From: Rhizobium aethiopicum
Lineage (GTDB): Bacteria > Pseudomonadota > Alphaproteobacteria > Rhizobiales > Rhizobiaceae
Reading direction: 5' to 3'
Length of the DNA: 64,000 bases
Assembly (NCBI RefSeq): GCF_014197535.1
Contig: NZ_JACIFV010000006.1
Span: 186,001-250,000 of the forward strand
Shown here: positions 1 through 64,000 of the stretch, one piece after another
Numbering within the stretch: the stretch's first letter is position 1
Layout: each line of letters starts with the position of its first letter
Position numbers and translations under genes: made by a program
Notes under the pieces: model-generated
What the model saw: the letters and a program-made list of their open reading frames with translations, nothing else
Told to the model about the DNA's origin: nothing
Database searches by the model: none

Positions 1-2193
1 GGTTTCCCGATCCTCGACGGCCTGCATATCCGCCACGAGAATGCGCGCGCGTGATTGCTGCGTCAGAATGTTGGGCGCCGTGAACCACCATCCCCAATAG
101 ACCGGGAAATGGTTCATCCGCACGGCCGGCGGTTGTTTCTGCAGAAGCTGCATGGCGCGGGAATAGACCCGCCGCGCGTTCTCCGATCCCTCGCCTTCGA
201 GTGCGCTCGCCACGACGCCCTGAAGTTCGCACAGGCTGAGGGCGAGCTCGGTGCGCTCTGGGTGGCGCCGGGAAAGGCTCGCCACCTCCCGCGCGCAGAG
301 TTCGAGCGAGACGCTGGCCTCGTGCATGGCCGAGCGCAGAACGCTTGCTTCCGCCGCCGCCAGGGCAAAGCGGGCGGCGGCATCATGCAGACCGGCCTCG
401 GCACATTGCCAGGCGGCGATCGCAGCCGGCAGGCTGGGCTTTGCTTCGGTGATCAGCCGATCGGCGATCCGCCGGTGGATGCGGCGCCGGTCGCTCTTCA
501 GCAGGCTGCCATAGGCCGCCTCCTGCGCGAGCACGTGCCGGAATTGAAAGGAGCCCTGCGTGACGGACGAACGCTCGATGATACCCTCGGAAAGCAGCCG
601 GTCGATATCGGCGTCGACGCTCCGGCGGCTGACGCCTTCAAGGAGGTAGATGAGCAGCGAGATGTTGAATTCGCGGCCGATGACGCTTGCAATCTGCGCC
701 ACCCGCCGTGCCGAACCGGTCGCAGCGAGCTTGGCGGACAGCAGATCGTTGAGCGAGGTGACGCTGCCGTCGCGCAGCAATTCTTTCCATTCGGACAAGG
801 ACTTGCCCAATGGCTGCCTTCCCTGGAAGAAATAGGCCAGTTCCTCCGCGTAGAGCGGCATGCCATCGCATTGATCGAGAATGAAATCCGAAAGCCCGGG
901 CGGCGGATGCTCACGCCAGATCGAGGCGACGAGATCGCGAACCGCGGCAGAGCTCAGCCCCGACAGCTCGATCTCGCTTGCGACCGCGAGAGACCGCCTG
1001 ATTCTCGATGTCTGCACCACGAGAATCGGCAGAGCGCCGGCCAGCGACCCCAGCCGGTCGATCAGTTCCAGCGTCATGTCGTCGGCCCAGTGAACATCCT
1101 CGAAGATGAGCAGCGTCGGGAAAGCCGGCGCCTTGCAGGTCAGAATCCCGGCCGCGGCGTCGATCACCTTGCGCCGGAACGCCAGCCCGGATGGGTCGGA
1201 GACGCGGATATTGCGCGACATTGGCAAGGAACGGTCGGCGGTGAATGAGAGGATCGCGTCGGCGACGGCGGCGTCCACCTCTCGGCCGGAGGCCTGAAGC
1301 GCCCGCATGAAGGTCTCACGGTCGCCATCCCTCAGAACCGAGGGCTCGACCAGCCTCTCGAGAAAAGAAACGAAGGGATGCAGGGGCTGGCTCTCCAGCC
1401 GCCTGCCGCACTGAAAGACCACCGTCTCATGGGCGGCCTGCCGCAGCCGCCCGGCGAATTCGCCAACCAGTCTCGATTTGCCGATGCCTGCCTCGCCGAC
1501 GACGGCGATCGGGCTTCCCTTGCCTTCGAGCGCCGAATGCCAGGCGCCGGAAAGGGCGGCAAGCTCCTTTTCCCGGCCGCGGATCGGCCTGTCGCGCTCC
1601 TCAGACGGCGAAGCTTCGGGCGCTGACCGGTCACGCTCCTGCGGCCGCCAGAGCGCAATCGGATCTTCGAAGCCCTTCAGTCGTGCTGCGCGAACCAGCC
1701 TATAGTCGAATTTGTGCCGGGTGAGCCGAACTGTGGAATCAGCGACCAGCACGGAATTGGGCTCGGCCTCCGCCTGCAGGCGAGCTGCCAGCACCGGCGC
1801 CGTGCCGACAATCTCATCACCTTCCGTCGAGAAGACCACGAGACCGGTGGCGACCCCGATCCGCAGCTGGAAGGGCGTGCGCGCTTTGGTCTTGCTGCCG
1901 GCGGCGATGTGCAGCAGTTCCAGAGAGGCCTGCACCGCGCTTTCGGCGGCATCTTCGGATTGCTCGGGATATCCGAAGAAGCAGCATCCGCCATCGCCGA
2001 GCCGCTGATGAAGAAACCCGCCGTGTTTCCTTATGATCGTTTCGGCATTCTGATGTAACGCCGAAACCGATCGGAAGAATTTCTCCGGCTCGCTCCGCAA
2101 TAGCAGTTCCGTCGAGCCGACGATGTCATAGAAAAGGGCAGTGACTTGTCGCCGCTCACCTGTGAACCGAATTCGCGCGTCGAGGGTTTTCAT
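1..2193 (-). CDS. Class III nucleotidyl cyclase domain fused to AAA ATPase (partial, runs off left edge)
   Basis: Open frame of 731 codons with no stop before the left edge, so the C-terminus is missing. The N-terminus has the cyclase homology signature ALFYDIVGSTEL, whose Asp would be the first metal ligand, and GDGGCCFFGYP for the second. A P-loop GEAGIGKSRL and a Walker B-like LLIFEDVHWAD follow, then helical TPR-like sequence to the edge. This order (cyclase, STAND-type ATPase, TPR) is common in rhizobial signalling proteins that may make cAMP or only bind ligand. The start is the ATG whose complement lies at 2191-2193. The next gene on this strand ends 143 bp upstream, so it probably has its own promoter. 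Substrate and activity are unknown. Confidence 0.85.
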   Translation of the reverse strand, partial: MKTLDARIRFTGERRQVTALFYDIVGSTELLLRSEPEKFFRSVSALHQNAETIIRKHGGFLHQRLGDGGCCFFGYPEQSEDAAESAVQASLELLHIAAGSKTKARTPFQLRIGVATGLVVFSTEGDEIVGTAPVLAARLQAEAEPNSVLVADSTVRLTRHKFDYRLVRAARLKGFEDPIALWRPQERDRSAPEASPSEERDRPIRGREKELAALSGAWHSALEGKGSPIAVVGEAGIGKSRLVGEFAGRLRQAAHETVVFQCGRRLESQPLHPFVSFLERLVEPSVLRDGDRETFMRALQASGREVDAAVADAILSFTADRSLPMSRNIRVSDPSGLAFRRKVIDAAAGILTCKAPAFPTLLIFEDVHWADDMTLELIDRLGSLAGALPILVVQTSRIRRSLAVASEIELSGLSSAAVRDLVASIWREHPPPGLSDFILDQCDGMPLYAEELAYFFQGRQPLGKSLSEWKELLRDGSVTSLNDLLSAKLAATGSARRVAQIASVIGREFNISLLIYLLEGVSRRSVDADIDRLLSEGIIERSSVTQGSFQFRHVLAQEAAYGSLLKSDRRRIHRRIADRLITEAKPSLPAAIAAWQCAEAGLHDAAARFALAAAEASVLRSAMHEASVSLELCAREVASLSRRHPERTELALSLCELQGVVASALEGEGSENARRVYSRAMQLLQKQPPAVRMNHFPVYWGWWFTAPNILTQQSRARILVADMQAVEDRET

Positions 2194-2335
2194 TTGCGGT
2201 CGCCCAACACCACAGAAGCCTTGTTCAGCACATCCGATTTAGTGCTTGCATGCAAGCTTTTCGTGCCGTGGCGCTAATATATCCGCTATTTCGCCTGATC
2301 AGCGTCAGCCCGGTCGTAGCCGCGCCGAAAACGGC

Positions 2336-4948
2336 TCAGGCCGTCTCTGCTGCCATGGCGCGCCCGCCCGTGCCGCGGGCCGTCGCCAACCCGCCCAGCA
2401 GATTGCGAAGATCCGCCGCGGTTCTGTTGGCGATGACGCCGAGCGCCAGGCCGCCTGAAATCGCCAGCAGATGAAAAAGGGGAGCCGGCAGCGCGGCCGC
2501 AACCGGTAGCATCAGCAGCTCCGGCACGAAGCGGTGCAGCAGGTAGGTCGGAAAGGCGGAAACGGCGACCAGCGTCACCAGGCGCCCCAGCCGCACCGGC
2601 AGGGGAATGCGCGGCAGGTAGAGCAGCGCCAGAAGTGCGGCGAAGATCGTCAGATATTTGATCGTCGTGCCGATCCAGAGCGTTTCCCAGAAGGCGAGAT
2701 AACCGAGCACGGCGGCGGCAATGACCGTCAGGATGAGCCGTTGCGCCAGCTTGCCGGCAAGGCCGGCGCACCAGCCGAACAGGCCGAGATGCAGGCCCCA
2801 GTAGAGGGTGAAGATCTGCCGCCGGCCGATATCGAAGACGTGCGGCAGGCAAAAGCGCGCGGTGACCGCGAGCGCCAGCAGCGCCAGCGAGAAGGCGAAG
2901 GGTTGCGCCCGCGCCAGCCTGCGCACGTCAGGCACGGCGAAGACAAGGGCGAAGACGAGAAGCGTCTGCGCATAGGCCTCGATGAACCAGTAGAGATAGG
3001 GGAGCATCTCGTGACGCTCCGGCTCGGCATAGCCGAAATTGCCGGTCAGCGTCACCGAGGCCCAGGGAATGGTGCGCCAGGCGAGCCCATAGGCGGCGAC
3101 GATCAGAAAATAGGGAATGAGAACATTGATGGCAGGCCGCAGCGCATGGCGGAAATTGCCGGCGAGGAAATGGCCGGACTGAAAGCGCGCCAGGCTGAAG
3201 CCGACGAGGAGCAGCATCACGCCCGATCCGCCGGGAATGGGCCAGAGCATCTCGTGATGGATGACGACGAGCAGGATGGCGATTGCCCTCAGAACCAGAT
3301 CGGTCGGCAGCGCCCTCAACTCTGCGCTCCGGCCTGACGCGGTGGGCCGCGGGGCACTATCGAGATCGGCGATCCGCCTCTGCTCCCAGCCGTCCGGCAG
3401 CTCGACGCCAAGCCGGTCGAGCGCCATCGTCAATTGCAGGAAACGCAGCGAATCGCCGCCGAGCGAGACGAAGCTGTCGTTGCGGCTGACGGTATGGGGG
3501 TAAAACACCCCGGCATAGGCATCGAGCACGCTGAGCACAGCCGCACGGCTCGTCTCGCGCGCCGCCAGCATCTCTTCGCTAAGGGTCGCATAGTCGATCT
3601 TGCCGGAGGCAAGCCTCGGTAGCTCGCTTCGCACCCTGACGGTAACAAGGTTGGCCGGAAGATGGCTCGCCTCGACCAGCACCTGGAGCGCCCGGTCGGC
3701 ATCACGCGCATCGGTCACAAAGGCCCGCAGGCCGTGATCGTCGCCGACGATGGCGGCCGCGATCCCAGCTTCGGCCAGAACCTGCTCCATGATGTCGAAG
3801 CCGATGCGGAGCCCCGCAATCTTGGCGAAACGGCTCTTGCGGCCGACGATCCGGAAGAAACCGTCCTCGTCGCGCATGGCGATGTCGCCGGTCATCAATG
3901 CCGCGACCTCGGGCCCGCGCTGAAGATCGGCGCGATCGGCGCCGTAGCCCATCATCACGTTCGGGCCGGCATAGACGAGCTCTCCGGCGACACCGGTTCG
4001 GTCGAGCGGACGCCCGTCATCGCCAACGAGGCTGAGGCTGCCGCCGGGAATGGCGATGCCGATCCGCTCTTCATCATCGCCCAGGCTCTCCGGCGGCACG
4101 AAGGCGATGCGGGCGGCGGCCTCGGTCTGGCCGTACATGACGAAGAAGCGGCCGCCATTGGCGCGCATATGGTCGCGGTAGAGGCGGATCAGTTCCGGCG
4201 CCAGCCGGCCGCCCGCCACCGTCATGAAGCGCAGCGTCTTCAGAGCCTTCGTGCGGAAACCGGTCTTTTCCATCAGCTCATAGGAATAGGGCACGCCCGA
4301 AAGATTGGTGCAGCCGCTTTCGCCGAGCAGTCTGGCAAAATCCTCGCTGACCACGGAGACATCAGGCATGAAGATGCTGCCGCCGGCAATGAGATGCGAA
4401 TGGAGGACGGAGAGGCCGTAGGAATAGTGAAGCGGCAGGACGAGCGCGGTCCTGTCGGCAGCGGAGAGTTCGAGATAGGAAGCGATCGAGCGCGCATTGG
4501 CATCAAGATTGGCATGCGAAAGGCGAACGGCCTTCGCCGGGCCCGAACTGCCCGATGTCATCAGCAGCAGAGCGAGATCCGGATGCAGCGGCCCGCCGCT
4601 TTGGCTCGGCCAGGTTTCCTCGACGAGCCGCCAGCGGCCATCGGCCGGGCGGTAGGTGAAGTCGGGCTGAAAGGTCGACAGAAACTCTCGCCACAGCCTG
4701 TCGTCGCAGGGCGGCAGCATCGCCACCGCATGGCCGGCGCGCAAGGCGCCGAGATAGGCGACGATCGCATGTTCCGAGATCTCGGCCGAAATCGCCACAA
4801 GACGCTTTTGCCCGCCTCCCAGCCGCTCGGCAAAGCGCCGCGTCCGGGCGTTGAGATCGGCATAGGAGAGCGTCCGTCCGTCGGCGAAGACAAGGGCAGG
4901 GCGATCGTCGGCGCGAGCGATTTCGGAAAGCAGGGTGGCGGGGATCAT
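2336..4948 (-). CDS. Fused adenylation domain, carrier domain and membrane acyltransferase (870 aa)
   Basis: Three modules lie in one chain. Residues 1-465 form an ANL adenylation domain with the P-loop TSGSSGPAKAVRLSH (131-145), VMYGQTEAA (about 270) and catalytic Lys450 in LPRLASGKIDY. Residues 470-535 are a phosphopantetheine carrier with LGGDSL, Ser500 being the expected attachment site. Residues 545-850 are about ten membrane segments of acyltransferase-3 type, with a His pair (IHHEM, 564-565) where that family keeps its catalytic His. By analogy with DltA-DltC-DltB, the enzyme could activate an amino or hydroxy acid, load it on its own carrier, and pass it at the membrane to a lipid or polysaccharide. 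Substrate and acceptor are unknown. It appears monocistronic. Confidence 0.88.
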   Translation of the reverse strand: MIPATLLSEIARADDRPALVFADGRTLSYADLNARTRRFAERLGGGQKRLVAISAEISEHAIVAYLGALRAGHAVAMLPPCDDRLWREFLSTFQPDFTYRPADGRWRLVEETWPSQSGGPLHPDLALLLMTSGSSGPAKAVRLSHANLDANARSIASYLELSAADRTALVLPLHYSYGLSVLHSHLIAGGSIFMPDVSVVSEDFARLLGESGCTNLSGVPYSYELMEKTGFRTKALKTLRFMTVAGGRLAPELIRLYRDHMRANGGRFFVMYGQTEAAARIAFVPPESLGDDEERIGIAIPGGSLSLVGDDGRPLDRTGVAGELVYAGPNVMMGYGADRADLQRGPEVAALMTGDIAMRDEDGFFRIVGRKSRFAKIAGLRIGFDIMEQVLAEAGIAAAIVGDDHGLRAFVTDARDADRALQVLVEASHLPANLVTVRVRSELPRLASGKIDYATLSEEMLAARETSRAAVLSVLDAYAGVFYPHTVSRNDSFVSLGGDSLRFLQLTMALDRLGVELPDGWEQRRIADLDSAPRPTASGRSAELRALPTDLVLRAIAILLVVIHHEMLWPIPGGSGVMLLLVGFSLARFQSGHFLAGNFRHALRPAINVLIPYFLIVAAYGLAWRTIPWASVTLTGNFGYAEPERHEMLPYLYWFIEAYAQTLLVFALVFAVPDVRRLARAQPFAFSLALLALAVTARFCLPHVFDIGRRQIFTLYWGLHLGLFGWCAGLAGKLAQRLILTVIAAAVLGYLAFWETLWIGTTIKYLTIFAALLALLYLPRIPLPVRLGRLVTLVAVSAFPTYLLHRFVPELLMLPVAAALPAPLFHLLAISGGLALGVIANRTAADLRNLLGGLATARGTGGRAMAAETA

Positions 4949-5304
4949 GCTGACGTTTCGGATTGGCAGAAAACTGGTCGAAGCGCGTATAATCCTTGAC
5001 TATCGCAGTCAACTAATTTGCGGGTGCATTACCGCGACCGGGCCAACCGTGCGGCTCCCTGGCATGCGCGGCGGCGAGCGTTTGCCGGTCGCTGCGGCGG
5101 CCGTTTCACCGCGGCGGCGAGATCCAGCCAGCAGCATCGGAGATCTTCCGTCCCGATCTCGTGGCAGCCGATGTCCGATCACCAGCGGGAATGGCGCGTG
5201 TTGACGCTTCCCTAATCACTCCAAGCGCCTTTGCTTGCCGAGCGGCTCTTTTCTCATAGGATTTCTGCGCCATCTCTTGCCGGAGCAACCAGACAGGGTG
5301 CTGT
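4949..5304. other. Divergent intergenic region
   Basis: This 356-bp stretch lies between the adenylation-acyltransferase gene (leftward) and the diguanylate cyclase gene (rightward). Short open frames here lack ribosome sites and recognisable protein features. It should hold both promoters; the palindrome at 4996-5012 is the only clear signal. Confidence 0.5.
4996..5012. promoter_or_regulatory. Palindrome TTGACT-N5-AGTCAA, possible operator
   Basis: A perfect 6-bp inverted repeat with a 5-nt centre sits 48 bp upstream of the adenylation-acyltransferase start. On the minus strand the outer half TTGACT also works as a -35 box, followed 15 bp later by TATACG, so a regulator bound here could block a promoter. 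The dyad resembles MarR- or TetR-type sites, but no regulator gene is adjacent. Confidence 0.35.
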
Positions 5305-6201
5305 ATGGACGAGACAATCGAACAGCTTCTCCATCTTTCCGCACAGACGGAAACGCTGATGGCGGTCTATGATGGCGACGACCGGCTGCGCTATGCCAAC
5401 AGCGCCTTCCGCTCGGCCTATTTCATCGAGCCGGAGGAAACGCCGCTCTGGCCGGATCTGATGCGGCGCAATTTTGATCTCGGCCGCGGCACCGTCATCC
5501 GCACGGATAATTTCGAGGAATGGCTGCGCTCGACCCAGTCGCGCCGCGGCAAGATCGGCTATCGCGCCTTCGAGACGGATCTTTCCGACGGCCGCTGGCT
5601 GTGGATGACCGAGGCGGTGCAGAAGAACGGCTGGATGCTGTGCATCGCCAGCGACATCACCCGTCTCAAGGTTCATGGCCGCACTGTCCGGCAGGATCGC
5701 GACCAGGCGATCAAGGCCTCCTACACCGACGAACTCACCGGCGTCGCCAATCGCCGCTTCGTCATGGCCCGCGTCGAAGACATGCTTGAAGCCGCCCGGC
5801 ATGGCAGCAGCGGCTGCCTCGCCGTCTTCGACATCGACAATTTCAAACGCATCAACGACCGGCTCGGCCACCATGCCGGCGATCTCGTGCTGCGCGATTT
5901 CGCCCATCGCATTCACCAGAATGTCCGCCGCAACGATTGCTTCGGCCGGGTCGGCGGCGAAGAATTCCTCCTCGTCATGCCGGCCACCGGCCCGGAAGAC
6001 GCCCTTGCCATGGTCGAGCGCATGCTGACGGTGATCCGCTTCTCCCGGCCGCTGCCGGATTCGCCGGATTTCAGCTACACCTGTTCTGCCGGCATCGCCG
6101 CGTGTGTGTCGACAGACAGTGCGTCGGAGCTTTACCGGCGGGCGGATCAGGCGTTGTATGATGCGAAGATGAGCGGGCGGGATAGGGTGCGGGCGGCGTA
6201 G
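5305..6201 (+). CDS. Diguanylate cyclase with N-terminal PAS-like sensor
   Basis: The protein (298 aa) should make cyclic di-GMP from two GTP. Residues about 10-125 look like a PAS domain, followed by a short linker and a GGDEF domain from about 135 to 298. The active-site signature is GGEEF (217-221), an accepted variant. An RxxD inhibitory site (R208-D211) lies exactly five residues before it, so product inhibition is expected. No EAL domain and no membrane segments are present, so it is probably cytosolic. The ATG follows the sequence ACAGGGTGCTGT. It is the last chromosomal-type gene before the island. Confidence 0.93.
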   Translation: MDETIEQLLHLSAQTETLMAVYDGDDRLRYANSAFRSAYFIEPEETPLWPDLMRRNFDLGRGTVIRTDNFEEWLRSTQSRRGKIGYRAFETDLSDGRWLWMTEAVQKNGWMLCIASDITRLKVHGRTVRQDRDQAIKASYTDELTGVANRRFVMARVEDMLEAARHGSSGCLAVFDIDNFKRINDRLGHHAGDLVLRDFAHRIHQNVRRNDCFGRVGGEEFLLVMPATGPEDALAMVERMLTVIRFSRPLPDSPDFSYTCSAGIAACVSTDSASELYRRADQALYDAKMSGRDRVRAA

Positions 6202-6681
6202 GGGCCGGACAGCAATGCCTTGCCCGCTGAGGCGGGAACCTAGGTTGTTAGATGCGATTTACTAAATTCCTGAACTGTTGAGCTGGGGCTGTCGTCATCT
6301 TCCCAGGGCGAGGGTATCGAGCTGCGATCGAGCTTGGCCAAGGGTGAAGCATGACAATTCACTTTCGAGCTTCACAATAAAAGGATTTGTATTTCCAGTT
6401 ATTGATCATCCGGGCCAGGGATGTTTTTTATCTGCATCAAGCCTTTACCGATCATCTTCCCCTCGGCACTGCGGTTTGGAATCTGCAGGAAGAGGGCGGT
6501 TGCTGAGTCGCGCACGAGAACAGGCAGGCTTCCCGACTTCCTCCGGGGCCCGGCGGTGAACTCAACTCCACCTTGTTGTCGTTAAGTTCCAACTCCGTGC
6601 CACCTGGCCTAAGCGAAAGCGTTCTTGTATTGTCTCAGCTCAAGTTCCAAACCCAACTTACATCAATTAAATGGACCTCTA
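6202..6681. other. Intergenic region at the left boundary of the island
   Basis: 480 bp without a supportable gene. A short hairpin (CCCGC-TGAG-GCGGG, 6223-6236) follows the diguanylate cyclase stop but has no T-run. Base composition becomes more AT-rich from about 6340. I see no repeat, tRNA or recombinase site, so the exact island edge cannot be placed. Confidence 0.4.
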
Positions 6682-7194
6682 ATGAGTGCGCGCCTATCGA
6701 CAGCCATTAGAATCGGAGAGGCTGCAAGGGGAATTTTTCGAAAAACTCAGAGCTTTCCAGGCCCAGAATTCGGAAAGCACGGAGAACTAGGTGAAAGCGA
6801 ACACGTCGGTGTTGAACCGATGCTTTTGGCGCTTTCCATGGAATTGGCACTCAAAGCCTGGTTCGTTTTCGACTACGACGATCCAAAAGTTGTCAAATCG
6901 CACAACCTGATGAGGCTGTTTGATAGCCTCAAGCCCGAAAGCCAAGAGAAACTCGACGCGGAGTTCAAAAGATCAGTGCTCCCGTATCATCCCATCGCGT
7001 TCTCCATCGACTACAGCATTCGTCACATTCTGTATCAGCACCAAGATGCCTTTACCGACTGGCGCTACCTTCACGAAGCAGAGAAATCGATGATGTTCGA
7101 CCAGGGTGCTTTTGAGGCAACGCTCGAAATGGTGCTTCGTGAGTTCGAGAAAAGATATCGCATTGAACGGGTGATGCCGATTTGGCAATCCTGA
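6682..7194 (+). CDS. Small HEPN-like helical protein
   Basis: The protein (170 aa from the ATG at 6682) has the feel of HEPN-superfamily proteins: a helix LLALSMELALKA (48-59), the KSHNLMRLFDSL segment (72-83), and WRYLHE (127-132), close to the RYxxE sequence seen in several HEPN families. An R114-x5-H120 pair fits the Rx4-6H pattern of HEPN ribonucleases, although it lies earlier than usual. A start at 6625 is possible but gives a non-conserved-looking leader. Its neighbours are defence-type genes, so an RNase or abortive-infection role is plausible. The family call rests on eye-matched motifs only. Confidence 0.6.
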   Translation: MSARLSTAIRIGEAARGIFRKTQSFPGPEFGKHGELGESEHVGVEPMLLALSMELALKAWFVFDYDDPKVVKSHNLMRLFDSLKPESQEKLDAEFKRSVLPYHPIAFSIDYSIRHILYQHQDAFTDWRYLHEAEKSMMFDQGAFEATLEMVLREFEKRYRIERVMPIWQS

Positions 7195-7530
7195 ACACAG
7201 TCTGGACCGGAGAAGTCCCGATGCGGCCTTAAACATTCATTCTAAGCGGTAGCTTCGGCACAGAAGCTTTCTTTGTCGGAGCGGAAGGCTAATGACTGCA
7301 TCAGGTCGACAGCGGCCGGGCGGCTATGCGCCCCATTCCGGCCACAGCTTGCATTCTAGCAGCCTCCCGGTGCATCGGTGAGAGGCCAGGGTTGCGTCGA
7401 AAGCAGCTTGAATCGAAGCTCTCTCAATTTGCCCGCCTTGTTTTGAACGACGGCTGCTCTCAATAATCATTGTGTGGAAAAGCATCAGCCATCCTGGTGG
7501 TGCGTTGGCCAGGCAGCCCATAATCTGCCG
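7195..7530. other. Intergenic region, no gene seen
   Basis: 336 bp between the HEPN-like gene and the helicase fusion. An in-frame GTG at 7474 could start the helicase protein earlier, and the region must otherwise hold its promoter. I find no repeat or hairpin worth naming. Confidence 0.4.
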
Positions 7531-10500
7531 ATGATTCAATGCCCTTTCTGCACCGCCGAATTGAGCCGCATCGCCTTTATGGACGATCAAGTCGTCGCGC
7601 TTTGGGATTCCTTTCCGGTGTCACCCGGACATCTGCTCATCGTTCCACGACGGCATGCGGCGACATGGGACGATCTCTCCGCGGACGAGAAGCAGGCTAT
7701 CTGGCGAAACATCGACAGGGCAAAATCCGACATCGAACGAAAGCACAAGCCGGATGGTTACAACGTCGGTTTCAATCTGGCTGAAGCTGCAGGGCAAACG
7801 GTTTTCCATTTCCACTTGCATGTCATTCCGCGCTACTTGGGTGACATCGACGACCCGAGAGGCGGAGTCAGACACGTTATCCCAAACAAGGCCAACTACC
7901 TAGCCCAAGAGGTCAGCGGCACCGAAGAGGTAAAGCGACTGGTCACTGGCGGAAGCGACCATCTTCTGCCCCATCTCATCATGCATATGGACCAGGCGAA
8001 TGCCTGCGACATAGCGGTAGCATTTCTGCTGGATAGCGGCGCAAGACTGATCGTGGAACATCTGAAAGATTTTCTGGCCCGCGGCGGACGTGCCCGCATT
8101 CTCGTCGGCGACTACATGGACGTGACCGAGCCGATCGCACTGCGGCGTTTGGCCGATCTCGGCGGCGACCTGATGCTCCGGGTCTTCGAGGCTACGGCGC
8201 AGGGATTTCACCTCAAGACTTATATCTTTCGGTCGGACAAGGAGGGCGTGGCATTTGTCGGCAGCTCCAATCTGTCAGAGGCGGCCCTGACCACATCGAT
8301 CGAGTGGAACTACAAGGTCATTTCGAGCCACGACCGAACGGCCTTCCCCGAGATTAGCAAAGGATTCGATGACCTCTTCAATTCCTATAGCGCCGTCTCC
8401 GTCACGCCGGAGTGGATCGACCGCTACGAAAACCGAAGAAGCCCACTAGGCTTTAAGGAGGCTGGCATGGCATACGAGCCGCCGCTGCCTCCTCCCGAAC
8501 CCCACGCGATCCAACGCCAGGCTCTCGCAGCGCTCGAGCAAACACGGCAGGATGGGTACACAGCGGGTCTGGTGGTGCTTGCTACGGGTCTCGGCAAGTC
8601 CTGGCTGGCGGCCTTCGACGGCGATCGATTCGAATATCGTCGCATCCTCTTCGTCGCCCATCGCGAGGAAATCCTCAATCAAGCGATCGAGACATTCCGG
8701 CGCGTGCGGCCGACCGCTCGGATCGGAAGATTGTCGGGCGATCACAAGGACACGGATTCCGATCTCCTTTTCGCCTCCGTTCAAACTCTCGGCAAGCCGA
8801 ATCAGATCAGGCAATTTCGGCCGAACACCTTCGACTATATCGTCATCGACGAGTTTCATCACGCAGCCGCAGGCACGTATCGACGCATCATCGATTATTT
8901 CGAACCGAAGTTCCTCCTCGGTCTCACGGCGACACCGGAGCGAGGCGATGGAGCTGATCTGCTCGGTCTGTGTCAAGAGAACCTCGTTTTCCAGGCCGGC
9001 ATCCATCTGGGGATAGAAGGCGGGCATCTCTGCCCCTTTCATTACTTCGGCGTCCCGGACACCGTAGATTACCGAAACATCCCCTGGCGAAGCGCGCAGT
9101 TTGACTTGACAGAACTCACCGCTGCTGTCGCCACGGAAGCACGTGCGCGGAACGCGCTCGAACAGTACCGACTACGCGGCGGGACGAAGTGCATCGGTTT
9201 CTGCTGCTCCCAGACACACGCGGATTTCATGGCCGATTTCTTCAACCGCCATGGGGTGTCGGCTGTCGCCGTCCATGCCGGCATCAATTCGGCACCTCGG
9301 GCTACGTCTCTGCAGAGACTGGAAGCGGGCGAACTCGAGGTAGTGTTTTCCGTCGACATGTTCAACGAAGGTGTCGACGTCCCGAGTATCGATAGCGTGT
9401 TGATGCTACGGCCAACGGAATCGACGATTATCTGGCTGCAACAACTCGGCCGCGGGTTGCGAAAATCAGCAAACAAGAACCGTCTCGTCGTCATCGACTA
9501 TATCGGCAACCACCGTATTTTCCTCACGAAGTTGCGTGCGATCGCATCGATTGCGAATGTCGATGCGTCGTCCGGCGGTCATGTCCGCGAGTTTCTGGAA
9601 AGGCTGCAGGGCGATCAAATCGCTTTGCCCACCGGCTGTGAAGTGACCTACGATCTCGAGGCAATCGAAATACTTCGCATGCTGGTGAAGCCGGCAAGCA
9701 CAGAAAATGCTCTGGAAGACTTTTACCGCGACTTCCTAGAGCGGCATGGCGTTCGGCCCACGGCGTCAGAGGTTTTCCACTCGGGTAACAATCCGAGAAG
9801 CAGCAGCGAGCGTTCATGGCTCGGATTCGTGGAACGCATGCGTGGGTTGAGCGATCTGGAGCGATCGATCTGGTTGAATCATCGAGATTTCTTTCTCGAG
9901 ATGGAGAAGACCGAACTAACCCGAAGCTACAAACTCATGACGCTTCTCGCGCTGTTCGATGAGGAGACCGTGCGGGACAGTTGTGCCGTCGATGAGATCG
10001 TCGAGCGCGTCGCGCAGTTGGCCTCTCGAGTCCACAAGCTGCAGCAGGACTTCTCTGTCGATCTCGCGGATCGGAAAGCGCTCAAATCGCTGCTGCTAAA
10101 GTTTCCGATCGATGTCCTAACGAAACTGCGGGATAGCGAGGGCGCCCCCTTTTTTACTTTGACGGAAAATCAATTTGGGCTAGTAAAAGCGACAGGGGAC
10201 CGAGAGACGTTCAGCCAGATTTTGCGGGAAATCCTCGATTGGCGTCTTGCGCAATATTTGACCAGAAGCGGTGTTTCCAACGAGCTGGCAGATGCTGTTT
10301 GTCGCGTCGCCCGAAACACGAGCGGACAACCTATCTTATTCCTCCCGACGCCGTCGGGCGCAGCGCAGCTGCCGGAAGGTCCTCTGGGCGTTTTTGTAGA
10401 CGATCAGCCGATGGAGGCTACAGTTGCCAAGATCGCGATTAACGTTGTGCGAAGAGCCGGCGATCCGTCCAACCGCTTGCCCACCATTCTTCGCGGATGG

Positions 10501-11049
10501 TTCGGCGACGATGCCGGACTTCCGGGCAAAGGCGATCGTGTCCGATTCCGGTTCCAGAGCGATGTCTGGCGCATGGAACCGATGGGCATACAGAGCCAGG
10601 CACAGGCAGGCCTTCGGCTTTGGGAACGCTATTCGCGGGAGACTATCCCTCCAGCCTTCGGCCTAACCTTCGATCAGGCGACGTGGAACGCCGGTTTCGT
10701 GCCGAAACCGCCTCACATCTTTCTGCTCGTAACCTTGGAGAAGGAGGGGATGATAGACACGCATCGCTATGCTGATCACTTCACCTCAGCCACGGAATTC
10801 TCTTGGCAAAGTCAAAACAGGACCAAGCAACACTCGAAGCACGGCGAGATGATCCGCGACCATCAAGCCCTGGGTTTTCACATCCACTTGCTGGTCCGCA
10901 AGACGAAGAAGATCGGCCCAAAGCCGGCACCGTTCATCTATTGTGGCGAAGTGGATTTCGACACGTGGACAGGCGACATGCCGATTACCGTGACATGGCG
11001 ACTGCGGCAGGCGGTCCCAACAATGCTTCTGTCACAACTGAAGAGATAA
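7531..11049 (+). CDS. HIT - phospholipase D - SF2 helicase - DUF3427 fusion protein
   Basis: A roughly 1170-aa multidomain protein. The start begins MIQCPFC, as HIT proteins do, and is followed by HFHLHVIP (about 93-100), the HxHxHxx nucleotide-hydrolase triad. Next comes a PLD-type nuclease half-domain with FHLKTYIF and GSSNLSEAAL (about 226-253). An SF2 helicase core follows: ATGLGKS, DEFHH, LTATPER and QQLGRGLRKS. The last part matches the DUF3427 tail, with WERYSRETIPPAFG and FSWQSQNRTKQHSKHG. Helicase plus PLD nuclease suggests a DNA-processing restriction or defence enzyme; the HIT domain would act on a nucleotide or nucleotidyl adduct. The GTG at 7474 would add 19 residues. It stands alone, followed by 265 bp with no gene. 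Confidence 0.88.
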   Translation: MIQCPFCTAELSRIAFMDDQVVALWDSFPVSPGHLLIVPRRHAATWDDLSADEKQAIWRNIDRAKSDIERKHKPDGYNVGFNLAEAAGQTVFHFHLHVIPRYLGDIDDPRGGVRHVIPNKANYLAQEVSGTEEVKRLVTGGSDHLLPHLIMHMDQANACDIAVAFLLDSGARLIVEHLKDFLARGGRARILVGDYMDVTEPIALRRLADLGGDLMLRVFEATAQGFHLKTYIFRSDKEGVAFVGSSNLSEAALTTSIEWNYKVISSHDRTAFPEISKGFDDLFNSYSAVSVTPEWIDRYENRRSPLGFKEAGMAYEPPLPPPEPHAIQRQALAALEQTRQDGYTAGLVVLATGLGKSWLAAFDGDRFEYRRILFVAHREEILNQAIETFRRVRPTARIGRLSGDHKDTDSDLLFASVQTLGKPNQIRQFRPNTFDYIVIDEFHHAAAGTYRRIIDYFEPKFLLGLTATPERGDGADLLGLCQENLVFQAGIHLGIEGGHLCPFHYFGVPDTVDYRNIPWRSAQFDLTELTAAVATEARARNALEQYRLRGGTKCIGFCCSQTHADFMADFFNRHGVSAVAVHAGINSAPRATSLQRLEAGELEVVFSVDMFNEGVDVPSIDSVLMLRPTESTIIWLQQLGRGLRKSANKNRLVVIDYIGNHRIFLTKLRAIASIANVDASSGGHVREFLERLQGDQIALPTGCEVTYDLEAIEILRMLVKPASTENALEDFYRDFLERHGVRPTASEVFHSGNNPRSSSERSWLGFVERMRGLSDLERSIWLNHRDFFLEMEKTELTRSYKLMTLLALFDEETVRDSCAVDEIVERVAQLASRVHKLQQDFSVDLADRKALKSLLLKFPIDVLTKLRDSEGAPFFTLTENQFGLVKATGDRETFSQILREILDWRLAQYLTRSGVSNELADAVCRVARNTSGQPILFLPTPSGAAQLPEGPLGVFVDDQPMEATVAKIAINVVRRAGDPSNRLPTILRGWFGDDAGLPGKGDRVRFRFQSDVWRMEPMGIQSQAQAGLRLWERYSRETIPPAFGLTFDQATWNAGFVPKPPHIFLLVTLEKEGMIDTHRYADHFTSATEFSWQSQNRTKQHSKHGEMIRDHQALGFHIHLLVRKTKKIGPKPAPFIYCGEVDFDTWTGDMPITVTWRLRQAVPTMLLSQLKR

Positions 11050-11314
11050 ACTGTTGACGCTTTCAACTGCGTCACAACGCTGATAGGTCGATAAGCGGGG
11101 GCTGTGTGTGTCAACTTGCCGAGATGCCGCGGCGGCTAAGCGCCTCCACGTCGGTCGTCCAGGGCGATCAGATACCTGAAAGCACACTTTTGGTGCTCTG
11201 TGCTACCATGGGCGCGACAAGTCCCGCGATTTTACAAGCCACCAACCTAGGCGGTATTGACTCTAAAGAACAAATCGCCTCACGTCGGAAATCTCGCTTT
11301 ACTCCTTCAGATGT

Positions 11315-12085
11315 ATGCCGATGACAAACCCACATCTAACTGTGTTCGTGGAAGGCCATGCGGACAGTTCAATGGTCCTAACGTTGGTCAACGCCTTGGG
11401 ACTGCATGAGAAAGCTCATGTAAATGTTCGATTGATGGGTAATAAGCGGAATATCGCAGCTCATGTCCGCCAGTTAAGTAATGACCATTCAAATAAGTTT
11501 GCTGCTCTCGTGGACGCCGACGAGGCGAGCGTCGCAGATTCAAGGGAGTTGGCACGTCAGCAATTGGGGCATCCATCAATTGATGTATTTTGTGCGGTCC
11601 CGACAATCGAAGCATGGATATTTGCCGATCCGGAATTTGCGAAGAGCGCGGCACGTAGTCCCCATGCGAAAGAAATGATTGATCGCGCACCGTTACCGGA
11701 AACAATCCCATACCCAAAGCAGTTCGCGATGAACGTATTTGGATCAGCAAGTAGGTACCCAAACGCTGGGAATTTCGATGTGAATCTAGCTGCTGCGCGC
11801 TCTCCTTCGTTGCGGGCTTTTGTTGAGGGAATCGGCACATTGATAGGTGCTGAAGTTGACTTCAAGTTGCCGGTTGGCAAACTCTCAGATACCCGTGATG
11901 TAGTCTCTACACTGTTGCGAGAACTACCTGAAACGAAGGTCGTTTGGAAAACGATGACAGGTGCACGGATTAGCGCAGGCGAGTTGGCTAGAGCAATTGC
12001 GGAGGGAACGCCGCTCGGAAATCAATACGCGACGGAGCTATTGAGGGTTGCCCGCGATCTAATCGCACGGCAAGCTAATAAATGA
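11315..12085 (+). CDS. TOPRIM-like protein, first gene of a two-gene module
   Basis: The protein (256 aa) is not a family I can name. It starts with a beta strand ending in VEGHAD (12-17), then ALVDADE (65-70), then CAVPTIEAWIFAD (93-105). The Glu of VEG and the two Asp of DxD are the acidic set of TOPRIM domains, and the PxIEAWxxAD segment resembles DUF4276-type TOPRIM proteins. A metal-dependent nuclease or nucleotide-binding role follows by analogy. Its stop overlaps the next start as ATGA, so the two are translationally coupled. Codon use is more AT-rich than in the flanking core genes, which suggests transfer. MPM offers an alternative start two codons later. Confidence 0.72.
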   Translation: MPMTNPHLTVFVEGHADSSMVLTLVNALGLHEKAHVNVRLMGNKRNIAAHVRQLSNDHSNKFAALVDADEASVADSRELARQQLGHPSIDVFCAVPTIEAWIFADPEFAKSAARSPHAKEMIDRAPLPETIPYPKQFAMNVFGSASRYPNAGNFDVNLAAARSPSLRAFVEGIGTLIGAEVDFKLPVGKLSDTRDVVSTLLRELPETKVVWKTMTGARISAGELARAIAEGTPLGNQYATELLRVARDLIARQANK

Positions 12086-12729
12086 CGATTTTTTTTGTTT
12101 CCTCGACGGACCCTGCAACGCAGGCTAATCACGCTATTGCATTACAAATGCTAGAGCAGAATGACGTCACCCTCTTTGCGGCCGATGCGACTCGCGCACG
12201 TTTACACTCGGAGTTCCAAGCCGCTCCGGAAGATAACCTCGTCTTTGCGATGAGTCACGGTTCACCAAATGCGCTTTGGGATTCAAACGGAGAAGAAGCG
12301 TTATCTGCTGACGACGCGGCTAATCTGCAGGGATACAATATCTTCTGCTGGGCGTGCCACACAGCTAAAGAGCTAGGACAATCCTTTGCTGCGTACGGTT
12401 CCACATGGTGGGGATATGACTGCGCGATAACTGCTCCTGATCCGCGCCCGCCGTATTCGACCGTTTTCCGGGATATACTGCTCAATTTGAAGCAAAGTTT
12501 CCCCGCCGGCGTAGATGCTGCTTCAGTCGCCGCTGTCTTCGCGACCACAAGAGCCGCGTGCGTCGACGCAGAAACACGATTGGAGGAAATCGGAGCGTCT
12601 GACGATGATGACGCGATGTCTATTTATTCATGTTGTAACCAGATCTGGCAGCATCTTTGCGTTTGGTTGGCGGGGCAAGGCCAGCCGATTTTCCACCCAG
12701 ACGCTCCAAGTTCTTCAATCTTCGGGTAG
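12082..12729 (+). CDS. Caspase/CHAT-like cysteine protease candidate, second gene of the module
   Basis: A 215-aa soluble protein. A hydrophobic strand runs into His59-Gly60 (VFAMSHG), and a second runs into Ala91-Cys92 (YNIFCWACHTA), followed by LGQSFAAYGSTWWGYD. A block-HG and block-AC arrangement with a Gly-rich strand after the Cys is the clan CD protease signature (caspases, gingipains, CHAT). The spacing of 33 residues is short but workable. The C-terminal third is acidic (SDDDDAMS) with a Cys pair. The start overlaps the stop of the TOPRIM-like gene by four bases. I infer a protease effector controlled by its partner; the substrate is unknown. Confidence 0.68.
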   Translation: MTIFFVSSTDPATQANHAIALQMLEQNDVTLFAADATRARLHSEFQAAPEDNLVFAMSHGSPNALWDSNGEEALSADDAANLQGYNIFCWACHTAKELGQSFAAYGSTWWGYDCAITAPDPRPPYSTVFRDILLNLKQSFPAGVDAASVAAVFATTRAACVDAETRLEEIGASDDDDAMSIYSCCNQIWQHLCVWLAGQGQPIFHPDAPSSSIFG

Positions 12730-12897
12730 TTCTTAACGTACTTTTTCTGGTACAAGAGCATTCCGCATATGTTTTGCTCCGACTGCTTTGGATCGATCCT
12801 CGACCTTGCTGTGAGTACTTCGATCTCGGCCTCCTTGTATGCTACCCTGGGAACGAAAAGGTCTGCTCTCCGCTCGAAATAGCATTGTAGACTAGTC

Positions 12898-13215
12898 GAT
12901 GTCCGCTACTGGCCAACTACACCACCGTATTAAATTCCGCCGCCGGCACCGCATCCTTCAGCGCCCAGGGATACGCATGCTGGGGGTCATCCAACACCGC
13001 CCGAGCCGGCCCGCGCTCGACGATCTCTCCCTATCGCATGAGGATGTTGTCGCTGACGTAATAGGCGGTCGCCCAGATCATGCGTGATGTAGATAATCGA
13101 AACGCCGAGTTCGTTTCTCAGCCAGCCGAAGAGGTTGACGATCGCCATTCGCAGCGATGCGTCGACCATCGAGCCGGTTCGTCGGCCACCAGCAGCCGAC
13201 TCAGGGATCAGCGCG
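12898..13215 (-). pseudogene. Degenerate second copy of the 3' end of the oppF-type gene
   Basis: This segment is colinear, in the same orientation, with about 15620-15935. Both carry the TAG stop region, the [23 protein letters not shown] coding stretch, and the [12 protein letters not shown] motif. The copy has substitutions and small indels that break the frame after THDL. Homology ends abruptly at GATCAGCGCG (13206-13215), where recombinase-like sequence begins. It is a non-functional duplicate left by an insertion or recombination event at the 3' end of the transporter gene. Confidence 0.8.
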
Positions 13216-13400
13216 AGGATTGCGGCACTCACTCGCTCCGGCGCACGAGGCCGCGAATGATCTACAAAGCGGCGGGGAATCTTCGTGCCATCCAAATCCT
13301 GCTAGGTCACACCAAGATCGAGAATGGAGGCAGGTATTTTGGATTCGGACATCGAGGATGCGCTGGAACTGGCGGAGCCGTGCGCGCCGCGACACACGCG
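13216..13400 (+). pseudogene. Tyrosine recombinase (integrase) C-terminal remnant
   Basis: Translating from about 13216 gives [31 protein letters not shown] and RYFG, the box II region of tyrosine recombinases (HxLRRT, LLGHxxIxxTxRY). Past about 13335 the reading moves to another frame, where IEDALELAEPC matches the usual end of this integrase subfamily. There is no N-terminal catalytic domain, and the Tyr region is frameshifted. It is therefore a dead fragment of the enzyme that probably moved this island. Confidence 0.75.
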
Positions 13401-13624
13401 CGTTCCTCGCATGCGCAAATGGCGGAACAGCTATGCGCCTCGATAGGCCGCTATTCGTAGGTGCTAACGCTGTCCCCGACAGCCGCCATACGGTGAGGTT
13501 CTACAACCGAACCAAGATCACCGGGTGGGTGATCGTCGGCATACATCACTCACCCACCTCAACCGCAGCTTGAGCAAAAGGTCGGCCCTCGGTATGCTAC
13601 TCCGGTAAAGGGTATAGGTAAGGC
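13401..13624. other. Region between integrase remnant and OLD gene
   Basis: 224 bp with no supportable gene. It holds a short repeated phrase (ACTCACCCACCTCAAC) near 13550 and presumably the promoter of the OLD-type gene, whose ATG is at 13625 after GGTATAGGTAAGGC. Confidence 0.35.
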
Positions 13625-15478
13625 ATGCGAATCGATTACCTTCAAATATCAAATGTTCTCAGCTTTCCCTATCGCGCCGATGTGAGTCAGGCCGATAAAT
13701 TAGAATTCGACGATGGTCTAAATATTATTATCGGCGAGAATGGCTCCGGAAAATCGACAGCCCTCGAAGTTGTTAACTTCCTCTTCCGAAGGGTCATATA
13801 TCGCCAGTTCAGCTTCAATCGTGAGCTGTTTGGGCGCCGCTTAACCCTTGTAATGAATGATAGGCAGCAGGTTCTGCAGCCAGCCAATCACACCGATATC
13901 AATGGTTTCCGGCTGGACGCTAACTGGGATAGCGAAGATCAAGAGCAGCGTATTCGTATAGCAGTGCGACTCGACGACATCGACCGGCAGAACATTCGCA
14001 ATATCAGGGCTCACCTTGCGGAGCTTACCGAAACGCTAGGATCATACTCTACTTATAAGGTTATTAACGCCGCTGGCGAAGAGCGCGACACGTACGTTAT
14101 TGACGTGATATTGAACCGTGCGGCGAATAATTTCTCGGTTCAGCTGCAGGGTGGAGAACATGACTTTGGCTTCACTTATCTAACTGACTATCACTTTTTC
14201 AGAGAAGCCATTTCTCTTCAAAATGCCCTCATGGGCGGTGAGCCGATCCCGCCGCTCTATGAGAGCTTCACGCTTATCAGTAGCTATCGCAACTACCACG
14301 CGTTTCAGCCTTCAATTTCCCTCAGTAGCGCCTCCGCGTCGCAGCAAATTCAGGACATACGGAATCAAGATTTCAATCGTAGCCTCAATGCCACCGACCG
14401 CCATGAACCCCCTGTGTTCGCGCTCGTGCGGCTGCAGGTTGCTGAGCGCCATTTCCACCTCATTTCACAAGCAAAAGACCTAGCGCAGTGTGAGCAAGAA
14501 GCGAACGATCTACCCTTTGTGAGGTCGGTCAATGAGCGACTGCGCGTGGTAAATCTGCGATGTCAAATAAAGCTTCTGGACCAGCGGACATGGCAGTACA
14601 GCTTTGAATTCTACGACACCCGTCGCAACAAGCCTATCGGCGACATCAACAGCCTGAGCGCGGGTCAAAAAGCGATTATTCACCTAGTGCTTGAGGCCTA
14701 TGGGAGGGGTGAGCTGAAGGGTGGCGTCGTTATCATTGATGAACCTGAAATTCATTTGCATTATCAGTTTCAGCACGAGTATCTGCAGGTACTCCGGGAG
14801 CTGAACCGGACGCAGAACTGTCAATATATTCTCGTTACCCATTCGGAATCGCTCATCAACTCGAGCACCATAAATTCCGTACGCCGGTTTGCGCTTAATG
14901 CGAACGGTCAAACATCAATCTTCTCGCCAACACTTTCCGCAGATGAGAAAAGCCTCATACGCATTCTCGACAACTCCCGATCCACCTATGCCTTTTTCTC
15001 GAAAAAAGTGGTTCTGGTGGAAGGCGACACCGACCGCTATTTCTTCAGGGCGCTGCTCCAGGAGCGGTACCGTCTGCTCGAACAAGAAATCGCGGTTCTC
15101 CATGTCGGCGGAAAGAGAGAACTGCCGAAGTGGTACAGCCTGTTTTCAAGCTTTGGCCTCCGCGTTTATGCAATCTCAGACTTCGATTACATCGTGAATT
15201 TGCATTATCCCGCCGACAACGGTGTTCCCCTCCGAACTGATGAACAAATCGCCGCGTTCAAACGAACACACGTGGATTGGGAACGTCACATAGACGCCTC
15301 GGCAGCAGGCGGCACGTTCGTCCTACGTGAAGGAGATCTCGAAACGTACCTTGGTATTGGGAAGGATCTTAGTCATGTGATCGAATTCTGCCAAAACGGT
15401 CTTCAGGTATTTTTGTCAGACGACACTTCCGGCAAGAGCCGCGAAATACGGTCGATCATCGATGCCATCGTAAACTAA
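13625..15478 (+). CDS. OLD-family ATPase-TOPRIM endonuclease
   Basis: The protein (617 aa) combines an ABC/SMC-like ATPase with a C-terminal TOPRIM nuclease, as in the phage P2 Old protein and GajA. Walker A is GENGSGKS (37-44), the signature-like LSAGQK is at 344-349, Walker B is VVIIDEPE (about 368-375), and the H-loop is THSE (405-408). TOPRIM acidic residues are E466 in LVEGDTD, D519/D521 in SDFDY, and E569 in REGDLE. Stand-alone class 1 OLD proteins are nickases or nucleases; many act against phage. No UvrD/GajB-like partner follows, so this is not a Gabija pair. Its lower GC than the core genes agrees with acquisition. Confidence 0.88.
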   Translation: MRIDYLQISNVLSFPYRADVSQADKLEFDDGLNIIIGENGSGKSTALEVVNFLFRRVIYRQFSFNRELFGRRLTLVMNDRQQVLQPANHTDINGFRLDANWDSEDQEQRIRIAVRLDDIDRQNIRNIRAHLAELTETLGSYSTYKVINAAGEERDTYVIDVILNRAANNFSVQLQGGEHDFGFTYLTDYHFFREAISLQNALMGGEPIPPLYESFTLISSYRNYHAFQPSISLSSASASQQIQDIRNQDFNRSLNATDRHEPPVFALVRLQVAERHFHLISQAKDLAQCEQEANDLPFVRSVNERLRVVNLRCQIKLLDQRTWQYSFEFYDTRRNKPIGDINSLSAGQKAIIHLVLEAYGRGELKGGVVIIDEPEIHLHYQFQHEYLQVLRELNRTQNCQYILVTHSESLINSSTINSVRRFALNANGQTSIFSPTLSADEKSLIRILDNSRSTYAFFSKKVVLVEGDTDRYFFRALLQERYRLLEQEIAVLHVGGKRELPKWYSLFSSFGLRVYAISDFDYIVNLHYPADNGVPLRTDEQIAAFKRTHVDWERHIDASAAGGTFVLREGDLETYLGIGKDLSHVIEFCQNGLQVFLSDDTSGKSREIRSIIDAIVN

Positions 15479-15633
15479 TGGTTCTGCAATGACGCCGAGG
15501 CGCTACTAGGAAGCAACGCGGCAACTTGCGCTCCGACGTTAGCTTCGCCCGCTGCTGAGCCCGAAAGCTGAAATGCTGCTTACGGCCCCAAATAAGTCAT
15601 TCCAGCCAAGGCGGTGTCAGCGCTAATAGCGAA

Positions 15634-16443
15634 CTACCCCACCTCACCAAACTCCGCCGCCAACACCGCATCCTTCAGCGCCCGCGAATACGCATGCTGC
15701 GGATCATCCAGCACCGCCCGCGCTCGCCCGCGCTCAACAATCTCGCCCTTGCGCATGATGATAATATTGTCGCTGACATAATAAGCCGTCGCCAGATCAT
15801 GGGTGATGTAGATGATCGAAAGCCCCAGCTCGTTCTTCAGCCGGCCGAAGAGGTTGACGATCGCCATGCGCAGCGACGCGTCGACCATCGAGACCGGTTC
15901 GTCGGCCACCAGCAGGCGCGGCTCAGGGATCAGCGCGCGGGCGATGGCGACGCGTTGCAGCTGGCCGCCGGAGAGTTCGTGGGGGAAGCGGCCCTTTACC
16001 TCTTCCAGCGTCAGGCCGACATGGTGGAGGGCGGTGTCGGCCATCTTCTCCACCTCCCGCCGGTTCGGCCGCTTGCCGGAGGTGGAGAAGTTGCTGGCGG
16101 TCTCGAAGAGGTAGCGGTCGACCCGCTTCAGCGGGTTGAAGGCTTCGAAGGGGTTCTGCAGCACCGGCTGCACCTCCTTCATGAAGGCGGTGCGTTCGGC
16201 CCTGTTGTGGATCGCCACGGTCTTGCCGGCAAATTGCAGCTCGCCTTCGGTCGGCTCGGCCTGGCCGAGGATCATCGCCGCCACCGTCGATTTGCCCGAG
16301 CCGGATTCGCCGACGATCGAGAGGATCTCCGGCTCGTCGCCGATTTCGAAGCTGACATCCTTGACGGCGGTGATCAGCCGCCGGCCGAGCATGCCGCCCT
16401 GGCGGTAGATTTTCGTCACATGCGAGAGGCTAAGCAGAGTCAA
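15634..16443 (-). CDS. Oligopeptide-type ABC transporter ATP-binding protein (OppF/DppF-like)
   Basis: One of the two ATPases powering the importer of this operon. Walker A is GESGSGKST, the signature LSGGQLQR, Walker B LLVADEPVS, and the H-loop YITHD. I place the start at the TTG overlapping the preceding stop as TTGA, since GGGGGA lies 6 nt upstream and TLLSLSHVTKIY then opens the protein. The GTG at 16470 would add nine residues encoded inside the upstream gene. The 3' end of this gene is duplicated in degraded form at 12898-13215. Substrate is inferred from the linked GH51 enzyme. Confidence 0.9.
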   Translation of the reverse strand: MTLLSLSHVTKIYRQGGMLGRRLITAVKDVSFEIGDEPEILSIVGESGSGKSTVAAMILGQAEPTEGELQFAGKTVAIHNRAERTAFMKEVQPVLQNPFEAFNPLKRVDRYLFETASNFSTSGKRPNRREVEKMADTALHHVGLTLEEVKGRFPHELSGGQLQRVAIARALIPEPRLLVADEPVSMVDASLRMAIVNLFGRLKNELGLSIIYITHDLATAYYVSDNIIIMRKGEIVERGRARAVLDDPQHAYSRALKDAVLAAEFGEVG

Positions 16444-17429
16444 ACCTGATCCCCCGTAACCGCAAAACACGCCACCCGCCGCTCCGGCGCGACGGTGACC
16501 AAGGGCGGAACCTTCTGTGAGCAGATCTCCATGCGCTTCGGGCAGCGCGGGTGAAAGCGGCAGCCCTCCGGCGGCATGGCAAGGTTCGGCGGCCGTCCCT
16601 CCAGCGAGGGCCGGGTGGTGGGGTCGCCGATCTTCGGCAGGCTGCCGACAAGGTGCTGCGTATAGGGGTGGAGCGGCGCGCTGAAGAGTTTCGCCGTCGG
16701 CGCCTCCTCGACCAGCCGGCCGGCATAGACGATGCCGATGCGATCGGAGACCGTCGCATGCACGCCCATATCATGGGTGACGAACAGGAAGGAGGAGCCC
16801 ATCTCGCGCTGGATGTCGCGGATCATCGACAAGACGTCGCGCTGCACGATGACGTCGAGCGCCGTAGTCGGCTCGTCGGCGATGATGAATTCAGGCGTCA
16901 GGATGGTGGCGAGCGCAATGGTCATGCGCTGGCGCATGCCGCCGGAGAGTTCGTGCGGATAGGCGTCGAGCAGCTGCAGATCGAGCTTCAGCCGCTCCAG
17001 ATGGGCGGCGACCTTCTCGAAGAAGACCGGCTTGCTCAGCTTCACGTGGCGGAAGGCGAAATCGGTGAAGGAATGGCGGATCCGGCGCACCGGATTGAGC
17101 ACATTCATCGAGCCCTGCATGATATAGGAGAGATGCTTCCAGCGCAGCGCCATGCGCTCCTCCGGCGTCATCGCATAGAGATCCTGGGTGCCGCCGCCGA
17201 AATGGAATTTGACGCTGCCGGAAACGACCCGGAGCGGCGGCCGGATGGCGCCGGCAATGGTCTTGATCAGCGTCGTCTTGCCGCTGCTCGATTCGCCGGC
17301 GACGCCATAGACCTCGCCGCGGCGGATCGTCAGGCTGATGTCGTCGACGGCGCGCACCTCGCGATCGACGCCATAGAGGAAGGCGCGGTAATAGGCTTTC
17401 AAGTTGTCGATTTCGACCAGATTCTCCAT
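16440..17429 (-). CDS. Oligopeptide-type ABC transporter ATP-binding protein (OppD/DppD-like)
   Basis: A 329-aa ATPase with Walker A GESSSGKTT, where Ser replaces the usual Gly, signature LSGGMRQR, Walker B FIIADEPTT and H-loop FVTHD. The C-terminal extension has CRFHPRCPKRMEIC, the Cys-rich oligopeptide-binding tail typical of OppD/DppD. It is cytosolic and pairs with the OppF-like subunit, whose start overlaps its stop. The ATG lies one base from the permease stop, so the five transporter genes form one transcription unit. Confidence 0.92.
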   Translation of the reverse strand: MENLVEIDNLKAYYRAFLYGVDREVRAVDDISLTIRRGEVYGVAGESSSGKTTLIKTIAGAIRPPLRVVSGSVKFHFGGGTQDLYAMTPEERMALRWKHLSYIMQGSMNVLNPVRRIRHSFTDFAFRHVKLSKPVFFEKVAAHLERLKLDLQLLDAYPHELSGGMRQRMTIALATILTPEFIIADEPTTALDVIVQRDVLSMIRDIQREMGSSFLFVTHDMGVHATVSDRIGIVYAGRLVEEAPTAKLFSAPLHPYTQHLVGSLPKIGDPTTRPSLEGRPPNLAMPPEGCRFHPRCPKRMEICSQKVPPLVTVAPERRVACFAVTGDQV

Positions 17430-17430
17430 G

Positions 17431-18288
17431 CTAACTTCCCATCCGGTTCAGCCGGCTGCGCGGATCATTGTATTCGTTCATCGACATGGAGAGCAGGAAC
17501 AGCGCCAGGAAGAGAATGACGATGACGGCGACGGGGGCGGCCACCCACCACCAGATGCCCGAAATCAGCGCCGAATGCGCATTGGCCCAGTAGATCATCA
17601 TGCCCATGGTCGGCGTCTCGATATCGGTGAAACCGAGCACCGAAAGGGTGATCTCCATGCCGATCGACCAGATCATGTTGTTCATCGTCGTGGCAAAGAC
17701 GATCGGCAGCACATAGGGCAGGTGCTCCTCGACCAGGATCTTGCGCATCGTCATGCCGGAATAGACGCTCTGGGTGGTGAACGGCCGGCTCTTCAGGCCG
17801 AGCGCCACCGAGCGGATCAGCCGCGCATCATAGGACCAGCCGAGCGAGGCCATGATGACGATCAGCGCCACCCAGGTCATGTTGTCCTTCAGCACGAAGT
17901 AGAAGAGGATCAGCAGCGGAAATTGCGGGATGACCATGACGCTGTCGTTGATCGCCATCAGCACCCGGTCGACCGCGCCGCCGGCATAACCGGCGACCAG
18001 GCCGACCACGAGCGAGATGATGCGCGAGAGAAAGGCGACGCCGATGCCGAAATAGAGCGTGTTGCGAAGGCCGATCGTCAGCTGCCAGAACACGTCCTGG
18101 CCGCGCGAGGTCGTGCCCAGCCAATATTCGCCGTCCGGCGGCATGTCGGGGGGCAAGAGATAGATGTCGGTGGCGCCATAGGGCGAGAAATAGGACAGGA
18201 TCACCAGGCCAACGATGACGGCGAAGAGCAGCAGGCCGCAGAGGAATTCCATGTTCTGGCGGGCGAGGTCGCGGATGATGGTAAACAT
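17431..18288 (-). CDS. ABC transporter permease (OppC/DppC-like)
   Basis: A 285-aa inner-membrane protein with an N-terminal segment, a periplasmic loop and about five further helices. The coupling motif near 190-210 reads EEHLPYVLPIVFATTMNNMIWSIGMEITLSVLGF, matching the EAA loop of the dipeptide-type permease family. It partners with the OppB-like permease four bases upstream and the two ATPases downstream. It is tightly packed in the operon and probably translationally coupled. Confidence 0.92.
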   Translation of the reverse strand: MFTIIRDLARQNMEFLCGLLLFAVIVGLVILSYFSPYGATDIYLLPPDMPPDGEYWLGTTSRGQDVFWQLTIGLRNTLYFGIGVAFLSRIISLVVGLVAGYAGGAVDRVLMAINDSVMVIPQFPLLILFYFVLKDNMTWVALIVIMASLGWSYDARLIRSVALGLKSRPFTTQSVYSGMTMRKILVEEHLPYVLPIVFATTMNNMIWSIGMEITLSVLGFTDIETPTMGMMIYWANAHSALISGIWWWVAAPVAVIVILFLALFLLSMSMNEYNDPRSRLNRMGS

Positions 18289-18291
18289 GGC

Positions 18292-19296
18292 CTATTCCAC
18301 CTTGATGCGCGGATCGATCAGCGGGCTCAGCACGTCGATGATGAAGACGGCGGCGGCAACGCCGACGATCGACAATGCGCTGAGGCCGAGCACCAGGCTG
18401 TAGTCGCCGGCATGCACCGCTTCGATCAGCAGATTGCCGATGCCGGGATAACCGAAGACGATTTCGGTGATGACGGTGCCGTTGAAGATCGCGCCGAGCG
18501 ACATGGCAAGGCCGGTGAATTGCGGCACCATGGCGTTGCGGGCGATGTAGGAGCGCAGGATCTTGCCCTTCGGCACGCCGCCGAGCTCGGCAAAGACGAC
18601 ATAGTCGTCGGTGATGATGTTGGAAACCAGCGCCCGCATGCCGATCAGCCAGCTGCCGGCGCCGACCAGGATCAGCGACAAGGCCGGCAGGATCGAGTGT
18701 TTGAGGATATCGAGGACGAGGGCAAAGGAAAGGTCGAGATTGGCGTTCATCTCATAGCCGCCATTGATCGGCAGCACCGGCCAGATGAAGCCGAAGACGA
18801 TGAGCAGCACGAAGGCCAGGATATAATAGGGAATGGGCAGCATGGCGATGAAGACGAGGCTGACGGCCTTCAGCACCATGTCCTTGCGGTAATAGCCGGC
18901 AAGCGCGCCGATCGCATTGCCGAGCACGAAGGTGATCAGCGTCGAGACCGTCATCAGCCCGATCGTCCAGGGCAGCGAGCGCAGGATGATGGTGGAGACC
19001 GGGGTCGGAAAGGCCGAGAGCGAGGGGCCGAGATCGCCGGTCGCCAGCCGCAGCCAGAAGTGCAGATATTGCTGCCAGATCGAGCCCTGCATGCCGTAGA
19101 GCTCGCGCAGCGACTGGCGCATCAGCTCGATCGCATTGGGATCGGACTGGCCCATCTGGGTGATGGCGCCTATGCTTTCTTCGACCGGGTCGATCGGGGT
19201 CAGGTGGGTGACGAAGAAGGTGATCGTCACGCCGAGAAAGACGACGAGCAGAAACTGACCAAACCGCTTCAGCACAAAGATCAGATAGGGCGTCAT
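18292..19296 (-). CDS. ABC transporter permease (OppB/DppB-like)
   Basis: A 334-aa permease with the OppB family opening FVLKRFGQFLLVVFLGVTITFF, a long periplasmic region, and about six helices. The EAA-type loop includes ELGGVPKGKILRSYIARNAMVPQFTGLAMSLG. It forms the heterodimeric channel with the OppC-like protein and follows the binding-protein gene by 117 bp. The family often imports plant-derived oligosaccharides in rhizobia, which suits the GH51 gene upstream. Confidence 0.92.
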   Translation of the reverse strand: MTPYLIFVLKRFGQFLLVVFLGVTITFFVTHLTPIDPVEESIGAITQMGQSDPNAIELMRQSLRELYGMQGSIWQQYLHFWLRLATGDLGPSLSAFPTPVSTIILRSLPWTIGLMTVSTLITFVLGNAIGALAGYYRKDMVLKAVSLVFIAMLPIPYYILAFVLLIVFGFIWPVLPINGGYEMNANLDLSFALVLDILKHSILPALSLILVGAGSWLIGMRALVSNIITDDYVVFAELGGVPKGKILRSYIARNAMVPQFTGLAMSLGAIFNGTVITEIVFGYPGIGNLLIEAVHAGDYSLVLGLSALSIVGVAAAVFIIDVLSPLIDPRIKVE

Positions 19297-19413
19297 AAGG
19301 CAGTGGTTCCTCTCTGCTTCCCTTCTTGAAAGGATCGACGAGCATGGCAGCTGGGGCTCATGCCCGCCGATAAGGGGGCCGGCGCGATGGCTGCCGCGCC
19401 GGCGTTGGGAGGG

Positions 19414-21318
19414 TTATTGCGATTGGGCCGGCTTCAGCTTGACCATCATCAACCGCGAATTGGCCCAGTTCGGCACCGGATCGGTATAGGGGTCCTTGAT
19501 GGTGGGATAGCCGGTCCAATAGGTCGTATCCATCGAGGTGAAGACGTTATAGGACATCAGCGGGATCGTCGGCATTTCGCGGGCGACCAGCTTCAGATAA
19601 TCCTTGCCGAGCTCCATGCCCTTCGGATCGTCGGCGCTGATGCCGCGGATGCGCTCGATGATCTTGTCGAGCTCCGGATTGGACCAGCGCTGCCAGTTGC
19701 GCGGCGGCTGAACCTCGCCCTTCTTGGCGACGAACTGCGAGTGCCAGCTGTCGAGGAAGAAGGAGAGGTCGGGATCGCCGCCCCAGGTTTCGACGCTCCA
19801 GGCAATCGCCACCTGGAAATCGCCGGGCTGCAGCGCCGTCTGCCAAAGCTTCGCGGCGGGCACGGCTTTGGCGTCGATGCCGAAGGCGGCCCATTGCTGC
19901 GCAATCAGCGTGCCGGCGCGGGTGAAGACCGAGCGCGTGTCGCCTTCGACCGTCATCCGGATCTTGAAGGGCTGTCCATCCGGGGTCAGCCATTTGCCGC
20001 CTGACTTTTTGAAGCCTGCCTTCTCCAGCAGTTCGCCGGCCGCTTTCGGGTTCGGCTTCCACCAGCCATAGCCGAAGGCACCGCTGATCGCTTCCGGATC
20101 GGTCGGGATCTGGTCCTTGAACTTCGGCTGCTTGCGCAGGATATCGGCGATCTGCTGCCCGACTGTCGGGTCATAGGGCTTGATCTTGCTCTTGCCGGTA
20201 TCGATCTCGAAATCCTTCAGCCAGTCCTGCATCGGCGCCTGATAGTCTTTCATCGTCGCCGCCGTCGGCGGCACGCCGAGCGCGGAAAGCGTCGCCGCCC
20301 CGCGATAGCTCGCCATGTCGACGGCCTTGATGTCGATCAACAGGGCCAGCGCCCAGCGCACGTCGGCATTGTCGAAGGGCGCATCCTGGGTGTTGAAGAT
20401 CACGGCGGGCAGCGTCGGATCGGGATGGGCGAAGGGGAAGCCCGGGAACCAGGTATCGATGGTCTTCGACTTCTCCTTGAGGGTGAACATGCCCTCCGGC
20501 GTATTGTCGTGGATGATATCGAGATTGTGCTCGAGCTGGGCGATCGTGCGTTTATCCGGCGGGCCGGGATCGGTGTAGGTCACATATTTCGGGGCCGGCT
20601 CGCCGAAGCGGGCAAGCGAGGTGCGCTGCCAGTCGTCGCGCTTCTCCCAGGTATACCATTTGCCCTGCGGGTCGTAGGCTTTCAGCTTGTAGGCGCCGAG
20701 CGAAACGGGATTGGCGAAGTCATAACGCAGCGGATCTTCAACCTTCTCGAACACGTGCTTCGGCATGATCCAGGCGCCGTTCCAGCGCACGGTGAAGATC
20801 GCATGGAAGCGCGAATTCGGCTTCTTCAGCTTGAACACCACGGTCTGCGGATCGGTCGCCTCGACGCTTGCCACCTGCACCGAGAAGGCCGCGCTCCAGA
20901 CCATGCCGGGGTGGTCCATCTGCGTCTTGACGGTATAGACGACGTCATCGGCGGTGAATTCGACGCCGTCGCTCCAGTAGAGCCCCTTGCGCAGTTTCAC
21001 GGTCATTTCGGTGAAGTCGGCATTATATTGCGGCTTGTCGGCGGCGAGTGAATTGTCCCAGGCCGCGCCGCCCAGCCCCTGTTCAGGGTCGATGTACCAG
21101 AGCGTATCCATGGTCAGCTGCTGCAGCCCGGTCGAAACCCCGCCGCCGCCATTGACCCAGATGTTGAACCAGCCGGGATTCTTGATCGTCCCTTCCGGAT
21201 TTTCAACGATGAGCGTCTCCTTGCGCGGCAAGGAGGTGTAGTCTTCGGCGATGGCCAGACCCGTCAGACCGAGCGTGGCCAGCACGAAGCCGAATGCAAA
21301 CCTCTTCCACTTTTGCAT
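19414..21318 (-). CDS. Extracellular solute-binding protein, family 5
   Basis: A 634-aa periplasmic binding protein. The signal peptide is MQKWKRF followed by a hydrophobic stretch ending TGLAIA before EDYTS. The start at 21318 is chosen because GGAGGAG sits just upstream and the signal peptide begins there; a frame open further upstream is GC-rich leader. Segments such as YWSDGVEFTADDVVYTVK and the WSNPELDKIIERIR C-terminus are standard for oligopeptide/oligosaccharide binding proteins. It would deliver arabinose-containing oligomers to the permease; that substrate is inferred from the adjacent arabinofuranosidase. Confidence 0.93.
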   Translation of the reverse strand: MQKWKRFAFGFVLATLGLTGLAIAEDYTSLPRKETLIVENPEGTIKNPGWFNIWVNGGGGVSTGLQQLTMDTLWYIDPEQGLGGAAWDNSLAADKPQYNADFTEMTVKLRKGLYWSDGVEFTADDVVYTVKTQMDHPGMVWSAAFSVQVASVEATDPQTVVFKLKKPNSRFHAIFTVRWNGAWIMPKHVFEKVEDPLRYDFANPVSLGAYKLKAYDPQGKWYTWEKRDDWQRTSLARFGEPAPKYVTYTDPGPPDKRTIAQLEHNLDIIHDNTPEGMFTLKEKSKTIDTWFPGFPFAHPDPTLPAVIFNTQDAPFDNADVRWALALLIDIKAVDMASYRGAATLSALGVPPTAATMKDYQAPMQDWLKDFEIDTGKSKIKPYDPTVGQQIADILRKQPKFKDQIPTDPEAISGAFGYGWWKPNPKAAGELLEKAGFKKSGGKWLTPDGQPFKIRMTVEGDTRSVFTRAGTLIAQQWAAFGIDAKAVPAAKLWQTALQPGDFQVAIAWSVETWGGDPDLSFFLDSWHSQFVAKKGEVQPPRNWQRWSNPELDKIIERIRGISADDPKGMELGKDYLKLVAREMPTIPLMSYNVFTSMDTTYWTGYPTIKDPYTDPVPNWANSRLMMVKLKPAQSQ

Positions 21319-21503
21319 GAACTCCTCCCTTGTAAGCGACGATGCGGCGGCCCCAAGGCACGCATGGGCATGTCGCGGTTGTCGGTTCCCAGAAGCCGGA
21401 GCTTGGCGCTCTGGGCCCTGGTGAACCATTCCTCCGGCCCGCCTGCCTCCTCGCAGCCGGGCCGAATCCTCGGCCGGGGCCGATCGGCTCCCGGCGCCGG
21501 CTG

Positions 21504-23012
21504 TCACACCGACAGCCGGATGACGTTGTAGGACAGCGGTTTCAGCGCCGCCCGTACCCGTCCGTCCTCGATCTTGGCGCTCTCGACCTGCACGGGCACG
21601 ACCGTCTCCGGCCGCCGCGCCGTGTTGACGGCTTCGAGATCGCCATGGGTCATCTCCACCTGTTCGATCAGGCGGGCGCCGCCGAAACCTTCCAGCCGCA
21701 CGTCGAGATCGAGCGCGCTATCCGGATGGCGGTTGACGGCAAAGAAGGTCAGCGACCGGCCATCCTCGGAATGCACGGCCGAGACGTCGAGATAGGGAAC
21801 CTCGTTCTCCTCGTCGCTGTCATAGCTCGGGCCGTCGACAACCAGCTGCAGCGCCGCGCCGCGGCCATAGCGCGAGGCGTAATAGAAGGGATAATAGATC
21901 GTCTGGCGCCAGGCCGCGCCGCCATCCTCGGTCATGATCGGGGCGATGACGTTGACGAGCTGGGCGATGCAGGCGATGCGCACCCGGTCGGAGCGGCGGA
22001 TGAAGGTGTTGAGGATGCCGCCGACCTGCAGCACGTCCTCGAAATTATAGATATCTTCCAGCAGATGCGGCGCATCCGGCCATTCGTCGCGCGCCAGGAT
22101 CTCCTTGTCCTGCTGGTTGGAATGATACCAGACGTTCCATTCGTCGAAGGAAATGCCGATCGTCTTCTTCGAGCGCTTCTTCGCCTTGATGTAGTCGATC
22201 ACCCCGCCGATCGTGGTGATGTAGCGGTCGAGCTTGGTCGCCCGGGCGAGATAATTCAGCGTGTTCTTCTCGCGGTTGGCGAAATACATGTGCAGCGAGA
22301 TGTAGTCGGCGCTGTCATAGCACTGCTCGAGCACCTGGGCTTCCCAATCGGGATAGGTCTTCATGTCGGAATTGGACGAGCCGCAGACGACGAGTTCGAG
22401 CGATTTGTCGAAGCCGCGCATGGCTTTCGCCGTCTCGTCCGCCAGCCGGCCATATTCATAGGCGGATTTGTGACCAACCTGCCAGGGGCCGTCCATCTCG
22501 TTGCCGAGGCACCAGAGTTTGACATCATGCGGATTGGACCAGCCGTGCTTGCGGCGCAGGTCCGACCAGTAGGTGCCGCCGGGGTGATTGCAATATTCGA
22601 GGAAATTGCGGGCGGCGTCGAGACCGCGCGAGCCGAGATTAACGGCCAGCATCGGCTTGGTATTGGCCTTCTTGCACCAGTCGACGAATTCGTTGACGCC
22701 GACCTGGTTGGCTTCGCGGGTGCGCCAGGCAAGGTCGAGGCGCACCGGGCGCTCGGAACGCGGGCCGACGCCGTCTTCCCAATTATAGGCCGAGACGAAA
22801 TTGCCGCCGGGGTAACGGCAGTAGGGCGTATCGAGCTCACGCACCAGATCGAGCACGTCGCGGCGGAAGCCGTCTTCATCGGCTGTCGGATGTCCGGGCT
22901 CGTAGATGCCGCCGTAGATCGCTCTGCCGAGATGCTCGAGAAACGAGCTGTAGAGCCTGGCGTCAATGGTCGCGATGCGAAAATCGCGGTGGGCAACGAC
23001 ATTCGTCTTCAA
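21504..23012 (-). CDS. Alpha-L-arabinofuranosidase, GH51
   Basis: The protein (502 aa) removes terminal alpha-L-arabinofuranosyl groups from arabinan, arabinoxylan or arabinogalactan fragments with retention. The acid/base is Glu172 in LWCLGNEMDG and the nucleophile Glu291 in SFDEWNVWY, both in a TIM barrel; a beta-sandwich follows from about 370. No signal peptide is present, so it acts in the cytosol on imported oligosaccharides. It precedes the binding protein by 185 bp in the same direction, and the stretch between contains GC-rich stems that could tune expression of the downstream genes. Confidence 0.94.
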   Translation of the reverse strand: MKTNVVAHRDFRIATIDARLYSSFLEHLGRAIYGGIYEPGHPTADEDGFRRDVLDLVRELDTPYCRYPGGNFVSAYNWEDGVGPRSERPVRLDLAWRTREANQVGVNEFVDWCKKANTKPMLAVNLGSRGLDAARNFLEYCNHPGGTYWSDLRRKHGWSNPHDVKLWCLGNEMDGPWQVGHKSAYEYGRLADETAKAMRGFDKSLELVVCGSSNSDMKTYPDWEAQVLEQCYDSADYISLHMYFANREKNTLNYLARATKLDRYITTIGGVIDYIKAKKRSKKTIGISFDEWNVWYHSNQQDKEILARDEWPDAPHLLEDIYNFEDVLQVGGILNTFIRRSDRVRIACIAQLVNVIAPIMTEDGGAAWRQTIYYPFYYASRYGRGAALQLVVDGPSYDSDEENEVPYLDVSAVHSEDGRSLTFFAVNRHPDSALDLDVRLEGFGGARLIEQVEMTHGDLEAVNTARRPETVVPVQVESAKIEDGRVRAALKPLSYNVIRLSV

Positions 23013-23031
23013 CGGATCCTCCCCGTTTATG

Positions 23032-23075
23032 TATCAGGAATTTTGTTTTCGTGCCTCTAACTTGATATCAGGAAT
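23032..23075. promoter_or_regulatory. Direct repeat TATCAGGAAT upstream of GH51
   Basis: The decamer TATCAGGAAT occurs at 23032-23041 and again at 23066-23075, 34 bp apart, directly upstream of the GH51 start. A related ATCAGGATATCCGATATTA lies at about 23200. The surrounding 200 bp are strikingly AT-rich for this genome. These are probable binding half-sites for the regulator encoded immediately upstream. Confidence 0.4.
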
Positions 23076-23223
23076 GTTGTGATGTCAACCGAAAGGCGGA
23101 TTTAATCATACTAATGACAATCCGAATGAAAAATAATGAAATACAATGGCTTGATTAAGTTTAGCGACCGCTGAAACACGAAATAAATGCGATTTTTAAA
23201 TCAGGATATCCGATATTAACTTT

Positions 23224-24150
23224 TCAGACATGCAGCCGCATGGTGATGTCGCGGCCGTGATTGCCGAAGCCGCGGCCGAAAATATTGACGCCGCCTGTGT
23301 GGCCGGCATTTTCGGCGATGCCGACGCGCAGGCGGATCGACGAATGCTGGCCGAGCGCTAGATCACTGAGCGTCACATTCGATGCGGCGATACCGTCGAT
23401 AAAGGTGCCGCGCGTCGAGATCCGCCAGGTTTTCATCGTCCCGTATTGCGAGCCTTCGAGCTTCCACCAGGCGGGCGTGAAGGCGCCGCGCTTGTCGCCG
23501 TAATCGCCGGGCGAGGTCCAGGTGCCGATCGCCATGCCGTTGACCCAGAGCGTGATGTCGGACGGCCAGTCCGGATTGGTGCCGGGCACTTCGGATGACA
23601 GCTCCAGCGAAAATTCGATAGCGCGAATATCCTTGTTCAACACCTTGGCATTGTTTGGGAATTTATATTCGACATAACCCCGGCCGAACCAGACCAGCCC
23701 GGCCTGCATGCGCTGCGGATCGAGGAAATAGTCGGGCACATCGAGCGGGCCGATGACGCTCTCGGTCGAGCAGAGACCGCAGGGCGCATGCACGTCGCAA
23801 CTCGTATAGAGCCCGACCGGCATTTCGACTTCGATGATATTGTTCGCCCGCTGCGCCGCGCTTTCCTCGAAGCTGATCAGGATTTCGCTATAGACCGCCG
23901 AGCAGATCTTCTGGTTGCCTTTGCGCGCCTTGGCCAGCCGCGAATCCACCAGCCCGGCCTCTTCGAGGATCTGGATGCCGGTGGCGACAGTGGATTGCGG
24001 CAGGGAAAGCGCCTGGGCGATATCGTTGATATTAAGCGGCCCCTTGGCGCAGAGCAGCTTCAATATCTCGATCCGCGCCGGCGCCGAAAGCGCGCGTATC
24101 GCCTCCCCATTCTCGCCGGCGGCGATCGTCAAAAACGAACGTTCCATCAT
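23224..24150 (-). CDS. ArsR-like transcriptional regulator with a large C-terminal sensor domain
   Basis: Residues about 17-85 are a winged helix-turn-helix (ALSAPARIEILKLLCAKGPLNINDIAQALSLPQSTVATGIQILEEAGLV), close to ArsR/MarR types. The remaining 220 residues are unusual for ArsR: a Cys-containing patch CDVHAPCGLCS (118-128), then beta-rich sequence with WPSDITLWVNGMAIGTWTSPGDYGD and RLRVGIAENAGHTGGVNIFG, which looks like a jelly-roll sugar-binding fold. It probably senses an arabinose-derived sugar and controls the GH51-transporter operon that begins 211 bp downstream. An inverted repeat in front of its own start suggests autoregulation. Confidence 0.82.
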   Translation of the reverse strand: MMERSFLTIAAGENGEAIRALSAPARIEILKLLCAKGPLNINDIAQALSLPQSTVATGIQILEEAGLVDSRLAKARKGNQKICSAVYSEILISFEESAAQRANNIIEVEMPVGLYTSCDVHAPCGLCSTESVIGPLDVPDYFLDPQRMQAGLVWFGRGYVEYKFPNNAKVLNKDIRAIEFSLELSSEVPGTNPDWPSDITLWVNGMAIGTWTSPGDYGDKRGAFTPAWWKLEGSQYGTMKTWRISTRGTFIDGIAASNVTLSDLALGQHSSIRLRVGIAENAGHTGGVNIFGRGFGNHGRDITMRLHV

Positions 24151-24161
24151 TTCCCCATAAG

Positions 24162-24187
24162 TTCCGATCTCATGATGTATATCGGAA
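24162..24187. promoter_or_regulatory. Inverted repeat TTCCGAT-N12-ATCGGAA, candidate operator
   Basis: Perfect 7-bp arms separated by 12 nt, one helical-turn-scale dyad, lie 12 bp upstream of the regulator gene. The half-site (A)TCCGAT also occurs near 23208 in front of the operon. It is a good candidate for self-binding by the ArsR-like protein. Confidence 0.45.
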
Positions 24188-24253
24188 ATTATGGTGCATC
24201 AAGGGGGAAGGCCGACCAGGACTGGGTTTTACGAGTTGCCATTCGATGCGGGC

Positions 24254-24676
24254 TTAGCGATTCTTCCACGGATTGATGATCTGCAAGCCAATTCCCTCGA
24301 AATCAGACACATTGCGGGTAGCGAGTGAAGCGCCGCGCGAGATGGTGATCGCTGCGATCTGTGCGTCAAACTGGCTGATCGGCCTGCCGGCCTTGCGGCG
24401 ATCGGTGGCAATGATGGCGTAGACATCTGCCGCGTCACGATCGAATGGCAGAACACGGCTACTCAGATCCTCATTGAATATCGGCAGCACCGCTGCCTCG
24501 AGATCACTCCGGCGCCGACCGGGAGGGAGGAGGCGCAAGCCATATAGAATTTCCGCTTCGGTGACCGCTGTCGTAAATACCGATGAGGGATGTTGTGCGC
24601 CCAGCCAGTCGATGACAGCCACATTCGGCGCCGGCGTGAGCAGTTCCGAAATGACGTTGGTATCGAGAATGATCAC
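24254..24676 (-). CDS. PIN-domain toxin, VapC/FitB type
   Basis: A 140-aa PIN ribonuclease. The metal ligands are visible as Asp5 (MIILDTNVISE), Glu42 (TEAEILYG), Asp104 (SQFDAQIAA) and Asp125 (RNVSDFEGIG). FitB/VapC enzymes cut tRNA or other structured RNA when freed from their antitoxin. The ATG overlaps the antitoxin stop by four bases, so the pair is coupled. It lies between the arabinoside operon and polysaccharide genes, next to a decayed gene, a typical setting for a mobile toxin-antitoxin unit. Confidence 0.92.
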   Translation of the reverse strand: MIILDTNVISELLTPAPNVAVIDWLGAQHPSSVFTTAVTEAEILYGLRLLPPGRRRSDLEAAVLPIFNEDLSSRVLPFDRDAADVYAIIATDRRKAGRPISQFDAQIAAITISRGASLATRNVSDFEGIGLQIINPWKNR

Positions 24677-24921
24677 GCGTCGAAGTCCGGCGCGTCACGG
24701 ATCGGCTCTCGGGGTGGAATTTCGAGTTCAACTCCCCCGACCGGCTGCAGGCGGGCGCGAATGATCTCGGCCAGGTTGCGCGCCGCCGGCTCGGTGGTCG
24801 CAAGTGCCGTACGCAGAATATCGCGTGCTTCATCTTCCATGGAACGGCCATGCGTAGCGGCGCGAACGCGCAGCCGCTGCTTCAATCCCTCATCAAGATT
24901 GCGGATCGTCATGCTGGCCAT
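24673..24921 (-). CDS. FitA-like ribbon-helix-helix antitoxin
   Basis: From the ATG at 24921, preceded by GGAGG, the protein has 82 aa: MASMTIRNLDEGLKQRLRVRAATHGRSMEDEARDILR. This is a ribbon-helix-helix DNA-binding head like FitA, followed by a toxin-neutralising tail rich in Pro and Glu. Upstream in-frame Met codons lack ribosome sites and fall inside the operator. It should dimerise on the palindrome at 24936-24960 and repress its own operon with the toxin. Confidence 0.9.
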   Translation of the reverse strand: MASMTIRNLDEGLKQRLRVRAATHGRSMEDEARDILRTALATTEPAARNLAEIIRARLQPVGGVELEIPPREPIRDAPDFDA

Positions 24922-24935
24922 TTTGCCTCCATTCA

Positions 24936-24960
24936 TCAATGATAGCATATAAATCATTGA
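24936..24960. promoter_or_regulatory. Palindromic operator of the toxin-antitoxin operon
   Basis: TCAATGAT and ATCATTGA form perfect 8-bp arms around a 9-nt AT-rich centre, 15 bp upstream of the antitoxin start. The centre and right arm overlap TATA-like -10 sequences on the minus strand. This is the expected arrangement for RHH antitoxin autoregulation. Confidence 0.65.
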
Positions 24961-24994
24961 TTGCATATTCTCAAGCAACGGTCGAGAAACGCAC

Positions 24995-25255
24995 TCCTGT
25001 CGTCAGTCTATCAGGTAGTGACAAGGACTGACGCTTGAGGAGCGAGATCCGCTTCAACCGCAGCGCACGCTTTTCCAGCAGATGTCATGAGAGCCAGCCG
25101 AACATCCACACTGTCGGCCGGGAAAGGGTAAAGACCGCCCACGACGTGCTGTACTGGCCGAGAGCATGGTTCATCACCTGCTCGATCGGCCGGCCATGGA
25201 GATAGGTCCTGTAGGAGACGTCGCCCAACGAGCCGTAGCCCACCGCCTCCGTCTA
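24995..25255 (-). pseudogene. Acyltransferase-3 C-terminal remnant
   Basis: The minus strand reads GYGSLGDVSYRTYLHGRPIEQVM ... VWMFGWLS, an in-frame TGA, then HLLEKRALRLKR. LGDVSYxTYL and the closing HLxEKxALRL are hallmarks of the last helices of acyltransferase-3 (OafA/ExoZ-like) proteins. No start or N-terminal part remains, and the TGA replaces what is probably a Trp codon. It is a decayed relative of the intact acyltransferase gene at 28170-29261. Confidence 0.65.
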
Positions 25256-25395
25256 TCAGAGCGAACGCTGGGAGCAGACCCGGCGCAGTGAGCGATAGAA
25301 GGTCGTTATCTCCGACAATCCAGCATGCCCCAACCAGTGAACATTACAAAACGGTAAGGTAAATTGGTGCGCTTCTATGTCGCGCTGAAGTCCAA

Positions 25396-25422
25396 TTGAC
25401 AGATAAAACTTGGAGATATAAG
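25396..25422 (+). promoter_or_regulatory. Possible promoter TTGACA-15-TATAAG
   Basis: A near-consensus -35 and -10 pair with a slightly short spacer of 15 bp lies 37 bp upstream of the pyruvyltransferase start, in an AT-rich stretch. It could drive the three polysaccharide genes that follow. Confidence 0.35.
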
Positions 25423-25458
25423 TCATCCTGATGAAATTTAGAGAATCAAGTAGAGTTT

Positions 25459-26547
25459 ATGCATCATCTCGGCCAAGTTGTAATACAGAGACAAAAACAA
25501 AAGCTGATTGAAATAGTAAGGAGGTTTGTAAAGGCCGGGCAGCCTTACATAATAATGGACTATCCATCAAAAAAAGATCCAGGACACCATGCAAGCTGGC
25601 TTGGCCTTTCGACAGTATTAAAAGAAGTAACGGGCCGGATGCCCGTGCTTACTTGCGGCGATTCTCAAAGTATAGACGAGATTAGGGCGACGCCGGGCGA
25701 CGCTCCAATTTTTATTTGCGGCTGGAGCGATTTTGGGGATTTGCGGGCGGGCAGGGATGATCTTCGCTGCCGATTAATGTGGAAATATCCGGATCGGACG
25801 ATCATCCAGATGCCGCAGAGGGTTCACTTCGCCAATGAGGCGCTCAAGGATTACACCAGGCGCACGATTGGGAGACATCGCAACTTCTTCTGCGTGACGC
25901 GCGATGACCAGAGCTTTGCGCTGGCAAGAGCGAACTTTGATTGTGAGGTCGAGGTTGGCCCGGACACGGCATTCGGAATCGAGACGCTGAGGCCCTTCGA
26001 CGCCGACCCTCTGAGGGTGTTGTATGTCATGCAGCCTCTTGGCGAGGACGACGACGTCGATATAGCGAAAGCGCGCTCGATTGTTGACGGACCTCTGACC
26101 AATTGGATCAATGGTCCCGACAGTTTGTCGCGCCTGCGCATGTCGAGCATCGTCAGCTCGGCGCTGCGGCATGGATTGAGCCGCACGGCAATGCTGGCCC
26201 AGCACCGCGAGGATGTCGCCCGTCGCTATGTCGAATATGGCGTGAGGATCCTGTCGGGCGCGGAGCGGATCATTACCAACCATTTACACGGTCACATTCT
26301 CTGTCTGTTGCTCAATAAGCCGCATATCGCGGTCGCGAGGGAGGCAAGCAATCTTCACGCCTTCATCGACAGCCGGACTGGCGACAGTCCTCTGGTGGAG
26401 AAAGCAACGAATGCCAGCGAGATTTTCGCGGCAATGTCTCGCCTGCCCTATGAGATTGGCGGAACCTGGTACAAGTCGAGCCGACCCATGACTGTCGGTG
26501 CCAGCATTCCCGGCCCCGATCTGGTCCCTCAACCTTCCATCCTCTGA
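25459..26547 (+). CDS. Polysaccharide pyruvyl transferase family protein
   Basis: The protein (362 aa) matches the PF04230 family, which transfers pyruvate from PEP to sugars as ketals in exopolysaccharides. Recognisable parts are IIQMPQRVHFANEALKDYTRRTIGRHRNFFCVTRDDQS (about 115-153) and the C-terminal GAERIITNHLHGHILCLLLNKPHIAVAREASNLHAF (about 268-303). No membrane segment is seen; it should act at the cytosolic face on lipid-linked units. The flippase gene follows 19 bp later and an acyltransferase after that, so this is a surface-polysaccharide decoration and export unit. The first 60 bases are AT-rich compared with the rest. Confidence 0.88.
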   Translation: MHHLGQVVIQRQKQKLIEIVRRFVKAGQPYIIMDYPSKKDPGHHASWLGLSTVLKEVTGRMPVLTCGDSQSIDEIRATPGDAPIFICGWSDFGDLRAGRDDLRCRLMWKYPDRTIIQMPQRVHFANEALKDYTRRTIGRHRNFFCVTRDDQSFALARANFDCEVEVGPDTAFGIETLRPFDADPLRVLYVMQPLGEDDDVDIAKARSIVDGPLTNWINGPDSLSRLRMSSIVSSALRHGLSRTAMLAQHREDVARRYVEYGVRILSGAERIITNHLHGHILCLLLNKPHIAVAREASNLHAFIDSRTGDSPLVEKATNASEIFAAMSRLPYEIGGTWYKSSRPMTVGASIPGPDLVPQPSIL

Positions 26548-26566
26548 TTATCGGTAGGAGCTCAGT

Positions 26567-28081
26567 TTGTCGGTTTTGCAAGACGACGATATTCTCTTCA
26601 GCCACGTGAGTGAGAACCGGTCGGCCGCAGCCGTAACGGGTGCATTCTGGTCGGCGCTCAGTACGCTTGTTCCGACGGTCCTGACCTTCGCTGTTTTTGT
26701 GGTCACGTCCCGCGTTCTCCAGCCTCAGGACTTCGGTCTTGTCGCGCTGTCATTCAGCATCGTCTCGTTTGCAGCGAGTTTTGGGCCGACGGCCTTTGGC
26801 GAAGCGATCATTCAGAGAGCCGAGATCAGGCGCAGCCACCTCGACACGATATTCCTGCTTTCGCTCGGCTTTTCGTTCCTGGTCTACGCCGCCTTATGCC
26901 TGGCCGCTTCGTCGATCGCGGCCTATGTCGGACATAAGGAGGTCACCTATCTCATTTACATCATGGGATTGAAGGTATTCTTCGACTTCACGGCCGTCGT
27001 TCCGAATGCGATCGTGAACAGGAAAATGTCCTTCCATCTGGTGGCCGTCCGCACAGTCATCGCGACCGTCACGTCTGCTTGCCTTTGCCTGGTACTGGTT
27101 CTCGCCGGTTTCGGCCTGTGGGGTCTTGCCATTGCCCAGATCGCCGCCACAGCGGCATCGTGCGGCGCCGCTTTCTGGGGTGCGGGTTGGATTCCCGGCC
27201 TGAAGATCAAGAGAGCGAGCCTCAACGACCTGCTTCACTATGGTTTCTTCGCATCCGGCACCCGCTTTTTACAGACGATGAGCCTGGACAACTTGCTCAT
27301 CGGCGTGCTGTTGAGCCCATCGGCGCTCGGTATCTATAATTTTTCGAAGCGCCTGTTCGACATGATCAACAACGTCATCGCCGGCGGCTTGACGTCGGTG
27401 ACGCACGTGCTGCTGTCTTCACTGCGGGCCGACCCGAAGAAAGTCCGTGAAGCATTCCTGATGGCGACGTTTGGCTGTGCTCTGGTTTCCTACCCGGTCT
27501 TCATTGGGCTTGCGGCAGTTGCCGATGATGCGATCACGACGATTTTCGGGGCGCACTGGATCGAGGCGGTCTGGCCGGTTCGGTTCTACTGCGTTATTGG
27601 CTTGATGGCTGGGATCGGCTACGTGCAGGCATCCCTGATAAAAAGCCAGGGAGAGATGGATTGGTGGTTTTACTACCAGCTGGCACGAAACGTTCTTACG
27701 CTCCTGACCATCGCAGTTCTTTACCCCTATGGCGTAACGACAATCGTGTTTGCGATTATGATCGAAGTTCTGCTGTTCTGGCCGATCACCAGCTGGAAGG
27801 TTTCGCAGCATATAGAGCTGAGTGTGCCGGCGTATTTGGCGCAGTTCCTGCGGCCGACCACAGCCAGTGCAGCGATGGTGGCTGTCGTTTTGCTGCTGCA
27901 CCAACTGTTGCTTCATTGGTCGCCCTACGCACGTCTGGCGATCGAAGTCCTCGCAGGTGGCAGCGCTTACTGCAGCTTGATATTCGTCCTGTGCAGGGCT
28001 CGTTTGAATGTCTTGATCGGCAGCATCAGGCAGGCTCGGCAGCGCAAGGGCAACAGGGGTGCAGTGGCCACGCCTGTGTGA
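26567..28081 (+). CDS. Polysaccharide flippase (Wzx/MOP superfamily)
   Basis: The protein (504 aa) has about 12-14 membrane helices. The opening VTGAFWSALSTLVPTVLTFAVFVVTSRVLQPQDFGLVALSFSIV is typical of the lipopolysaccharide/EPS exporter branch of MOP flippases, which turn undecaprenyl-linked repeat units to the periplasm. The start is a TTG with GGAG seven bases upstream. It is in one operon with the pyruvyltransferase before it and probably the acyltransferase after it (88 bp). Confidence 0.92.
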   Translation: MSVLQDDDILFSHVSENRSAAAVTGAFWSALSTLVPTVLTFAVFVVTSRVLQPQDFGLVALSFSIVSFAASFGPTAFGEAIIQRAEIRRSHLDTIFLLSLGFSFLVYAALCLAASSIAAYVGHKEVTYLIYIMGLKVFFDFTAVVPNAIVNRKMSFHLVAVRTVIATVTSACLCLVLVLAGFGLWGLAIAQIAATAASCGAAFWGAGWIPGLKIKRASLNDLLHYGFFASGTRFLQTMSLDNLLIGVLLSPSALGIYNFSKRLFDMINNVIAGGLTSVTHVLLSSLRADPKKVREAFLMATFGCALVSYPVFIGLAAVADDAITTIFGAHWIEAVWPVRFYCVIGLMAGIGYVQASLIKSQGEMDWWFYYQLARNVLTLLTIAVLYPYGVTTIVFAIMIEVLLFWPITSWKVSQHIELSVPAYLAQFLRPTTASAAMVAVVLLLHQLLLHWSPYARLAIEVLAGGSAYCSLIFVLCRARLNVLIGSIRQARQRKGNRGAVATPV

Positions 28082-28169
28082 TTTCCTGGCCCAGCGCGGC
28101 GAATTGTTTCGCCGCCCGTCTCTCAACCCAAACGGCCTTCGGCCGCAAGCGCATGGGATAATCGATAAG

Positions 28170-29261
28170 ATGACCGATCTCGACCGCGATTATCCGTCAC
28201 ATCAGCTTCACCGGGCAGATGTTTCGACAAGCGGCCGCAGCCGCTACTATACGCTCGATGCCATGCGCGGCTTTGCCGCCATTTGTGTTGTCGCCACGCA
28301 TTTCCAGGAGAGATATGCGCCATCGGCCTATCTGGCAGTCGACTTTTTCTTCGTTCTCAGCGGGTTCATTATCGCCGACATTTACGGACGAAGGCTGTCG
28401 CGCGGCCTGCCGTTCCAGTCATTCATGAAGGCTCGTCTCAAACGCCTGTATCCGCTTTATCTGATCGGAATCTTGGTTGGCCTCGTGCAGATCATTCTGT
28501 TGACGAACTGGGGACTGCGCGCTCAAAGCGCGGTCGATCTGCTGATGTCGACGGCGACGAACATGTTCGTCCTGCCGAGCCCGATGTATTTCCTTCAAGC
28601 GCATCCGATGCAAGGGATGTTTCCGATCAACGGGCCGGCCTGGTCGATGTTCTGGGAATTGCTCGTCAATATCGTCTTCGCATTGTGGCTCTTCCGGCTC
28701 TCTGTCCGCGCCCTCTGCGCCGTTGCGCTCGTCTCGGCGGCATTCTTGGTTTTTGTCGGTCTGAAATACGGCATGTTGAATATCGGCTGGGAGTGGCCTT
28801 CAGCAGTGGGTGGACTGCCCCGGGTGATGTTCTCATTCACCGCAGGTGTCGTTATCAGTCGTCTGTTCAACGGCGTATCGGCGTGGAGGCGCGGCTGGGT
28901 CGCACTAGCGCCCTGCCTGCTTTTGCTGATCTGCATCGTAGCTCCGGTTCCGCTCGTGCTGCGGCCTTACTACGATCTGATCTTCGCGATCACCCTGGCG
29001 CCGCTCATCGTAACACTCGGCCTCTTGCTGGAGATGCCCGCCCAGGCAGAAGGGCTGGCGATGTGGATCGGATACATCTCCTATCCCTTGTACATCTTGC
29101 ACCGAGGCGTGATCGGCGTCTTCAAGCCATTTGCCGGTTCGATTGGTCTGAATGGCCCTGCCGGCTTCCTGGTGCTTCTGGGCGCAGTCGTCTGTTTCGC
29201 TTACATGACCGCTCGTCTCGTCGACAAAGCTACGGCTTTCCAGGCGCGTCGGGCCGCATAG
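28170..29261 (+). CDS. Acyltransferase-3 family membrane protein (EPS O-acyltransferase candidate)
   Basis: A 363-aa integral membrane protein with about ten helices. RYYTLDAMRGFAAICVVATHF places the family's catalytic His in the first helix, AVDFFFVLSGFIIADIYGRRL follows, and RLKRLYPLYLIG is the RxxR-type loop. GYISYPLYILHRGVIG closes the domain. It should add acetyl or succinyl groups to the polysaccharide exported by the preceding flippase. The start is the ATG at 28170; the frame is open upstream but overlaps the flippase without a ribosome site. Confidence 0.9.
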   Translation: MTDLDRDYPSHQLHRADVSTSGRSRYYTLDAMRGFAAICVVATHFQERYAPSAYLAVDFFFVLSGFIIADIYGRRLSRGLPFQSFMKARLKRLYPLYLIGILVGLVQIILLTNWGLRAQSAVDLLMSTATNMFVLPSPMYFLQAHPMQGMFPINGPAWSMFWELLVNIVFALWLFRLSVRALCAVALVSAAFLVFVGLKYGMLNIGWEWPSAVGGLPRVMFSFTAGVVISRLFNGVSAWRRGWVALAPCLLLLICIVAPVPLVLRPYYDLIFAITLAPLIVTLGLLLEMPAQAEGLAMWIGYISYPLYILHRGVIGVFKPFAGSIGLNGPAGFLVLLGAVVCFAYMTARLVDKATAFQARRAA

Positions 29262-29312
29262 TTCGATCACAGACAACCGCGAGTGATCTGGCATGCGCAG
29301 TTCCAGCTGCCG

Positions 29313-30071
29313 TCACCGTCGCAGCAGCGGCCGCAGTGCGGCCTGTGTTTCCTTCAACAGCTTGAGATAGCGCACCTTCATCTCGGCGGCCGGGACGAGG
29401 GCGGCCGGGGCGCCGATATTGATCGCCGCGATCGTTTCGCCGCGGTCGTTTTCGACAGGCACGGCGATCGAGCAGAGGCCGATTTCCAGCTCCTGATCGA
29501 TGATGGCGTAGCCTTCGGCGCGCACCCGGCGGAATTCTTCGATAAGGTCCTCCGGGTCGGTTTTGGTCTTTGCCGTGTTCTGTTTGAGCTCGCTCCTGGC
29601 CAGGACGGCGCGCGCCTCGCTCTCGGAAAGCGCCGCCAGCAGCACCCGGCCCATCGAGGCGCAATAGGCGGGCAGGCGGCTGCCAGGGGTGAGGTTGATC
29701 GACATCACCCGGCGCTGCGCGGCGCGGGCGATATAGACGATCTCGGTGCCGTCGAGCACCGAGGCCGAGGCGCTCTGGCCGGCCTTTTCCGAGAGAGTAT
29801 CGAGATGGGGCTGCAACAGCGCCGGCAGCGGTGTCGCCGCCAGATAGGCATGGCCGAGCCGCAGGATCTTCGGCGTCAGCGTGAAGAACTTGCCGTCGTA
29901 ATCGGCATAACCGAGCTCGGCGAGCGTCAGCAGTGAACGCCGCACCGTGGCGCGGTCGAGCCCGGTCAGCTTCGATGCCTCGGCGATCGACAGCCGCTGC
30001 CGCGTCTCGCCGAAGGCTTCGATGACTTTCAGGCCGCGGGCAAAGCCGCTGACGAAATCGGTTTCGCGCAT
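29313..30071 (-). CDS. pcaR: IclR-family regulator of the pca genes (PcaR/PcaU-like)
   Basis: A 252-aa IclR protein with an N-terminal wHTH (FARGLKVIEAFGETRQRLSIAEASKLTGLDRATVRRSLLTLAELGY) and an effector domain with GSRLPAYCASMGRVLLAALSE and EIGLCSIAVPVENDRGETIAAINIG. These match the PcaR/PobR subgroup that responds to beta-ketoadipate or related acids. It is divergent from pcaI, and a palindrome resembling known PcaR/PcaU sites lies between them. Activator action on pcaIJF is expected from family knowledge. Confidence 0.88.
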   Translation of the reverse strand: MRETDFVSGFARGLKVIEAFGETRQRLSIAEASKLTGLDRATVRRSLLTLAELGYADYDGKFFTLTPKILRLGHAYLAATPLPALLQPHLDTLSEKAGQSASASVLDGTEIVYIARAAQRRVMSINLTPGSRLPAYCASMGRVLLAALSESEARAVLARSELKQNTAKTKTDPEDLIEEFRRVRAEGYAIIDQELEIGLCSIAVPVENDRGETIAAINIGAPAALVPAAEMKVRYLKLLKETQAALRPLLRR

Positions 30072-30101
30072 GAATTCGCTTCTCCTTCAATACGCGACTT
30101 T

Positions 30102-30116
30102 GTGCGATATACGAAC
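30102..30116. promoter_or_regulatory. PcaR-type operator in the pcaR-pcaI divergent region
   Basis: GTGCGATATACGAAC, read on the other strand GTTCGTATATCGCAC, is close to the GTTCGATAATCGCAC sequence known for IclR-type Pca regulators. A further ACGCACAAAA half-site lies about 15 bp to the right. Position between divergent pcaR and pcaI supports a shared control site. Confidence 0.6.
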
Positions 30117-30203
30117 AAAAGTCAAATAACGCACAAAATATCTTGCCGCTGCTCCTGCTGCGTTTTATTTCTGATGACAAGAACGGGCTGAGGAGAGATC
30201 CCC

Positions 30204-30911
30204 ATGGACAAGATAATCGCGAGCACGGCAGAAGCCGTCTCCGAGATCGGCGACGGCGCCACCGTCATGATCGGCGGTTTCGGCGGCTCCGGCGCGCCGA
30301 TCGAGCTGATTCATGCTTTGATCGACAAGGGCCCGAAAAACTTGACTGTGATCAACAACAATGCCGGCAACGGCCGCATCGGCATCGCCGCAATGATTGA
30401 CGCCGGCCTGGTCCGAAAAATGATCTGCTCGTTCCCGCGCTCCTCCGATCCGCGCGCCTTCACCGACAAATACCTGGCCGGCGAGATCGAACTCGAGCTG
30501 GTGCCGCAGGGGACGCTCGCCGAGCGCATCCGCGCCGGCGGCGCAGGCATTCCGGCCTTCTACACCCCGACCGGCTACGGCACCGAACTGGCCGAGGGCA
30601 AAGTCATCGCCGAATTCGACGGCCGCCATTATGTGCAGGAGCGCTGGCTGAAAGCCGATTTTGCCATCGTCAAGGCTGCGGTCGGCGATATCAGCGGCAA
30701 CCTCACCTACAACAAGGCCGGCCGCAATTTTAATCCGCTGATGTGCATGGCGGCGGCGAGCACGATTGCCCAGGTCTCTTCGATCGTGCCGGCCGGCGGC
30801 ATCGATCCCGAACATGTGGTCACTCCGGGCATCTTCGTCGACCGTCTCGTCGCCGTCCCCCATCCGCAGCAGGAAGAAGAGCTCATCCGAGCCGGAGTGG
30901 CCTACGTATGA
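30204..30911 (+). CDS. pcaI: 3-oxoadipate CoA-transferase subunit A
   Basis: The protein (235 aa) with PcaJ transfers CoA from succinyl-CoA to 3-oxoadipate in the beta-ketoadipate pathway for protocatechuate and catechol. The alpha-subunit pattern is seen in VMIGGFGGSGAPIELIHALIDKGPKNLTVINNNAG and GTLAERIRAGGAGIPAFYTPTGYGTELAEGK. GGAGGAGTGG... leads are absent, but AGGAGAG sits before the ATG. Its stop overlaps the pcaJ start as ATGA. Confidence 0.96.
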   Translation: MDKIIASTAEAVSEIGDGATVMIGGFGGSGAPIELIHALIDKGPKNLTVINNNAGNGRIGIAAMIDAGLVRKMICSFPRSSDPRAFTDKYLAGEIELELVPQGTLAERIRAGGAGIPAFYTPTGYGTELAEGKVIAEFDGRHYVQERWLKADFAIVKAAVGDISGNLTYNKAGRNFNPLMCMAAASTIAQVSSIVPAGGIDPEHVVTPGIFVDRLVAVPHPQQEEELIRAGVAYV

Positions 30912-31597
30912 CCCTCGATATCAGGGACGACATCAAGCTTTCCAATGCGCAGATCGCCTGGCGCGCCGCACAGGACATTGCCGACGGCGCCTATGTCAAT
31001 CTCGGCATCGGCTTTCCCGAAATGGTCGCCCGCTATCAGCCGCCCGGCCGCCAGGCGATCTTCCACACCGAAAACGGCATCCTCAATTTTGGCGAGCCGC
31101 CAGCCGAAGGCGAAGAGGACTGGGATCTGATCAACGCCGGCAAGAAGGCCGTGACGCTGAAGCCGGGGGCGGCCTTCTTCCACCATGCCGACAGCTTCGC
31201 CATGGTGCGCGGCGGCCATCTCGACGTGGCGATCCTCGGCGCCTATCAGGTCGCCGAGAACGGCGATCTCGCCAATTGGCGGGTCGGCAGCAAGGGCGTG
31301 CCGGCGGTCGGCGGCGCCATGGACCTGGTGCACGGCGCCAAGCAGGTCTGCGTCATCACCGAACACGTCACCAAGACGGGCGAACCGAAGCTGGTGGAGA
31401 GATGCACCTTCCCGCTGACCGGCGTCGCCTGCATCACCCGCGTCTATACCAGCCACGCCGTCATCGACATCGTCGAGGGGCGCTTCGTCCTGCGCGAGAA
31501 GCTCGCCGCCATGTCGCTTGAGGAGCTGCAGGCGATGACCGGGGCGCGACTGCTCGTCGAGGGGCTGGTGGCCGATCTCCTTGTCCCGAAACTCTGA
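30908..31597 (+). CDS. pcaJ: 3-oxoadipate CoA-transferase subunit B
   Basis: A 229-aa beta subunit. The catalytic Glu that forms the acyl-CoA thioester is Glu55 in FHTENGILNFG. NLGIGFPEMVARY and VVGGAMDLVHGAKQVCVITEH-like stretches fit the family. The start at 30908 is set by the four-base overlap with pcaI; a longer frame upstream runs antisense-like through pcaI and is not used. PcaF follows after 10 bp. Confidence 0.96.
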   Translation: MTLDIRDDIKLSNAQIAWRAAQDIADGAYVNLGIGFPEMVARYQPPGRQAIFHTENGILNFGEPPAEGEEDWDLINAGKKAVTLKPGAAFFHHADSFAMVRGGHLDVAILGAYQVAENGDLANWRVGSKGVPAVGGAMDLVHGAKQVCVITEHVTKTGEPKLVERCTFPLTGVACITRVYTSHAVIDIVEGRFVLREKLAAMSLEELQAMTGARLLVEGLVADLLVPKL

Positions 31598-31607
31598 AGG
31601 AAACGCC

Positions 31608-32813
31608 ATGACCGAAGCCTTCATCTGCGACTATATCCGGACGCCGATCGGCCGCTTCGCCGGCGCACTGTCCCAAGTGCGCGCCGATGATCTCGGCGCC
31701 ATTCCGCTGAAGGTGCTGATCGCGCGCAACGGCGGCGTCGACTGGGAAGACGTCGACGATGTGATCTTCGGCTGCGCCAACCAGGCGGGCGAGGACAACC
31801 GCAACGTCGCGCGCATGTCCGCCCTTCTGGCCGGCCTGCCGATCGGTGTCCCGGGGACGACGATCAACCGGCTCTGCGGCTCCGGCATGGATGCGGTGAT
31901 GACGGCGGCGCGCGCCATCCGCGCCGGCGAGGCGGAACTGATGATCGCGGGCGGGGTCGAGAGCATGTCGCGCGCGCCCTTCGTCATGCCGAAGGCCGAG
32001 ACGGCCTTTTCGCGGGCGGCCGAAATCCACGACACCACGATCGGCTGGCGCTTCGTCAACCCGCTGATGAAGAAGCAATACGGCGTCGATTCCATGCCGG
32101 AGACCGGCGAGAACGTCGCCGCGGATTATCATGTCAGCCGCGCTGACCAGGATGCCTTTGCGCTGCGCAGTCAGGCGAAGGCGGCGGCAGCTCAAGCGAG
32201 CGGACGGCTGGCGAAGGAGATCGTCCCTGTCACCATTCCCCAGCGCAAGGGTGAGCCCATCGTCGTCCACATGGACGAGCATCCGCGCGCGACCACGATC
32301 GAGGCGCTGGCGAAACTTGGCACCCCTTTCAAAAAGGAAGGCGGCACGGTGACGGCGGGCAATGCTTCCGGCGTCAATGACGGGGCGGCGGCGCTGATCG
32401 TCGCTTCGGAAGCGGCAGCGCGGAAATATGGGTTGACCCCGATCGCCCGCATCCGCGGCGGCGCGGCCGCCGCGGTTCCGCCGAGGGTGATGGGCATCGG
32501 GCCGATTCCGGCTTCCCGCAAGCTGATGGCGCGGCTCGGCATGACTCAAGAACAGTTCGACGTCATCGAACTCAACGAGGCCTTTGCCAGCCAAGGACTG
32601 GCGGTGCTGCGGGAACTCGGCATTGCCGATGACGACCATCGGGTGAACCGCAATGGCGGCGCGATCGCGCTCGGTCATCCCCTGGGCATGTCGGGCGCCC
32701 GCATCACCGGCACGGCGGCGCTGGAACTTGCCGAAACGGGCGGCCGTTATTCGCTGTCGACCATGTGCATCGGTGTCGGGCAGGGGATCGCCATCGCCCT
32801 CGAAAGGGTCTGA
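31608..32813 (+). CDS. pcaF: 3-oxoadipyl-CoA thiolase
   Basis: The protein (401 aa) cleaves 3-oxoadipyl-CoA with CoA to acetyl-CoA and succinyl-CoA, the last step of the pathway. Thiolase active-site residues are Cys90 (NRLCGSGMDAV), His357 (LGHPLGMSGAR) and Cys387 (TMCIGVGQG). The ATG at 31608 follows GAAGGAAACGCC; an in-frame earlier start would overlap pcaJ. It completes pcaIJF; pcaDCHGB are not in this window. Confidence 0.97.
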   Translation: MTEAFICDYIRTPIGRFAGALSQVRADDLGAIPLKVLIARNGGVDWEDVDDVIFGCANQAGEDNRNVARMSALLAGLPIGVPGTTINRLCGSGMDAVMTAARAIRAGEAELMIAGGVESMSRAPFVMPKAETAFSRAAEIHDTTIGWRFVNPLMKKQYGVDSMPETGENVAADYHVSRADQDAFALRSQAKAAAAQASGRLAKEIVPVTIPQRKGEPIVVHMDEHPRATTIEALAKLGTPFKKEGGTVTAGNASGVNDGAAALIVASEAAARKYGLTPIARIRGGAAAAVPPRVMGIGPIPASRKLMARLGMTQEQFDVIELNEAFASQGLAVLRELGIADDDHRVNRNGGAIALGHPLGMSGARITGTAALELAETGGRYSLSTMCIGVGQGIAIALERV

Positions 32814-32861
32814 CAGGGCTCGGCCCGTTGCCTCCGGTGCCGGGCTTCGATAAAAACGGCC

Positions 32862-33344
32862 ATGCTGATCCGAGCCGCAAACAATGACGACCGAAGCGCC
32901 ATCTGGAGGATCATCGGCCCGACGATCCGTGCCGGCGAAACCTATGCGCTCGACCGCGATCTCTCCGAAGCCGATGCGCTTGCCTACTGGATGGGAGCGG
33001 ACCGCGAGACCTTCGTCGCCGAAGAGGATGGGGTCATCCTCGGCACCTATTACATCAAGGCCAATCAGGCCGGCGGCGGGCGGCATGTCTGCAATTGCGG
33101 CTACATGACCGATCCCGCCGCGGCCGGCCGCGGCGTCGCTCGCCTTATGCATGAACATTCGCTGCAGCATGCCCGCGCCAGCGGCTTTCGCGCCATGCAG
33201 TTCAATTTCGTCATCAGCAGCAATCAGCGCGCCGTCGCGCTGTGGCAATCCCTCGGCTTCGAAATCGTCGGTCGGCTGCCGGGCGTTTTCCTCCATCCCA
33301 GCGAGGGTTATGTCGACGCATTGGTGATGTTTCGCACTCTGTAG
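32862..33344 (+). CDS. GNAT family N-acetyltransferase
   Basis: A 160-aa GNAT domain. The acetyl-CoA loop reads YMTDPAAAGRGVARLMHEHSLQHA (about 81-104), with the Q/RxxGxG/A variant AGRGVA, then FNFVISSNQRAVALWQSLGFEIVG, the C-terminal NxxAxxLYxxxGF motif. The substrate is unknown; the family acetylates amines of small molecules or proteins. It lies 48 bp after pcaF in the same direction and may be co-transcribed without sharing the pathway. Confidence 0.9.
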   Translation: MLIRAANNDDRSAIWRIIGPTIRAGETYALDRDLSEADALAYWMGADRETFVAEEDGVILGTYYIKANQAGGGRHVCNCGYMTDPAAAGRGVARLMHEHSLQHARASGFRAMQFNFVISSNQRAVALWQSLGFEIVGRLPGVFLHPSEGYVDALVMFRTL

Positions 33345-33459
33345 ACAGCCCGGCGAAAAAAGATGGGAGGGCGCTGTCGAAATCGCGGCGGCTCAAACGT
33401 CTTAAGATTGCGGGGCGCAGGCGTCGCGATCACTCTGTCGGCATGGAGGTTTTGAAGCC

Positions 33460-34674
33460 ATGGGTGTTTCCTATCGTTGGGTCATCGTCGCCGTCGGCGC
33501 GTTGATGTCGTGCGTTGCCATCGGCGCAATGTTCTCGTTGGCGATTTTCCAGGAGCCGATCGCCACCGCCACCGGCTGGTCGCATGTCGGGATCGCCAGC
33601 GCCATGACGCTGAATTTCCTCGTCATGGGTCTCGGCGGTTTCCTCTGGGGCGCGGCAAGCGACCGTTTTGGGCCACGCATCGTCGTGCTGGTCGGCTCCG
33701 TGCTGCTCGGCCTGGCGCTGGTGCTCGCCAGCCGCGCCGCAACGCTCATCGAATTCCAGCTGACCTACGGCATCCTGGTCGGACTGGCCGCCAGCGCTTT
33801 CTTCGCGCCGATGATCGCGGCGACCACCGCTTGGTTCGACGTGAACCGCGGTCTTGCCGTGTCGCTCGTCTCCGCCGGCATGGGGGTGGCGCCGATGACC
33901 ATTTCGCCTTTCGCGCGCTGGCTGATCTCGGCCTATGAATGGCGCCCCGCTATGCTGATCATCGGCATCGCCACCTGGGTGCTGCTGGTGCCGGCCGCCC
34001 TGCTGGTCAGGCGCCCGCCTGTCGAGAGCGTCGATGCCGGCACCGAGTTTGCCGCGGCAGGCGCCCGGCCACAGCTGTCGAAAGTCTTCCGGTCACCGCA
34101 ATTCATCGTGCTCGGCCTCACCTTCTTTGCCTGCTGTGCGGCGCATTCCGGCCCGATTTTCCACATGGTGAACTATGCGACGATCTGCGGCGTCGCACCG
34201 ATGGCGGCCGTCAGCATCTACAGCGTCGAAGGCCTGGCGGGCCTCGGCGGCCGGCTGCTCTATGGCAGCCTCGCCGACAGGCTCGGCGTGAAGCCGGTCC
34301 TCGTTGCCGGCCTCCTGGTGCAGGCGGCGGCGCTCGCGACCTATCTCCTGGTCAGCGAGCTGACGGAGTTCTATGCGCTCGCCATCGTCTTCGGCAGTGC
34401 CTATGGCGGCGTGATGCCGCTCTATGCGGTGCTGGCGCGTGAATATTTCGGCCAGCGCATCATCGGCACCGTGCTGGGCGCGGCGACGATGCTCTCCAGC
34501 CTCGGCATGGCCTTCGGGCCGCTGATCGGCGGCTGGATCTTCGACACGTTCGCCAATTATTCCTGGCTGTTCATCGGCTCGGCCATGGTCGGTCTCGGGG
34601 CGGCGGCAATCGCGCTGGCGTTTCCACCGCTTGTCCGGCGGGAGCAGGAGGCGGTTTTGGGTGTGTCTTCTTGA
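33460..34674 (+). CDS. MFS transporter (monocarboxylate/OFA-like)
   Basis: A 404-aa carrier with 12 predicted helices in two six-helix halves. GAASDRFGPRIVVLVG is the loop 2-3 MFS motif, repeated as YGSLADRLGVKPVLVAG in the second half. The helix content and RWVIVAVGALM opening resemble oxalate/formate or monocarboxylate porters. Its place after pcaIJF suggests uptake of an organic or aromatic acid, which is inference from position only. The 3' end runs into a large inverted repeat. Confidence 0.9.
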   Translation: MGVSYRWVIVAVGALMSCVAIGAMFSLAIFQEPIATATGWSHVGIASAMTLNFLVMGLGGFLWGAASDRFGPRIVVLVGSVLLGLALVLASRAATLIEFQLTYGILVGLAASAFFAPMIAATTAWFDVNRGLAVSLVSAGMGVAPMTISPFARWLISAYEWRPAMLIIGIATWVLLVPAALLVRRPPVESVDAGTEFAAAGARPQLSKVFRSPQFIVLGLTFFACCAAHSGPIFHMVNYATICGVAPMAAVSIYSVEGLAGLGGRLLYGSLADRLGVKPVLVAGLLVQAAALATYLLVSELTEFYALAIVFGSAYGGVMPLYAVLAREYFGQRIIGTVLGAATMLSSLGMAFGPLIGGWIFDTFANYSWLFIGSAMVGLGAAAIALAFPPLVRREQEAVLGVSS

Positions 34675-34680
34675 CAAAGA

Positions 34681-34840
34681 AAGACCCCTCCCCAACCCCT
34701 CCCCACAAGGGGGAGGGGCTTGGATGCCGCGCTGACGTTATCCGTTTCACCGTCTCATCCGCAGAAGCGTTGATGTTTGTCGTGGGACGGTGCCGCGCAT
34801 AGCCCCTCCCCCTTGTGGGGAGGGGTTGGGGAGGGGTCTT
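34681..34840. repeat. Perfect 40-bp inverted repeat (REP/BIME-like element)
   Basis: Arms 34681-34720 and 34801-34840 are exact reverse complements, built from CCCCTCCCC-type blocks around CCACAAGGGG, with an 80-nt spacer. It fills the gap between the MFS and SDR genes. The arms would make a very strong RNA hairpin and may end or protect the upstream transcript. It looks like a dispersed rhizobial palindromic element; copies elsewhere cannot be checked here. Confidence 0.85.
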
Positions 34841-34985
34841 GAATGGGCCGGACCAGCCAGCCGTGGCATCCCTCACTCATGCAGTTCTCGCCTTTTCGTG
34901 CATTGCCTTCCGCCGATTTCGCCTGATAGACTTCCCCCGTCTGTTTCATCACCTATGTCCTTGTTTTTCGGGAGGCTTCTTGGCC

Positions 34986-35780
34986 ATGACAGAACTTGCT
35001 CAATTGCTCGCATCCATCAAACTGCCGGATCTCGCCGGCAAGGCTGTGCTGATCACCGGTGCCTCGACCGGTATCGGCGCGGCGCTCGCCCGCGCCTTTG
35101 CCGCCCAGGGTGCCAAGGTCGGGGTGCATTATAATGCCAGCCGCGAACCGGCCGAGCGGCTCGCCGATGAGATCCGCGCTGCCGGCGGCACCGTGCATCT
35201 GATCCAGGGCGACGTGTCGAGGGAAGGGGAGACCGAGCGTGTCGTCGAGGAGACGGCGAAGACCTTCGGCCATCTCGACGGGCTGATCAACAATGCCGGC
35301 GGCATGCTGGGGCGCAAGCCGACCTCCGAATATACCGACGCCCATTATGCCGCGGTGATGGACCTCAACGCCCGCTCGGTGCTGGCGGCGACGCGTGCGG
35401 CCCATCCCTGGCTGAAGAAGCAGGGCGGCTTCATCATCAACACCACCTCGATCGCCGCCCGCAACGGCGGCGGCAACGGCGCGGTCCTCTACGCCGCCTC
35501 CAAGGGCTTCGTCTCGACCATCACGCGCGGGCACGCCAAGGAGTTCGTCGCCGACAGGATCCGCGTCAACGCGGTGGCGCCGGGTGTGATCGCCACGCCC
35601 TTCCACGAGCGTTATACCAATGACGAGCAGATGGAGCTGCAGCGCAAATCGATCCCGATGGGCTTCGTCGGCACATCGGAGAATTGCGTCGGGGCCTATC
35701 TCTTCCTCGCCTCGCCGACGCTCTCGGGCTACATCACCGGTCAGATCATTGAGGTCAACGGCGGCCAACTGATGCCGTAA
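34986..35780 (+). CDS. Short-chain dehydrogenase/reductase
   Basis: A 264-aa classical SDR. The NAD(P)-binding TGASTGIG is at about 24-31, NNAGG near 102, and the catalytic set is Ser (NTTSIAARN), Tyr and Lys in LYAASKGF. SxxxxY spacing and the final GYITGQIIEVNGGQLMP are standard. Substrate is unknown; FabG-like reductases share the sequence. The ATG at 34986 follows GGGAGGCTTCTTGG. An open frame to 34815 passes through the repeat and is not used. Confidence 0.93.
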   Translation: MTELAQLLASIKLPDLAGKAVLITGASTGIGAALARAFAAQGAKVGVHYNASREPAERLADEIRAAGGTVHLIQGDVSREGETERVVEETAKTFGHLDGLINNAGGMLGRKPTSEYTDAHYAAVMDLNARSVLAATRAAHPWLKKQGGFIINTTSIAARNGGGNGAVLYAASKGFVSTITRGHAKEFVADRIRVNAVAPGVIATPFHERYTNDEQMELQRKSIPMGFVGTSENCVGAYLFLASPTLSGYITGQIIEVNGGQLMP

Positions 35781-35883
35781 ACGCTTCGATCGGCAAACGA
35801 CAGCGTCCGCTTTCCCCCGGGGCGACGGAACTTTCGAACCACCTTCACGTTTCCCGCTTGGTCTTTTCATCAAGCGGGGCGCC

Positions 35884-38040
35884 ATGAGCTTTTCATTTTC
35901 GGAACTCGACTTCCTCAAGCCGGAGCTGGGGGCGGAGTATACGGGTTCCGGTACTCATTTCGCCGTCTTCTCGGCGCATGCGGAACAGATCGAGCTCTGC
36001 CTGTTTTCCCCTGACGGAAAAGATGAGATTGCCCGGCTGCCCCTGCCCAAACGCGAGGGCGACATCTGGTCGGGCTATATAGCCGGTATCGGACCAGGCA
36101 CCGTCTACGGCTATCGCGCCCATGGCCCCTATGATCCGGGCGCCGGCCATCGCTTCAATCCAAACAAGCTGCTGCTCGACCCCTATGCCAAGCAGGTGAC
36201 GGGCGAGCTGGAATGGCACGATGCGCTGTTCGGCTATCGGATCGGCGAGGACGATCTTTCCTTCGATGACCGCGACAGCGCGCCCTTCATGGTCAAGGGC
36301 GTCGTGCAGGATCCCGACTTCGACTGGGCGGGTGAAGAGGCGATCCGGCGGCCCTGGCCGGATACGATCATCTACGAGGCGCATGTGCGCGGCCTGACGA
36401 TGACGCATCCGAAAGTGCCCGACCGGCTGCGCGGCACTTTTCTCGGCATGTGCAGCGATCCGATTATCGACCACCTCGTCAAGCTCGGCATTTCGGCGAT
36501 CGAGCTCCTGCCGATCCAGTATTTCCTCGACGACCGCTATCTCCTCGAAAAGAAGCTGAGGAACTATTGGGGCTATCAGACGCTCGGCTTCTTCGCGCCG
36601 CAATCGCGCTATCTCTCAAGTGACAAGATCACCGAAATCAAGACCATGGTGAAGCGGTTCCATGCGGCCGGCATCGAGGTCATCATGGACGTGGTCTACA
36701 ACCATACGGCCGAAGGCAGCGAAAAAGGGCCGACGCTCTCCTTCCGCGGGCTCGACAATGCGAGCTATTACATCCTCTCTCCCGACGATCCCCGCCACAC
36801 GTTCGATACGACGGGGACTGGCAACACGCTGAATGTCGCCAATCCGATGGTGATGCGCATGGTGCTCGACAGCCTCCGCTACTGGGTCGGCGTCATGCAT
36901 ATCGACGGATTCCGCTTCGATCTCGCCAGCACGCTCGGGCGACAGGATCTGGAGTTCGACCGGCAGGGGCTGTTCTTCGGCGCCATTCGTCAGGATCCGA
37001 TCCTTGCCGGCGTCAAGCTGATCGCCGAGCCCTGGGATATCGGCTCGGGCGGCTATCAGGTCGGCGGTTTCCCGCACCCTTTCCGCGAATGGAACGACAA
37101 GTTCCGCGACGACGTGCGCCGTTTCTGGAAGGGCGACAGCGGAATGGTGTCGGAGCTGGCGGCGCGCATCACCGGCTCGGCGCCGCAATTCAACCATTCC
37201 GATCGTGGGGCGACCTCCTCGATCAATCTTCTATCGGCGCATGACGGCTTTACGTTGATGGATGCGGTTTCCTTCGACGGCAAACACAATGAGGCGAACG
37301 GCGAGGATAACCGTGACGGGCATTCGGACAATCATTCCGACAATATGGGCTTCGAGGGCGCCACCAATGATGCCAATATTAACGCGGCACGCGCACGCCG
37401 GCGGCGCAACATGATGGCGACGCTGATGCTGTCCCAGGGCGTGCCGATGATCCTGGCCGGCGACGAACTCGGCAATAGCCAAGGCGGCAACAACAATGCT
37501 TATTGCCAGGACAATGAGATCGGCTGGACGAGCTGGGACGGGCTCGAGGATCCCTTCCTCGATTTCTGCCGGCAGGCCGTCGCCTTCCGCAAGGCTCATC
37601 CGGTCCTCAGACAGGAGCGGTTCCTGACCGGCGAGACCAGCGAGGACGGGCGCATCGAGATCGCCTGGTACAAGCCCGACGGCAGCTTCATGGACGACGG
37701 CGCCTGGAACGACGACGGACTGCAGGTGCTCGGCCTCTACCTCTCGAAAAGCGCGCATGCGCTCGACACCGAGAACATGGATGACCTTTTCCTCGTCTTC
37801 AACGCCGGCGGTGACTGCGAGGTCCATCTGCCCGAGGTGAACGGACTGACGCAGTGGTCACGGGTTCTCGACACCGGGGCGGAGACCGGCGCCTTCGAGG
37901 TGCATGATCAGGACAATCCCGTCATAGTCTACACTCAGAGCCTGGCTGTCTTTGCGCCGACAGGCCAGACGCAACCGCCGGAGGGGGCGAGCAAGGCCCA
38001 GCGGCGCCGATGGTTTCAGTTCGGCCGCCGGAGCAAATAG
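35884..38040 (+). CDS. glgX: Glycogen debranching enzyme
   Basis: The protein (718 aa) hydrolyses alpha-1,6 branches of glycogen limit dextrins. An N-terminal CBM48/isoamylase domain (GAEYTGSGTHFAVFSAHAEQIELCLF) precedes the GH13 barrel. Catalytic residues are the Asp of HIDGFRFDLAS, the Glu of KLIAEPWDIG, and the Asp of LLSAHDGFTL. VIMDVVYNHT is conserved region I. Length is that of GlgX. The rest of the glg operon is absent, so the gene is isolated here. A topoisomerase gene starts 16 bp later. Confidence 0.95.
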   Translation: MSFSFSELDFLKPELGAEYTGSGTHFAVFSAHAEQIELCLFSPDGKDEIARLPLPKREGDIWSGYIAGIGPGTVYGYRAHGPYDPGAGHRFNPNKLLLDPYAKQVTGELEWHDALFGYRIGEDDLSFDDRDSAPFMVKGVVQDPDFDWAGEEAIRRPWPDTIIYEAHVRGLTMTHPKVPDRLRGTFLGMCSDPIIDHLVKLGISAIELLPIQYFLDDRYLLEKKLRNYWGYQTLGFFAPQSRYLSSDKITEIKTMVKRFHAAGIEVIMDVVYNHTAEGSEKGPTLSFRGLDNASYYILSPDDPRHTFDTTGTGNTLNVANPMVMRMVLDSLRYWVGVMHIDGFRFDLASTLGRQDLEFDRQGLFFGAIRQDPILAGVKLIAEPWDIGSGGYQVGGFPHPFREWNDKFRDDVRRFWKGDSGMVSELAARITGSAPQFNHSDRGATSSINLLSAHDGFTLMDAVSFDGKHNEANGEDNRDGHSDNHSDNMGFEGATNDANINAARARRRRNMMATLMLSQGVPMILAGDELGNSQGGNNNAYCQDNEIGWTSWDGLEDPFLDFCRQAVAFRKAHPVLRQERFLTGETSEDGRIEIAWYKPDGSFMDDGAWNDDGLQVLGLYLSKSAHALDTENMDDLFLVFNAGGDCEVHLPEVNGLTQWSRVLDTGAETGAFEVHDQDNPVIVYTQSLAVFAPTGQTQPPEGASKAQRRRWFQFGRRSK

Positions 38041-38055
38041 CAGGTCGTCAACAGC

Positions 38056-39093
38056 ATGAATGCCGAAGCCATTACCGAACTTGGCCTGATCTATGTCAGC
38101 GATACCGAACCGGGCATCCGCAGACGCAGGAAAGGCAAGGGCTTCAGCTATGTGATGCCTGACGGTACGACCCTTTCCGATGAGTTGCAGCGGGCACGCA
38201 TCGGTGCGCTCGGCCTGCCGCCGGCTTACGAAAATGTCTGGATCTGTCTCTACGAGAACGGCCATCTGCAGGCGACCGGCATCGATGCGCGCGGGCGCAA
38301 ACAATATCGCTATCACAAGGACTGGCAATCGTTCCGCAGCGCCGGAAAATTCTACCAACTGATCGAATTCGGTCAGGCGCTGCCGAAGATCCGCCGCACC
38401 GTCCTGCGGCATCTCGACACCGGTGCCGAGGATGTCAACGGCGTGCTGGCGGCTTTGACGACGCTGCTCGACGAGGCGCATCTGCGGGTCGGCAATCAGG
38501 CCTATGTCAGGGAGAACGGCACCTATGGCGCGACGACGCTCTTGAAGCGGCATCTGAAAATCGTCGACGGGCGGATCGAGCTCAAATTTCGCGCGAAGGG
38601 CGGCAAGCGCGTCCAGCGCAGTCTCAAGCATCCCAGGCTGCAGAAAATCCTGGAAGAGATTTCCGACCTTCCCGGCCGCCAGCTCTTCGTCTGGAAGGAT
38701 GAAAGCGGCGTGCTGAAACCGGTCGACTCCGGCCGGCTGAATGCCTATCTGGCCGAAATATCGGGCATTCCGATCTCCGCCAAGACCTTCCGCACCTGGG
38801 CCGGATCGCTGGCGGCCTTCGGGGTCGCCCGCGAAAGGATCGTCGGCGGCGGGCGGCCGACGGTGAAGGAAATGTCGGAGGCTGCGGCCGAGGCGCTGCA
38901 CAATACGCCGGCGATCTCACGCTCGAGCTATATCCATCCGGCCATCATCGCGCTCGCCGGCAATGATCATCCTTTGATCGAAGGCGGCAACGAGCCGCTG
39001 CGGGGCTTGCGGGCCGAAGAAAACAGGCTTCTTGATTTCCTCATACACGAGAGCGAGGGATCTCTTCAGCTAGCGGCGTCCAGCTCCGGATAG
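38056..39093 (+). CDS. DNA topoisomerase IB
   Basis: A 345-aa poxvirus-like type IB enzyme that relaxes supercoils through a 3'-phosphotyrosine. Tyr292 lies in ISRSSYIHPAI; the Arg/Lys set includes HLRVGNQAYVRENGTYGATTLLKRH and SAKTFRTWAGSLAA. The N-terminal domain, GIRRRRKGKGFSYVMPDG to YRYHKDW, is complete. Such enzymes are common in rhizobia beside eukaryote-like repair genes. Its last 28 bases overlap the convergent GST gene. Confidence 0.95.
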   Translation: MNAEAITELGLIYVSDTEPGIRRRRKGKGFSYVMPDGTTLSDELQRARIGALGLPPAYENVWICLYENGHLQATGIDARGRKQYRYHKDWQSFRSAGKFYQLIEFGQALPKIRRTVLRHLDTGAEDVNGVLAALTTLLDEAHLRVGNQAYVRENGTYGATTLLKRHLKIVDGRIELKFRAKGGKRVQRSLKHPRLQKILEEISDLPGRQLFVWKDESGVLKPVDSGRLNAYLAEISGIPISAKTFRTWAGSLAAFGVARERIVGGGRPTVKEMSEAAAEALHNTPAISRSSYIHPAIIALAGNDHPLIEGGNEPLRGLRAEENRLLDFLIHESEGSLQLAASSSG

Positions 39094-39791
39094 TGTCTGA
39101 AAATCCCTTCCTCGTTGAAGGCGAGGCGGCGAGGGGAGGCGAGATAGCGGGCGATGTTCGGACGCTTCGCCACCGCATCATGCAGGGCAAGGAGAGCGGG
39201 GTATTCGGCCTTGCTCCTCTTCATCGCTTTGGGAAAGGCATAGGTGAGGCCCTCGATCACCTGAAAGAGCGAGAGGTCGACATAGGTGAGGGCACTGCCA
39301 ACGATGTAATTGGGACCTTGCGGATTTCGCGTCAGCACACGCTCGAAATAACCGAGGAATTTAGGAATGCGGTCCCGGATGAAGGCGGCCGAGCGGCCTT
39401 TGGCTTCCTGCTTCTGGTCCTCATAATAAAGCGACAGGTCGATCGGGTGGTGCGTATCATGCACTTCGGCGACGAAATCGGTGATGGTGAGCTGCAGGCC
39501 ATTGGCGACATAACGAAGGCTTTCGTCCTCCGGCGCAAGGCCGAGCTTCGGCCCGAGGTAAAACAGGATATTGGCGACATGCGGGATAAGAAGGTCGCCG
39601 TCCTTCAGGAAGGGCGGAGCGAAGGGAATGTGCGACTCGCCTTCGCTCTTCATGATCTCGAGCATGGCGCCTGTTCCCCGGCCGGGCTGACGTGTGACGT
39701 CGATATAGTCGGCTCCGGCTTCTTCCAACGCCAAGCGCACGAATTCACCACGGCCTTGAATGCCGTCCCAATAATAAAGCTCATATGCCAT
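39066..39791 (-). CDS. Glutathione S-transferase
   Basis: A 241-aa GST with thioredoxin-like N-terminal half (MAYELYYWDGIQGRGEFVRLALEEAGADY) and all-helical C-terminal half with YVDLSLFQVIEGL. Tyr near 7-8 is the probable thiol-activating residue, as in pi/mu/sigma-like classes. The ATG at 39791 is preferred over a TTG two codons earlier. Its 3' end crosses the topoisomerase stop on the other strand. Confidence 0.93.
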   Translation of the reverse strand: MAYELYYWDGIQGRGEFVRLALEEAGADYIDVTRQPGRGTGAMLEIMKSEGESHIPFAPPFLKDGDLLIPHVANILFYLGPKLGLAPEDESLRYVANGLQLTITDFVAEVHDTHHPIDLSLYYEDQKQEAKGRSAAFIRDRIPKFLGYFERVLTRNPQGPNYIVGSALTYVDLSLFQVIEGLTYAFPKAMKRSKAEYPALLALHDAVAKRPNIARYLASPRRLAFNEEGIFRHYPELDAAS

Positions 39792-39793
39792 GT

Positions 39794-40084
39794 TCAATGC
39801 CTCGGTTGACGACCGAAGTCTTTTCGCAGTTCGTCCTTGGCTTTTTCAAGGGTGCCGCGCCGCTTTTTCGACAGCTGCTCGCCAGCGCGGTTGATGTAGA
39901 AGGTCAGCATCGACATGGCGGCACGAAACGGGCTCGACTTGCGGCGATCGCTCTCCTCGGCGGAACGCTTGATCGACCGGGCGATCTTCTTCGGATCGTC
40001 CGATTTGAACACGCCTTCCTTGAGATCCATCGCGTTGCTGTGCTCGGCAACATCCTGCGACCATTTCTTCTTCGATTTGGCCAT
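39794..40084 (-). CDS. DUF3175 family small basic protein
   Basis: A 96-aa Lys/Arg-rich protein beginning MAKSKKKWSQDVAEHSNAMDLKEGVFKSDDPKKIARSIKRSAEES, a clear DUF3175 sequence. It is soluble and likely cytosolic, with unknown function; relatives sit among stress genes. Its stop is two bases from the GST start, so the two probably share a transcript. Confidence 0.85.
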   Translation of the reverse strand: MAKSKKKWSQDVAEHSNAMDLKEGVFKSDDPKKIARSIKRSAEESDRRKSSPFRAAMSMLTFYINRAGEQLSKKRRGTLEKAKDELRKDFGRQPRH

Positions 40085-40196
40085 GGCGAAAATCCCTTTG
40101 CCGGATGGGCTGGCGATAGACTGACGCCTGCCGATCCTCGATTACAGAGTTGGAGCATGATGCCGCCAGGGACCGCTCACACCCTTCGGCACATGC

Positions 40197-40511
40197 TTAG
40201 TGGTGGCTATGGTGCTCGTTGCGCTTGCGTGTCGCGGCCGCCTTCTTGGCGGAAGCGGAACGTTCCTCCTTCGAGCGTGCCGCGGATGCAGCGCCGCCGG
40301 CCCGGCCGCCCTTTTTGGAGGATTCATGCGTATCCTTCTTGCCGCGGCCGGAACCGGATTTGTTGCCGCCGCCGCTTTCCTTGTTGACCGTCGCCCAGGC
40401 GCGCCGTTCGGCCTCCTTCTCGGAGACGCCGCGATCCTCATAGCTCTCCTCGATGTGTTCGGCCTTGCGTTTCTGCTTGTCGGTATAGTCGGATTTGTCT
40501 CCTCGCGGCAT
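40197..40511 (-). CDS. Small basic KGG-like protein (plasmid-stabilisation-type annotation)
   Basis: A 104-aa hydrophilic protein from the ATG at 40511, preceded by AGGAGGC. Residues 5-45 (DKSDYTDKQKRKAEHIEESYEDRGVSEKEAERRAWATVNKESGG) are a conserved helical unit often labelled plasmid stabilisation protein. The tail is a low-complexity Lys/Ala/Gly stretch with KKGGRAGG, like stress-induced KGG proteins. Function is unknown; nothing here shows plasmid partitioning. A DUF3175 gene lies 112 bp downstream on the same strand. Confidence 0.82.
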   Translation of the reverse strand: MPRGDKSDYTDKQKRKAEHIEESYEDRGVSEKEAERRAWATVNKESGGGNKSGSGRGKKDTHESSKKGGRAGGAASAARSKEERSASAKKAAATRKRNEHHSHH

Positions 40512-40688
40512 CTTCGCCTCCTGTGGTTTGCAAAGCGCTCGAACGCGATTTGTAAGAGAATCCAACCGGTGCCGAGGGCAAAAGTTCCCGACAGGGTCAT
40601 TGCCCCAGATTTCGGAACAAAAGCCGGTTTTTTCAGGTTTCCGATGGGTGAGCCTGCTTAAGCCCGCATGCAGCAAGGAATCGAGAAC

Positions 40689-41078
40689 ATGGAAAAACAC
40701 ATCGTCATAGCCGATGGAAACGGCGCGATCGACGTGAACGGCCAAGTATCGCCGGTTACCTACACCGTCAGCTTCAAGGAAGGGAAGGGACATTCCTACG
40801 AGGTCGATATCCGCCTGATGGCGCCGCGCGACTGGCTGCTGCAGAGGGGTTTCAAGAGGGATGCCGTGCTTGTCAGCCAGAGCGGCGCCCGCATTCCGGT
40901 CTATCACGATGGCGGCAGCCATCACAATGGCGGCAGTCATTACGATGGCAATCATCATGACGACGGGCGCCTCGATCCTGCCGCCACGATCTCAATCGAA
41001 TTGACGGCGCGCGACGACAGCTGCACCAGCGAGGTCGACCTGATGCGCAAATATCCCGAGTTCGACGGTGCGGGTTAG
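40689..41078 (+). CDS. Small protein with His/Gly/Asp-rich segment
   Basis: A 129-aa protein I do not recognise. The first half resembles a multiubiquitin-like beta domain (YTVSFKEGKGHSYEVDIRLMAPRDWLLQRGFKRDAVLVSQSGARIPVY). Residues about 73-95 contain HDGGSHHNGGSHYDGNHHDDG, which could bind metal. The C-terminus is a strand-rich acidic end. The ATG at 40689 has AAGGAA upstream; another at 40668 adds seven residues. Its stop overlaps that of the convergent histidine kinase by four bases. Confidence 0.68.
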   Translation: MEKHIVIADGNGAIDVNGQVSPVTYTVSFKEGKGHSYEVDIRLMAPRDWLLQRGFKRDAVLVSQSGARIPVYHDGGSHHNGGSHYDGNHHDDGRLDPAATISIELTARDDSCTSEVDLMRKYPEFDGAG

Positions 41079-43810
41079 AGCGGTTCAGCTTGGGAAAGCT
41101 CGACGGCGCTCTTGACCGCCCGGTCGAGCGCAGCGCTGGTGTAGGGTTTCGTCAGCAGCACTGAGCCGAAGAAGCGATCGGCGTCAGGCGGGTCGCTGTC
41201 GCCCGTGGCGAAGACCAGGCCGACGGACGGAAAGGCTTCCCGCGCCTTGGCGGCAAACGCCGAGCCCGACATGCCGGGCAGGCCGACGTCGACGACGATG
41301 ACGTCGATGAGCGTGTGGCCAAGGATATCAACGCCCTGTTCGCCGCTGTCGGCCGCGATGACGTCGTAGCCGAGGTCCTGCAGGATTTCTGCAGTGTCCA
41401 TCCGGATGAATGCATCGTCTTCCACCAGCAGCAGCCTCAGCCTGCCGGCCGTGCCGGGAACCTTTGGATCAGGTTGCTTTGCATTGGACACCGGCGCCTT
41501 GGCCTCTGCCTGGTGGCGTTGCGGCCGGTTGGCGAGCACCTGGCGGATCTTGCGGGCGAGCTCCTCGCGCGTATAGGGTTTGGAGAGCAGCTCCAGGCCC
41601 GGATCGAGCCTGCCGCCATGGACGATCGAGTTTTCGGTATAGCCCGAGGTGTAGAGCACGGCGATGTCGGGCAGGCGCTGTCGCGCCATGCGCGCAAGCT
41701 CCGGACTCCGCAAGGGGCCGGGCATGACGACATCGGTAAAGAGCAGGTCGATATGGGCGCCGCTCTCGATAACGGTGAGGGCGCTGTGCGCATCCTTCGC
41801 CTTCAGCACGTAATAGCCGAGATCCGAGAGCATCTCGACGACCGTGGCGCGAACGCCCTCGTCGTCCTCGGCGACAAGGATGGTTTCGGTTCCACCGGTC
41901 GCCGGTATGGTGTCAGCCGCCGCGGCGCGATCCTCGCTGCGAAAAGAGCGGGCGAGGTAGAGTTTGACGGTCGTGCCTTCGCCGATCTCGCTGTAGATCT
42001 TTACGTGGCCGCCGGACTGTTTGACGAAACCGTAGACCATCGACAGGCCGAGACCGGTGCCCTTGCCTTCCGGCTTCGTCGAGAAGAACGGCTCGAAGGC
42101 CTGCTCCATTACCTCTTGCGTCATGCCGGAGCCGGTATCGGTGACGGCGAGCACGACATATTGGCCGGCCTTCACCTCGGGATGGGTGCGGTTGTAGGAA
42201 TCGTCGAGGAAGGCGTTGCCGACCTCGATCGTCAGCTTGCCGACGCCATCCATCGCGTCGCGCGAGTTAATCGCGAGGTTGAGCAGGGCGTTCTCGATCT
42301 GGGCCGGATCGGCGAAGGTGTTCCAGAGGCCGCCGGAGACGATGGTCTCGACTTCGATTTCCTCGCCGAGCGCGCGACGCAGCATGTCGTCCATGCCGGT
42401 GACCAGGCGGCCGATATTGACGACCTTCGGTTCCAGCGCCTGGCGGCGGCCGAAGGCGAGCAGCTGGCTTGCCAGTCGCGAGCCGCGTTCGACGGCGGCA
42501 AGCGCATTCGAAATGCGCTCTCTGGCCCGGCCGTTATCGGCCACGTCCTTGCCGAGAAGCTGCAGATTGCCTGAGATCACCTGCAGCAGATTGTTGAAGT
42601 CATGGGCAACGCCGCCGGTGAGCTTGCCGATCGATTCCATCTTCTGCGACTGTTGGAGCGCTGCTTCGGCCTGCTGGCGATCCGCGATCTCGGCCGCGAC
42701 CCGGACCTCGAGCATTTCGTTGAGTTTGCGCAGCTGATCTTCCATGTGGCGGCGCTGATCGATTTCGATTTTGGCGGCACGGAACAGCCGGATATTGTCG
42801 ATTGCGACGGCCGATTGGCCGGCAAGGCTGACGAGGCTCGCCTCGGCCGCTTGAGAGAAGCGGCCGGGTTCGCCGTGGCCGAAGAACAAGCCGCCGATAA
42901 CGCTGCCGTCGCGCGATTTCACCGGTACGGCGAGATAGCTCCTGACCGGCAAATGCCCTTTCGGCATACCGGCATGCGGCGGATTCTGGCCGTAGCGCGG
43001 GTCGAGCAGGATGTCGTCGGAGCGCACGATGCCTTCGCCGCTGAAGGTCGGCTCGAAGACCTTCGTATTGCGTGGCATCGGGAATTTATCGAAGTTCTTC
43101 CGGTCGACGCCGGAGAGCGCGTAAAGCATGTAGCTGCCGCCCTCGCCGTCATCGACATTGTAGAAGAAGGCGCCGAATTCGGCGCCTGTCAGCGTCACAC
43201 CGGCATCGACGACAATCTGGGTGAGACGTTCGACATCGGGCTCGACAGTGATAGCGGCGCCCGCCTGGTTGACCACTGCAAGCGCCTCCGACTTGGCGCG
43301 CAGTTCTTCCAGCGCCAGCTTCTCGCCGCGCTTGGCGGCGACCTGGTCGGTGACGTCGAGGGTGGCGCAAAGGATGCCAGCGATGGCGCCGTCATCGTCG
43401 CGCAGCGGCGTATAGGAGAAGGTGAACCAGGTATCCTCGGTGCGGCCGTCCCGGCGCATCGGGATGAGCAGCTCTTTAAACAGCTGCGGCCTGCCTTCAA
43501 GCGTGCTGGCGACGATCGGCGAAAACTGTTCCCAGATATCAGCCCAAACCTCGCGAAAGGGTCTTCCGAGTGCGCCAGGATGCCGGTCGGGGAAAACAGG
43601 CACGTAGGCGTCATTGTAGAGAAAGGCGAGATCCGGACCCCAGGCGACGAATTTCGGCTGGCGCGAATTCAATACCATTTCGGCGATATGCTTGAGAGAA
43701 GCAGGCCAGCTTTCGACCGGTCCGAGACCGGCGGCGTCAAAGGCCGAATGCCGCAACAATTCACCGATTTTGCCGCCGCCTCTCGGCCAGCCGTTGCCGA
43801 CGCTTCCCAT
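41075..43810 (-). CDS. Hybrid sensor histidine kinase with PAS, GAF and two receiver domains
   Basis: A 911-aa soluble kinase. A PAS domain (about 40-155), a GAF domain (175-345), a coiled coil (350-390), then HisKA with His403 (GGVAHDFNNLLQV), and HATPase with DTGSGM and GKGTGLGLSMV. Two receivers end the protein: ILVAEDDEG...LLFTDVVMPGP and LLLVEDDAF...IVVDVGLPGMSG. The FNNLL phospho-site places it with the LOV/HWE-like HPK4 kinases of rhizobia. The signal is unknown; GAF could bind a small ligand. No cognate regulator gene is next to it, so the receivers may suffice or feed a remote partner. Confidence 0.92.
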   Translation of the reverse strand: MGSVGNGWPRGGGKIGELLRHSAFDAAGLGPVESWPASLKHIAEMVLNSRQPKFVAWGPDLAFLYNDAYVPVFPDRHPGALGRPFREVWADIWEQFSPIVASTLEGRPQLFKELLIPMRRDGRTEDTWFTFSYTPLRDDDGAIAGILCATLDVTDQVAAKRGEKLALEELRAKSEALAVVNQAGAAITVEPDVERLTQIVVDAGVTLTGAEFGAFFYNVDDGEGGSYMLYALSGVDRKNFDKFPMPRNTKVFEPTFSGEGIVRSDDILLDPRYGQNPPHAGMPKGHLPVRSYLAVPVKSRDGSVIGGLFFGHGEPGRFSQAAEASLVSLAGQSAVAIDNIRLFRAAKIEIDQRRHMEDQLRKLNEMLEVRVAAEIADRQQAEAALQQSQKMESIGKLTGGVAHDFNNLLQVISGNLQLLGKDVADNGRARERISNALAAVERGSRLASQLLAFGRRQALEPKVVNIGRLVTGMDDMLRRALGEEIEVETIVSGGLWNTFADPAQIENALLNLAINSRDAMDGVGKLTIEVGNAFLDDSYNRTHPEVKAGQYVVLAVTDTGSGMTQEVMEQAFEPFFSTKPEGKGTGLGLSMVYGFVKQSGGHVKIYSEIGEGTTVKLYLARSFRSEDRAAAADTIPATGGTETILVAEDDEGVRATVVEMLSDLGYYVLKAKDAHSALTVIESGAHIDLLFTDVVMPGPLRSPELARMARQRLPDIAVLYTSGYTENSIVHGGRLDPGLELLSKPYTREELARKIRQVLANRPQRHQAEAKAPVSNAKQPDPKVPGTAGRLRLLLVEDDAFIRMDTAEILQDLGYDVIAADSGEQGVDILGHTLIDVIVVDVGLPGMSGSAFAAKAREAFPSVGLVFATGDSDPPDADRFFGSVLLTKPYTSAALDRAVKSAVELSQAEPL

Positions 43811-43853
43811 TCAAAACCGCTTCCCTATCGCCCGCCGCGCCGGTGTGAACGGC

Positions 43854-43915
43854 AGCAATTCAATGTTCTACAGCATTTCTTGCGCGCCTGAAAAGATGCG
43901 CGCAGTAGGGGTTTA
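43854..43915. other. Hairpin-bearing intergenic element upstream of the kinase
   Basis: A 6-bp stem GCGCGC-N10-GCGCGC (43882-43903) sits next to GCAGCAATTCAATGTTCTACAGC. From memory, this combination of stem plus a CTGTAGAACATTGAATTGCTGC-type flank recurs upstream of genes in Rhizobiaceae. There is no T-run, so it is not a plain terminator. Role unknown. Confidence 0.3.
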
Positions 43916-44015
43916 GCTCGTCCAACCGTCAACATAGAGGTTTGAAATGGCAGGGAAAGGGTTCGGTCGAAATATCGTTACCGCCCGATGTTCAGTGCTT
44001 TGTCATCGGGACAGG

Positions 44016-44564
44016 TTAGTGCTCGGTTTGCTGCTCGGCGACGACGCTCGCGAGCACCTCGTCGCTGCCGTTCGGGTAGATGGGAAGATCGAGCGTCACC
44101 GCCTCTTTCAACCCATCGCGCTCGATCGTGAAGAATTTCCGGATACGTCCTTCACCATTCTGCTCGCCGGACGGTTTTGCCGCTCTTGTCGAAACAAGAC
44201 TGTGCTCGAAGCCCGCGGCGTCGGTCCCGGCGAAGGCCATCGTGCAGCTCTCGACAGCCTTCTCGCCGACCATAGCCCTTCCAACGACCAGGGCTTCGAA
44301 TGGCGCCGCGCTGCCCGCCCCGGTGATCCAGCCGTCGAATGCCACGGGTTCCGAAAGTGGTAGAATGCTCAACACCATGTCGGCAGCAAGCGACGGCCAC
44401 TTGTTTCGGTGGGCGAGAGCGGCTGCGCGATCATACTGCGGCCCGCGGTCCAGGCAGCGGTCGGCGAAGCGGTTGAACGGAGGCAGAGCATCCTCGGCAA
44501 GGGCGTTGGTGAGGGGCACGAAGGCAATCGCCGCCGAGACGAGTATAGTCTGAAGTCTTCGCAT
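44016..44564 (-). CDS. Exported hypothetical protein
   Basis: A 182-aa protein with a Sec signal peptide (MRRLQTILVSAAIAFVPLTNALA before EDALPP). I recognise no family. The mature part has two Cys (C in RFADRCLDRG and ESCTMAFAG), probably a periplasmic disulfide, and ends NGSDEVLASVVAEQQTEH. The ATG at 44564 follows GAGGATCAGAGC. A frame open to 44750 is explained by an upstream gene scar. It follows the metal-repressor gene on the same strand, so a role in metal or envelope stress is possible. Confidence 0.7.
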   Translation of the reverse strand: MRRLQTILVSAAIAFVPLTNALAEDALPPFNRFADRCLDRGPQYDRAAALAHRNKWPSLAADMVLSILPLSEPVAFDGWITGAGSAAPFEALVVGRAMVGEKAVESCTMAFAGTDAAGFEHSLVSTRAAKPSGEQNGEGRIRKFFTIERDGLKEAVTLDLPIYPNGSDEVLASVVAEQQTEH

Positions 44565-44578
44565 TGCTCTGATCCTCA

Positions 44579-44750
44579 TCACGCGTTCAGCCAGTTCACT
44601 ATCTCGACCGCGGCAACGGCGACGAGCACGAGGCCAATCAGCCAGACCGGCCGTCGCGCGCGCGTGTACGGCTTCCGACTGCATCGGCATGATCGTCGCA
44701 GCACCGAAGGCGGTCGCGAACAATCCCAGATAGGCCAGCAGGTCGGCCAT
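44579..44750 (-). pseudogene. Deletion scar: YqaA-like N-terminus joined to another membrane C-terminus
   Basis: From 44750 the frame gives MADLLAYLGLFATAFGAATIMPMQSEAV, the start of a YqaA/DedA-like membrane protein. It stops resembling that family near 44667. A different frame then reads RRPVWLIGLVLVAVAAVEIVNWLNA and a TGA at 44579, a tail helix of another protein. The simplest reading is an internal deletion that fused two genes out of frame. Confidence 0.6.
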
Positions 44751-44754
44751 GCCG

Positions 44755-45042
44755 TCAGAGGTACTTCGTGATCGCCTTGAACTCGTCGATCGACTGTCGC
44801 TTATCGCAGGGGAGGGCGCCGACGGTTTCTTCGAGGCAATGGTCGAGATGGTCCTGGATCAGAGTGCGCTTGGCGTTGACGATGGCCTTCTCGACGGCGG
44901 AGAGTTGCTGCGCGATGTCGAGGCACGGCTTGCCGCCCTCGATCATCGCGATGACGCTTCGGAGGTGGCCCTCGGCCCGCTTCAGGCGCTTGACGATCTC
45001 CGGATGGGTGGCGTGGGTGTGCGGTTCGCTCATCGTGTCCAT
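44755..45042 (-). CDS. CsoR/RcnR/FrmR-family metal-responsive repressor
   Basis: A 95-aa all-helical repressor. With KRLKRAEGHLRSVIAMIEGGKPCLDIAQQLSAVEKAI it belongs to DUF156. Ligand positions are Cys40, His65 and Cys69, the C-H-C set of copper CsoR, while His8, His10 and His13 recall the His-rich N-terminus of RcnR/DmeR. Metal choice (Cu versus Ni/Co) is therefore unclear. In Rhizobium leguminosarum dmeR controls the dmeF CDF pump; here the order is reversed, with the broken CDF gene upstream by 63 bp. Confidence 0.88.
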   Translation of the reverse strand: MDTMSEPHTHATHPEIVKRLKRAEGHLRSVIAMIEGGKPCLDIAQQLSAVEKAIVNAKRTLIQDHLDHCLEETVGALPCDKRQSIDEFKAITKYL

Positions 45043-45105
45043 GTTCTCGATCCTTCCGAGGGGAAGGCGGCTTGACCTTACGCCGACGACCGCCCCCGGG
45101 ACAAG

Positions 45106-46481
45106 TCAATGATGGTGGCCTTCAGGCTCTTGCATCCGGAAGGGAAGATCGTCGATCTCGACGCCCACCATCAGCTTCAGCACGGCGTCGAACTCGTGCG
45201 GTTCGGCCGGGGCGATGGCGCTCATCAGAGCATGATGATCGGTCGGCGAAGAAAGAAGCGGCAGTCGTTCGACGCCGCCGTCACGGGCGATCTCCACCAC
45301 GGCCTCGAGTCCCTTGGCGTGCTTCGAAATCGAAAGGCGCATACGCTTGCCTTCCGGCGTGTCGACAATCTCCAGCAGTCCGGTCGCCAATCGGGAACTC
45401 ACCGTGAACGGGGCGGGCGCGTGATGATGGCCGCGTGCGGCATGCGCCGGCCGGTGATGATGCTCGGGCGCCGCGGAAGCCGCAGCCGGGGTCGCGCCGC
45501 CGTCGTCGAACTGGATGGTGGCGTTTCCAAGCGAGGGCAGATGTCCCTGCAACTCGCGGCGCAGGGCGGTCGCTATGGCGTTCGCCTCCGAAACGGTCTT
45601 CGACCGATCGACTGCGATCACCACGTCGGTGAAGAGCTTATGGCCAAGCCAGCGGGCCTTTACATCGACGACCTCGTCGATACCCCTGACGTGTTCGACT
45701 GCATGACGGATCTCGTCCGTGATCCCCGGTTCAACGCCATCCAGGCTGCGGGTGACGACGGCCCTCGCGGATTGCCACACGATGCCGAAGATCGCCAGCG
45801 TGAGCATGAGGCCGACGATGGGGTCGGCGAGCGGGAAACCAAGCCAGACGCCGATCGCGCCGAGCACGACCGCAAGACTTGTCAGGCCGTCGGTGCGCGC
45901 ATGGTAACCGTCGGCAATCAGCGCTGCGCTGTTCATCTCGCGACCCACCCTGATGCGGAACACCGCGACTGCCTCATTGCCGACGAAGCCGACGACGCCC
46001 GCGACTGCGACCGCGGCGAGCTGTGTAATCGGCTGCGGATTCAAGAGGCGGTCGATCGCTTCGTAGCCGGCAACGAGCGCGCTGAAGAGAATGATGAGAA
46101 CGATAATGAGGCCGGCGTAGTCCTCGACCCGGCCGCATAGTTGAAAGTCTTCGTCGCCGCCCGACGGACGAGCGAGAAGGCGACCCACAGCGGAATGGCC
46201 GTCGCGGCGTCGCCGACATTGTGGATGGTGTCGGCGAGAAGCGCGACGCTGCCCGAATAGAAGACGACGATGAACTGCTGCACCGCAGTGATCGCCAGAA
46301 TGACGAACGACCATTTGATGGCCCAGATGCCCCGCTCCGAGGAGGCGATGCTCGGGTCAACGACGCCGTGCGTATGGCCGTGGCCGCCTTCACCATGCGA
46401 GTGCCCGTGCGCGCCGTGGGCGTGCGAATGCGCCTGGCCCGCTTAGCCGAAATCGAACAATTCCTTGATAGTCGAAAGCAT
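45106..46481 (-). pseudogene. Disrupted cation diffusion facilitator (DmeF-like)
   Basis: From the ATG at 46481 the protein starts MLSTIKELFDFG, then meets an in-frame TAA (46443-46445). The same frame resumes with a His-rich AHSHAHGAHGHSHGEGGHGHTHG and helix 1-2 of a CDF pump (QQFIVVFYSGSVALLADTIHNVGDAATAIPLW). At KTFNYAA (about 46135-46150) the frame shifts; the rest, GRVEDYAGLIIVLIILFSALVAGYEAIDRLLN to SPEGHHH-like end, continues in another frame. Helix 5 retains ADGYHARTD. Two independent lesions point to a true pseudogene unless the assembly is wrong. The 3' part (45106-46314) stays open. Confidence 0.8.
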
Positions 46482-46509
46482 TGCCTGCTCCAGGTTCGAA
46501 ACGCCTTTC

Positions 46510-46530
46510 CTATCCCCCCGGAGGGGATAG
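46510..46530. promoter_or_regulatory. CTATCCCC-N5-GGGGATAG operator candidate
   Basis: Perfect 8-bp arms with C/G tracts lie 28 bp upstream of the CDF start. G-tract dyads flanked by ATA/TAT are the known operator form of CsoR/RcnR repressors, and such a repressor is encoded in this unit. It fits control of the CDF-repressor transcript. Confidence 0.6.
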
Positions 46531-46562
46531 ATCAAGTTGATAAGTTGTGGGCTAATGGCGAG

Positions 46563-47342
46563 CTATCCGAGGAGGGTGCTCCACGCCATGGCGATGCCGA
46601 AGGTGAGGATGGCGCCCGCAAAAACACTGTTGAGCGCAGATTGATAGGGCCTAAGGCGGTGCACAAGGTTGCAGCCGAGGACGGCGCCGACCGCACCTCC
46701 CGCGATGAAGACAGCGGCCAGCGGCCAGTCGACGAGACCTGAGATGGAATAGGTGGCAGCCGTAGTCGAACCGAACGCCACGATCGCGAGCAAAGAGGTC
46801 GACACCGCATTGATCGTCGGCATTCCGGTGGAAAACACCAGGCCGGGGACGATCAGGAAGCCGCCGCCTATTCCGAAGAAGCCGGAGATGACGCCGCTCC
46901 CACCACCGATCGCAAGAACCTTGGTGGTGTTCCGACGTTCGAAGATACAGGTATCTTCGCTGGCGACGCTTATTCGACGCAGCATCAAGATGGCGATGGC
47001 GATCATCAGCCCGGAGAAATACAAAAGCAGATGCTTCCCATCGAGCATCTTTCCGATCGATGCTCCGAGCAGCGCCCCGACGATCCCAGTCGCGCAGTAA
47101 AGTCCCGCATACCGCCATATCACCGTTCCTCGGCGCGCGTGCATGACCAGGCTGATCAACGCATTCGAAGCAACGGCAACCGCGCTGGTGGCAATGGCGG
47201 TATGGGCGTCGGTCAGTCCTACGGCATGAACAAGAAGCGGGACTGCAAGGATGGAGCCGCCACCGCCCAAAAGGGCGAGGGTGAAGCCAACCAAGGCGCC
47301 GCTGAGGGTCCCCATGCCGTATTGAAAAAGATCTAGCGCCAT
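46563..47342 (-). CDS. TauE/SafE-family sulfite/organosulfonate exporter
   Basis: A 259-aa membrane protein with about eight helices. Two repeats are seen: GALVGFTLALLGGGGSILAVPLLV near residue 15-38 and GSGVISGFFGIGGGFLIVPGLV near 147-168, the glycine-rich TauE signature. It should export sulfite or related anions. The gene upstream on this strand is a persulfide-dioxygenase-like hydrolase that would make sulfite, so the two form a natural detoxification pair. Confidence 0.92.
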   Translation of the reverse strand: MALDLFQYGMGTLSGALVGFTLALLGGGGSILAVPLLVHAVGLTDAHTAIATSAVAVASNALISLVMHARRGTVIWRYAGLYCATGIVGALLGASIGKMLDGKHLLLYFSGLMIAIAILMLRRISVASEDTCIFERRNTTKVLAIGGGSGVISGFFGIGGGFLIVPGLVFSTGMPTINAVSTSLLAIVAFGSTTAATYSISGLVDWPLAAVFIAGGAVGAVLGCNLVHRLRPYQSALNSVFAGAILTFGIAMAWSTLLG

Positions 47343-47406
47343 TTCTCAGGATCCTGCTTGAGCACAGAATGTTCAGTCAGCGGCCGAGGTGCCGTAATCG
47401 GGTTGC

Positions 47407-48285
47407 TCAGGACCAGACGGAACCTTGAAAGGCACCCATCGGGAGCTTGAGGTAGCGAAGGCCGTTCTCTTCGGGTTCCGGTAGCCGGCCGCCGTTGATG
47501 TTGACCTGCAGCGCATGAAGTATGAGCTTCGGCATTGGCAGCGTGCGATCACGCGCCTCCCGAAGGGTGACGAACGCGTCGGCGCAAGCACATCGCGCAA
47601 CATGGATGTTTTCCGCCCTCTGACGTTCCACTGTGCTTTCCCAGAGCGGCTGCCGGCCGCCGGGCTGATAGTCGTGTCCCACAAAGACGCGCGTATCGCC
47701 GGGTAACGTCAGGATGTTCTGAATGCTCAACCAGAGTGACCTGGCGCTACCGCCTGGAAAATCCGCACGGGCAGTGCCGCTGTCCGGCATGAAGACCGTA
47801 TCATGAACGAACGCGGCGTCGCCTGCCGTGTAGGTGATCGAGGCAAGGGTGTGGCCGGGCGAATACATGACGCCGACTTCGATGTTCCCGATAGAGAAGG
47901 TGTCTCCGTCGAAGAAGAGCCGATCCCACTGGCTGCCGTCGACGGGAAGATCAGGCCAGTTGTAGATCTTCGACCAGATTTTCTGAACATCCGTGACCCG
48001 GCTCCCGATCGCCGTTGGCGCGCCGGTCCGCTCCTTCAGATAGGCGGCGGCCGAAAGGTGATCGGCATGCGGATGCGTGTCGAGGATCCAGTGCAGGCGC
48101 AGGTCCTGGTTCCGAATGTGGTCCAACAGCATTTCGGCGTTGTGGGTCGTCGTCGATCCTGACTTCTCGTCGAAGTCGAGAACCGGATCGATGATCGCAC
48201 AGGCTTTGGTTTGCGGATCGCTGACCACGTATTGAATCGAGAAGGTACGCGGGTCGAAGAAGGCGGCGACATCGGGTCTACGCAC
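47407..48285 (-). CDS. MBL-fold hydrolase of the persulfide dioxygenase (Blh/ETHE1-like) group
   Basis: A 292-aa metallo-hydrolase. The metal motif is THPHADHL (HxHxDH), further ligands fall in YSPGHTLAS and VFVGHDYQPGG. The opening FDPRTFSIQYVVSDPQTKACAIIDPVLDFDEKSG is the Blh signature; such enzymes oxidise glutathione persulfide to sulfite. I start it at the GTG at 48285, six bases after GGGAGG, overlapping the preceding stop by eight bases. Earlier in-frame starts lie inside the PLP-enzyme gene. Confidence 0.9.
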   Translation of the reverse strand: MRRPDVAAFFDPRTFSIQYVVSDPQTKACAIIDPVLDFDEKSGSTTTHNAEMLLDHIRNQDLRLHWILDTHPHADHLSAAAYLKERTGAPTAIGSRVTDVQKIWSKIYNWPDLPVDGSQWDRLFFDGDTFSIGNIEVGVMYSPGHTLASITYTAGDAAFVHDTVFMPDSGTARADFPGGSARSLWLSIQNILTLPGDTRVFVGHDYQPGGRQPLWESTVERQRAENIHVARCACADAFVTLREARDRTLPMPKLILHALQVNINGGRLPEPEENGLRYLKLPMGAFQGSVWS

Positions 48286-49777
48286 AGACCGCCTCCCGTC
48301 GAAGGGACGCGACCGGCGAGAAGATCGCGCGCGCCGGATCGAAGGTGTAGAGCGCGACATAGGCCGATGCGTCCCGCGCGAGTTGCGCGACCGAATCCAG
48401 GATGAAGGCAACCGTTTGGTCCGATGCCAGGACGCTCAAGTTGAGCCGCGTGAATCCGGGTTTCTCGATTTCGTTGCCAGCCAAGATCGCCTGCCGCATG
48501 CGTTGCGACGTCCGGGTGTCTATCGAAAGCAGCCGATGCACGTAGGGACCAGCGCAGGCGCAGCCGCCACGTGCCTGAATGCCAAACCGGTCGCTGAGCA
48601 TGCGGGTGACCAATTGCTGGTGGATGTAGCCACCCTTGCCATCGCGCACGCGAAACGAAAAGATCGGCAAGCGTGCGATCGAGGTGGAGCCAAGCAGTTC
48701 GATCTCCGAAACGTCCTTCCACGCGGTGAAGGCGCGCCGCGTGTACTCGTCATTCAGCCGCTTGATTGCATCAAGTCCGATCGCATCCTTGACCAGGAAG
48801 GCGAGAGCCGCACGGATGTCGCCGATGACGTTGGGTGTTCCCGCTTCCTCCCGAGACTCCAGGCTGTCGCTGTAATCGTGACTCGTGGGCGACACGAATT
48901 TCACCGTGCCGCCACCGGACCAGGATGGCCTGCTCGTCACCACCGCGTCCTGCCGCACGACCAATACGCCGGAGGCCCCTGGGCCGCCCAGGAACTTGTG
49001 AGGAGACACGACGATCGCGTCAATTTCGACACCATGGTCGGGCGTCATCGCAATCGGCACGTATGGTCCGGCCCCGGCGTAGTCCCAGACGACTTTGGCG
49101 CCTGCAGCCTTTGCAATCTTCGTGAGCGCCGGGACGTCGGTCAGGATGCCAGTGACGTTCGATGCGGCAGAAAACGAGCAAATGGTCAAATCTGCAGGGG
49201 CGTTCTCAAGGGCCTTCTGCAACATGACCGGATCGGGACCACCGTTGTTGCCCTCGACAATCTCTATGACCTCCGCTCCGCTCTCGCGCCAAGGCAGGAT
49301 GTTCGAGTGGTGTTCATATGGGCCGAGGACGATGCGCACGCTTTTGCCGGCCGCGATCGCATCGGCGACGCCCAGCAGGTTCACCAGGCGATTGAGGCCC
49401 GCCGTCGCGCCGGATCCGGCAAAGATGACGGCATGCTGTCGATCAGCACCGCAGAGCTCTCCTATGATTGAACGGGCTTCCCGTCGGAGCCGGGTCATCA
49501 TCCCTCCGCAGTAGGACGCCTCGGTATGGCTGTTCGCGTAGTAGGGAAGGATGTCTTCGAGGATGAATTCTTCGATCTGTCTGAGGGCGCGTCCCGAAGC
49601 CACATAGTCGGCATAGACGAGGTCCTTGGGGCCGAACGGGCCGTCGACCTTCGCCTTTGAGCCTATCAGCCCCGCCCTGAACCTGCCGATGGGGTCATCT
49701 CGGTTGAGATCACTCTTGAACTTGCCGAGAACAGTGGAGAGTTCTTTTGATGGATAGCGCGCAGCCAGTTCGTGCAT
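48278..49777 (-). CDS. Class V aminotransferase / cysteine desulfurase-like PLP enzyme
   Basis: A 499-aa fold-type I PLP enzyme. The Schiff-base Lys is Lys261 in VVSPHKFLGGPGASG, with the PLP-binding VWDYAGAGPY before it and GSGATAGLNRL for the phosphate. The C-terminal QARGGCACAGPY resembles the Cys-containing loop of desulfurases, although the spacing differs from IscS/SufS. It may take sulfur from cysteine or a derivative and hand a persulfide to the next enzyme. The ATG at 49777 is preferred, with GGAGA seven bases upstream; a TTG at 49804 is possible. Confidence 0.88.
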   Translation of the reverse strand: MHELAARYPSKELSTVLGKFKSDLNRDDPIGRFRAGLIGSKAKVDGPFGPKDLVYADYVASGRALRQIEEFILEDILPYYANSHTEASYCGGMMTRLRREARSIIGELCGADRQHAVIFAGSGATAGLNRLVNLLGVADAIAAGKSVRIVLGPYEHHSNILPWRESGAEVIEIVEGNNGGPDPVMLQKALENAPADLTICSFSAASNVTGILTDVPALTKIAKAAGAKVVWDYAGAGPYVPIAMTPDHGVEIDAIVVSPHKFLGGPGASGVLVVRQDAVVTSRPSWSGGGTVKFVSPTSHDYSDSLESREEAGTPNVIGDIRAALAFLVKDAIGLDAIKRLNDEYTRRAFTAWKDVSEIELLGSTSIARLPIFSFRVRDGKGGYIHQQLVTRMLSDRFGIQARGGCACAGPYVHRLLSIDTRTSQRMRQAILAGNEIEKPGFTRLNLSVLASDQTVAFILDSVAQLARDASAYVALYTFDPARAIFSPVASLRREAVCA

Positions 49778-49873
49778 CGTCATTCTCCGCGAAGGATTTG
49801 ACAACGATTCTAATCTGCATCACCGTCGAAAACTTCACCGATTTTTTGGACGAATGGGACAAGATTGGGTCAT

Positions 49874-50356
49874 ATGATCGACAACAATTTAAAAATCGAC
49901 GAAATTGATCTGAGAATTCTGACGTGCATGCAGCGGGATTCTTCGCTTTCTCAACGTGACTTGGCCGAGCAGGTCGGACTGTCGCAGAATGCTTGCTGGC
50001 GCCGGCTGCAGCGCCTTTATGCGACAGGTGTCATCAAAGGATCGCGCGCCTCCATCGATTTCGAAGCGCTCGGTTATGATCTCACGGTGATCGTCATGAT
50101 CCGAACTCGTCACCATTCAAAGGAATGGTCGGAAGATTTTCGCAAGCACGTCGACCGGATGCCGGAAGTCGTCGATTTCTACCGAATAGGCGGCGACTGG
50201 GACTACCTGATCAAGGTCATCACCAAAGGCATGTCGGGCTATGACGCTTTCTACCAGAAGCTGATAACGAACTTCGATCTTGCGACAGTGACCGGCTATT
50301 TTTCGATGGAAGCAATCATCAGCAATCGCGCAGTGGACCTGATGCGCATGCGGTGA
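49874..50356 (+). CDS. Lrp/AsnC-family regulator
   Basis: A 160-aa Lrp protein: wHTH (KIDEIDLRILTCMQRDSSLSQRDLAEQVGLSQNACWRRLQRLYATGVI) plus a RAM/AsnC effector domain with YRIGGDWDYLIKVITKGMSGYDAFYQKLI. It is divergent from the PLP enzyme-hydrolase-exporter unit, 96 bp away, which suggests amino-acid-dependent control. Cysteine-responsive Lrp proteins (DecR/CyuR, CutR) are known with similar neighbours, so cysteine is the likely signal by inference. Confidence 0.92.
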   Translation: MIDNNLKIDEIDLRILTCMQRDSSLSQRDLAEQVGLSQNACWRRLQRLYATGVIKGSRASIDFEALGYDLTVIVMIRTRHHSKEWSEDFRKHVDRMPEVVDFYRIGGDWDYLIKVITKGMSGYDAFYQKLITNFDLATVTGYFSMEAIISNRAVDLMRMR

Positions 50357-50403
50357 TGCCTACGCCGAATCCAACAGAATGCTTCAAGCTAACCCGGAAA
50401 TGT

Positions 50404-50979
50404 TTAGTCCTTTACTGGTTCGCCGAGCGTATGCATCAGGCGGTTCGCCCAGCCGAATATGGCGGACGACAGCACGAGGTCCAGGGCCTCAAGCTCTGAA
50501 AGACCGACGTCCGTCAGCGCCTGGGCGTCAGCTTGCGTTGCTTCCGGCGGCGTCGTCGACAGATGGGCGGAGAAATCGAAGATGGTTTGAAGGTGCTCAT
50601 CGAGTTCGGCGTCGAGCCCATCGGCGAAAATGGCGTCGATCACGTCAGTCCGCTTGGTATGGCTGATGAACCGGGAGGCGTGGACGGCGGCGCAGTAGAC
50701 GCAGCAATTGACGACGGAAGCAGCAGTGGCGCCTAGTTCGCGTTCTCCCGGTGAAAGCCCGTCCTTCCCGTACATGATCAGGTTGAACAGGGGTGAGCGG
50801 ACAGCGAGAGATTCCGGGTCGTGCGCAAGCGTCAGGACGTAGGGGGAGATGCCCTTGTTGGAGGGCGTGACCTGCATTGCCTCCCGCTGCTCGGCCGTCG
50901 CAGTTTCAAGATCGACTGGAATGACGTAAGGCTGCCAGCGCGGAACCTGGGTGGTGAAGGTATGGACGACTTCGCTCAT
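50404..50979 (-). CDS. AhpD-like peroxidase-related protein (Avi_7169-type)
   Basis: A 191-aa carboxymuconolactone-decarboxylase-fold protein with the redox motif CVYCAAVHA (CxxC-x3-H) typical of AhpD and related hydroperoxidases. FNLIMYGKDGLSPGERELGATAASVV precedes it. It resembles the Avi_7169-type peroxidase family. Its start overlaps the stop of the next CMD protein by four bases, so both are made together. The substrate is unknown. Confidence 0.85.
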   Translation of the reverse strand: MSEVVHTFTTQVPRWQPYVIPVDLETATAEQREAMQVTPSNKGISPYVLTLAHDPESLAVRSPLFNLIMYGKDGLSPGERELGATAASVVNCCVYCAAVHASRFISHTKRTDVIDAIFADGLDAELDEHLQTIFDFSAHLSTTPPEATQADAQALTDVGLSELEALDLVLSSAIFGWANRLMHTLGEPVKD

Positions 50980-51458
50980 TGTCTTCCTCCGATTAGCGCC
51001 AGCCCCGCAATGACCCGAGCCTGATAATTTACGAAGGCCGCAAGCTCCGACAGCCGGACGATGTCGGCATCGGTCATTCCCGCACGGCGCAATCTTTCTA
51101 TGTGGTCGCGGGTCGCTTCCCGCGGCGCGACCGTCAGTCGGTCCGCATGGCGGACGATCTCTGCGATGCGCTCATCGGTTGCGCTAGTACCTGGCCTGGC
51201 GAGCGGCGCTGTCGATGCCTCGGCGGCACGTTTGACCAGTTCGTCGTAGTGCTGCGCCAGTTTTTCGTTGTGGTTATGACGGGCCATACGCGCGGCAAGC
51301 GCCGCCCTGAGGCCATACGACAGGCCACCGGGATCACGCGGAAGAAGGACTGCGTCGTGGGCGGCTTCGCTGAGGCGCAGGATCTCCGCCCGTTTTTCTA
51401 TGGCCTCGGCAAGGGCTGAGCCGGGTCTGACGGCGGCAAGAGTTTCGATGAGCGTCAA
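50976..51458 (-). CDS. CMD-domain protein (Avi_7170-type)
   Basis: A 160-aa CMD-fold protein. It lacks the CxxC pair and contains LRAALAARMARHNHNEKLAQHYDEL and RLSELAAFVNYQARVIAGLALIGG at the end, the pattern of the Avi_7170 family that pairs with the preceding AhpD-like type. It starts 158 bp from the divergent LysR gene. A joint role with the flavoprotein and ABC importer is inferred from position. Confidence 0.82.
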   Translation of the reverse strand: MTLIETLAAVRPGSALAEAIEKRAEILRLSEAAHDAVLLPRDPGGLSYGLRAALAARMARHNHNEKLAQHYDELVKRAAEASTAPLARPGTSATDERIAEIVRHADRLTVAPREATRDHIERLRRAGMTDADIVRLSELAAFVNYQARVIAGLALIGGRQ

Positions 51459-51615
51459 GGCAGGCTCCTTTCATCTCGCGGGAGAGCATTAGGTAGGTCT
51501 GAAGTTCATTATGTCAAAATAGCATGAAGGCTTGCAATCCATGCGAAATAATTATCTACTATCCGCTCAAATTATGGGAAGCTCATGCTTCCAAAAGCAT
51601 GGATGGCGGTGGTTC

Positions 51616-52614
51616 ATGTTGAATATGAATAAAAACCCGATCGACATCCGGCAGCTCGAAGCCTTTGCGGCGGTGATGTCGGCTGGCAGCGTCACCGGCG
51701 CAGCCCGGCTGCTCGGCCGTTCGCAGCCGGCCGTGACGCGGCAGATCCAGGACCTGGAAGCCGATCTGGGCTATGCGCTCCTTCACCGAAGCGGTCCGCG
51801 CATCCAGCCGACGTCGCGCGGTCTGCGCTTCCATGCCGAGGTCGAACGTCATCTCGCCAGCCTGACCCACATCCGCGAACGGGCCGAAGCGATCGGTCTC
51901 GACGAGCCCGCGACCTTGACCATCGCGGCAACGCCGTCTCTTGCCGCAGGAATCCTGCCGCAGGCTTTGGCGGCCGTCTCGCTCGACCTGATCCCGCGTC
52001 ATCTCCACGTCCAGGCGCTTGCCGCCGAAAACATCGTGCAGGCGGTTCTCGCCCGGTCGGCCGATCTTGGCATATCGAGCCTGCCGCTCGAACATCCTGG
52101 TCTCGACATCCACTGGATCGCTGAAGCACCGTGCGTGATCGCCATCGGCGCCGACGATCCTCTGGCTGCGAACGAGGTCGTTCGCCTGGCCGATCTCGCG
52201 GAGCATCGCATCATCACGCTCGCGAACCCCTATCGGCTTCGTCATCGCGTCGACGAGGCGCTGGAACGGGCAGGGGTGGCGCCGGATCGCATCATCGACG
52301 TCAACGCCTCGCTGACTGCGCTCTCGTTGGTGCGCGCAGGACTTGGCATTGCCATCGTCGAGCCGGCGACCGTCTGCGGCGTGCCTCTGGATGGCATCGT
52401 TATGCGCGTGCTCGACCAGGCCATTCCGTTCCTGTTCGGTGCGATCTCGGCGGCGGCGTTGCCGCTCGCGCCGACAGTCGCCGCCGTAATCGATGCCGCG
52501 CGGCTCGAAGCGTTGAAGATGCCCGGCTGCCGCCTGCTGGAGGCGAATGGCATCGAAACCTTGGCGGACACTGTCTACGGGCAGGCTGCGATCTCCGAAG
52601 GAACGCCGGCATGA
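51616..52614 (+). CDS. LysR-family transcriptional regulator
   Basis: A 332-aa LysR protein: HTH at about 10-65 (IDIRQLEAFAAVMSAGSVTGAARLLGRSQPAVTRQIQDLEADLGYALLHR) and a periplasmic-binding-like effector domain. Start choice is between Met codons at 51616 and 51625; a longer frame to 51532 adds non-homologous sequence. It overlaps the flavoprotein start as ATGA, which is unusual for LysR, since most are divergent from their targets. It may also act on the CMD genes behind it. Confidence 0.9.
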   Translation: MLNMNKNPIDIRQLEAFAAVMSAGSVTGAARLLGRSQPAVTRQIQDLEADLGYALLHRSGPRIQPTSRGLRFHAEVERHLASLTHIRERAEAIGLDEPATLTIAATPSLAAGILPQALAAVSLDLIPRHLHVQALAAENIVQAVLARSADLGISSLPLEHPGLDIHWIAEAPCVIAIGADDPLAANEVVRLADLAEHRIITLANPYRLRHRVDEALERAGVAPDRIIDVNASLTALSLVRAGLGIAIVEPATVCGVPLDGIVMRVLDQAIPFLFGAISAAALPLAPTVAAVIDAARLEALKMPGCRLLEANGIETLADTVYGQAAISEGTPA

Positions 52615-54086
52615 GCGACCTTTCCACGCATCCTCATAATCTTGACGCCCTCGAAGCGCGTCTTCGCCAGGACCTCGCCTGGCTGGAACTGCCTGCCAAG
52701 GCGTGGGTTCCCGCCCGCGAAATTGATGGCCAGTCAGTCATCGACGTCGTCATCATCGGCGGCGGCATGGCAGGCCTCGTCGCTTCCGGAATGCTGAAGC
52801 GCTTTGGCGTCGCCAACCATGTCGTCCTCGACAAGGCACCCGCCGGGAAGGAAGGGCCGTGGGTCACCTTCGCCCGGATGCGTACGCTTCGTTCGCCAAA
52901 GCAGCTTACCGGACCCGCCATGGGCCTGCCGGCGCTCACCTTCCGGGCCTATTATGAAGCGCGCTTCGGCAGCGCGGCGTGGGTGGCGCTCGCCCGGGCG
53001 CCGCGCGAGACGTGGATGGACTACCTGATCTGGTATCGGAAGGTGCTCGAACTGCCGGTGCGCAACGGCGTCTCGGTCGATGCGATCCTGCCGCGCGACG
53101 ATGGCATGCTCGACCTCGCCTGCAGCGAGAATGGCCGCACGGAAACGATCATCGCCCGCCACGTGGTTCTCGCAACCGGCCGCGACGGTCTGGGCGGCCC
53201 CTTCGTGCCTGGCATCGCCGAAAATATCGATCGCAGGTTCTGGGCGCACACCGCCGATGCGATCGACTTCGCAGCGCTGCGCGGCAAGCGCGTAGGGGTG
53301 ATCGGTGCGGGTGCGTCGGCGATGGACAATGCCGCGACCGCGCTCGAAGCCGGTGCCGCCCGGCTCGACATGTTCGTCCGCCGCAAGGAACTGCCGCGGA
53401 TCAACAAGTTCACCGGCATCGGCAGCCAGGGCGTCGTCCATGGCTTCGCCGGACTGCCGGACGAATGGAAGTGGCGCTTCCTCGACTATGCCATGAGCCA
53501 GCAGACGCCGCCGCCGCGTGCGAGCGTGCTGCGCGTCAGCGCCTTCGAGCAGGCCCACCTTCATCTCCAAAGCCCGATCACCGGTCTGCAGCAGGACGGC
53601 GACCAGCTCGTCGTGACGACGTCGAAGGCCAGCTACCCCCTCGACTTCTTGATCTTCGGGACCGGCTTCAAGATCGATCTGACCAATCGGCCGGAATTGG
53701 CTGCTTTCGAACCCCATATCCGACTTTGGCGCGACCGCTTCCCGACGCCGGCCGGGATGGCCAATGCGGAGCTTGAAGGATCGCCGGATCTTGGCGAGGC
53801 TTTCGATTTCCTTGAGAGGGAACCGGGTTCCTGCCCGGTTCTCTCGAAGATTCACTGCTTCAACTTCCCGGCGACTCTCAGCCACGGCAAGCTCACAGGC
53901 GACATCCCTGCAATCAGCGAGGGCGCCGACCGCCTGGCGCGCGGCGTCGTCCGTTCGCTCTTCGTCGAAGACCGCGAGAAGCACTTTGCAAACCTCCAGG
54001 CCTTCGACACGCCGGAACTTCTCGGCGACGAGTGGTTCGATGCCGAGACCGAAGCGCTTCCCGAATTATCTTCCGAAAGGACCTGA
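52611..54086 (+). CDS. FAD-dependent monooxygenase-like flavoprotein
   Basis: A 491-aa two-dinucleotide-binding protein. The FAD motif is VVIIGGGMAGLVASG (about 48-62), the NAD(P) motif VGVIGAGASAMDNAATALE (about 228-246), and VLATGRDGLGGP and LIFGTGFKIDL are the ATG motifs. This matches Baeyer-Villiger/FMO-like or lysine-hydroxylase-like enzymes. A substrate imported by the following ABC system is likely oxidised. It overlaps the LysR gene by four bases and precedes the ATPase gene by eight. Confidence 0.88.
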   Translation: MSDLSTHPHNLDALEARLRQDLAWLELPAKAWVPAREIDGQSVIDVVIIGGGMAGLVASGMLKRFGVANHVVLDKAPAGKEGPWVTFARMRTLRSPKQLTGPAMGLPALTFRAYYEARFGSAAWVALARAPRETWMDYLIWYRKVLELPVRNGVSVDAILPRDDGMLDLACSENGRTETIIARHVVLATGRDGLGGPFVPGIAENIDRRFWAHTADAIDFAALRGKRVGVIGAGASAMDNAATALEAGAARLDMFVRRKELPRINKFTGIGSQGVVHGFAGLPDEWKWRFLDYAMSQQTPPPRASVLRVSAFEQAHLHLQSPITGLQQDGDQLVVTTSKASYPLDFLIFGTGFKIDLTNRPELAAFEPHIRLWRDRFPTPAGMANAELEGSPDLGEAFDFLEREPGSCPVLSKIHCFNFPATLSHGKLTGDIPAISEGADRLARGVVRSLFVEDREKHFANLQAFDTPELLGDEWFDAETEALPELSSERT

Positions 54087-54094
54087 GATCCGAA

Positions 54095-54835
54095 ATGCTT
54101 GAGATCAAGAACCTGAAGCTGTCCTACGGTCGCACCCAGATCCTGAATGGCGTCAATCTCTCGGTGAAACGAGGTGACGTGGTTTCGATCATCGGTCCCA
54201 GCGGAACCGGCAAGACGACGCTGTTGAAGTGCATCAACCACCTGGCGAAGCCGGCATCCGGAACGATATCCTTCGACGATATCAGGATGGATTTCGCGCG
54301 GCCGGACAAGACCGCCGTTCGGGCGATCCGTCTGCGCACCGCTATGGTGTTCCAGCAGTTCAACGTCTTCAAGAACATGACGGTTATCCAGAACGTCATG
54401 GATCCGCTGGTTGTCGTGCAGGGCAAGCCGAAGGACGAAGCCCGCGCCATTGCGCTGCAGGAGCTTGAGCGGGTGGGGCTTTCCGACAAGCTCGACAACT
54501 ATCCGTCGCAGCTTTCCGGCGGGCAGCTCCAGAGAACGGGCATCGCCAGAGCGCTGGCGGTCAAACCCGATGTGATGCTCTTCGACGAGCCGACCTCGTC
54601 GCTCGATCCCGAGCTCGTGAACGAGGTTCTCAAGGTGATCAAGGATGTCACGTCCTCCGGCATCACCTCGCTTCTCGTCACGCACGAGATGCAGTTCGCC
54701 AAGAACATCTCGAACCGCATCGTCTTCATGGACCGGGGTGTCGTCGCAGCCGACGGCAGTCCGTCCGAAATCTTCGACACGCCCTCCAACCCGCGCCTCG
54801 CTCAGTTTCTCAATTCCGAACGCGCGATCCAGTAA
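54095..54835 (+). CDS. Polar amino acid-type ABC transporter ATP-binding protein
   Basis: A 246-aa ATPase with Walker A GPSGTGKTT (about 32-40), signature LSGGQLQR, Walker B VMLFDEPTSSLDPE and H-loop LVTHEM. It belongs to the GlnQ/HisP type. The ATG at 54095 comes after the flavoprotein stop; an upstream frame lies within that gene. It energises the two permeases downstream. Confidence 0.94.
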   Translation: MLEIKNLKLSYGRTQILNGVNLSVKRGDVVSIIGPSGTGKTTLLKCINHLAKPASGTISFDDIRMDFARPDKTAVRAIRLRTAMVFQQFNVFKNMTVIQNVMDPLVVVQGKPKDEARAIALQELERVGLSDKLDNYPSQLSGGQLQRTGIARALAVKPDVMLFDEPTSSLDPELVNEVLKVIKDVTSSGITSLLVTHEMQFAKNISNRIVFMDRGVVAADGSPSEIFDTPSNPRLAQFLNSERAIQ

Positions 54836-54850
54836 GAAAGGATGCCTGAA

Positions 54851-55669
54851 ATGACTTCCATGAGTTCAATCTCGCGCCGTGGTCTCGGTCTCGCCGTAGC
54901 AGGCGTCGCGATCGCGTTCGCAACCGCGTCCTTCGCCGAGGACGTTCGAACGATCAAGATCGCCACCGCGGCGGAATCGAAGCCGCTATCCTGGGGCGCG
55001 ATCGGCGTCGAACCGCAGGGTTACGAGCCCGACGTCCTGAAGGCGATCAACGCCAAGCTGCCGCAGTACAAGTTCGTAATGGAAGGTGCTGCCGACATCG
55101 CGCAGGAGACGGGCCTTGCGACCGGCAAGTACGATATCGCAACCGGCGGCTACTATCGTGCGCCAGCCCGCGAAAAGCAGTTCCTCATTCCGGAAGCGCC
55201 GATCGGCGCCAGCCTGATCAAGATCTACAGCCGCAAGGACAGCGGCATCAAGGAGATGAAGGATCTGGTCGGCAAGAAGATCGTGCCGGTGACGGCCGGT
55301 GGCGGCATCTACAAGTTCGCTACGGCGTGGCAGGAAAAGAATCCCGACTACAAGATCGAAATCACCGCTTCGAGCGCCGGCATTCCCTATCCGGATCGCC
55401 TGAAGGAGGTCGAGAACGGCAAGTATGACGCGCTCGTCCTGCCGTCGAATCTCGGCGAGCAGACCGTGATCGACCAGCAGAAGCTGAACGTCCAGGCAAG
55501 CGAGCCGGTCGCGATCAACAACACCTTCGTGCTGATCCATCGCTCGGAAGAGAACAAGGCGCTCGCCGACGGCATCGACAAGGCTTTGAAGGAGCTCAAG
55601 GCCGACGGCACGCTCGCCAAGCTCTCGCAGAAATGGTTCGGCGAGGACATCACCACATACATGAAGTAA
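54851..55669 (+). CDS. Family 3 solute-binding protein
   Basis: A 272-aa periplasmic protein with a Tat- or Sec-type leader (SISRRGLGLAVAGVAIAFATASFA before EDVRTIK) and the bilobal family 3 fold (GYEPDVLKAINAKLPQYKFVMEGAADIAQETGLATGKYDIATGGYYR, later LKADGTLAKLSQKWFGEDIT). The twin Arg after SIS could route it via Tat. AAAGGA lies eight bases before this ATG; an ATG at 54842 is too close to it. Ligand unknown; amino-acid-like by family. Confidence 0.92.
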   Translation: MTSMSSISRRGLGLAVAGVAIAFATASFAEDVRTIKIATAAESKPLSWGAIGVEPQGYEPDVLKAINAKLPQYKFVMEGAADIAQETGLATGKYDIATGGYYRAPAREKQFLIPEAPIGASLIKIYSRKDSGIKEMKDLVGKKIVPVTAGGGIYKFATAWQEKNPDYKIEITASSAGIPYPDRLKEVENGKYDALVLPSNLGEQTVIDQQKLNVQASEPVAINNTFVLIHRSEENKALADGIDKALKELKADGTLAKLSQKWFGEDITTYMK

Positions 55670-55725
55670 CGCCTGGCTTCGAAGCCGGCGACCAGGCCCC
55701 TGACTGACAGAAGGAGTGTTCCCAA

Positions 55726-56433
55726 GTGGACCTATCCATCATGATCCCCGAGCTGCTCTCGGCGCTGCCGCTGACGCTTGCGATCACGTTCACGGCCATG
55801 GTCGCCGGCTTCGTGCTGGCTTTGATGACGACGACGTTCCGCGTGCGCAGGATCCCGGTGGTCAGCCAGCTGGCCGACCTCTACGTGTCCTACGCGCGAA
55901 GCGTTCCGGTCGTTCTGCAGCTGTTCGTCGCCTTTTATGGTCTTCCGGTGCTGGTCGGCGTTTTCGGCATCGACGACTTCGTCTCACCGACTATCGCCGC
56001 CATGCTGGGCCTCAGCCTCTATCACGGTGGCTATCTGTCGGAAGTCATGCGTCCGGCCTTTCTTGCTGTCGAGCGCGGCCAGCATGACGCGGCCGACAGC
56101 CTCGGTTATACGTTCCAGCAGAAGCTGGTGCGCGTCGTCGCGCCGCAGGCGGTGCATATTGCGCTTCCTGGCTACGGAAACTCGATCATCTACCTCATCC
56201 ATAACGTGGCTCTGGTCATGTACATCGGCGCGGCTGACGTGATGGCGACCGCCCATCTCGTCATGGAGCGCGACTACAACCAGTATCAGTTCGAAACCTA
56301 CCTCGTATTGGCAGTGCTGTACTCGGTACTTTGCCTCATCGCCTGGGCGATCGTGCGGCTCTTCGAGCGCCGCTCCGGCAGGTACGTCCCAAGCGAAAAG
56401 GTAGCACAGGCCCCGCTGATGGCCAGCGTCTGA
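55726..56433 (+). CDS. Polar amino acid-type ABC permease
   Basis: A 235-aa permease with five helices. It starts at a GTG after GAAGGAG. The HisM/GlnP-like features are LYVSYARSVPVVLQLFVAFYGLP and the EAA loop FLAVERGQHDAADSLGYTFQQKLVRVVAPQAVHIALPGYGNS. It forms a heterodimer with the next permease. Confidence 0.93.
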   Translation: MDLSIMIPELLSALPLTLAITFTAMVAGFVLALMTTTFRVRRIPVVSQLADLYVSYARSVPVVLQLFVAFYGLPVLVGVFGIDDFVSPTIAAMLGLSLYHGGYLSEVMRPAFLAVERGQHDAADSLGYTFQQKLVRVVAPQAVHIALPGYGNSIIYLIHNVALVMYIGAADVMATAHLVMERDYNQYQFETYLVLAVLYSVLCLIAWAIVRLFERRSGRYVPSEKVAQAPLMASV

Positions 56434-56448
56434 TCGAGGAAGGAAATC

Positions 56449-57144
56449 ATGATTTTCGACAGCGAAGTTCTTCTCCCCGACCTTTATGAGATCCTGGGCG
56501 CTGTGCCGCTGACGCTTGTCATGGCCCTCGCTGTCTTCGTCCTATCGACGGTCGTCGGCAGCCTATTCGCCATGATCGAGTATCGTCGGGTGCCGGTCCT
56601 TCGTCAGCTCGTTGTCGCCTACAAGGTGGCGTTCAAGGGCGTGCCGATGGTGGTGGTGATCTTCCTTGCCTATTATGGACTTCCGTCGACGCTGCAGTTC
56701 CTGACGTCGCTCGTCGGCGTGGAGTACAATGGTCACTCGACGCCGAACTGGGTGACGCTCATCGTCGCCCTGACGGCCTGCGTCGCGGCCTTCCAGGCGG
56801 AGGTGGTCAAGGGCGCGCTGAACTCGTTCGACACGGGGCAGGCGGACGCCGCCTATTCGCTCGGCTACAAGAAGAGCCAGCTCTTCCGCCGGGTCATGCT
56901 GCCGCAGGTGATCGTGGCAGCGATCCCGGATCTCGCCAACTCCTTCATGGTGATCATGAAGGCGCTGTCGCTTGGCTTCGCCATCGAGGTGGTCGACATC
57001 TTCGCGCAGTCGCAGCTGACCGCGGCGCTGAACTTTTACTACCTCGAAGCCTTCCTGGTGGCCGTGGTGATCTACATGGTGATCGCCTATGCCGTGACCC
57101 AAATCGCCGACAGAACGGAACGAGCTCTCAGAGTACGGACCTGA
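56449..57144 (+). CDS. Polar amino acid-type ABC permease
   Basis: A 231-aa permease, the partner of the one 15 bp upstream. The family segment KVAFKGVPMVVVIFLAYYGLP and EAA loop GALNSFDTGQADAAYSLGYKKSQLFRRVMLPQVIVAAIPDLANS are clear. It ends the LysR-flavoprotein-importer operon, facing an MFS gene on the other strand 27 bp away. Confidence 0.93.
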   Translation: MIFDSEVLLPDLYEILGAVPLTLVMALAVFVLSTVVGSLFAMIEYRRVPVLRQLVVAYKVAFKGVPMVVVIFLAYYGLPSTLQFLTSLVGVEYNGHSTPNWVTLIVALTACVAAFQAEVVKGALNSFDTGQADAAYSLGYKKSQLFRRVMLPQVIVAAIPDLANSFMVIMKALSLGFAIEVVDIFAQSQLTAALNFYYLEAFLVAVVIYMVIAYAVTQIADRTERALRVRT

Positions 57145-57170
57145 GGGGGCATGCGCCCGAGGCAGGCAGT

Positions 57171-58391
57171 TCAGGATTCCTCGGGCGGCTTGAGGTGGCG
57201 GAACTGCAGCAACAGCAAGAGGTCGTATATGATCTTTAGGCCGGCACAGATGACAAGCGGCCAAGCCCGATAAGAGGCGGCGAAAAGAGCACCGGCCAGC
57301 GCAGGGCTGGCCGCCGATGCGAGGCTGCGCGGCACGGATGTGAAGCTTGCGGCAGCGGCTCGCTCCGCCTCGGTGACCACAGCCATCACGTAGGAAGAAC
57401 GGGTTGGCACATCCATCTGCGAAAGCGCGGCTCGAACCAGCAGCAAGACAAGCACCAACGGCAAGGTGGGTGCGAATGCGGCAAGGCCGAGAGCGATGCT
57501 TGATGGAATGTGGGTGAACACCATGGTGTTCACGAGCCCAATCCGCTTCGATAGCCGGGCAGCGACAGGAAACGAAAACGCCGACAGCACGCCGGTCCAG
57601 AAGAAAAACACTCCAGCCTGGGACAGCGAAAGATCGAATCGTTCGAACAGCCACAGCGCGAGCAAGGACTGGACCACGAAACCTCCAGCGAAGGCATCGA
57701 GACTAAAGAGGGCCGCGAGCTTCATGACGATGGCGCGCGAAGGCCCGAGTGCCGCCGGCTTGTGATCTTCGTGCGTCACCGGGCGAGGCGGTATGCGGGC
57801 ATAAAGAAGACCGCCGAGAATGCCAACGAGCGCATAGAGAACGAACATCAGCCTGATCGAACTCAGTTGCGTCATCCCGAACCGCATCATGACGTCAGGC
57901 AGCGCCGCGGCAAGCGCGCCGCCGGCGCTTGCGAGCGCCCCGACCAGGCTGTAACGCGCAAACATTCTCGTTCGATCGGCGTTGGTCACCTCCCGGGCAA
58001 GGACCGCATGTTCAAGCGGCACGAAGATGCTCACGCTGCCAGCCGACGGATTGATCGTGCCGGCAAAGGCGACGGCGAGCAGCAGCGCATAGTCGCTGAT
58101 CATCGGCATGGCGACACCGGTGGCGACCATCAGGCAGGCGGCTGCCAAAAGCAGGCGGCGGAGATCATGATGCCCGCCGAGAAATCCGATGATGATCGTC
58201 AAAAGCGCGGATCCGAAGAGGGATGCCGTCGCAATGACGCCGACCTGCAGGGGCGAAAATCCAAGAGCAAGGAGATAGACCGGCAACAGGATGGCCACGA
58301 AGCCGTCGCAGAAGTCGCGCAAGGAGCGCGCCGCAAAAAGCCAAGTCGCCGGCCGAACGCTTCGCGCCTGTCCCATTGTCCTCGATCTCAT
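57171..58391 (-). CDS. MFS transporter
   Basis: A 406-aa carrier with 12 helices. The first loop motif is GFLGGHHDLRRLLLAAA, a weak form of the DRxGRR sequence, and SFPVAARLSKRIGLVNTMV lies in the second half. RDFCDGFVAILLPVYLLALGFSPLQVG opens it. Sequence suggests a drug- or metabolite-efflux type, with the substrate unknown. It converges on the amino-acid-type importer operon and may export its products. Confidence 0.88.
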   Translation of the reverse strand: MRSRTMGQARSVRPATWLFAARSLRDFCDGFVAILLPVYLLALGFSPLQVGVIATASLFGSALLTIIIGFLGGHHDLRRLLLAAACLMVATGVAMPMISDYALLLAVAFAGTINPSAGSVSIFVPLEHAVLAREVTNADRTRMFARYSLVGALASAGGALAAALPDVMMRFGMTQLSSIRLMFVLYALVGILGGLLYARIPPRPVTHEDHKPAALGPSRAIVMKLAALFSLDAFAGGFVVQSLLALWLFERFDLSLSQAGVFFFWTGVLSAFSFPVAARLSKRIGLVNTMVFTHIPSSIALGLAAFAPTLPLVLVLLLVRAALSQMDVPTRSSYVMAVVTEAERAAAASFTSVPRSLASAASPALAGALFAASYRAWPLVICAGLKIIYDLLLLLQFRHLKPPEES

Positions 58392-58482
58392 CCTGCCTTC
58401 CGAAAATCAATTCCCGTTTTCGGGGCCGCTACGCCAGACCCACCCTACTTTCTAACTGTGCGCGGGCGCCAGCTGAGAACCG

Positions 58483-58662
58483 TTATTTCCGGTGGAATTT
58501 CTGCGACGCTGCAAAGGCGCGGCCGATGTCGAAGGAGGGCAGTCGCAGCGGCGTACGGGAATCGCGGAAAACCAGCCCGACGAGATTATCGACGACGAGG
58601 ATGAAGCCGAGCGCCAGACCGAGATAAAGCAGAGCGGCGATGAGCACGAGCGATATTTCCAT
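58483..58662 (-). CDS. Small membrane protein (59 aa)
   Basis: From the ATG at 58662 the frame reads MEISLVLIAALLYLGLALGFILVVDNLVGLVF, a single long hydrophobic helix, then a polar basic tail RDSRTPLRLPSFDIGRAFAASQKFHRK. Gene-like codon bias (G/C at third positions) supports it. The ribosome site is weak. I recognise no family. It lies upstream of the MFS gene by 91 bp on the same strand. Confidence 0.5.
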   Translation of the reverse strand: MEISLVLIAALLYLGLALGFILVVDNLVGLVFRDSRTPLRLPSFDIGRAFAASQKFHRK

Positions 58663-58794
58663 GGCTCACACGATCACCTTGGAAGCCTCAATACTTGCAG
58701 CGTCATCCGGCCTTTGTTCACCCCCCGCGCGGCAAGCCCGCCTGCAATCTCTTAAAACCTAACTAATTCAGGCATATGACAAAGCACAGCCGAA

Positions 58795-58819
58795 GGGCGT
58801 CGCAACGACGCCCTTTTTT
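58795..58819 (+). terminator. Rho-independent terminator with no plus-strand gene before it
   Basis: GGGCGTCG-CAA-CGACGCCC followed by six T residues is a textbook intrinsic terminator for rightward transcription. The nearest annotated genes on both sides are leftward, so it may end an unannotated small RNA starting between about 58670 and 58790. Read leftward it follows the DUF2934 gene but lacks a T-run. Confidence 0.7.
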
Positions 58820-58842
58820 GAACGTGATCGGTATTCCAGCAG

Positions 58843-59118
58843 TCAGGATGCCGTCTTGCGGCTCGCCGTCCGCTTGGGCGCCGGCGTGACGACGCCGTTC
58901 GTCTTGGCGCCTGTTGCGGCACGCTTCGTGGCCGTTGCGGCGCGCTTGGCCTTGGGTTTGGCTTCTTTGCCGTTGGAAGAGGCAGCAGAGCCTTCGAGCG
59001 CTTCGCGCTCGTGCCGCGCCTGATCCCAATGGATGGAATCTCGTCCTGTCGGATGGCCCTCTTCTTCCCAAAGGGCGTATGCACGTTTTTTGATCCACTC
59101 TTCCCGAGTTTCTGACAT
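58843..59118 (-). CDS. DUF2934 domain protein
   Basis: A 91-aa protein. Residues 7-37 (EWIKKRAYALWEEEGHPTGRDSIHWDQARHE) are the DUF2934 motif, a short helical unit common in rhizobia. The tail is Lys/Ala-rich with AATATKRAATGAKTNG-like low complexity, similar to histone H1-type tails, so DNA or RNA contact is possible. Function unknown. Confidence 0.85.
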   Translation of the reverse strand: MSETREEWIKKRAYALWEEEGHPTGRDSIHWDQARHEREALEGSAASSNGKEAKPKAKRAATATKRAATGAKTNGVVTPAPKRTASRKTAS

Positions 59119-59260
59119 CGCTGATCTCCAGTCACATAATGCCGTCGTTCGAACGCGATACTGCCGGGATGGTTCCAGAGGAGGAGCGCCGTTTCAAGTG
59201 AAATCGACCTGCAACCGTAAATATTTCGCGTTGCAGCATATCAAGGTTGAGAATCGGCAT

Positions 59261-59902
59261 TCACCGAGACTGAAATTCCGCCGCCCTGTGCAAATCTGAC
59301 ACGAATGCCTGACGCTGCCTGTGCTGCTCGGTCTCATCGCGGATTCTCAGGAGATAGGAGGGGTGAATGGTCACCAGAACCGGCGGATGGTTTGCAGGCT
59401 GCAGGATATGACCGCGCTCGGGCGTCAATTTCGCCTTCGGCCCGAGCAGCGCATAGAGAGCGCTTGCGCCCAGCGCCACCACGAGTTTCGGCTGCAGGAT
59501 GTTGAGTTCCGCGCCGAGCCACCATGCGCAACGCCTTATCTCGCCGGCATTGGGTTTCGCATGCAGGCGCCGTTTGCCGCGCGGTGTGAACTTGAAGTGC
59601 TTGACGGCATTGGTGACGTAGCAGCGCTGACGGTCCAAGCCGGCCTCGTCGAGACAGAGGTCGAGCAGATGGCCTGCCGGGCCGACAAAGGGCCTGCCGG
59701 TGATATCTTCCCGGTCACCCGGCTGCTCACCGACAAGGACGATCTCGGCCTTTCCCGGACCTTCACCGAAGACGATTTGCGTCGCATTGCGATAGAGGTC
59801 ACAGCGGGTGCAGTCCTCGGCCTGATGCCGGAGTTCGGCAATGCTGCCGGCATCTGCGACTTCGAGGGCCAAGGCAGGACCGACGCTTGCGGCGATGTTC
59901 AT
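59261..59902 (-). CDS. udgX: UdgX-type uracil-DNA glycosylase
   Basis: A 213-aa family 4-like uracil-DNA glycosylase. GEQPGDREDITGRPFVGPAG (58-77) and the specific KRRLHAKP (110-117) mark UdgX, whose His (here His114) forms a covalent bond to the abasic sugar. Cys31 and Cys34, plus later Cys residues, are the expected 4Fe-4S ligands. UdgX is known in mycobacteria and some proteobacteria including rhizobia. I take the ATG at 59902, with AGGA upstream; frames further up have no homology. The divergent neighbour is cardiolipin synthase. Confidence 0.9.
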   Translation of the reverse strand: MNIAASVGPALALEVADAGSIAELRHQAEDCTRCDLYRNATQIVFGEGPGKAEIVLVGEQPGDREDITGRPFVGPAGHLLDLCLDEAGLDRQRCYVTNAVKHFKFTPRGKRRLHAKPNAGEIRRCAWWLGAELNILQPKLVVALGASALYALLGPKAKLTPERGHILQPANHPPVLVTIHPSYLLRIRDETEQHRQRQAFVSDLHRAAEFQSR

Positions 59903-60064
59903 GATGGCGATCCTCATCTTCTGAGGATGAATCGATCTCGACCGGGATTGTTCCCGCGATCGAACGGGCCACTCCCGGCAGAACAATCCCGAGGAAAAAT
60001 TTCGCGCCATGGGGGAGCGGCTGCATAATTGAACGCCGCCGTTTCGCGGCTATATTGGCCAGCG

Positions 60065-61528
60065 ATGTTCTATCTCCTGTCGACCTACTGGCCGCATATC
60101 CTCTTTGTCGTTTCGATCGCCATGGGAGCCGCAGCGGCGATCCATGCCGCCATGACCAAGGAGGAGGTGCGCGCGGCGATCGGCTGGGTCGGCGTCATCA
60201 TCCTCTCGCCTGTTGTCGGTGCGCTGCTTTATGCGATTGCCGGCATCAATCGCATCCGCCGCAAATCGCTGAGCATTCGTCGCGACGCCCTGCTGCTCGC
60301 GCCCGGGACCGACGAGCTCGAGACGTTCGACGCCGACGCCGAGACCGTGATCAGCCAGTTCGGCCGCCGCTTTGCGGCGCTGCAGACGCTTGGCGACCGC
60401 GTGACACGCAACCCGCTGACCTCAGGCAATACAATCGACATGCTGGAGACCGGCGACGAGGCCTATGCCGCGATGAAATCCGCCATCGATGAAGCGGAGC
60501 GCAGCATCCTGCTCGAAACCTACATCTTCGACCGTGATGTCATCGGCCTGCGCATCGCCGATGCACTGATTGCCGCGGTGAAGCGGGGCGTGGCGGTCCG
60601 GGTGCTGATCGACGCCGTCGGCGCGCGTTATTCGGTGCCGAGCATTCTCGGCCATCTCAAGGAGGGCGGCGTCACCGTCGCCGTGTTCAACGGCAATGTC
60701 ATCATGGGTTTGCGGCTGCCCTATGCCAATCTGCGCACCCACCGCAAGATCCTGATCGTCGACGGACGCATTGCGCTGACAGGCGGCATGAATATCAGGG
60801 CGGGTTTCAGCGAGGAGGCGACGGGCGAGACCTTTGCCCGTGATACGCATTTCAGCGTCACTGGCCCGGTCGTCGCCGATCTCTTCGATCTTGCCGCCGA
60901 AGACTGGCGGTTCACCACCGACGAACTGTTGAACGACGAGGCCTGGCGCATCGAACCGCCGCAGCGCAGCCCCGGCGACCCCATCCTGATGCGCATCGTC
61001 GCCTCAGGGCCGGACCGCAGCCTCGAAACCAACCATAAGATGCTGATGGGCGCCTTTTCCGTTGCGCGTCAATCGATCCGCATCATGTCGCCCTATTTCC
61101 TGCCGGACCGCGAACTCATCAGCGCTCTGGTGACGGCGGCGCGGCGCGGCGTTGAAGTCGATATCGTCGTGCCGGCTCTCAACAATCTCATGCTGGTCGA
61201 CCGGGCGATGACGGCGCAGTTCGATCAGATTCTCAAAAATTATTGCCGCATCTGGCGCTCGACCGGCAGCTTCAGCCATTCGAAGCTTTTGACGATCGAC
61301 GGCACCTGGGCCTATGTCGGCTCCTCCAACCTCGATCCACGTTCGCTCAGGCTGAATTTCGAGGTCGACCTCGAAGTGCTGAATGAGGGCTTTGCCGCCG
61401 AGATCGACGAGCATATCGAAGAAATCCTGAAATCGGCAACGCTGGTGACGCTGGACGGCTTACGCGCGCGGCCCTTCCCGGTGCGGCTGATCGAGAAGGT
61501 GCTGTGGCTTGGTTCGCCCTATCTCTGA
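60065..61528 (+). CDS. cls: Cardiolipin synthase
   Basis: A 487-aa phospholipase D-superfamily enzyme condensing two phosphatidylglycerols to cardiolipin. Two N-terminal helices (residues 5-30 and 36-60) anchor it in the inner membrane. The HKD motifs are His226-Lys228 (RTHRKILIVDG) and His405-Lys407 (FSHSKLLTIDG). Length and order match bacterial Cls. The start is an ATG at 60065; a TTG at 60029 adds 12 residues. Confidence 0.93.
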   Translation: MFYLLSTYWPHILFVVSIAMGAAAAIHAAMTKEEVRAAIGWVGVIILSPVVGALLYAIAGINRIRRKSLSIRRDALLLAPGTDELETFDADAETVISQFGRRFAALQTLGDRVTRNPLTSGNTIDMLETGDEAYAAMKSAIDEAERSILLETYIFDRDVIGLRIADALIAAVKRGVAVRVLIDAVGARYSVPSILGHLKEGGVTVAVFNGNVIMGLRLPYANLRTHRKILIVDGRIALTGGMNIRAGFSEEATGETFARDTHFSVTGPVVADLFDLAAEDWRFTTDELLNDEAWRIEPPQRSPGDPILMRIVASGPDRSLETNHKMLMGAFSVARQSIRIMSPYFLPDRELISALVTAARRGVEVDIVVPALNNLMLVDRAMTAQFDQILKNYCRIWRSTGSFSHSKLLTIDGTWAYVGSSNLDPRSLRLNFEVDLEVLNEGFAAEIDEHIEEILKSATLVTLDGLRARPFPVRLIEKVLWLGSPYL

Positions 61529-61623
61529 CGGATTTTTTGCATTCCGACATGGCAAGTTCCGCGCGGCCGCCTATACTGCGGATGGAGTAGCTTCTTTGAT
61601 CAACGGAACAAGTGCGCTTCGCG

Positions 61624-62439
61624 ATGCACGCCAGGAAAGACAGTCTTCCCGCCAGCATTCTCGCCTCGATCAGGAGCAGGAAAAAGCGGCTCGACGCGGC
61701 GCATATGGAGGCAAGGCCGCGTAGCGCCGGAACGTTGATCGCTTCCTACAATGTCCACAAATGTGTTGGTACCGACCGCCGCTTCGATCCGGAGCGGACC
61801 AGCCGGGTGATCCATGAAATCGGCGCCGACGTGATCGCGCTGCAGGAGGCCGACACACGTTTCGGCGAGCGCACGGGCATACTCGATCTCGGCCGGCTGG
61901 AGCGGGAGACGGGGCTGATCCCTGTGCCGGTCGAAGGCATGGCGAAGGCGCATGGCTGGCACGGCAATGTCGTGCTGTTCAAGAAGGGGCTGGTGCATGA
62001 TGTGCACCAGGTGAAACTGCCGGGGCTGGAGCCGCGCGGCGCCCTCGTCGTCGAAATCGAGCTGGAAGAGGGCGGCGCGCTGCGCATCATCGCCGCGCAT
62101 TTCGGCCTGTTGCGCCACAGCAGAGCCCAGCAGGCCCGGACCCTCGTCGAACTGATCAACGACAGGCACGAGATGCCGACCATCCTGCTCGGCGACCTCA
62201 ACGAATGGCGGCTCGGCGACCGCTCGTCGCTCAACACCTTCCAATCCGCCTTCGGCGAGCTGCCGCCCGCCGTGCCGAGTTTTCCCGCCGGCCTGCCGCT
62301 GCTGGCGCTCGACCGCATCATCGCCAACCGCAAGGGCATCATCTCCGAGGTGGAGGCGCATGATACACCGCTCGCCCGCATCGCCTCGGACCACCTGCCG
62401 ATCAAGGCGCTTGTCGACCTGAAACCGGTGGCCGGTTGA
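61624..62439 (+). CDS. Endonuclease/exonuclease/phosphatase family hydrolase
   Basis: A 271-aa EEP-domain protein. ASYNVHKCVGTD, ALQEADTRF, ILLGDLNEWR and ASDHLPIKA are the metal and catalytic segments (Asn, Glu, Asp-x-Asn, Asp-His). Such proteins are often encoded beside cardiolipin synthase in rhizobia and may act on phospholipid head groups or nucleic acids. No signal peptide. The ATG at 61624 is favoured over a GTG at 61612. It is 95 bp after cls on the same strand. Confidence 0.9.
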   Translation: MHARKDSLPASILASIRSRKKRLDAAHMEARPRSAGTLIASYNVHKCVGTDRRFDPERTSRVIHEIGADVIALQEADTRFGERTGILDLGRLERETGLIPVPVEGMAKAHGWHGNVVLFKKGLVHDVHQVKLPGLEPRGALVVEIELEEGGALRIIAAHFGLLRHSRAQQARTLVELINDRHEMPTILLGDLNEWRLGDRSSLNTFQSAFGELPPAVPSFPAGLPLLALDRIIANRKGIISEVEAHDTPLARIASDHLPIKALVDLKPVAG

Positions 62440-62488
62440 ACCCAGTCGGGAGGGGCGCCTTCTGCGTTCAACCAGGGCCGGGTACCGC

Positions 62489-63061
62489 TCAACTTGAGCG
62501 GAACAGGCCGGCGAGACGGCGAAACGGCTGGACCCACAATTGCGTATCGATCATTTCAGGTGAGGAGGGCGGGAGCAGCCGGTCAAGGCGAGGCAGGAGA
62601 AACGCAGTCCAGTCGTCGAGATCGTTTTTGCCGAAGTAGGGCAGCCAGACATCGCAGGGGCCGTCCCATTGTCGTGGGTTTGCTCGAGCGATATCGCCGA
62701 GCTTGACCAAGACGGGTTGGCCATTGTCTCCGACAACTTCAATCTCCGGGTCGGGATCAGGCCTGGGAAGGCGCGCAATGATGTGTTCTTCCAAAGCCTT
62801 GCCGATTGCTCGATCCGCCTCGTTGAGGCGAGGAAGTATTCTTGTGTTGCCGGCGGGGCCGGAGGTCTCCGTCAGGTTGATCGTGAACTTGGCGCCGATA
62901 AGGCTGTTCGAAGACTGGGATACTTGCAGCCAACAAACCCTTTCGCCCCGGGCAAAGCTGCACTTTCCCGGTTGCGATTTCCAGCCGAGCTCCTGAAGTC
63001 GCGGAGTCAGTAGCGACCGCATATGCCGGTGAAAGTCCTTGCTTTTCACATAGTCGCGCAT
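62489..63061 (-). CDS. Hypothetical protein, DUF4304-like
   Basis: A 190-aa protein. Its N-terminus FHRHMRSLLTPRLQELGWKSQPGKCSFARGERVCWLQVSQSSNSLIGAKFTINL resembles DUF4304 proteins, which share a helix then a beta-strand run. No catalytic residues or membrane segment are evident. It lies between convergent and parallel genes without clear ties. The role is unknown. Confidence 0.65.
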   Translation of the reverse strand: MRDYVKSKDFHRHMRSLLTPRLQELGWKSQPGKCSFARGERVCWLQVSQSSNSLIGAKFTINLTETSGPAGNTRILPRLNEADRAIGKALEEHIIARLPRPDPDPEIEVVGDNGQPVLVKLGDIARANPRQWDGPCDVWLPYFGKNDLDDWTAFLLPRLDRLLPPSSPEMIDTQLWVQPFRRLAGLFRSS

Positions 63062-63138
63062 GCTTTGCAGCCTCGTGCTTTGGACGATAACCCCTTGGAG
63101 GGTCTTATGTCATGCTCCCTCCCAGAAAGATCCCTCGC

Positions 63139-64000
63139 TCATGCGGTGAACTTGGCCTGCGCCGCCTTTTGGCGGCTGCCGGTCCGCCATTTCTGGATTG
63201 GTCGTTCGATGAATTCCCAGCTCAAGGCGGAAAACGCGATTGTGGGGATCGCGACAACGATCAGTTGGATGATCCCCCCTTTCAGCTGATAATCGAATAC
63301 CCGCCACAGAATCTGCATCATCAGCCAAAGAATTGGCAAATGGTAGAGATAACAGCCGTAGCTGATGCGGCCGAGATAGGCCAACGGCCGGGTCCCAAGG
63401 ATGCGGTCGACGACCGGGTTTGTCCCTGATGCGGTCACGGCAATCAGGATCGCGATCGGCAGAAGTGGAAGAATTTGCAGAAGGAAAGCAACGACCAACG
63501 ACTGGTGGTGGCTGTCTGTGTCAGCGAGCTGGAAGGCACACCACAGTGCCGCCGGCAGGATTGCACCAACCAGGTGGATTTTGGTCGGGCGTGCCAGCAT
63601 GCCCGAAAAGAAGAAAGTCAAGGCTCCCACGCCCAGTGCGTCGAGTGAGAAGGGCGGCCACAAGACCGTGTTGTCGGTGAAATAGCCGGTGACATAGCAG
63701 CCGAGCCAGAATGCCAGTGCAATGGCGATGGCGCCCGCGGCGGCCCGCGCCACCCATCTGTTTGCGCAGCTTAGCACGATGAGCGGCCATACGAGATAGA
63801 ACTGCCATTCGACGGACAGGGTCCAGGTATGAGCAAGCACCCATGGGTTCCAATCCACTCCCATCGCGAACCAGATGTTTGACAGAAAGGCGAGATGATA
63901 AAAAAGCCCGTCCCGGATCGTGACGAGGCCGATAGCAACGAGCGCCAGGAGCATGGCGAAATAGGTCGGCAGGAGCCTGAGCGCTCTTCGCTCGTAGAAA
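63139..64000 (-). CDS. Acyltransferase-3 family membrane protein (partial, runs off right edge)
   Basis: The C-terminal 287 residues of an OafA-like O-acyltransferase with about eight helices seen. The edge sequence FYERRALRLLPTYFAMLLALV is the RRxLRLxPxY loop, followed by LAHTWTLSVEWQFYLVWP, the family motif for lipid and polysaccharide acetylation. LGRISYGCYLYHLPILWLM and WEFIERPIQKW close it. The N-terminal His-bearing helix lies beyond the window. An internal Met at 63954 is not the start. Confidence 0.88.
   Translation of the reverse strand, partial: FYERRALRLLPTYFAMLLALVAIGLVTIRDGLFYHLAFLSNIWFAMGVDWNPWVLAHTWTLSVEWQFYLVWPLIVLSCANRWVARAAAGAIAIALAFWLGCYVTGYFTDNTVLWPPFSLDALGVGALTFFFSGMLARPTKIHLVGAILPAALWCAFQLADTDSHHQSLVVAFLLQILPLLPIAILIAVTASGTNPVVDRILGTRPLAYLGRISYGCYLYHLPILWLMMQILWRVFDYQLKGGIIQLIVVAIPTIAFSALSWEFIERPIQKWRTGSRQKAAQAKFTA

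Follow-up and report, generated by a model that had tools for sequence, protein, structure and literature searches.

Why does a decayed second copy of the 3′ end of oppF accompany the intact gene at this Rhizobium aethiopicum locus, with an OLD-family gene between the two? We addressed this question in a 64,000-nucleotide stretch of DNA, called the window below, and in related genomes of the genus. The second oppF end is most likely a scar that was left when foreign DNA inserted beside oppF, and we give a probability of about 70% to a homology-anchored insertion that needed no integrase and took place at a hotspot for defence genes on a secondary replicon of Rhizobium. Similar scars with other cut points are found in related rhizobia, a pattern that points to ordinary recombination and away from an integrase of the phage type.

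In the window, the left copy repeats the oppF 3′ end together with about 55 bp of flanking sequence, in the same orientation as its counterpart (Table 1). A repeat search and a local alignment agreed on the direct repeat (12863–13219 versus 15576–15941), and the two aligned copies shared 301 identities, with 54 mismatches and 11 gap positions. The stop codon of the left copy (12917–12919) is the counterpart of the intact oppF stop (15634–15636); past the stop, the homology continues for about 55 bp and is weak towards its far end, while in the local alignment it stops at GATCAGCGCG (13206–13215 and 15928–15937). The left copy carries a frameshift. It matches the window's own oppF at E ~3e-92, and in a search of 148 genomes of the genus its best other matches were to oppF orthologues (80–86%), so that it is a real oppF duplicate, with a similarity far above that of unrelated ABC ATPases or of ABC-ATPase paralogs. 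Between the left copy and its own oppF, the three codon positions carry 10, 7, and 24 mismatches (of about 100 each), as compared to 3, 2, and 14 (of 110 each) when the intact oppF genes of the window genome (G000) and G018 are aligned; the left copy has lost constraint at every codon position. The preliminary description had proposed a duplicated oppF 3′ end with a decayed left copy that matches from beyond the stop, and an intact copy from 15634 with the OLD gene in between, and the alignments confirm each of these features. An intact ancestral oppF at the left site, as well as an empty site for the window event, was sought in relatives, and neither was found because the left flank (11300–12900) matched only the window genome among the 148.

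Table 1. Features of the oppF region, with positions counted from the first nucleotide of the window.
Feature	Position	Strand	Basis
GGDEF gene, which bounds the variable region on its other side in many relatives	5305–6201	+	
Type IV restriction-like HIT-PLD-helicase-DUF3427 protein; DNA 94% identical in G018, there beside oppF with no scar detected	7474–11049	+	
DUF3226/DUF4276-like protein, PADLOC HEC-01B	11315–12085	+	
215-aa ORF, left neighbour of the putative scar, no Pfam or PADLOC match	12082–12729	+	
Decayed oppF 3′ end (putative scar), coding part 12917–13215, plus ~55 bp of 3′ flank	12863–13215	-	Repeat search, alignment
CGCG, the 4-bp overlap of oppF and integrase gene where the two are fused	13212–13215	.	
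Remnant of a dispersed short (~200 aa) tyrosine recombinase, N-terminal part missing at the junction	13212–13378	+	
OLD cassette, with similar boundaries also present in three more Rhizobium genomes, at unrelated loci	13427–15592	+	
OLD-family gene, AAA ATPase and TOPRIM, 617 aa	13625–15478	+	
Counterpart of the left copy, 3′ end of intact oppF with its flank	15576–15937	-	Repeat search, alignment
Intact oppF, oligopeptide ABC transporter ATPase	15634–16470	-	
oppD	16440–17429	-	

The left oppF copy is fused to the middle of a tyrosine-recombinase remnant, as the preliminary description had stated in reporting a direct switch from decayed oppF into integrase sequence. The oppF and integrase homologies overlap by the four bases CGCG, an overlap that could arise by chance. 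Against the Pfam profile PF00589, the remnant gave an E value of 5.2e-4 and 21.6 bits, which does not reach the family cut-off of 27.1, and its DNA is about 80–84% identical to short tyrosine recombinase copies in six other genomes; this short integrase family is dispersed across the genus. The remnant is real but short, and only a C-terminal part is present in the window.

The gene between the two oppF copies carries the Pfam domains AAA_15 and OLD-like_TOPRIM and lies within a cassette of about 2.1 kb, which recurs with 86–91% identity at unrelated loci in G085, G083, and G048, although in G048 the homology ends about 85 bp earlier. The integrase of the window was sought at these three loci and had no match at any of them, and the ends of the cassette revealed no convincing terminal (inverted) repeats or target duplications. 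The OLD gene is a separate, independent, and solitary cassette.

We asked how often such fragments occur beside oppF in other genomes. Matches to oppF were present in 117 of the 148 genomes, 47 of which had a match with an E value of 1.1e-60 or lower. Three of these (G026, G075, and G079) were removed because the contig ends near the gene, and in the remaining 44 genomes each one's own oppF served as the query for the region downstream of the intact gene. The downstream stretches were short in G066 (0.9 kb), G031 (3.0 kb), and G017 (8.7 kb). Matches in the opposite orientation, taken as other ABC ATPases, and a direct match of 71.5% in G070 were not counted. A direct-orientation oppF fragment was found downstream of the intact gene in 10 of the 44 genomes, with end points, measured from the stop, at 31–36 nt in G056 and G058, at 90 and 448 nt in G010 (two fragments), and at 173 nt in G067, 225 nt in G112, 307 nt in the window genome, 387 nt in G017, 691 nt in G066 and G001, and 781 nt in G019. 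Among further named strains, the end point lies at 173 nt in N831, CIAT 652, and CC511 and at 784 nt in Mim1, which gives about nine different end points overall, from about 31 to 784 nt. Several fragments may share one event (G067 with N831, CIAT 652, and CC511; G056 with G058; G066 with G001; G019 with Mim1), and the number of independent events is therefore nearer nine than fourteen. As a control, the same search for fragments of oppA, oppB, oppC, and oppD, with the window sequences as queries (oppA in part only) and matches of at least 78% identity, found none in the 44 genomes. The ends are sharp at both G010 fragments and in G017, G019, and G001, where 49–60 of the last 60 positions but 13–21 of the next 60 are identical; this ungapped measure was uninformative for G067, G112, G000, and G066, probably owing to indels. 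The left flank of the larger G010 fragment was also sought, and no other plasmid with that flank was found.

The comparison of named strains reveals the site in a nearly empty and in a filled form. A gap of 32 bp separates the end of ssuD from intact oppF in R. etli IE4803, while in CIAT 652, CC511, and R. phaseoli N831, ssuD is followed by an oppF scar of 171–173 nt, with intact oppF 9.5–13.8 kb away (9.5 kb in N831). In N831, an additional stretch of about 50 bp separates the scar from ssuD; the scar is joined there to a cyclase fragment, and the junction showed no shared bases. Of about 171 positions, the N831 scar is identical to IE4803 at 145, to N831 at 144, to R620 at 146, and to CC511 at 150, values that do not distinguish the allele classes. 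The intact genes are mosaic. N831 and R620, both named R. phaseoli, are 83–92% identical over roughly the first kilobase from the oppF stop (one window reaches 95%), as compared to 95–100% beyond oppF and the adjoining part of oppD. In N621, the 3′ end of oppF is 95–99% like R620 and the upstream part is 95–100% like the window, the allele class switching 150–225 nt from the stop, and its neighbours (cyclase, YHS, and ankyrin genes) are those of R620; the oppF 3′ end and the cargo therefore share an allele class, and these similarities point to a probable crossover inside oppF with the cargo on its 3′ side.

The window genome comprises 6.49 Mb in 61 contigs, and there are no tRNAs in the window. 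Its opp region has its closest matches on secondary replicons of the Rhizobium etli group, with 96.5% identity to R. binae over 3.9 kb; the replicon of R. etli CFN 42 is known as p42e. The cargo found at the oppF spot includes anti-phage systems. In the window, these are the OLD gene, the type IV restriction-like helicase, and the HEC-01B-like protein. R. sophoriradicis CC511 has a Gabija pair (L127:35435-39669), and Rhizobium sp. Kim5 has, on the same side of oppF, Lamassu LmuB-like and ABC-three-component genes (L129:14481-18080). In G018, the same helicase (94%) and a 620-aa ORF adjoin oppF, and no scar was detected there.

How might such scars form? By homology-anchored insertion, incoming DNA that carries the 3′ part of oppF with attached genes would recombine with the resident oppF through one homologous crossover, while its other end would be joined inside oppF without real homology. 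This would yield an intact oppF, which may be a hybrid, together with the new genes and a 5′-truncated old 3′ end; the latter would be displaced and would still adjoin its old neighbours. The same product could come from a circle with a truncated oppF arm, through a single crossover, or from linear DNA, through homology-facilitated illegitimate recombination. For the window's own lineage, we infer the crossover itself, which copy is old, and the order of events: the left copy would be the older oppF end beside older neighbours (the helicase, HEC-01B-like, and 12082 genes), and the integrase remnant and OLD cassette would form a new block, arriving later with the present oppF end. The arrangement in G018 presumably resembles the state before insertion. 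It is worth mentioning that a PF00589 remnant right at the window junction is a point against this reading. An assignment of the left copy to the allele class of other lineages, made from its last codons, was not borne out by the tree.

Alternatively, the oppF 3′ end may have been duplicated in tandem in the window lineage and later split by integrase debris and the OLD cassette. The tree leaves the left copy without a firm position, and an old in-situ duplication is a possible origin of it because the AU test does not reject the left copy and the window's oppF as sisters (p = 0.37); the larger G010 fragment likewise groups near its own oppF at 95%. However, the direct fusion of the copy to the integrase fragment means that the debris must have landed at the duplication joint. 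In N831, moreover, the scar occupies the place that intact oppF has beside ssuD in IE4803, with a new operon between, and the mosaic oppF alleles of N831, R620, and N621 also argue against a purely local origin, so that we hold a tandem duplication to be unlikely.

The preliminary description had proposed integration at the oppF 3′ end, either site-specific or homologous. Integration beside or into the 3′ end is supported and its homologous form fits best, whereas the site-specific form is not supported. In the latter, the oppF 3′ end would have served as attB for an element with a tyrosine integrase; the element would have supplied a gene end of its own, pushing the old one aside, and would then have decayed. 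A tyrosine-recombinase remnant does abut the displaced oppF end, the gene end is rebuilt, as gene-end integrators would do, and a short direct repeat surrounds a 0.9 kb insert in G056 and G058. However, the integrase is truncated at the very junction, which lies inside its gene, and a complete integrase gene is absent from the element; in the integrase gene copies compared in other genomes, the similarity to the window ends inside the gene, with no common downstream sequence, and the OLD cassette occurs elsewhere without that integrase. A PF00589 profile search covered 42 of the 44 surveyed genomes (all but G031 and G032) as well as G026 and G079, and, the window remnant apart, no other PF00589 match was among those listed within 20 kb of this oppF in the 42 genomes. 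The scattered end points in relatives, which define no one fixed crossover point, and the lack of integrases among the matches listed nearby ruled out site-specific integration as the leading reading, and we consider it markedly improbable. Two observations go the other way: the Mim1 island carries a protein annotated as belonging to a recombinase family, and on another plasmid of NXC14 an oppF remnant lies near a truncated PF00589 match.

Traffic of insertion sequences or serine recombinases at an unselected spot, with oppF pieces carried by chance, is very hard to credit, since the recombinase family protein annotated in the Mim1 island (L126:7661-9724) and the IS66-like ORF (identified by eye) near a second oppF remnant of NXC14 are outweighed by the single orientation of every counted fragment downstream of intact oppF, once the G070 match is dropped, and by the OLD cassette, which showed neither a terminal inverted repeat nor a target duplication.

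The homology-anchored reading places the window in a known kind of event, which includes single-crossover duplications, successive displacement, and integrase-free hotspots. In a study of E. coli conjugation with a plasmid carrying a lacZ end, 56 of 60 Lac- recombinants gave a PCR product for a partial lacZ duplication, and the duplications in 14 sequenced recombinants measured 109–950 bp and were ascribed to the single crossover of a circle (PMC3240628). The oppF scars resemble these products as partial direct duplications of a gene end that vary in length, have foreign DNA between, and end at a variable non-homologous point; unlike the laboratory plasmid, they are natural, old, and stacked at one site. 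They also resemble homology-facilitated illegitimate recombination in having one homologous and one illegitimate end, although such products usually have a recipient deletion and the window has a duplication (PMC3240628). Most published cases show 3–10 bp of microhomology; the window junction has 4 bp, and the N831 junction showed none. For Vibrio T6SS clusters, successive displacement has been proposed, with immunity-gene arrays and Rhs orphan 3′ regions in which one-sided insertions likewise push older 3′ material downstream; there, the displaced parts are whole genes, maybe kept by selection, whereas the oppF ends decay (PMC5361080). Integration hotspots without mobile elements but with recombining flanks have been described (PMC5635113), and the oppF site shares with them variable cargo that includes defence genes, conserved flanking genes with mosaic alleles, and no other tyrosine integrase among the matches listed nearby. 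That study proposes a double homologous exchange at both flanks, whereas the oppF scars suggest that joining at one of the two ends often took place without homology. In R. etli, both homologous recombination and end joining act on double-strand breaks (PMC10932983); a point against is that R. etli lineages are reported to recombine little (PMC3215678). A search of the literature on this oppF site found no title, which does not prove absence.

For the many gene-turnover hotspots without integrases, the way in which they fill is a matter of debate. A truncated copy of the flanking gene could be the physical record of a one-sided, homology-anchored insertion, and the mechanism could then be tested by counting scars beside other hotspots. 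A more far-reaching view, which we offer tentatively and regard as rather unlikely, is that the oppF 3′ end is an integrase-free docking site, where defence and metabolic cassettes would arrive on DNA molecules whose own oppF end provides the homology arm; oppF would be rebuilt each time and a truncated old end left behind, and the scars would be a readable tally of successive arrivals.

Several further arrangements were observed in other strains. The Mim1 recombinase family protein comes after a shortened ATP-binding gene, the Kim5 version of which is longer. On the other plasmid of NXC14, ssuD adjoins a nearly full-length, decayed oppF (L118:7878-9928), and further along the same plasmid there is an ORF that we take, by eye, to be nodA-like (L118 12263-12895). 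The repeat of G056 (L098) and G058 (L092) is about 55 bp long, the insert that it surrounds has one ORF and lies about 0.9 kb downstream of oppF, and the repeat spans the junction of two convergent gene ends.
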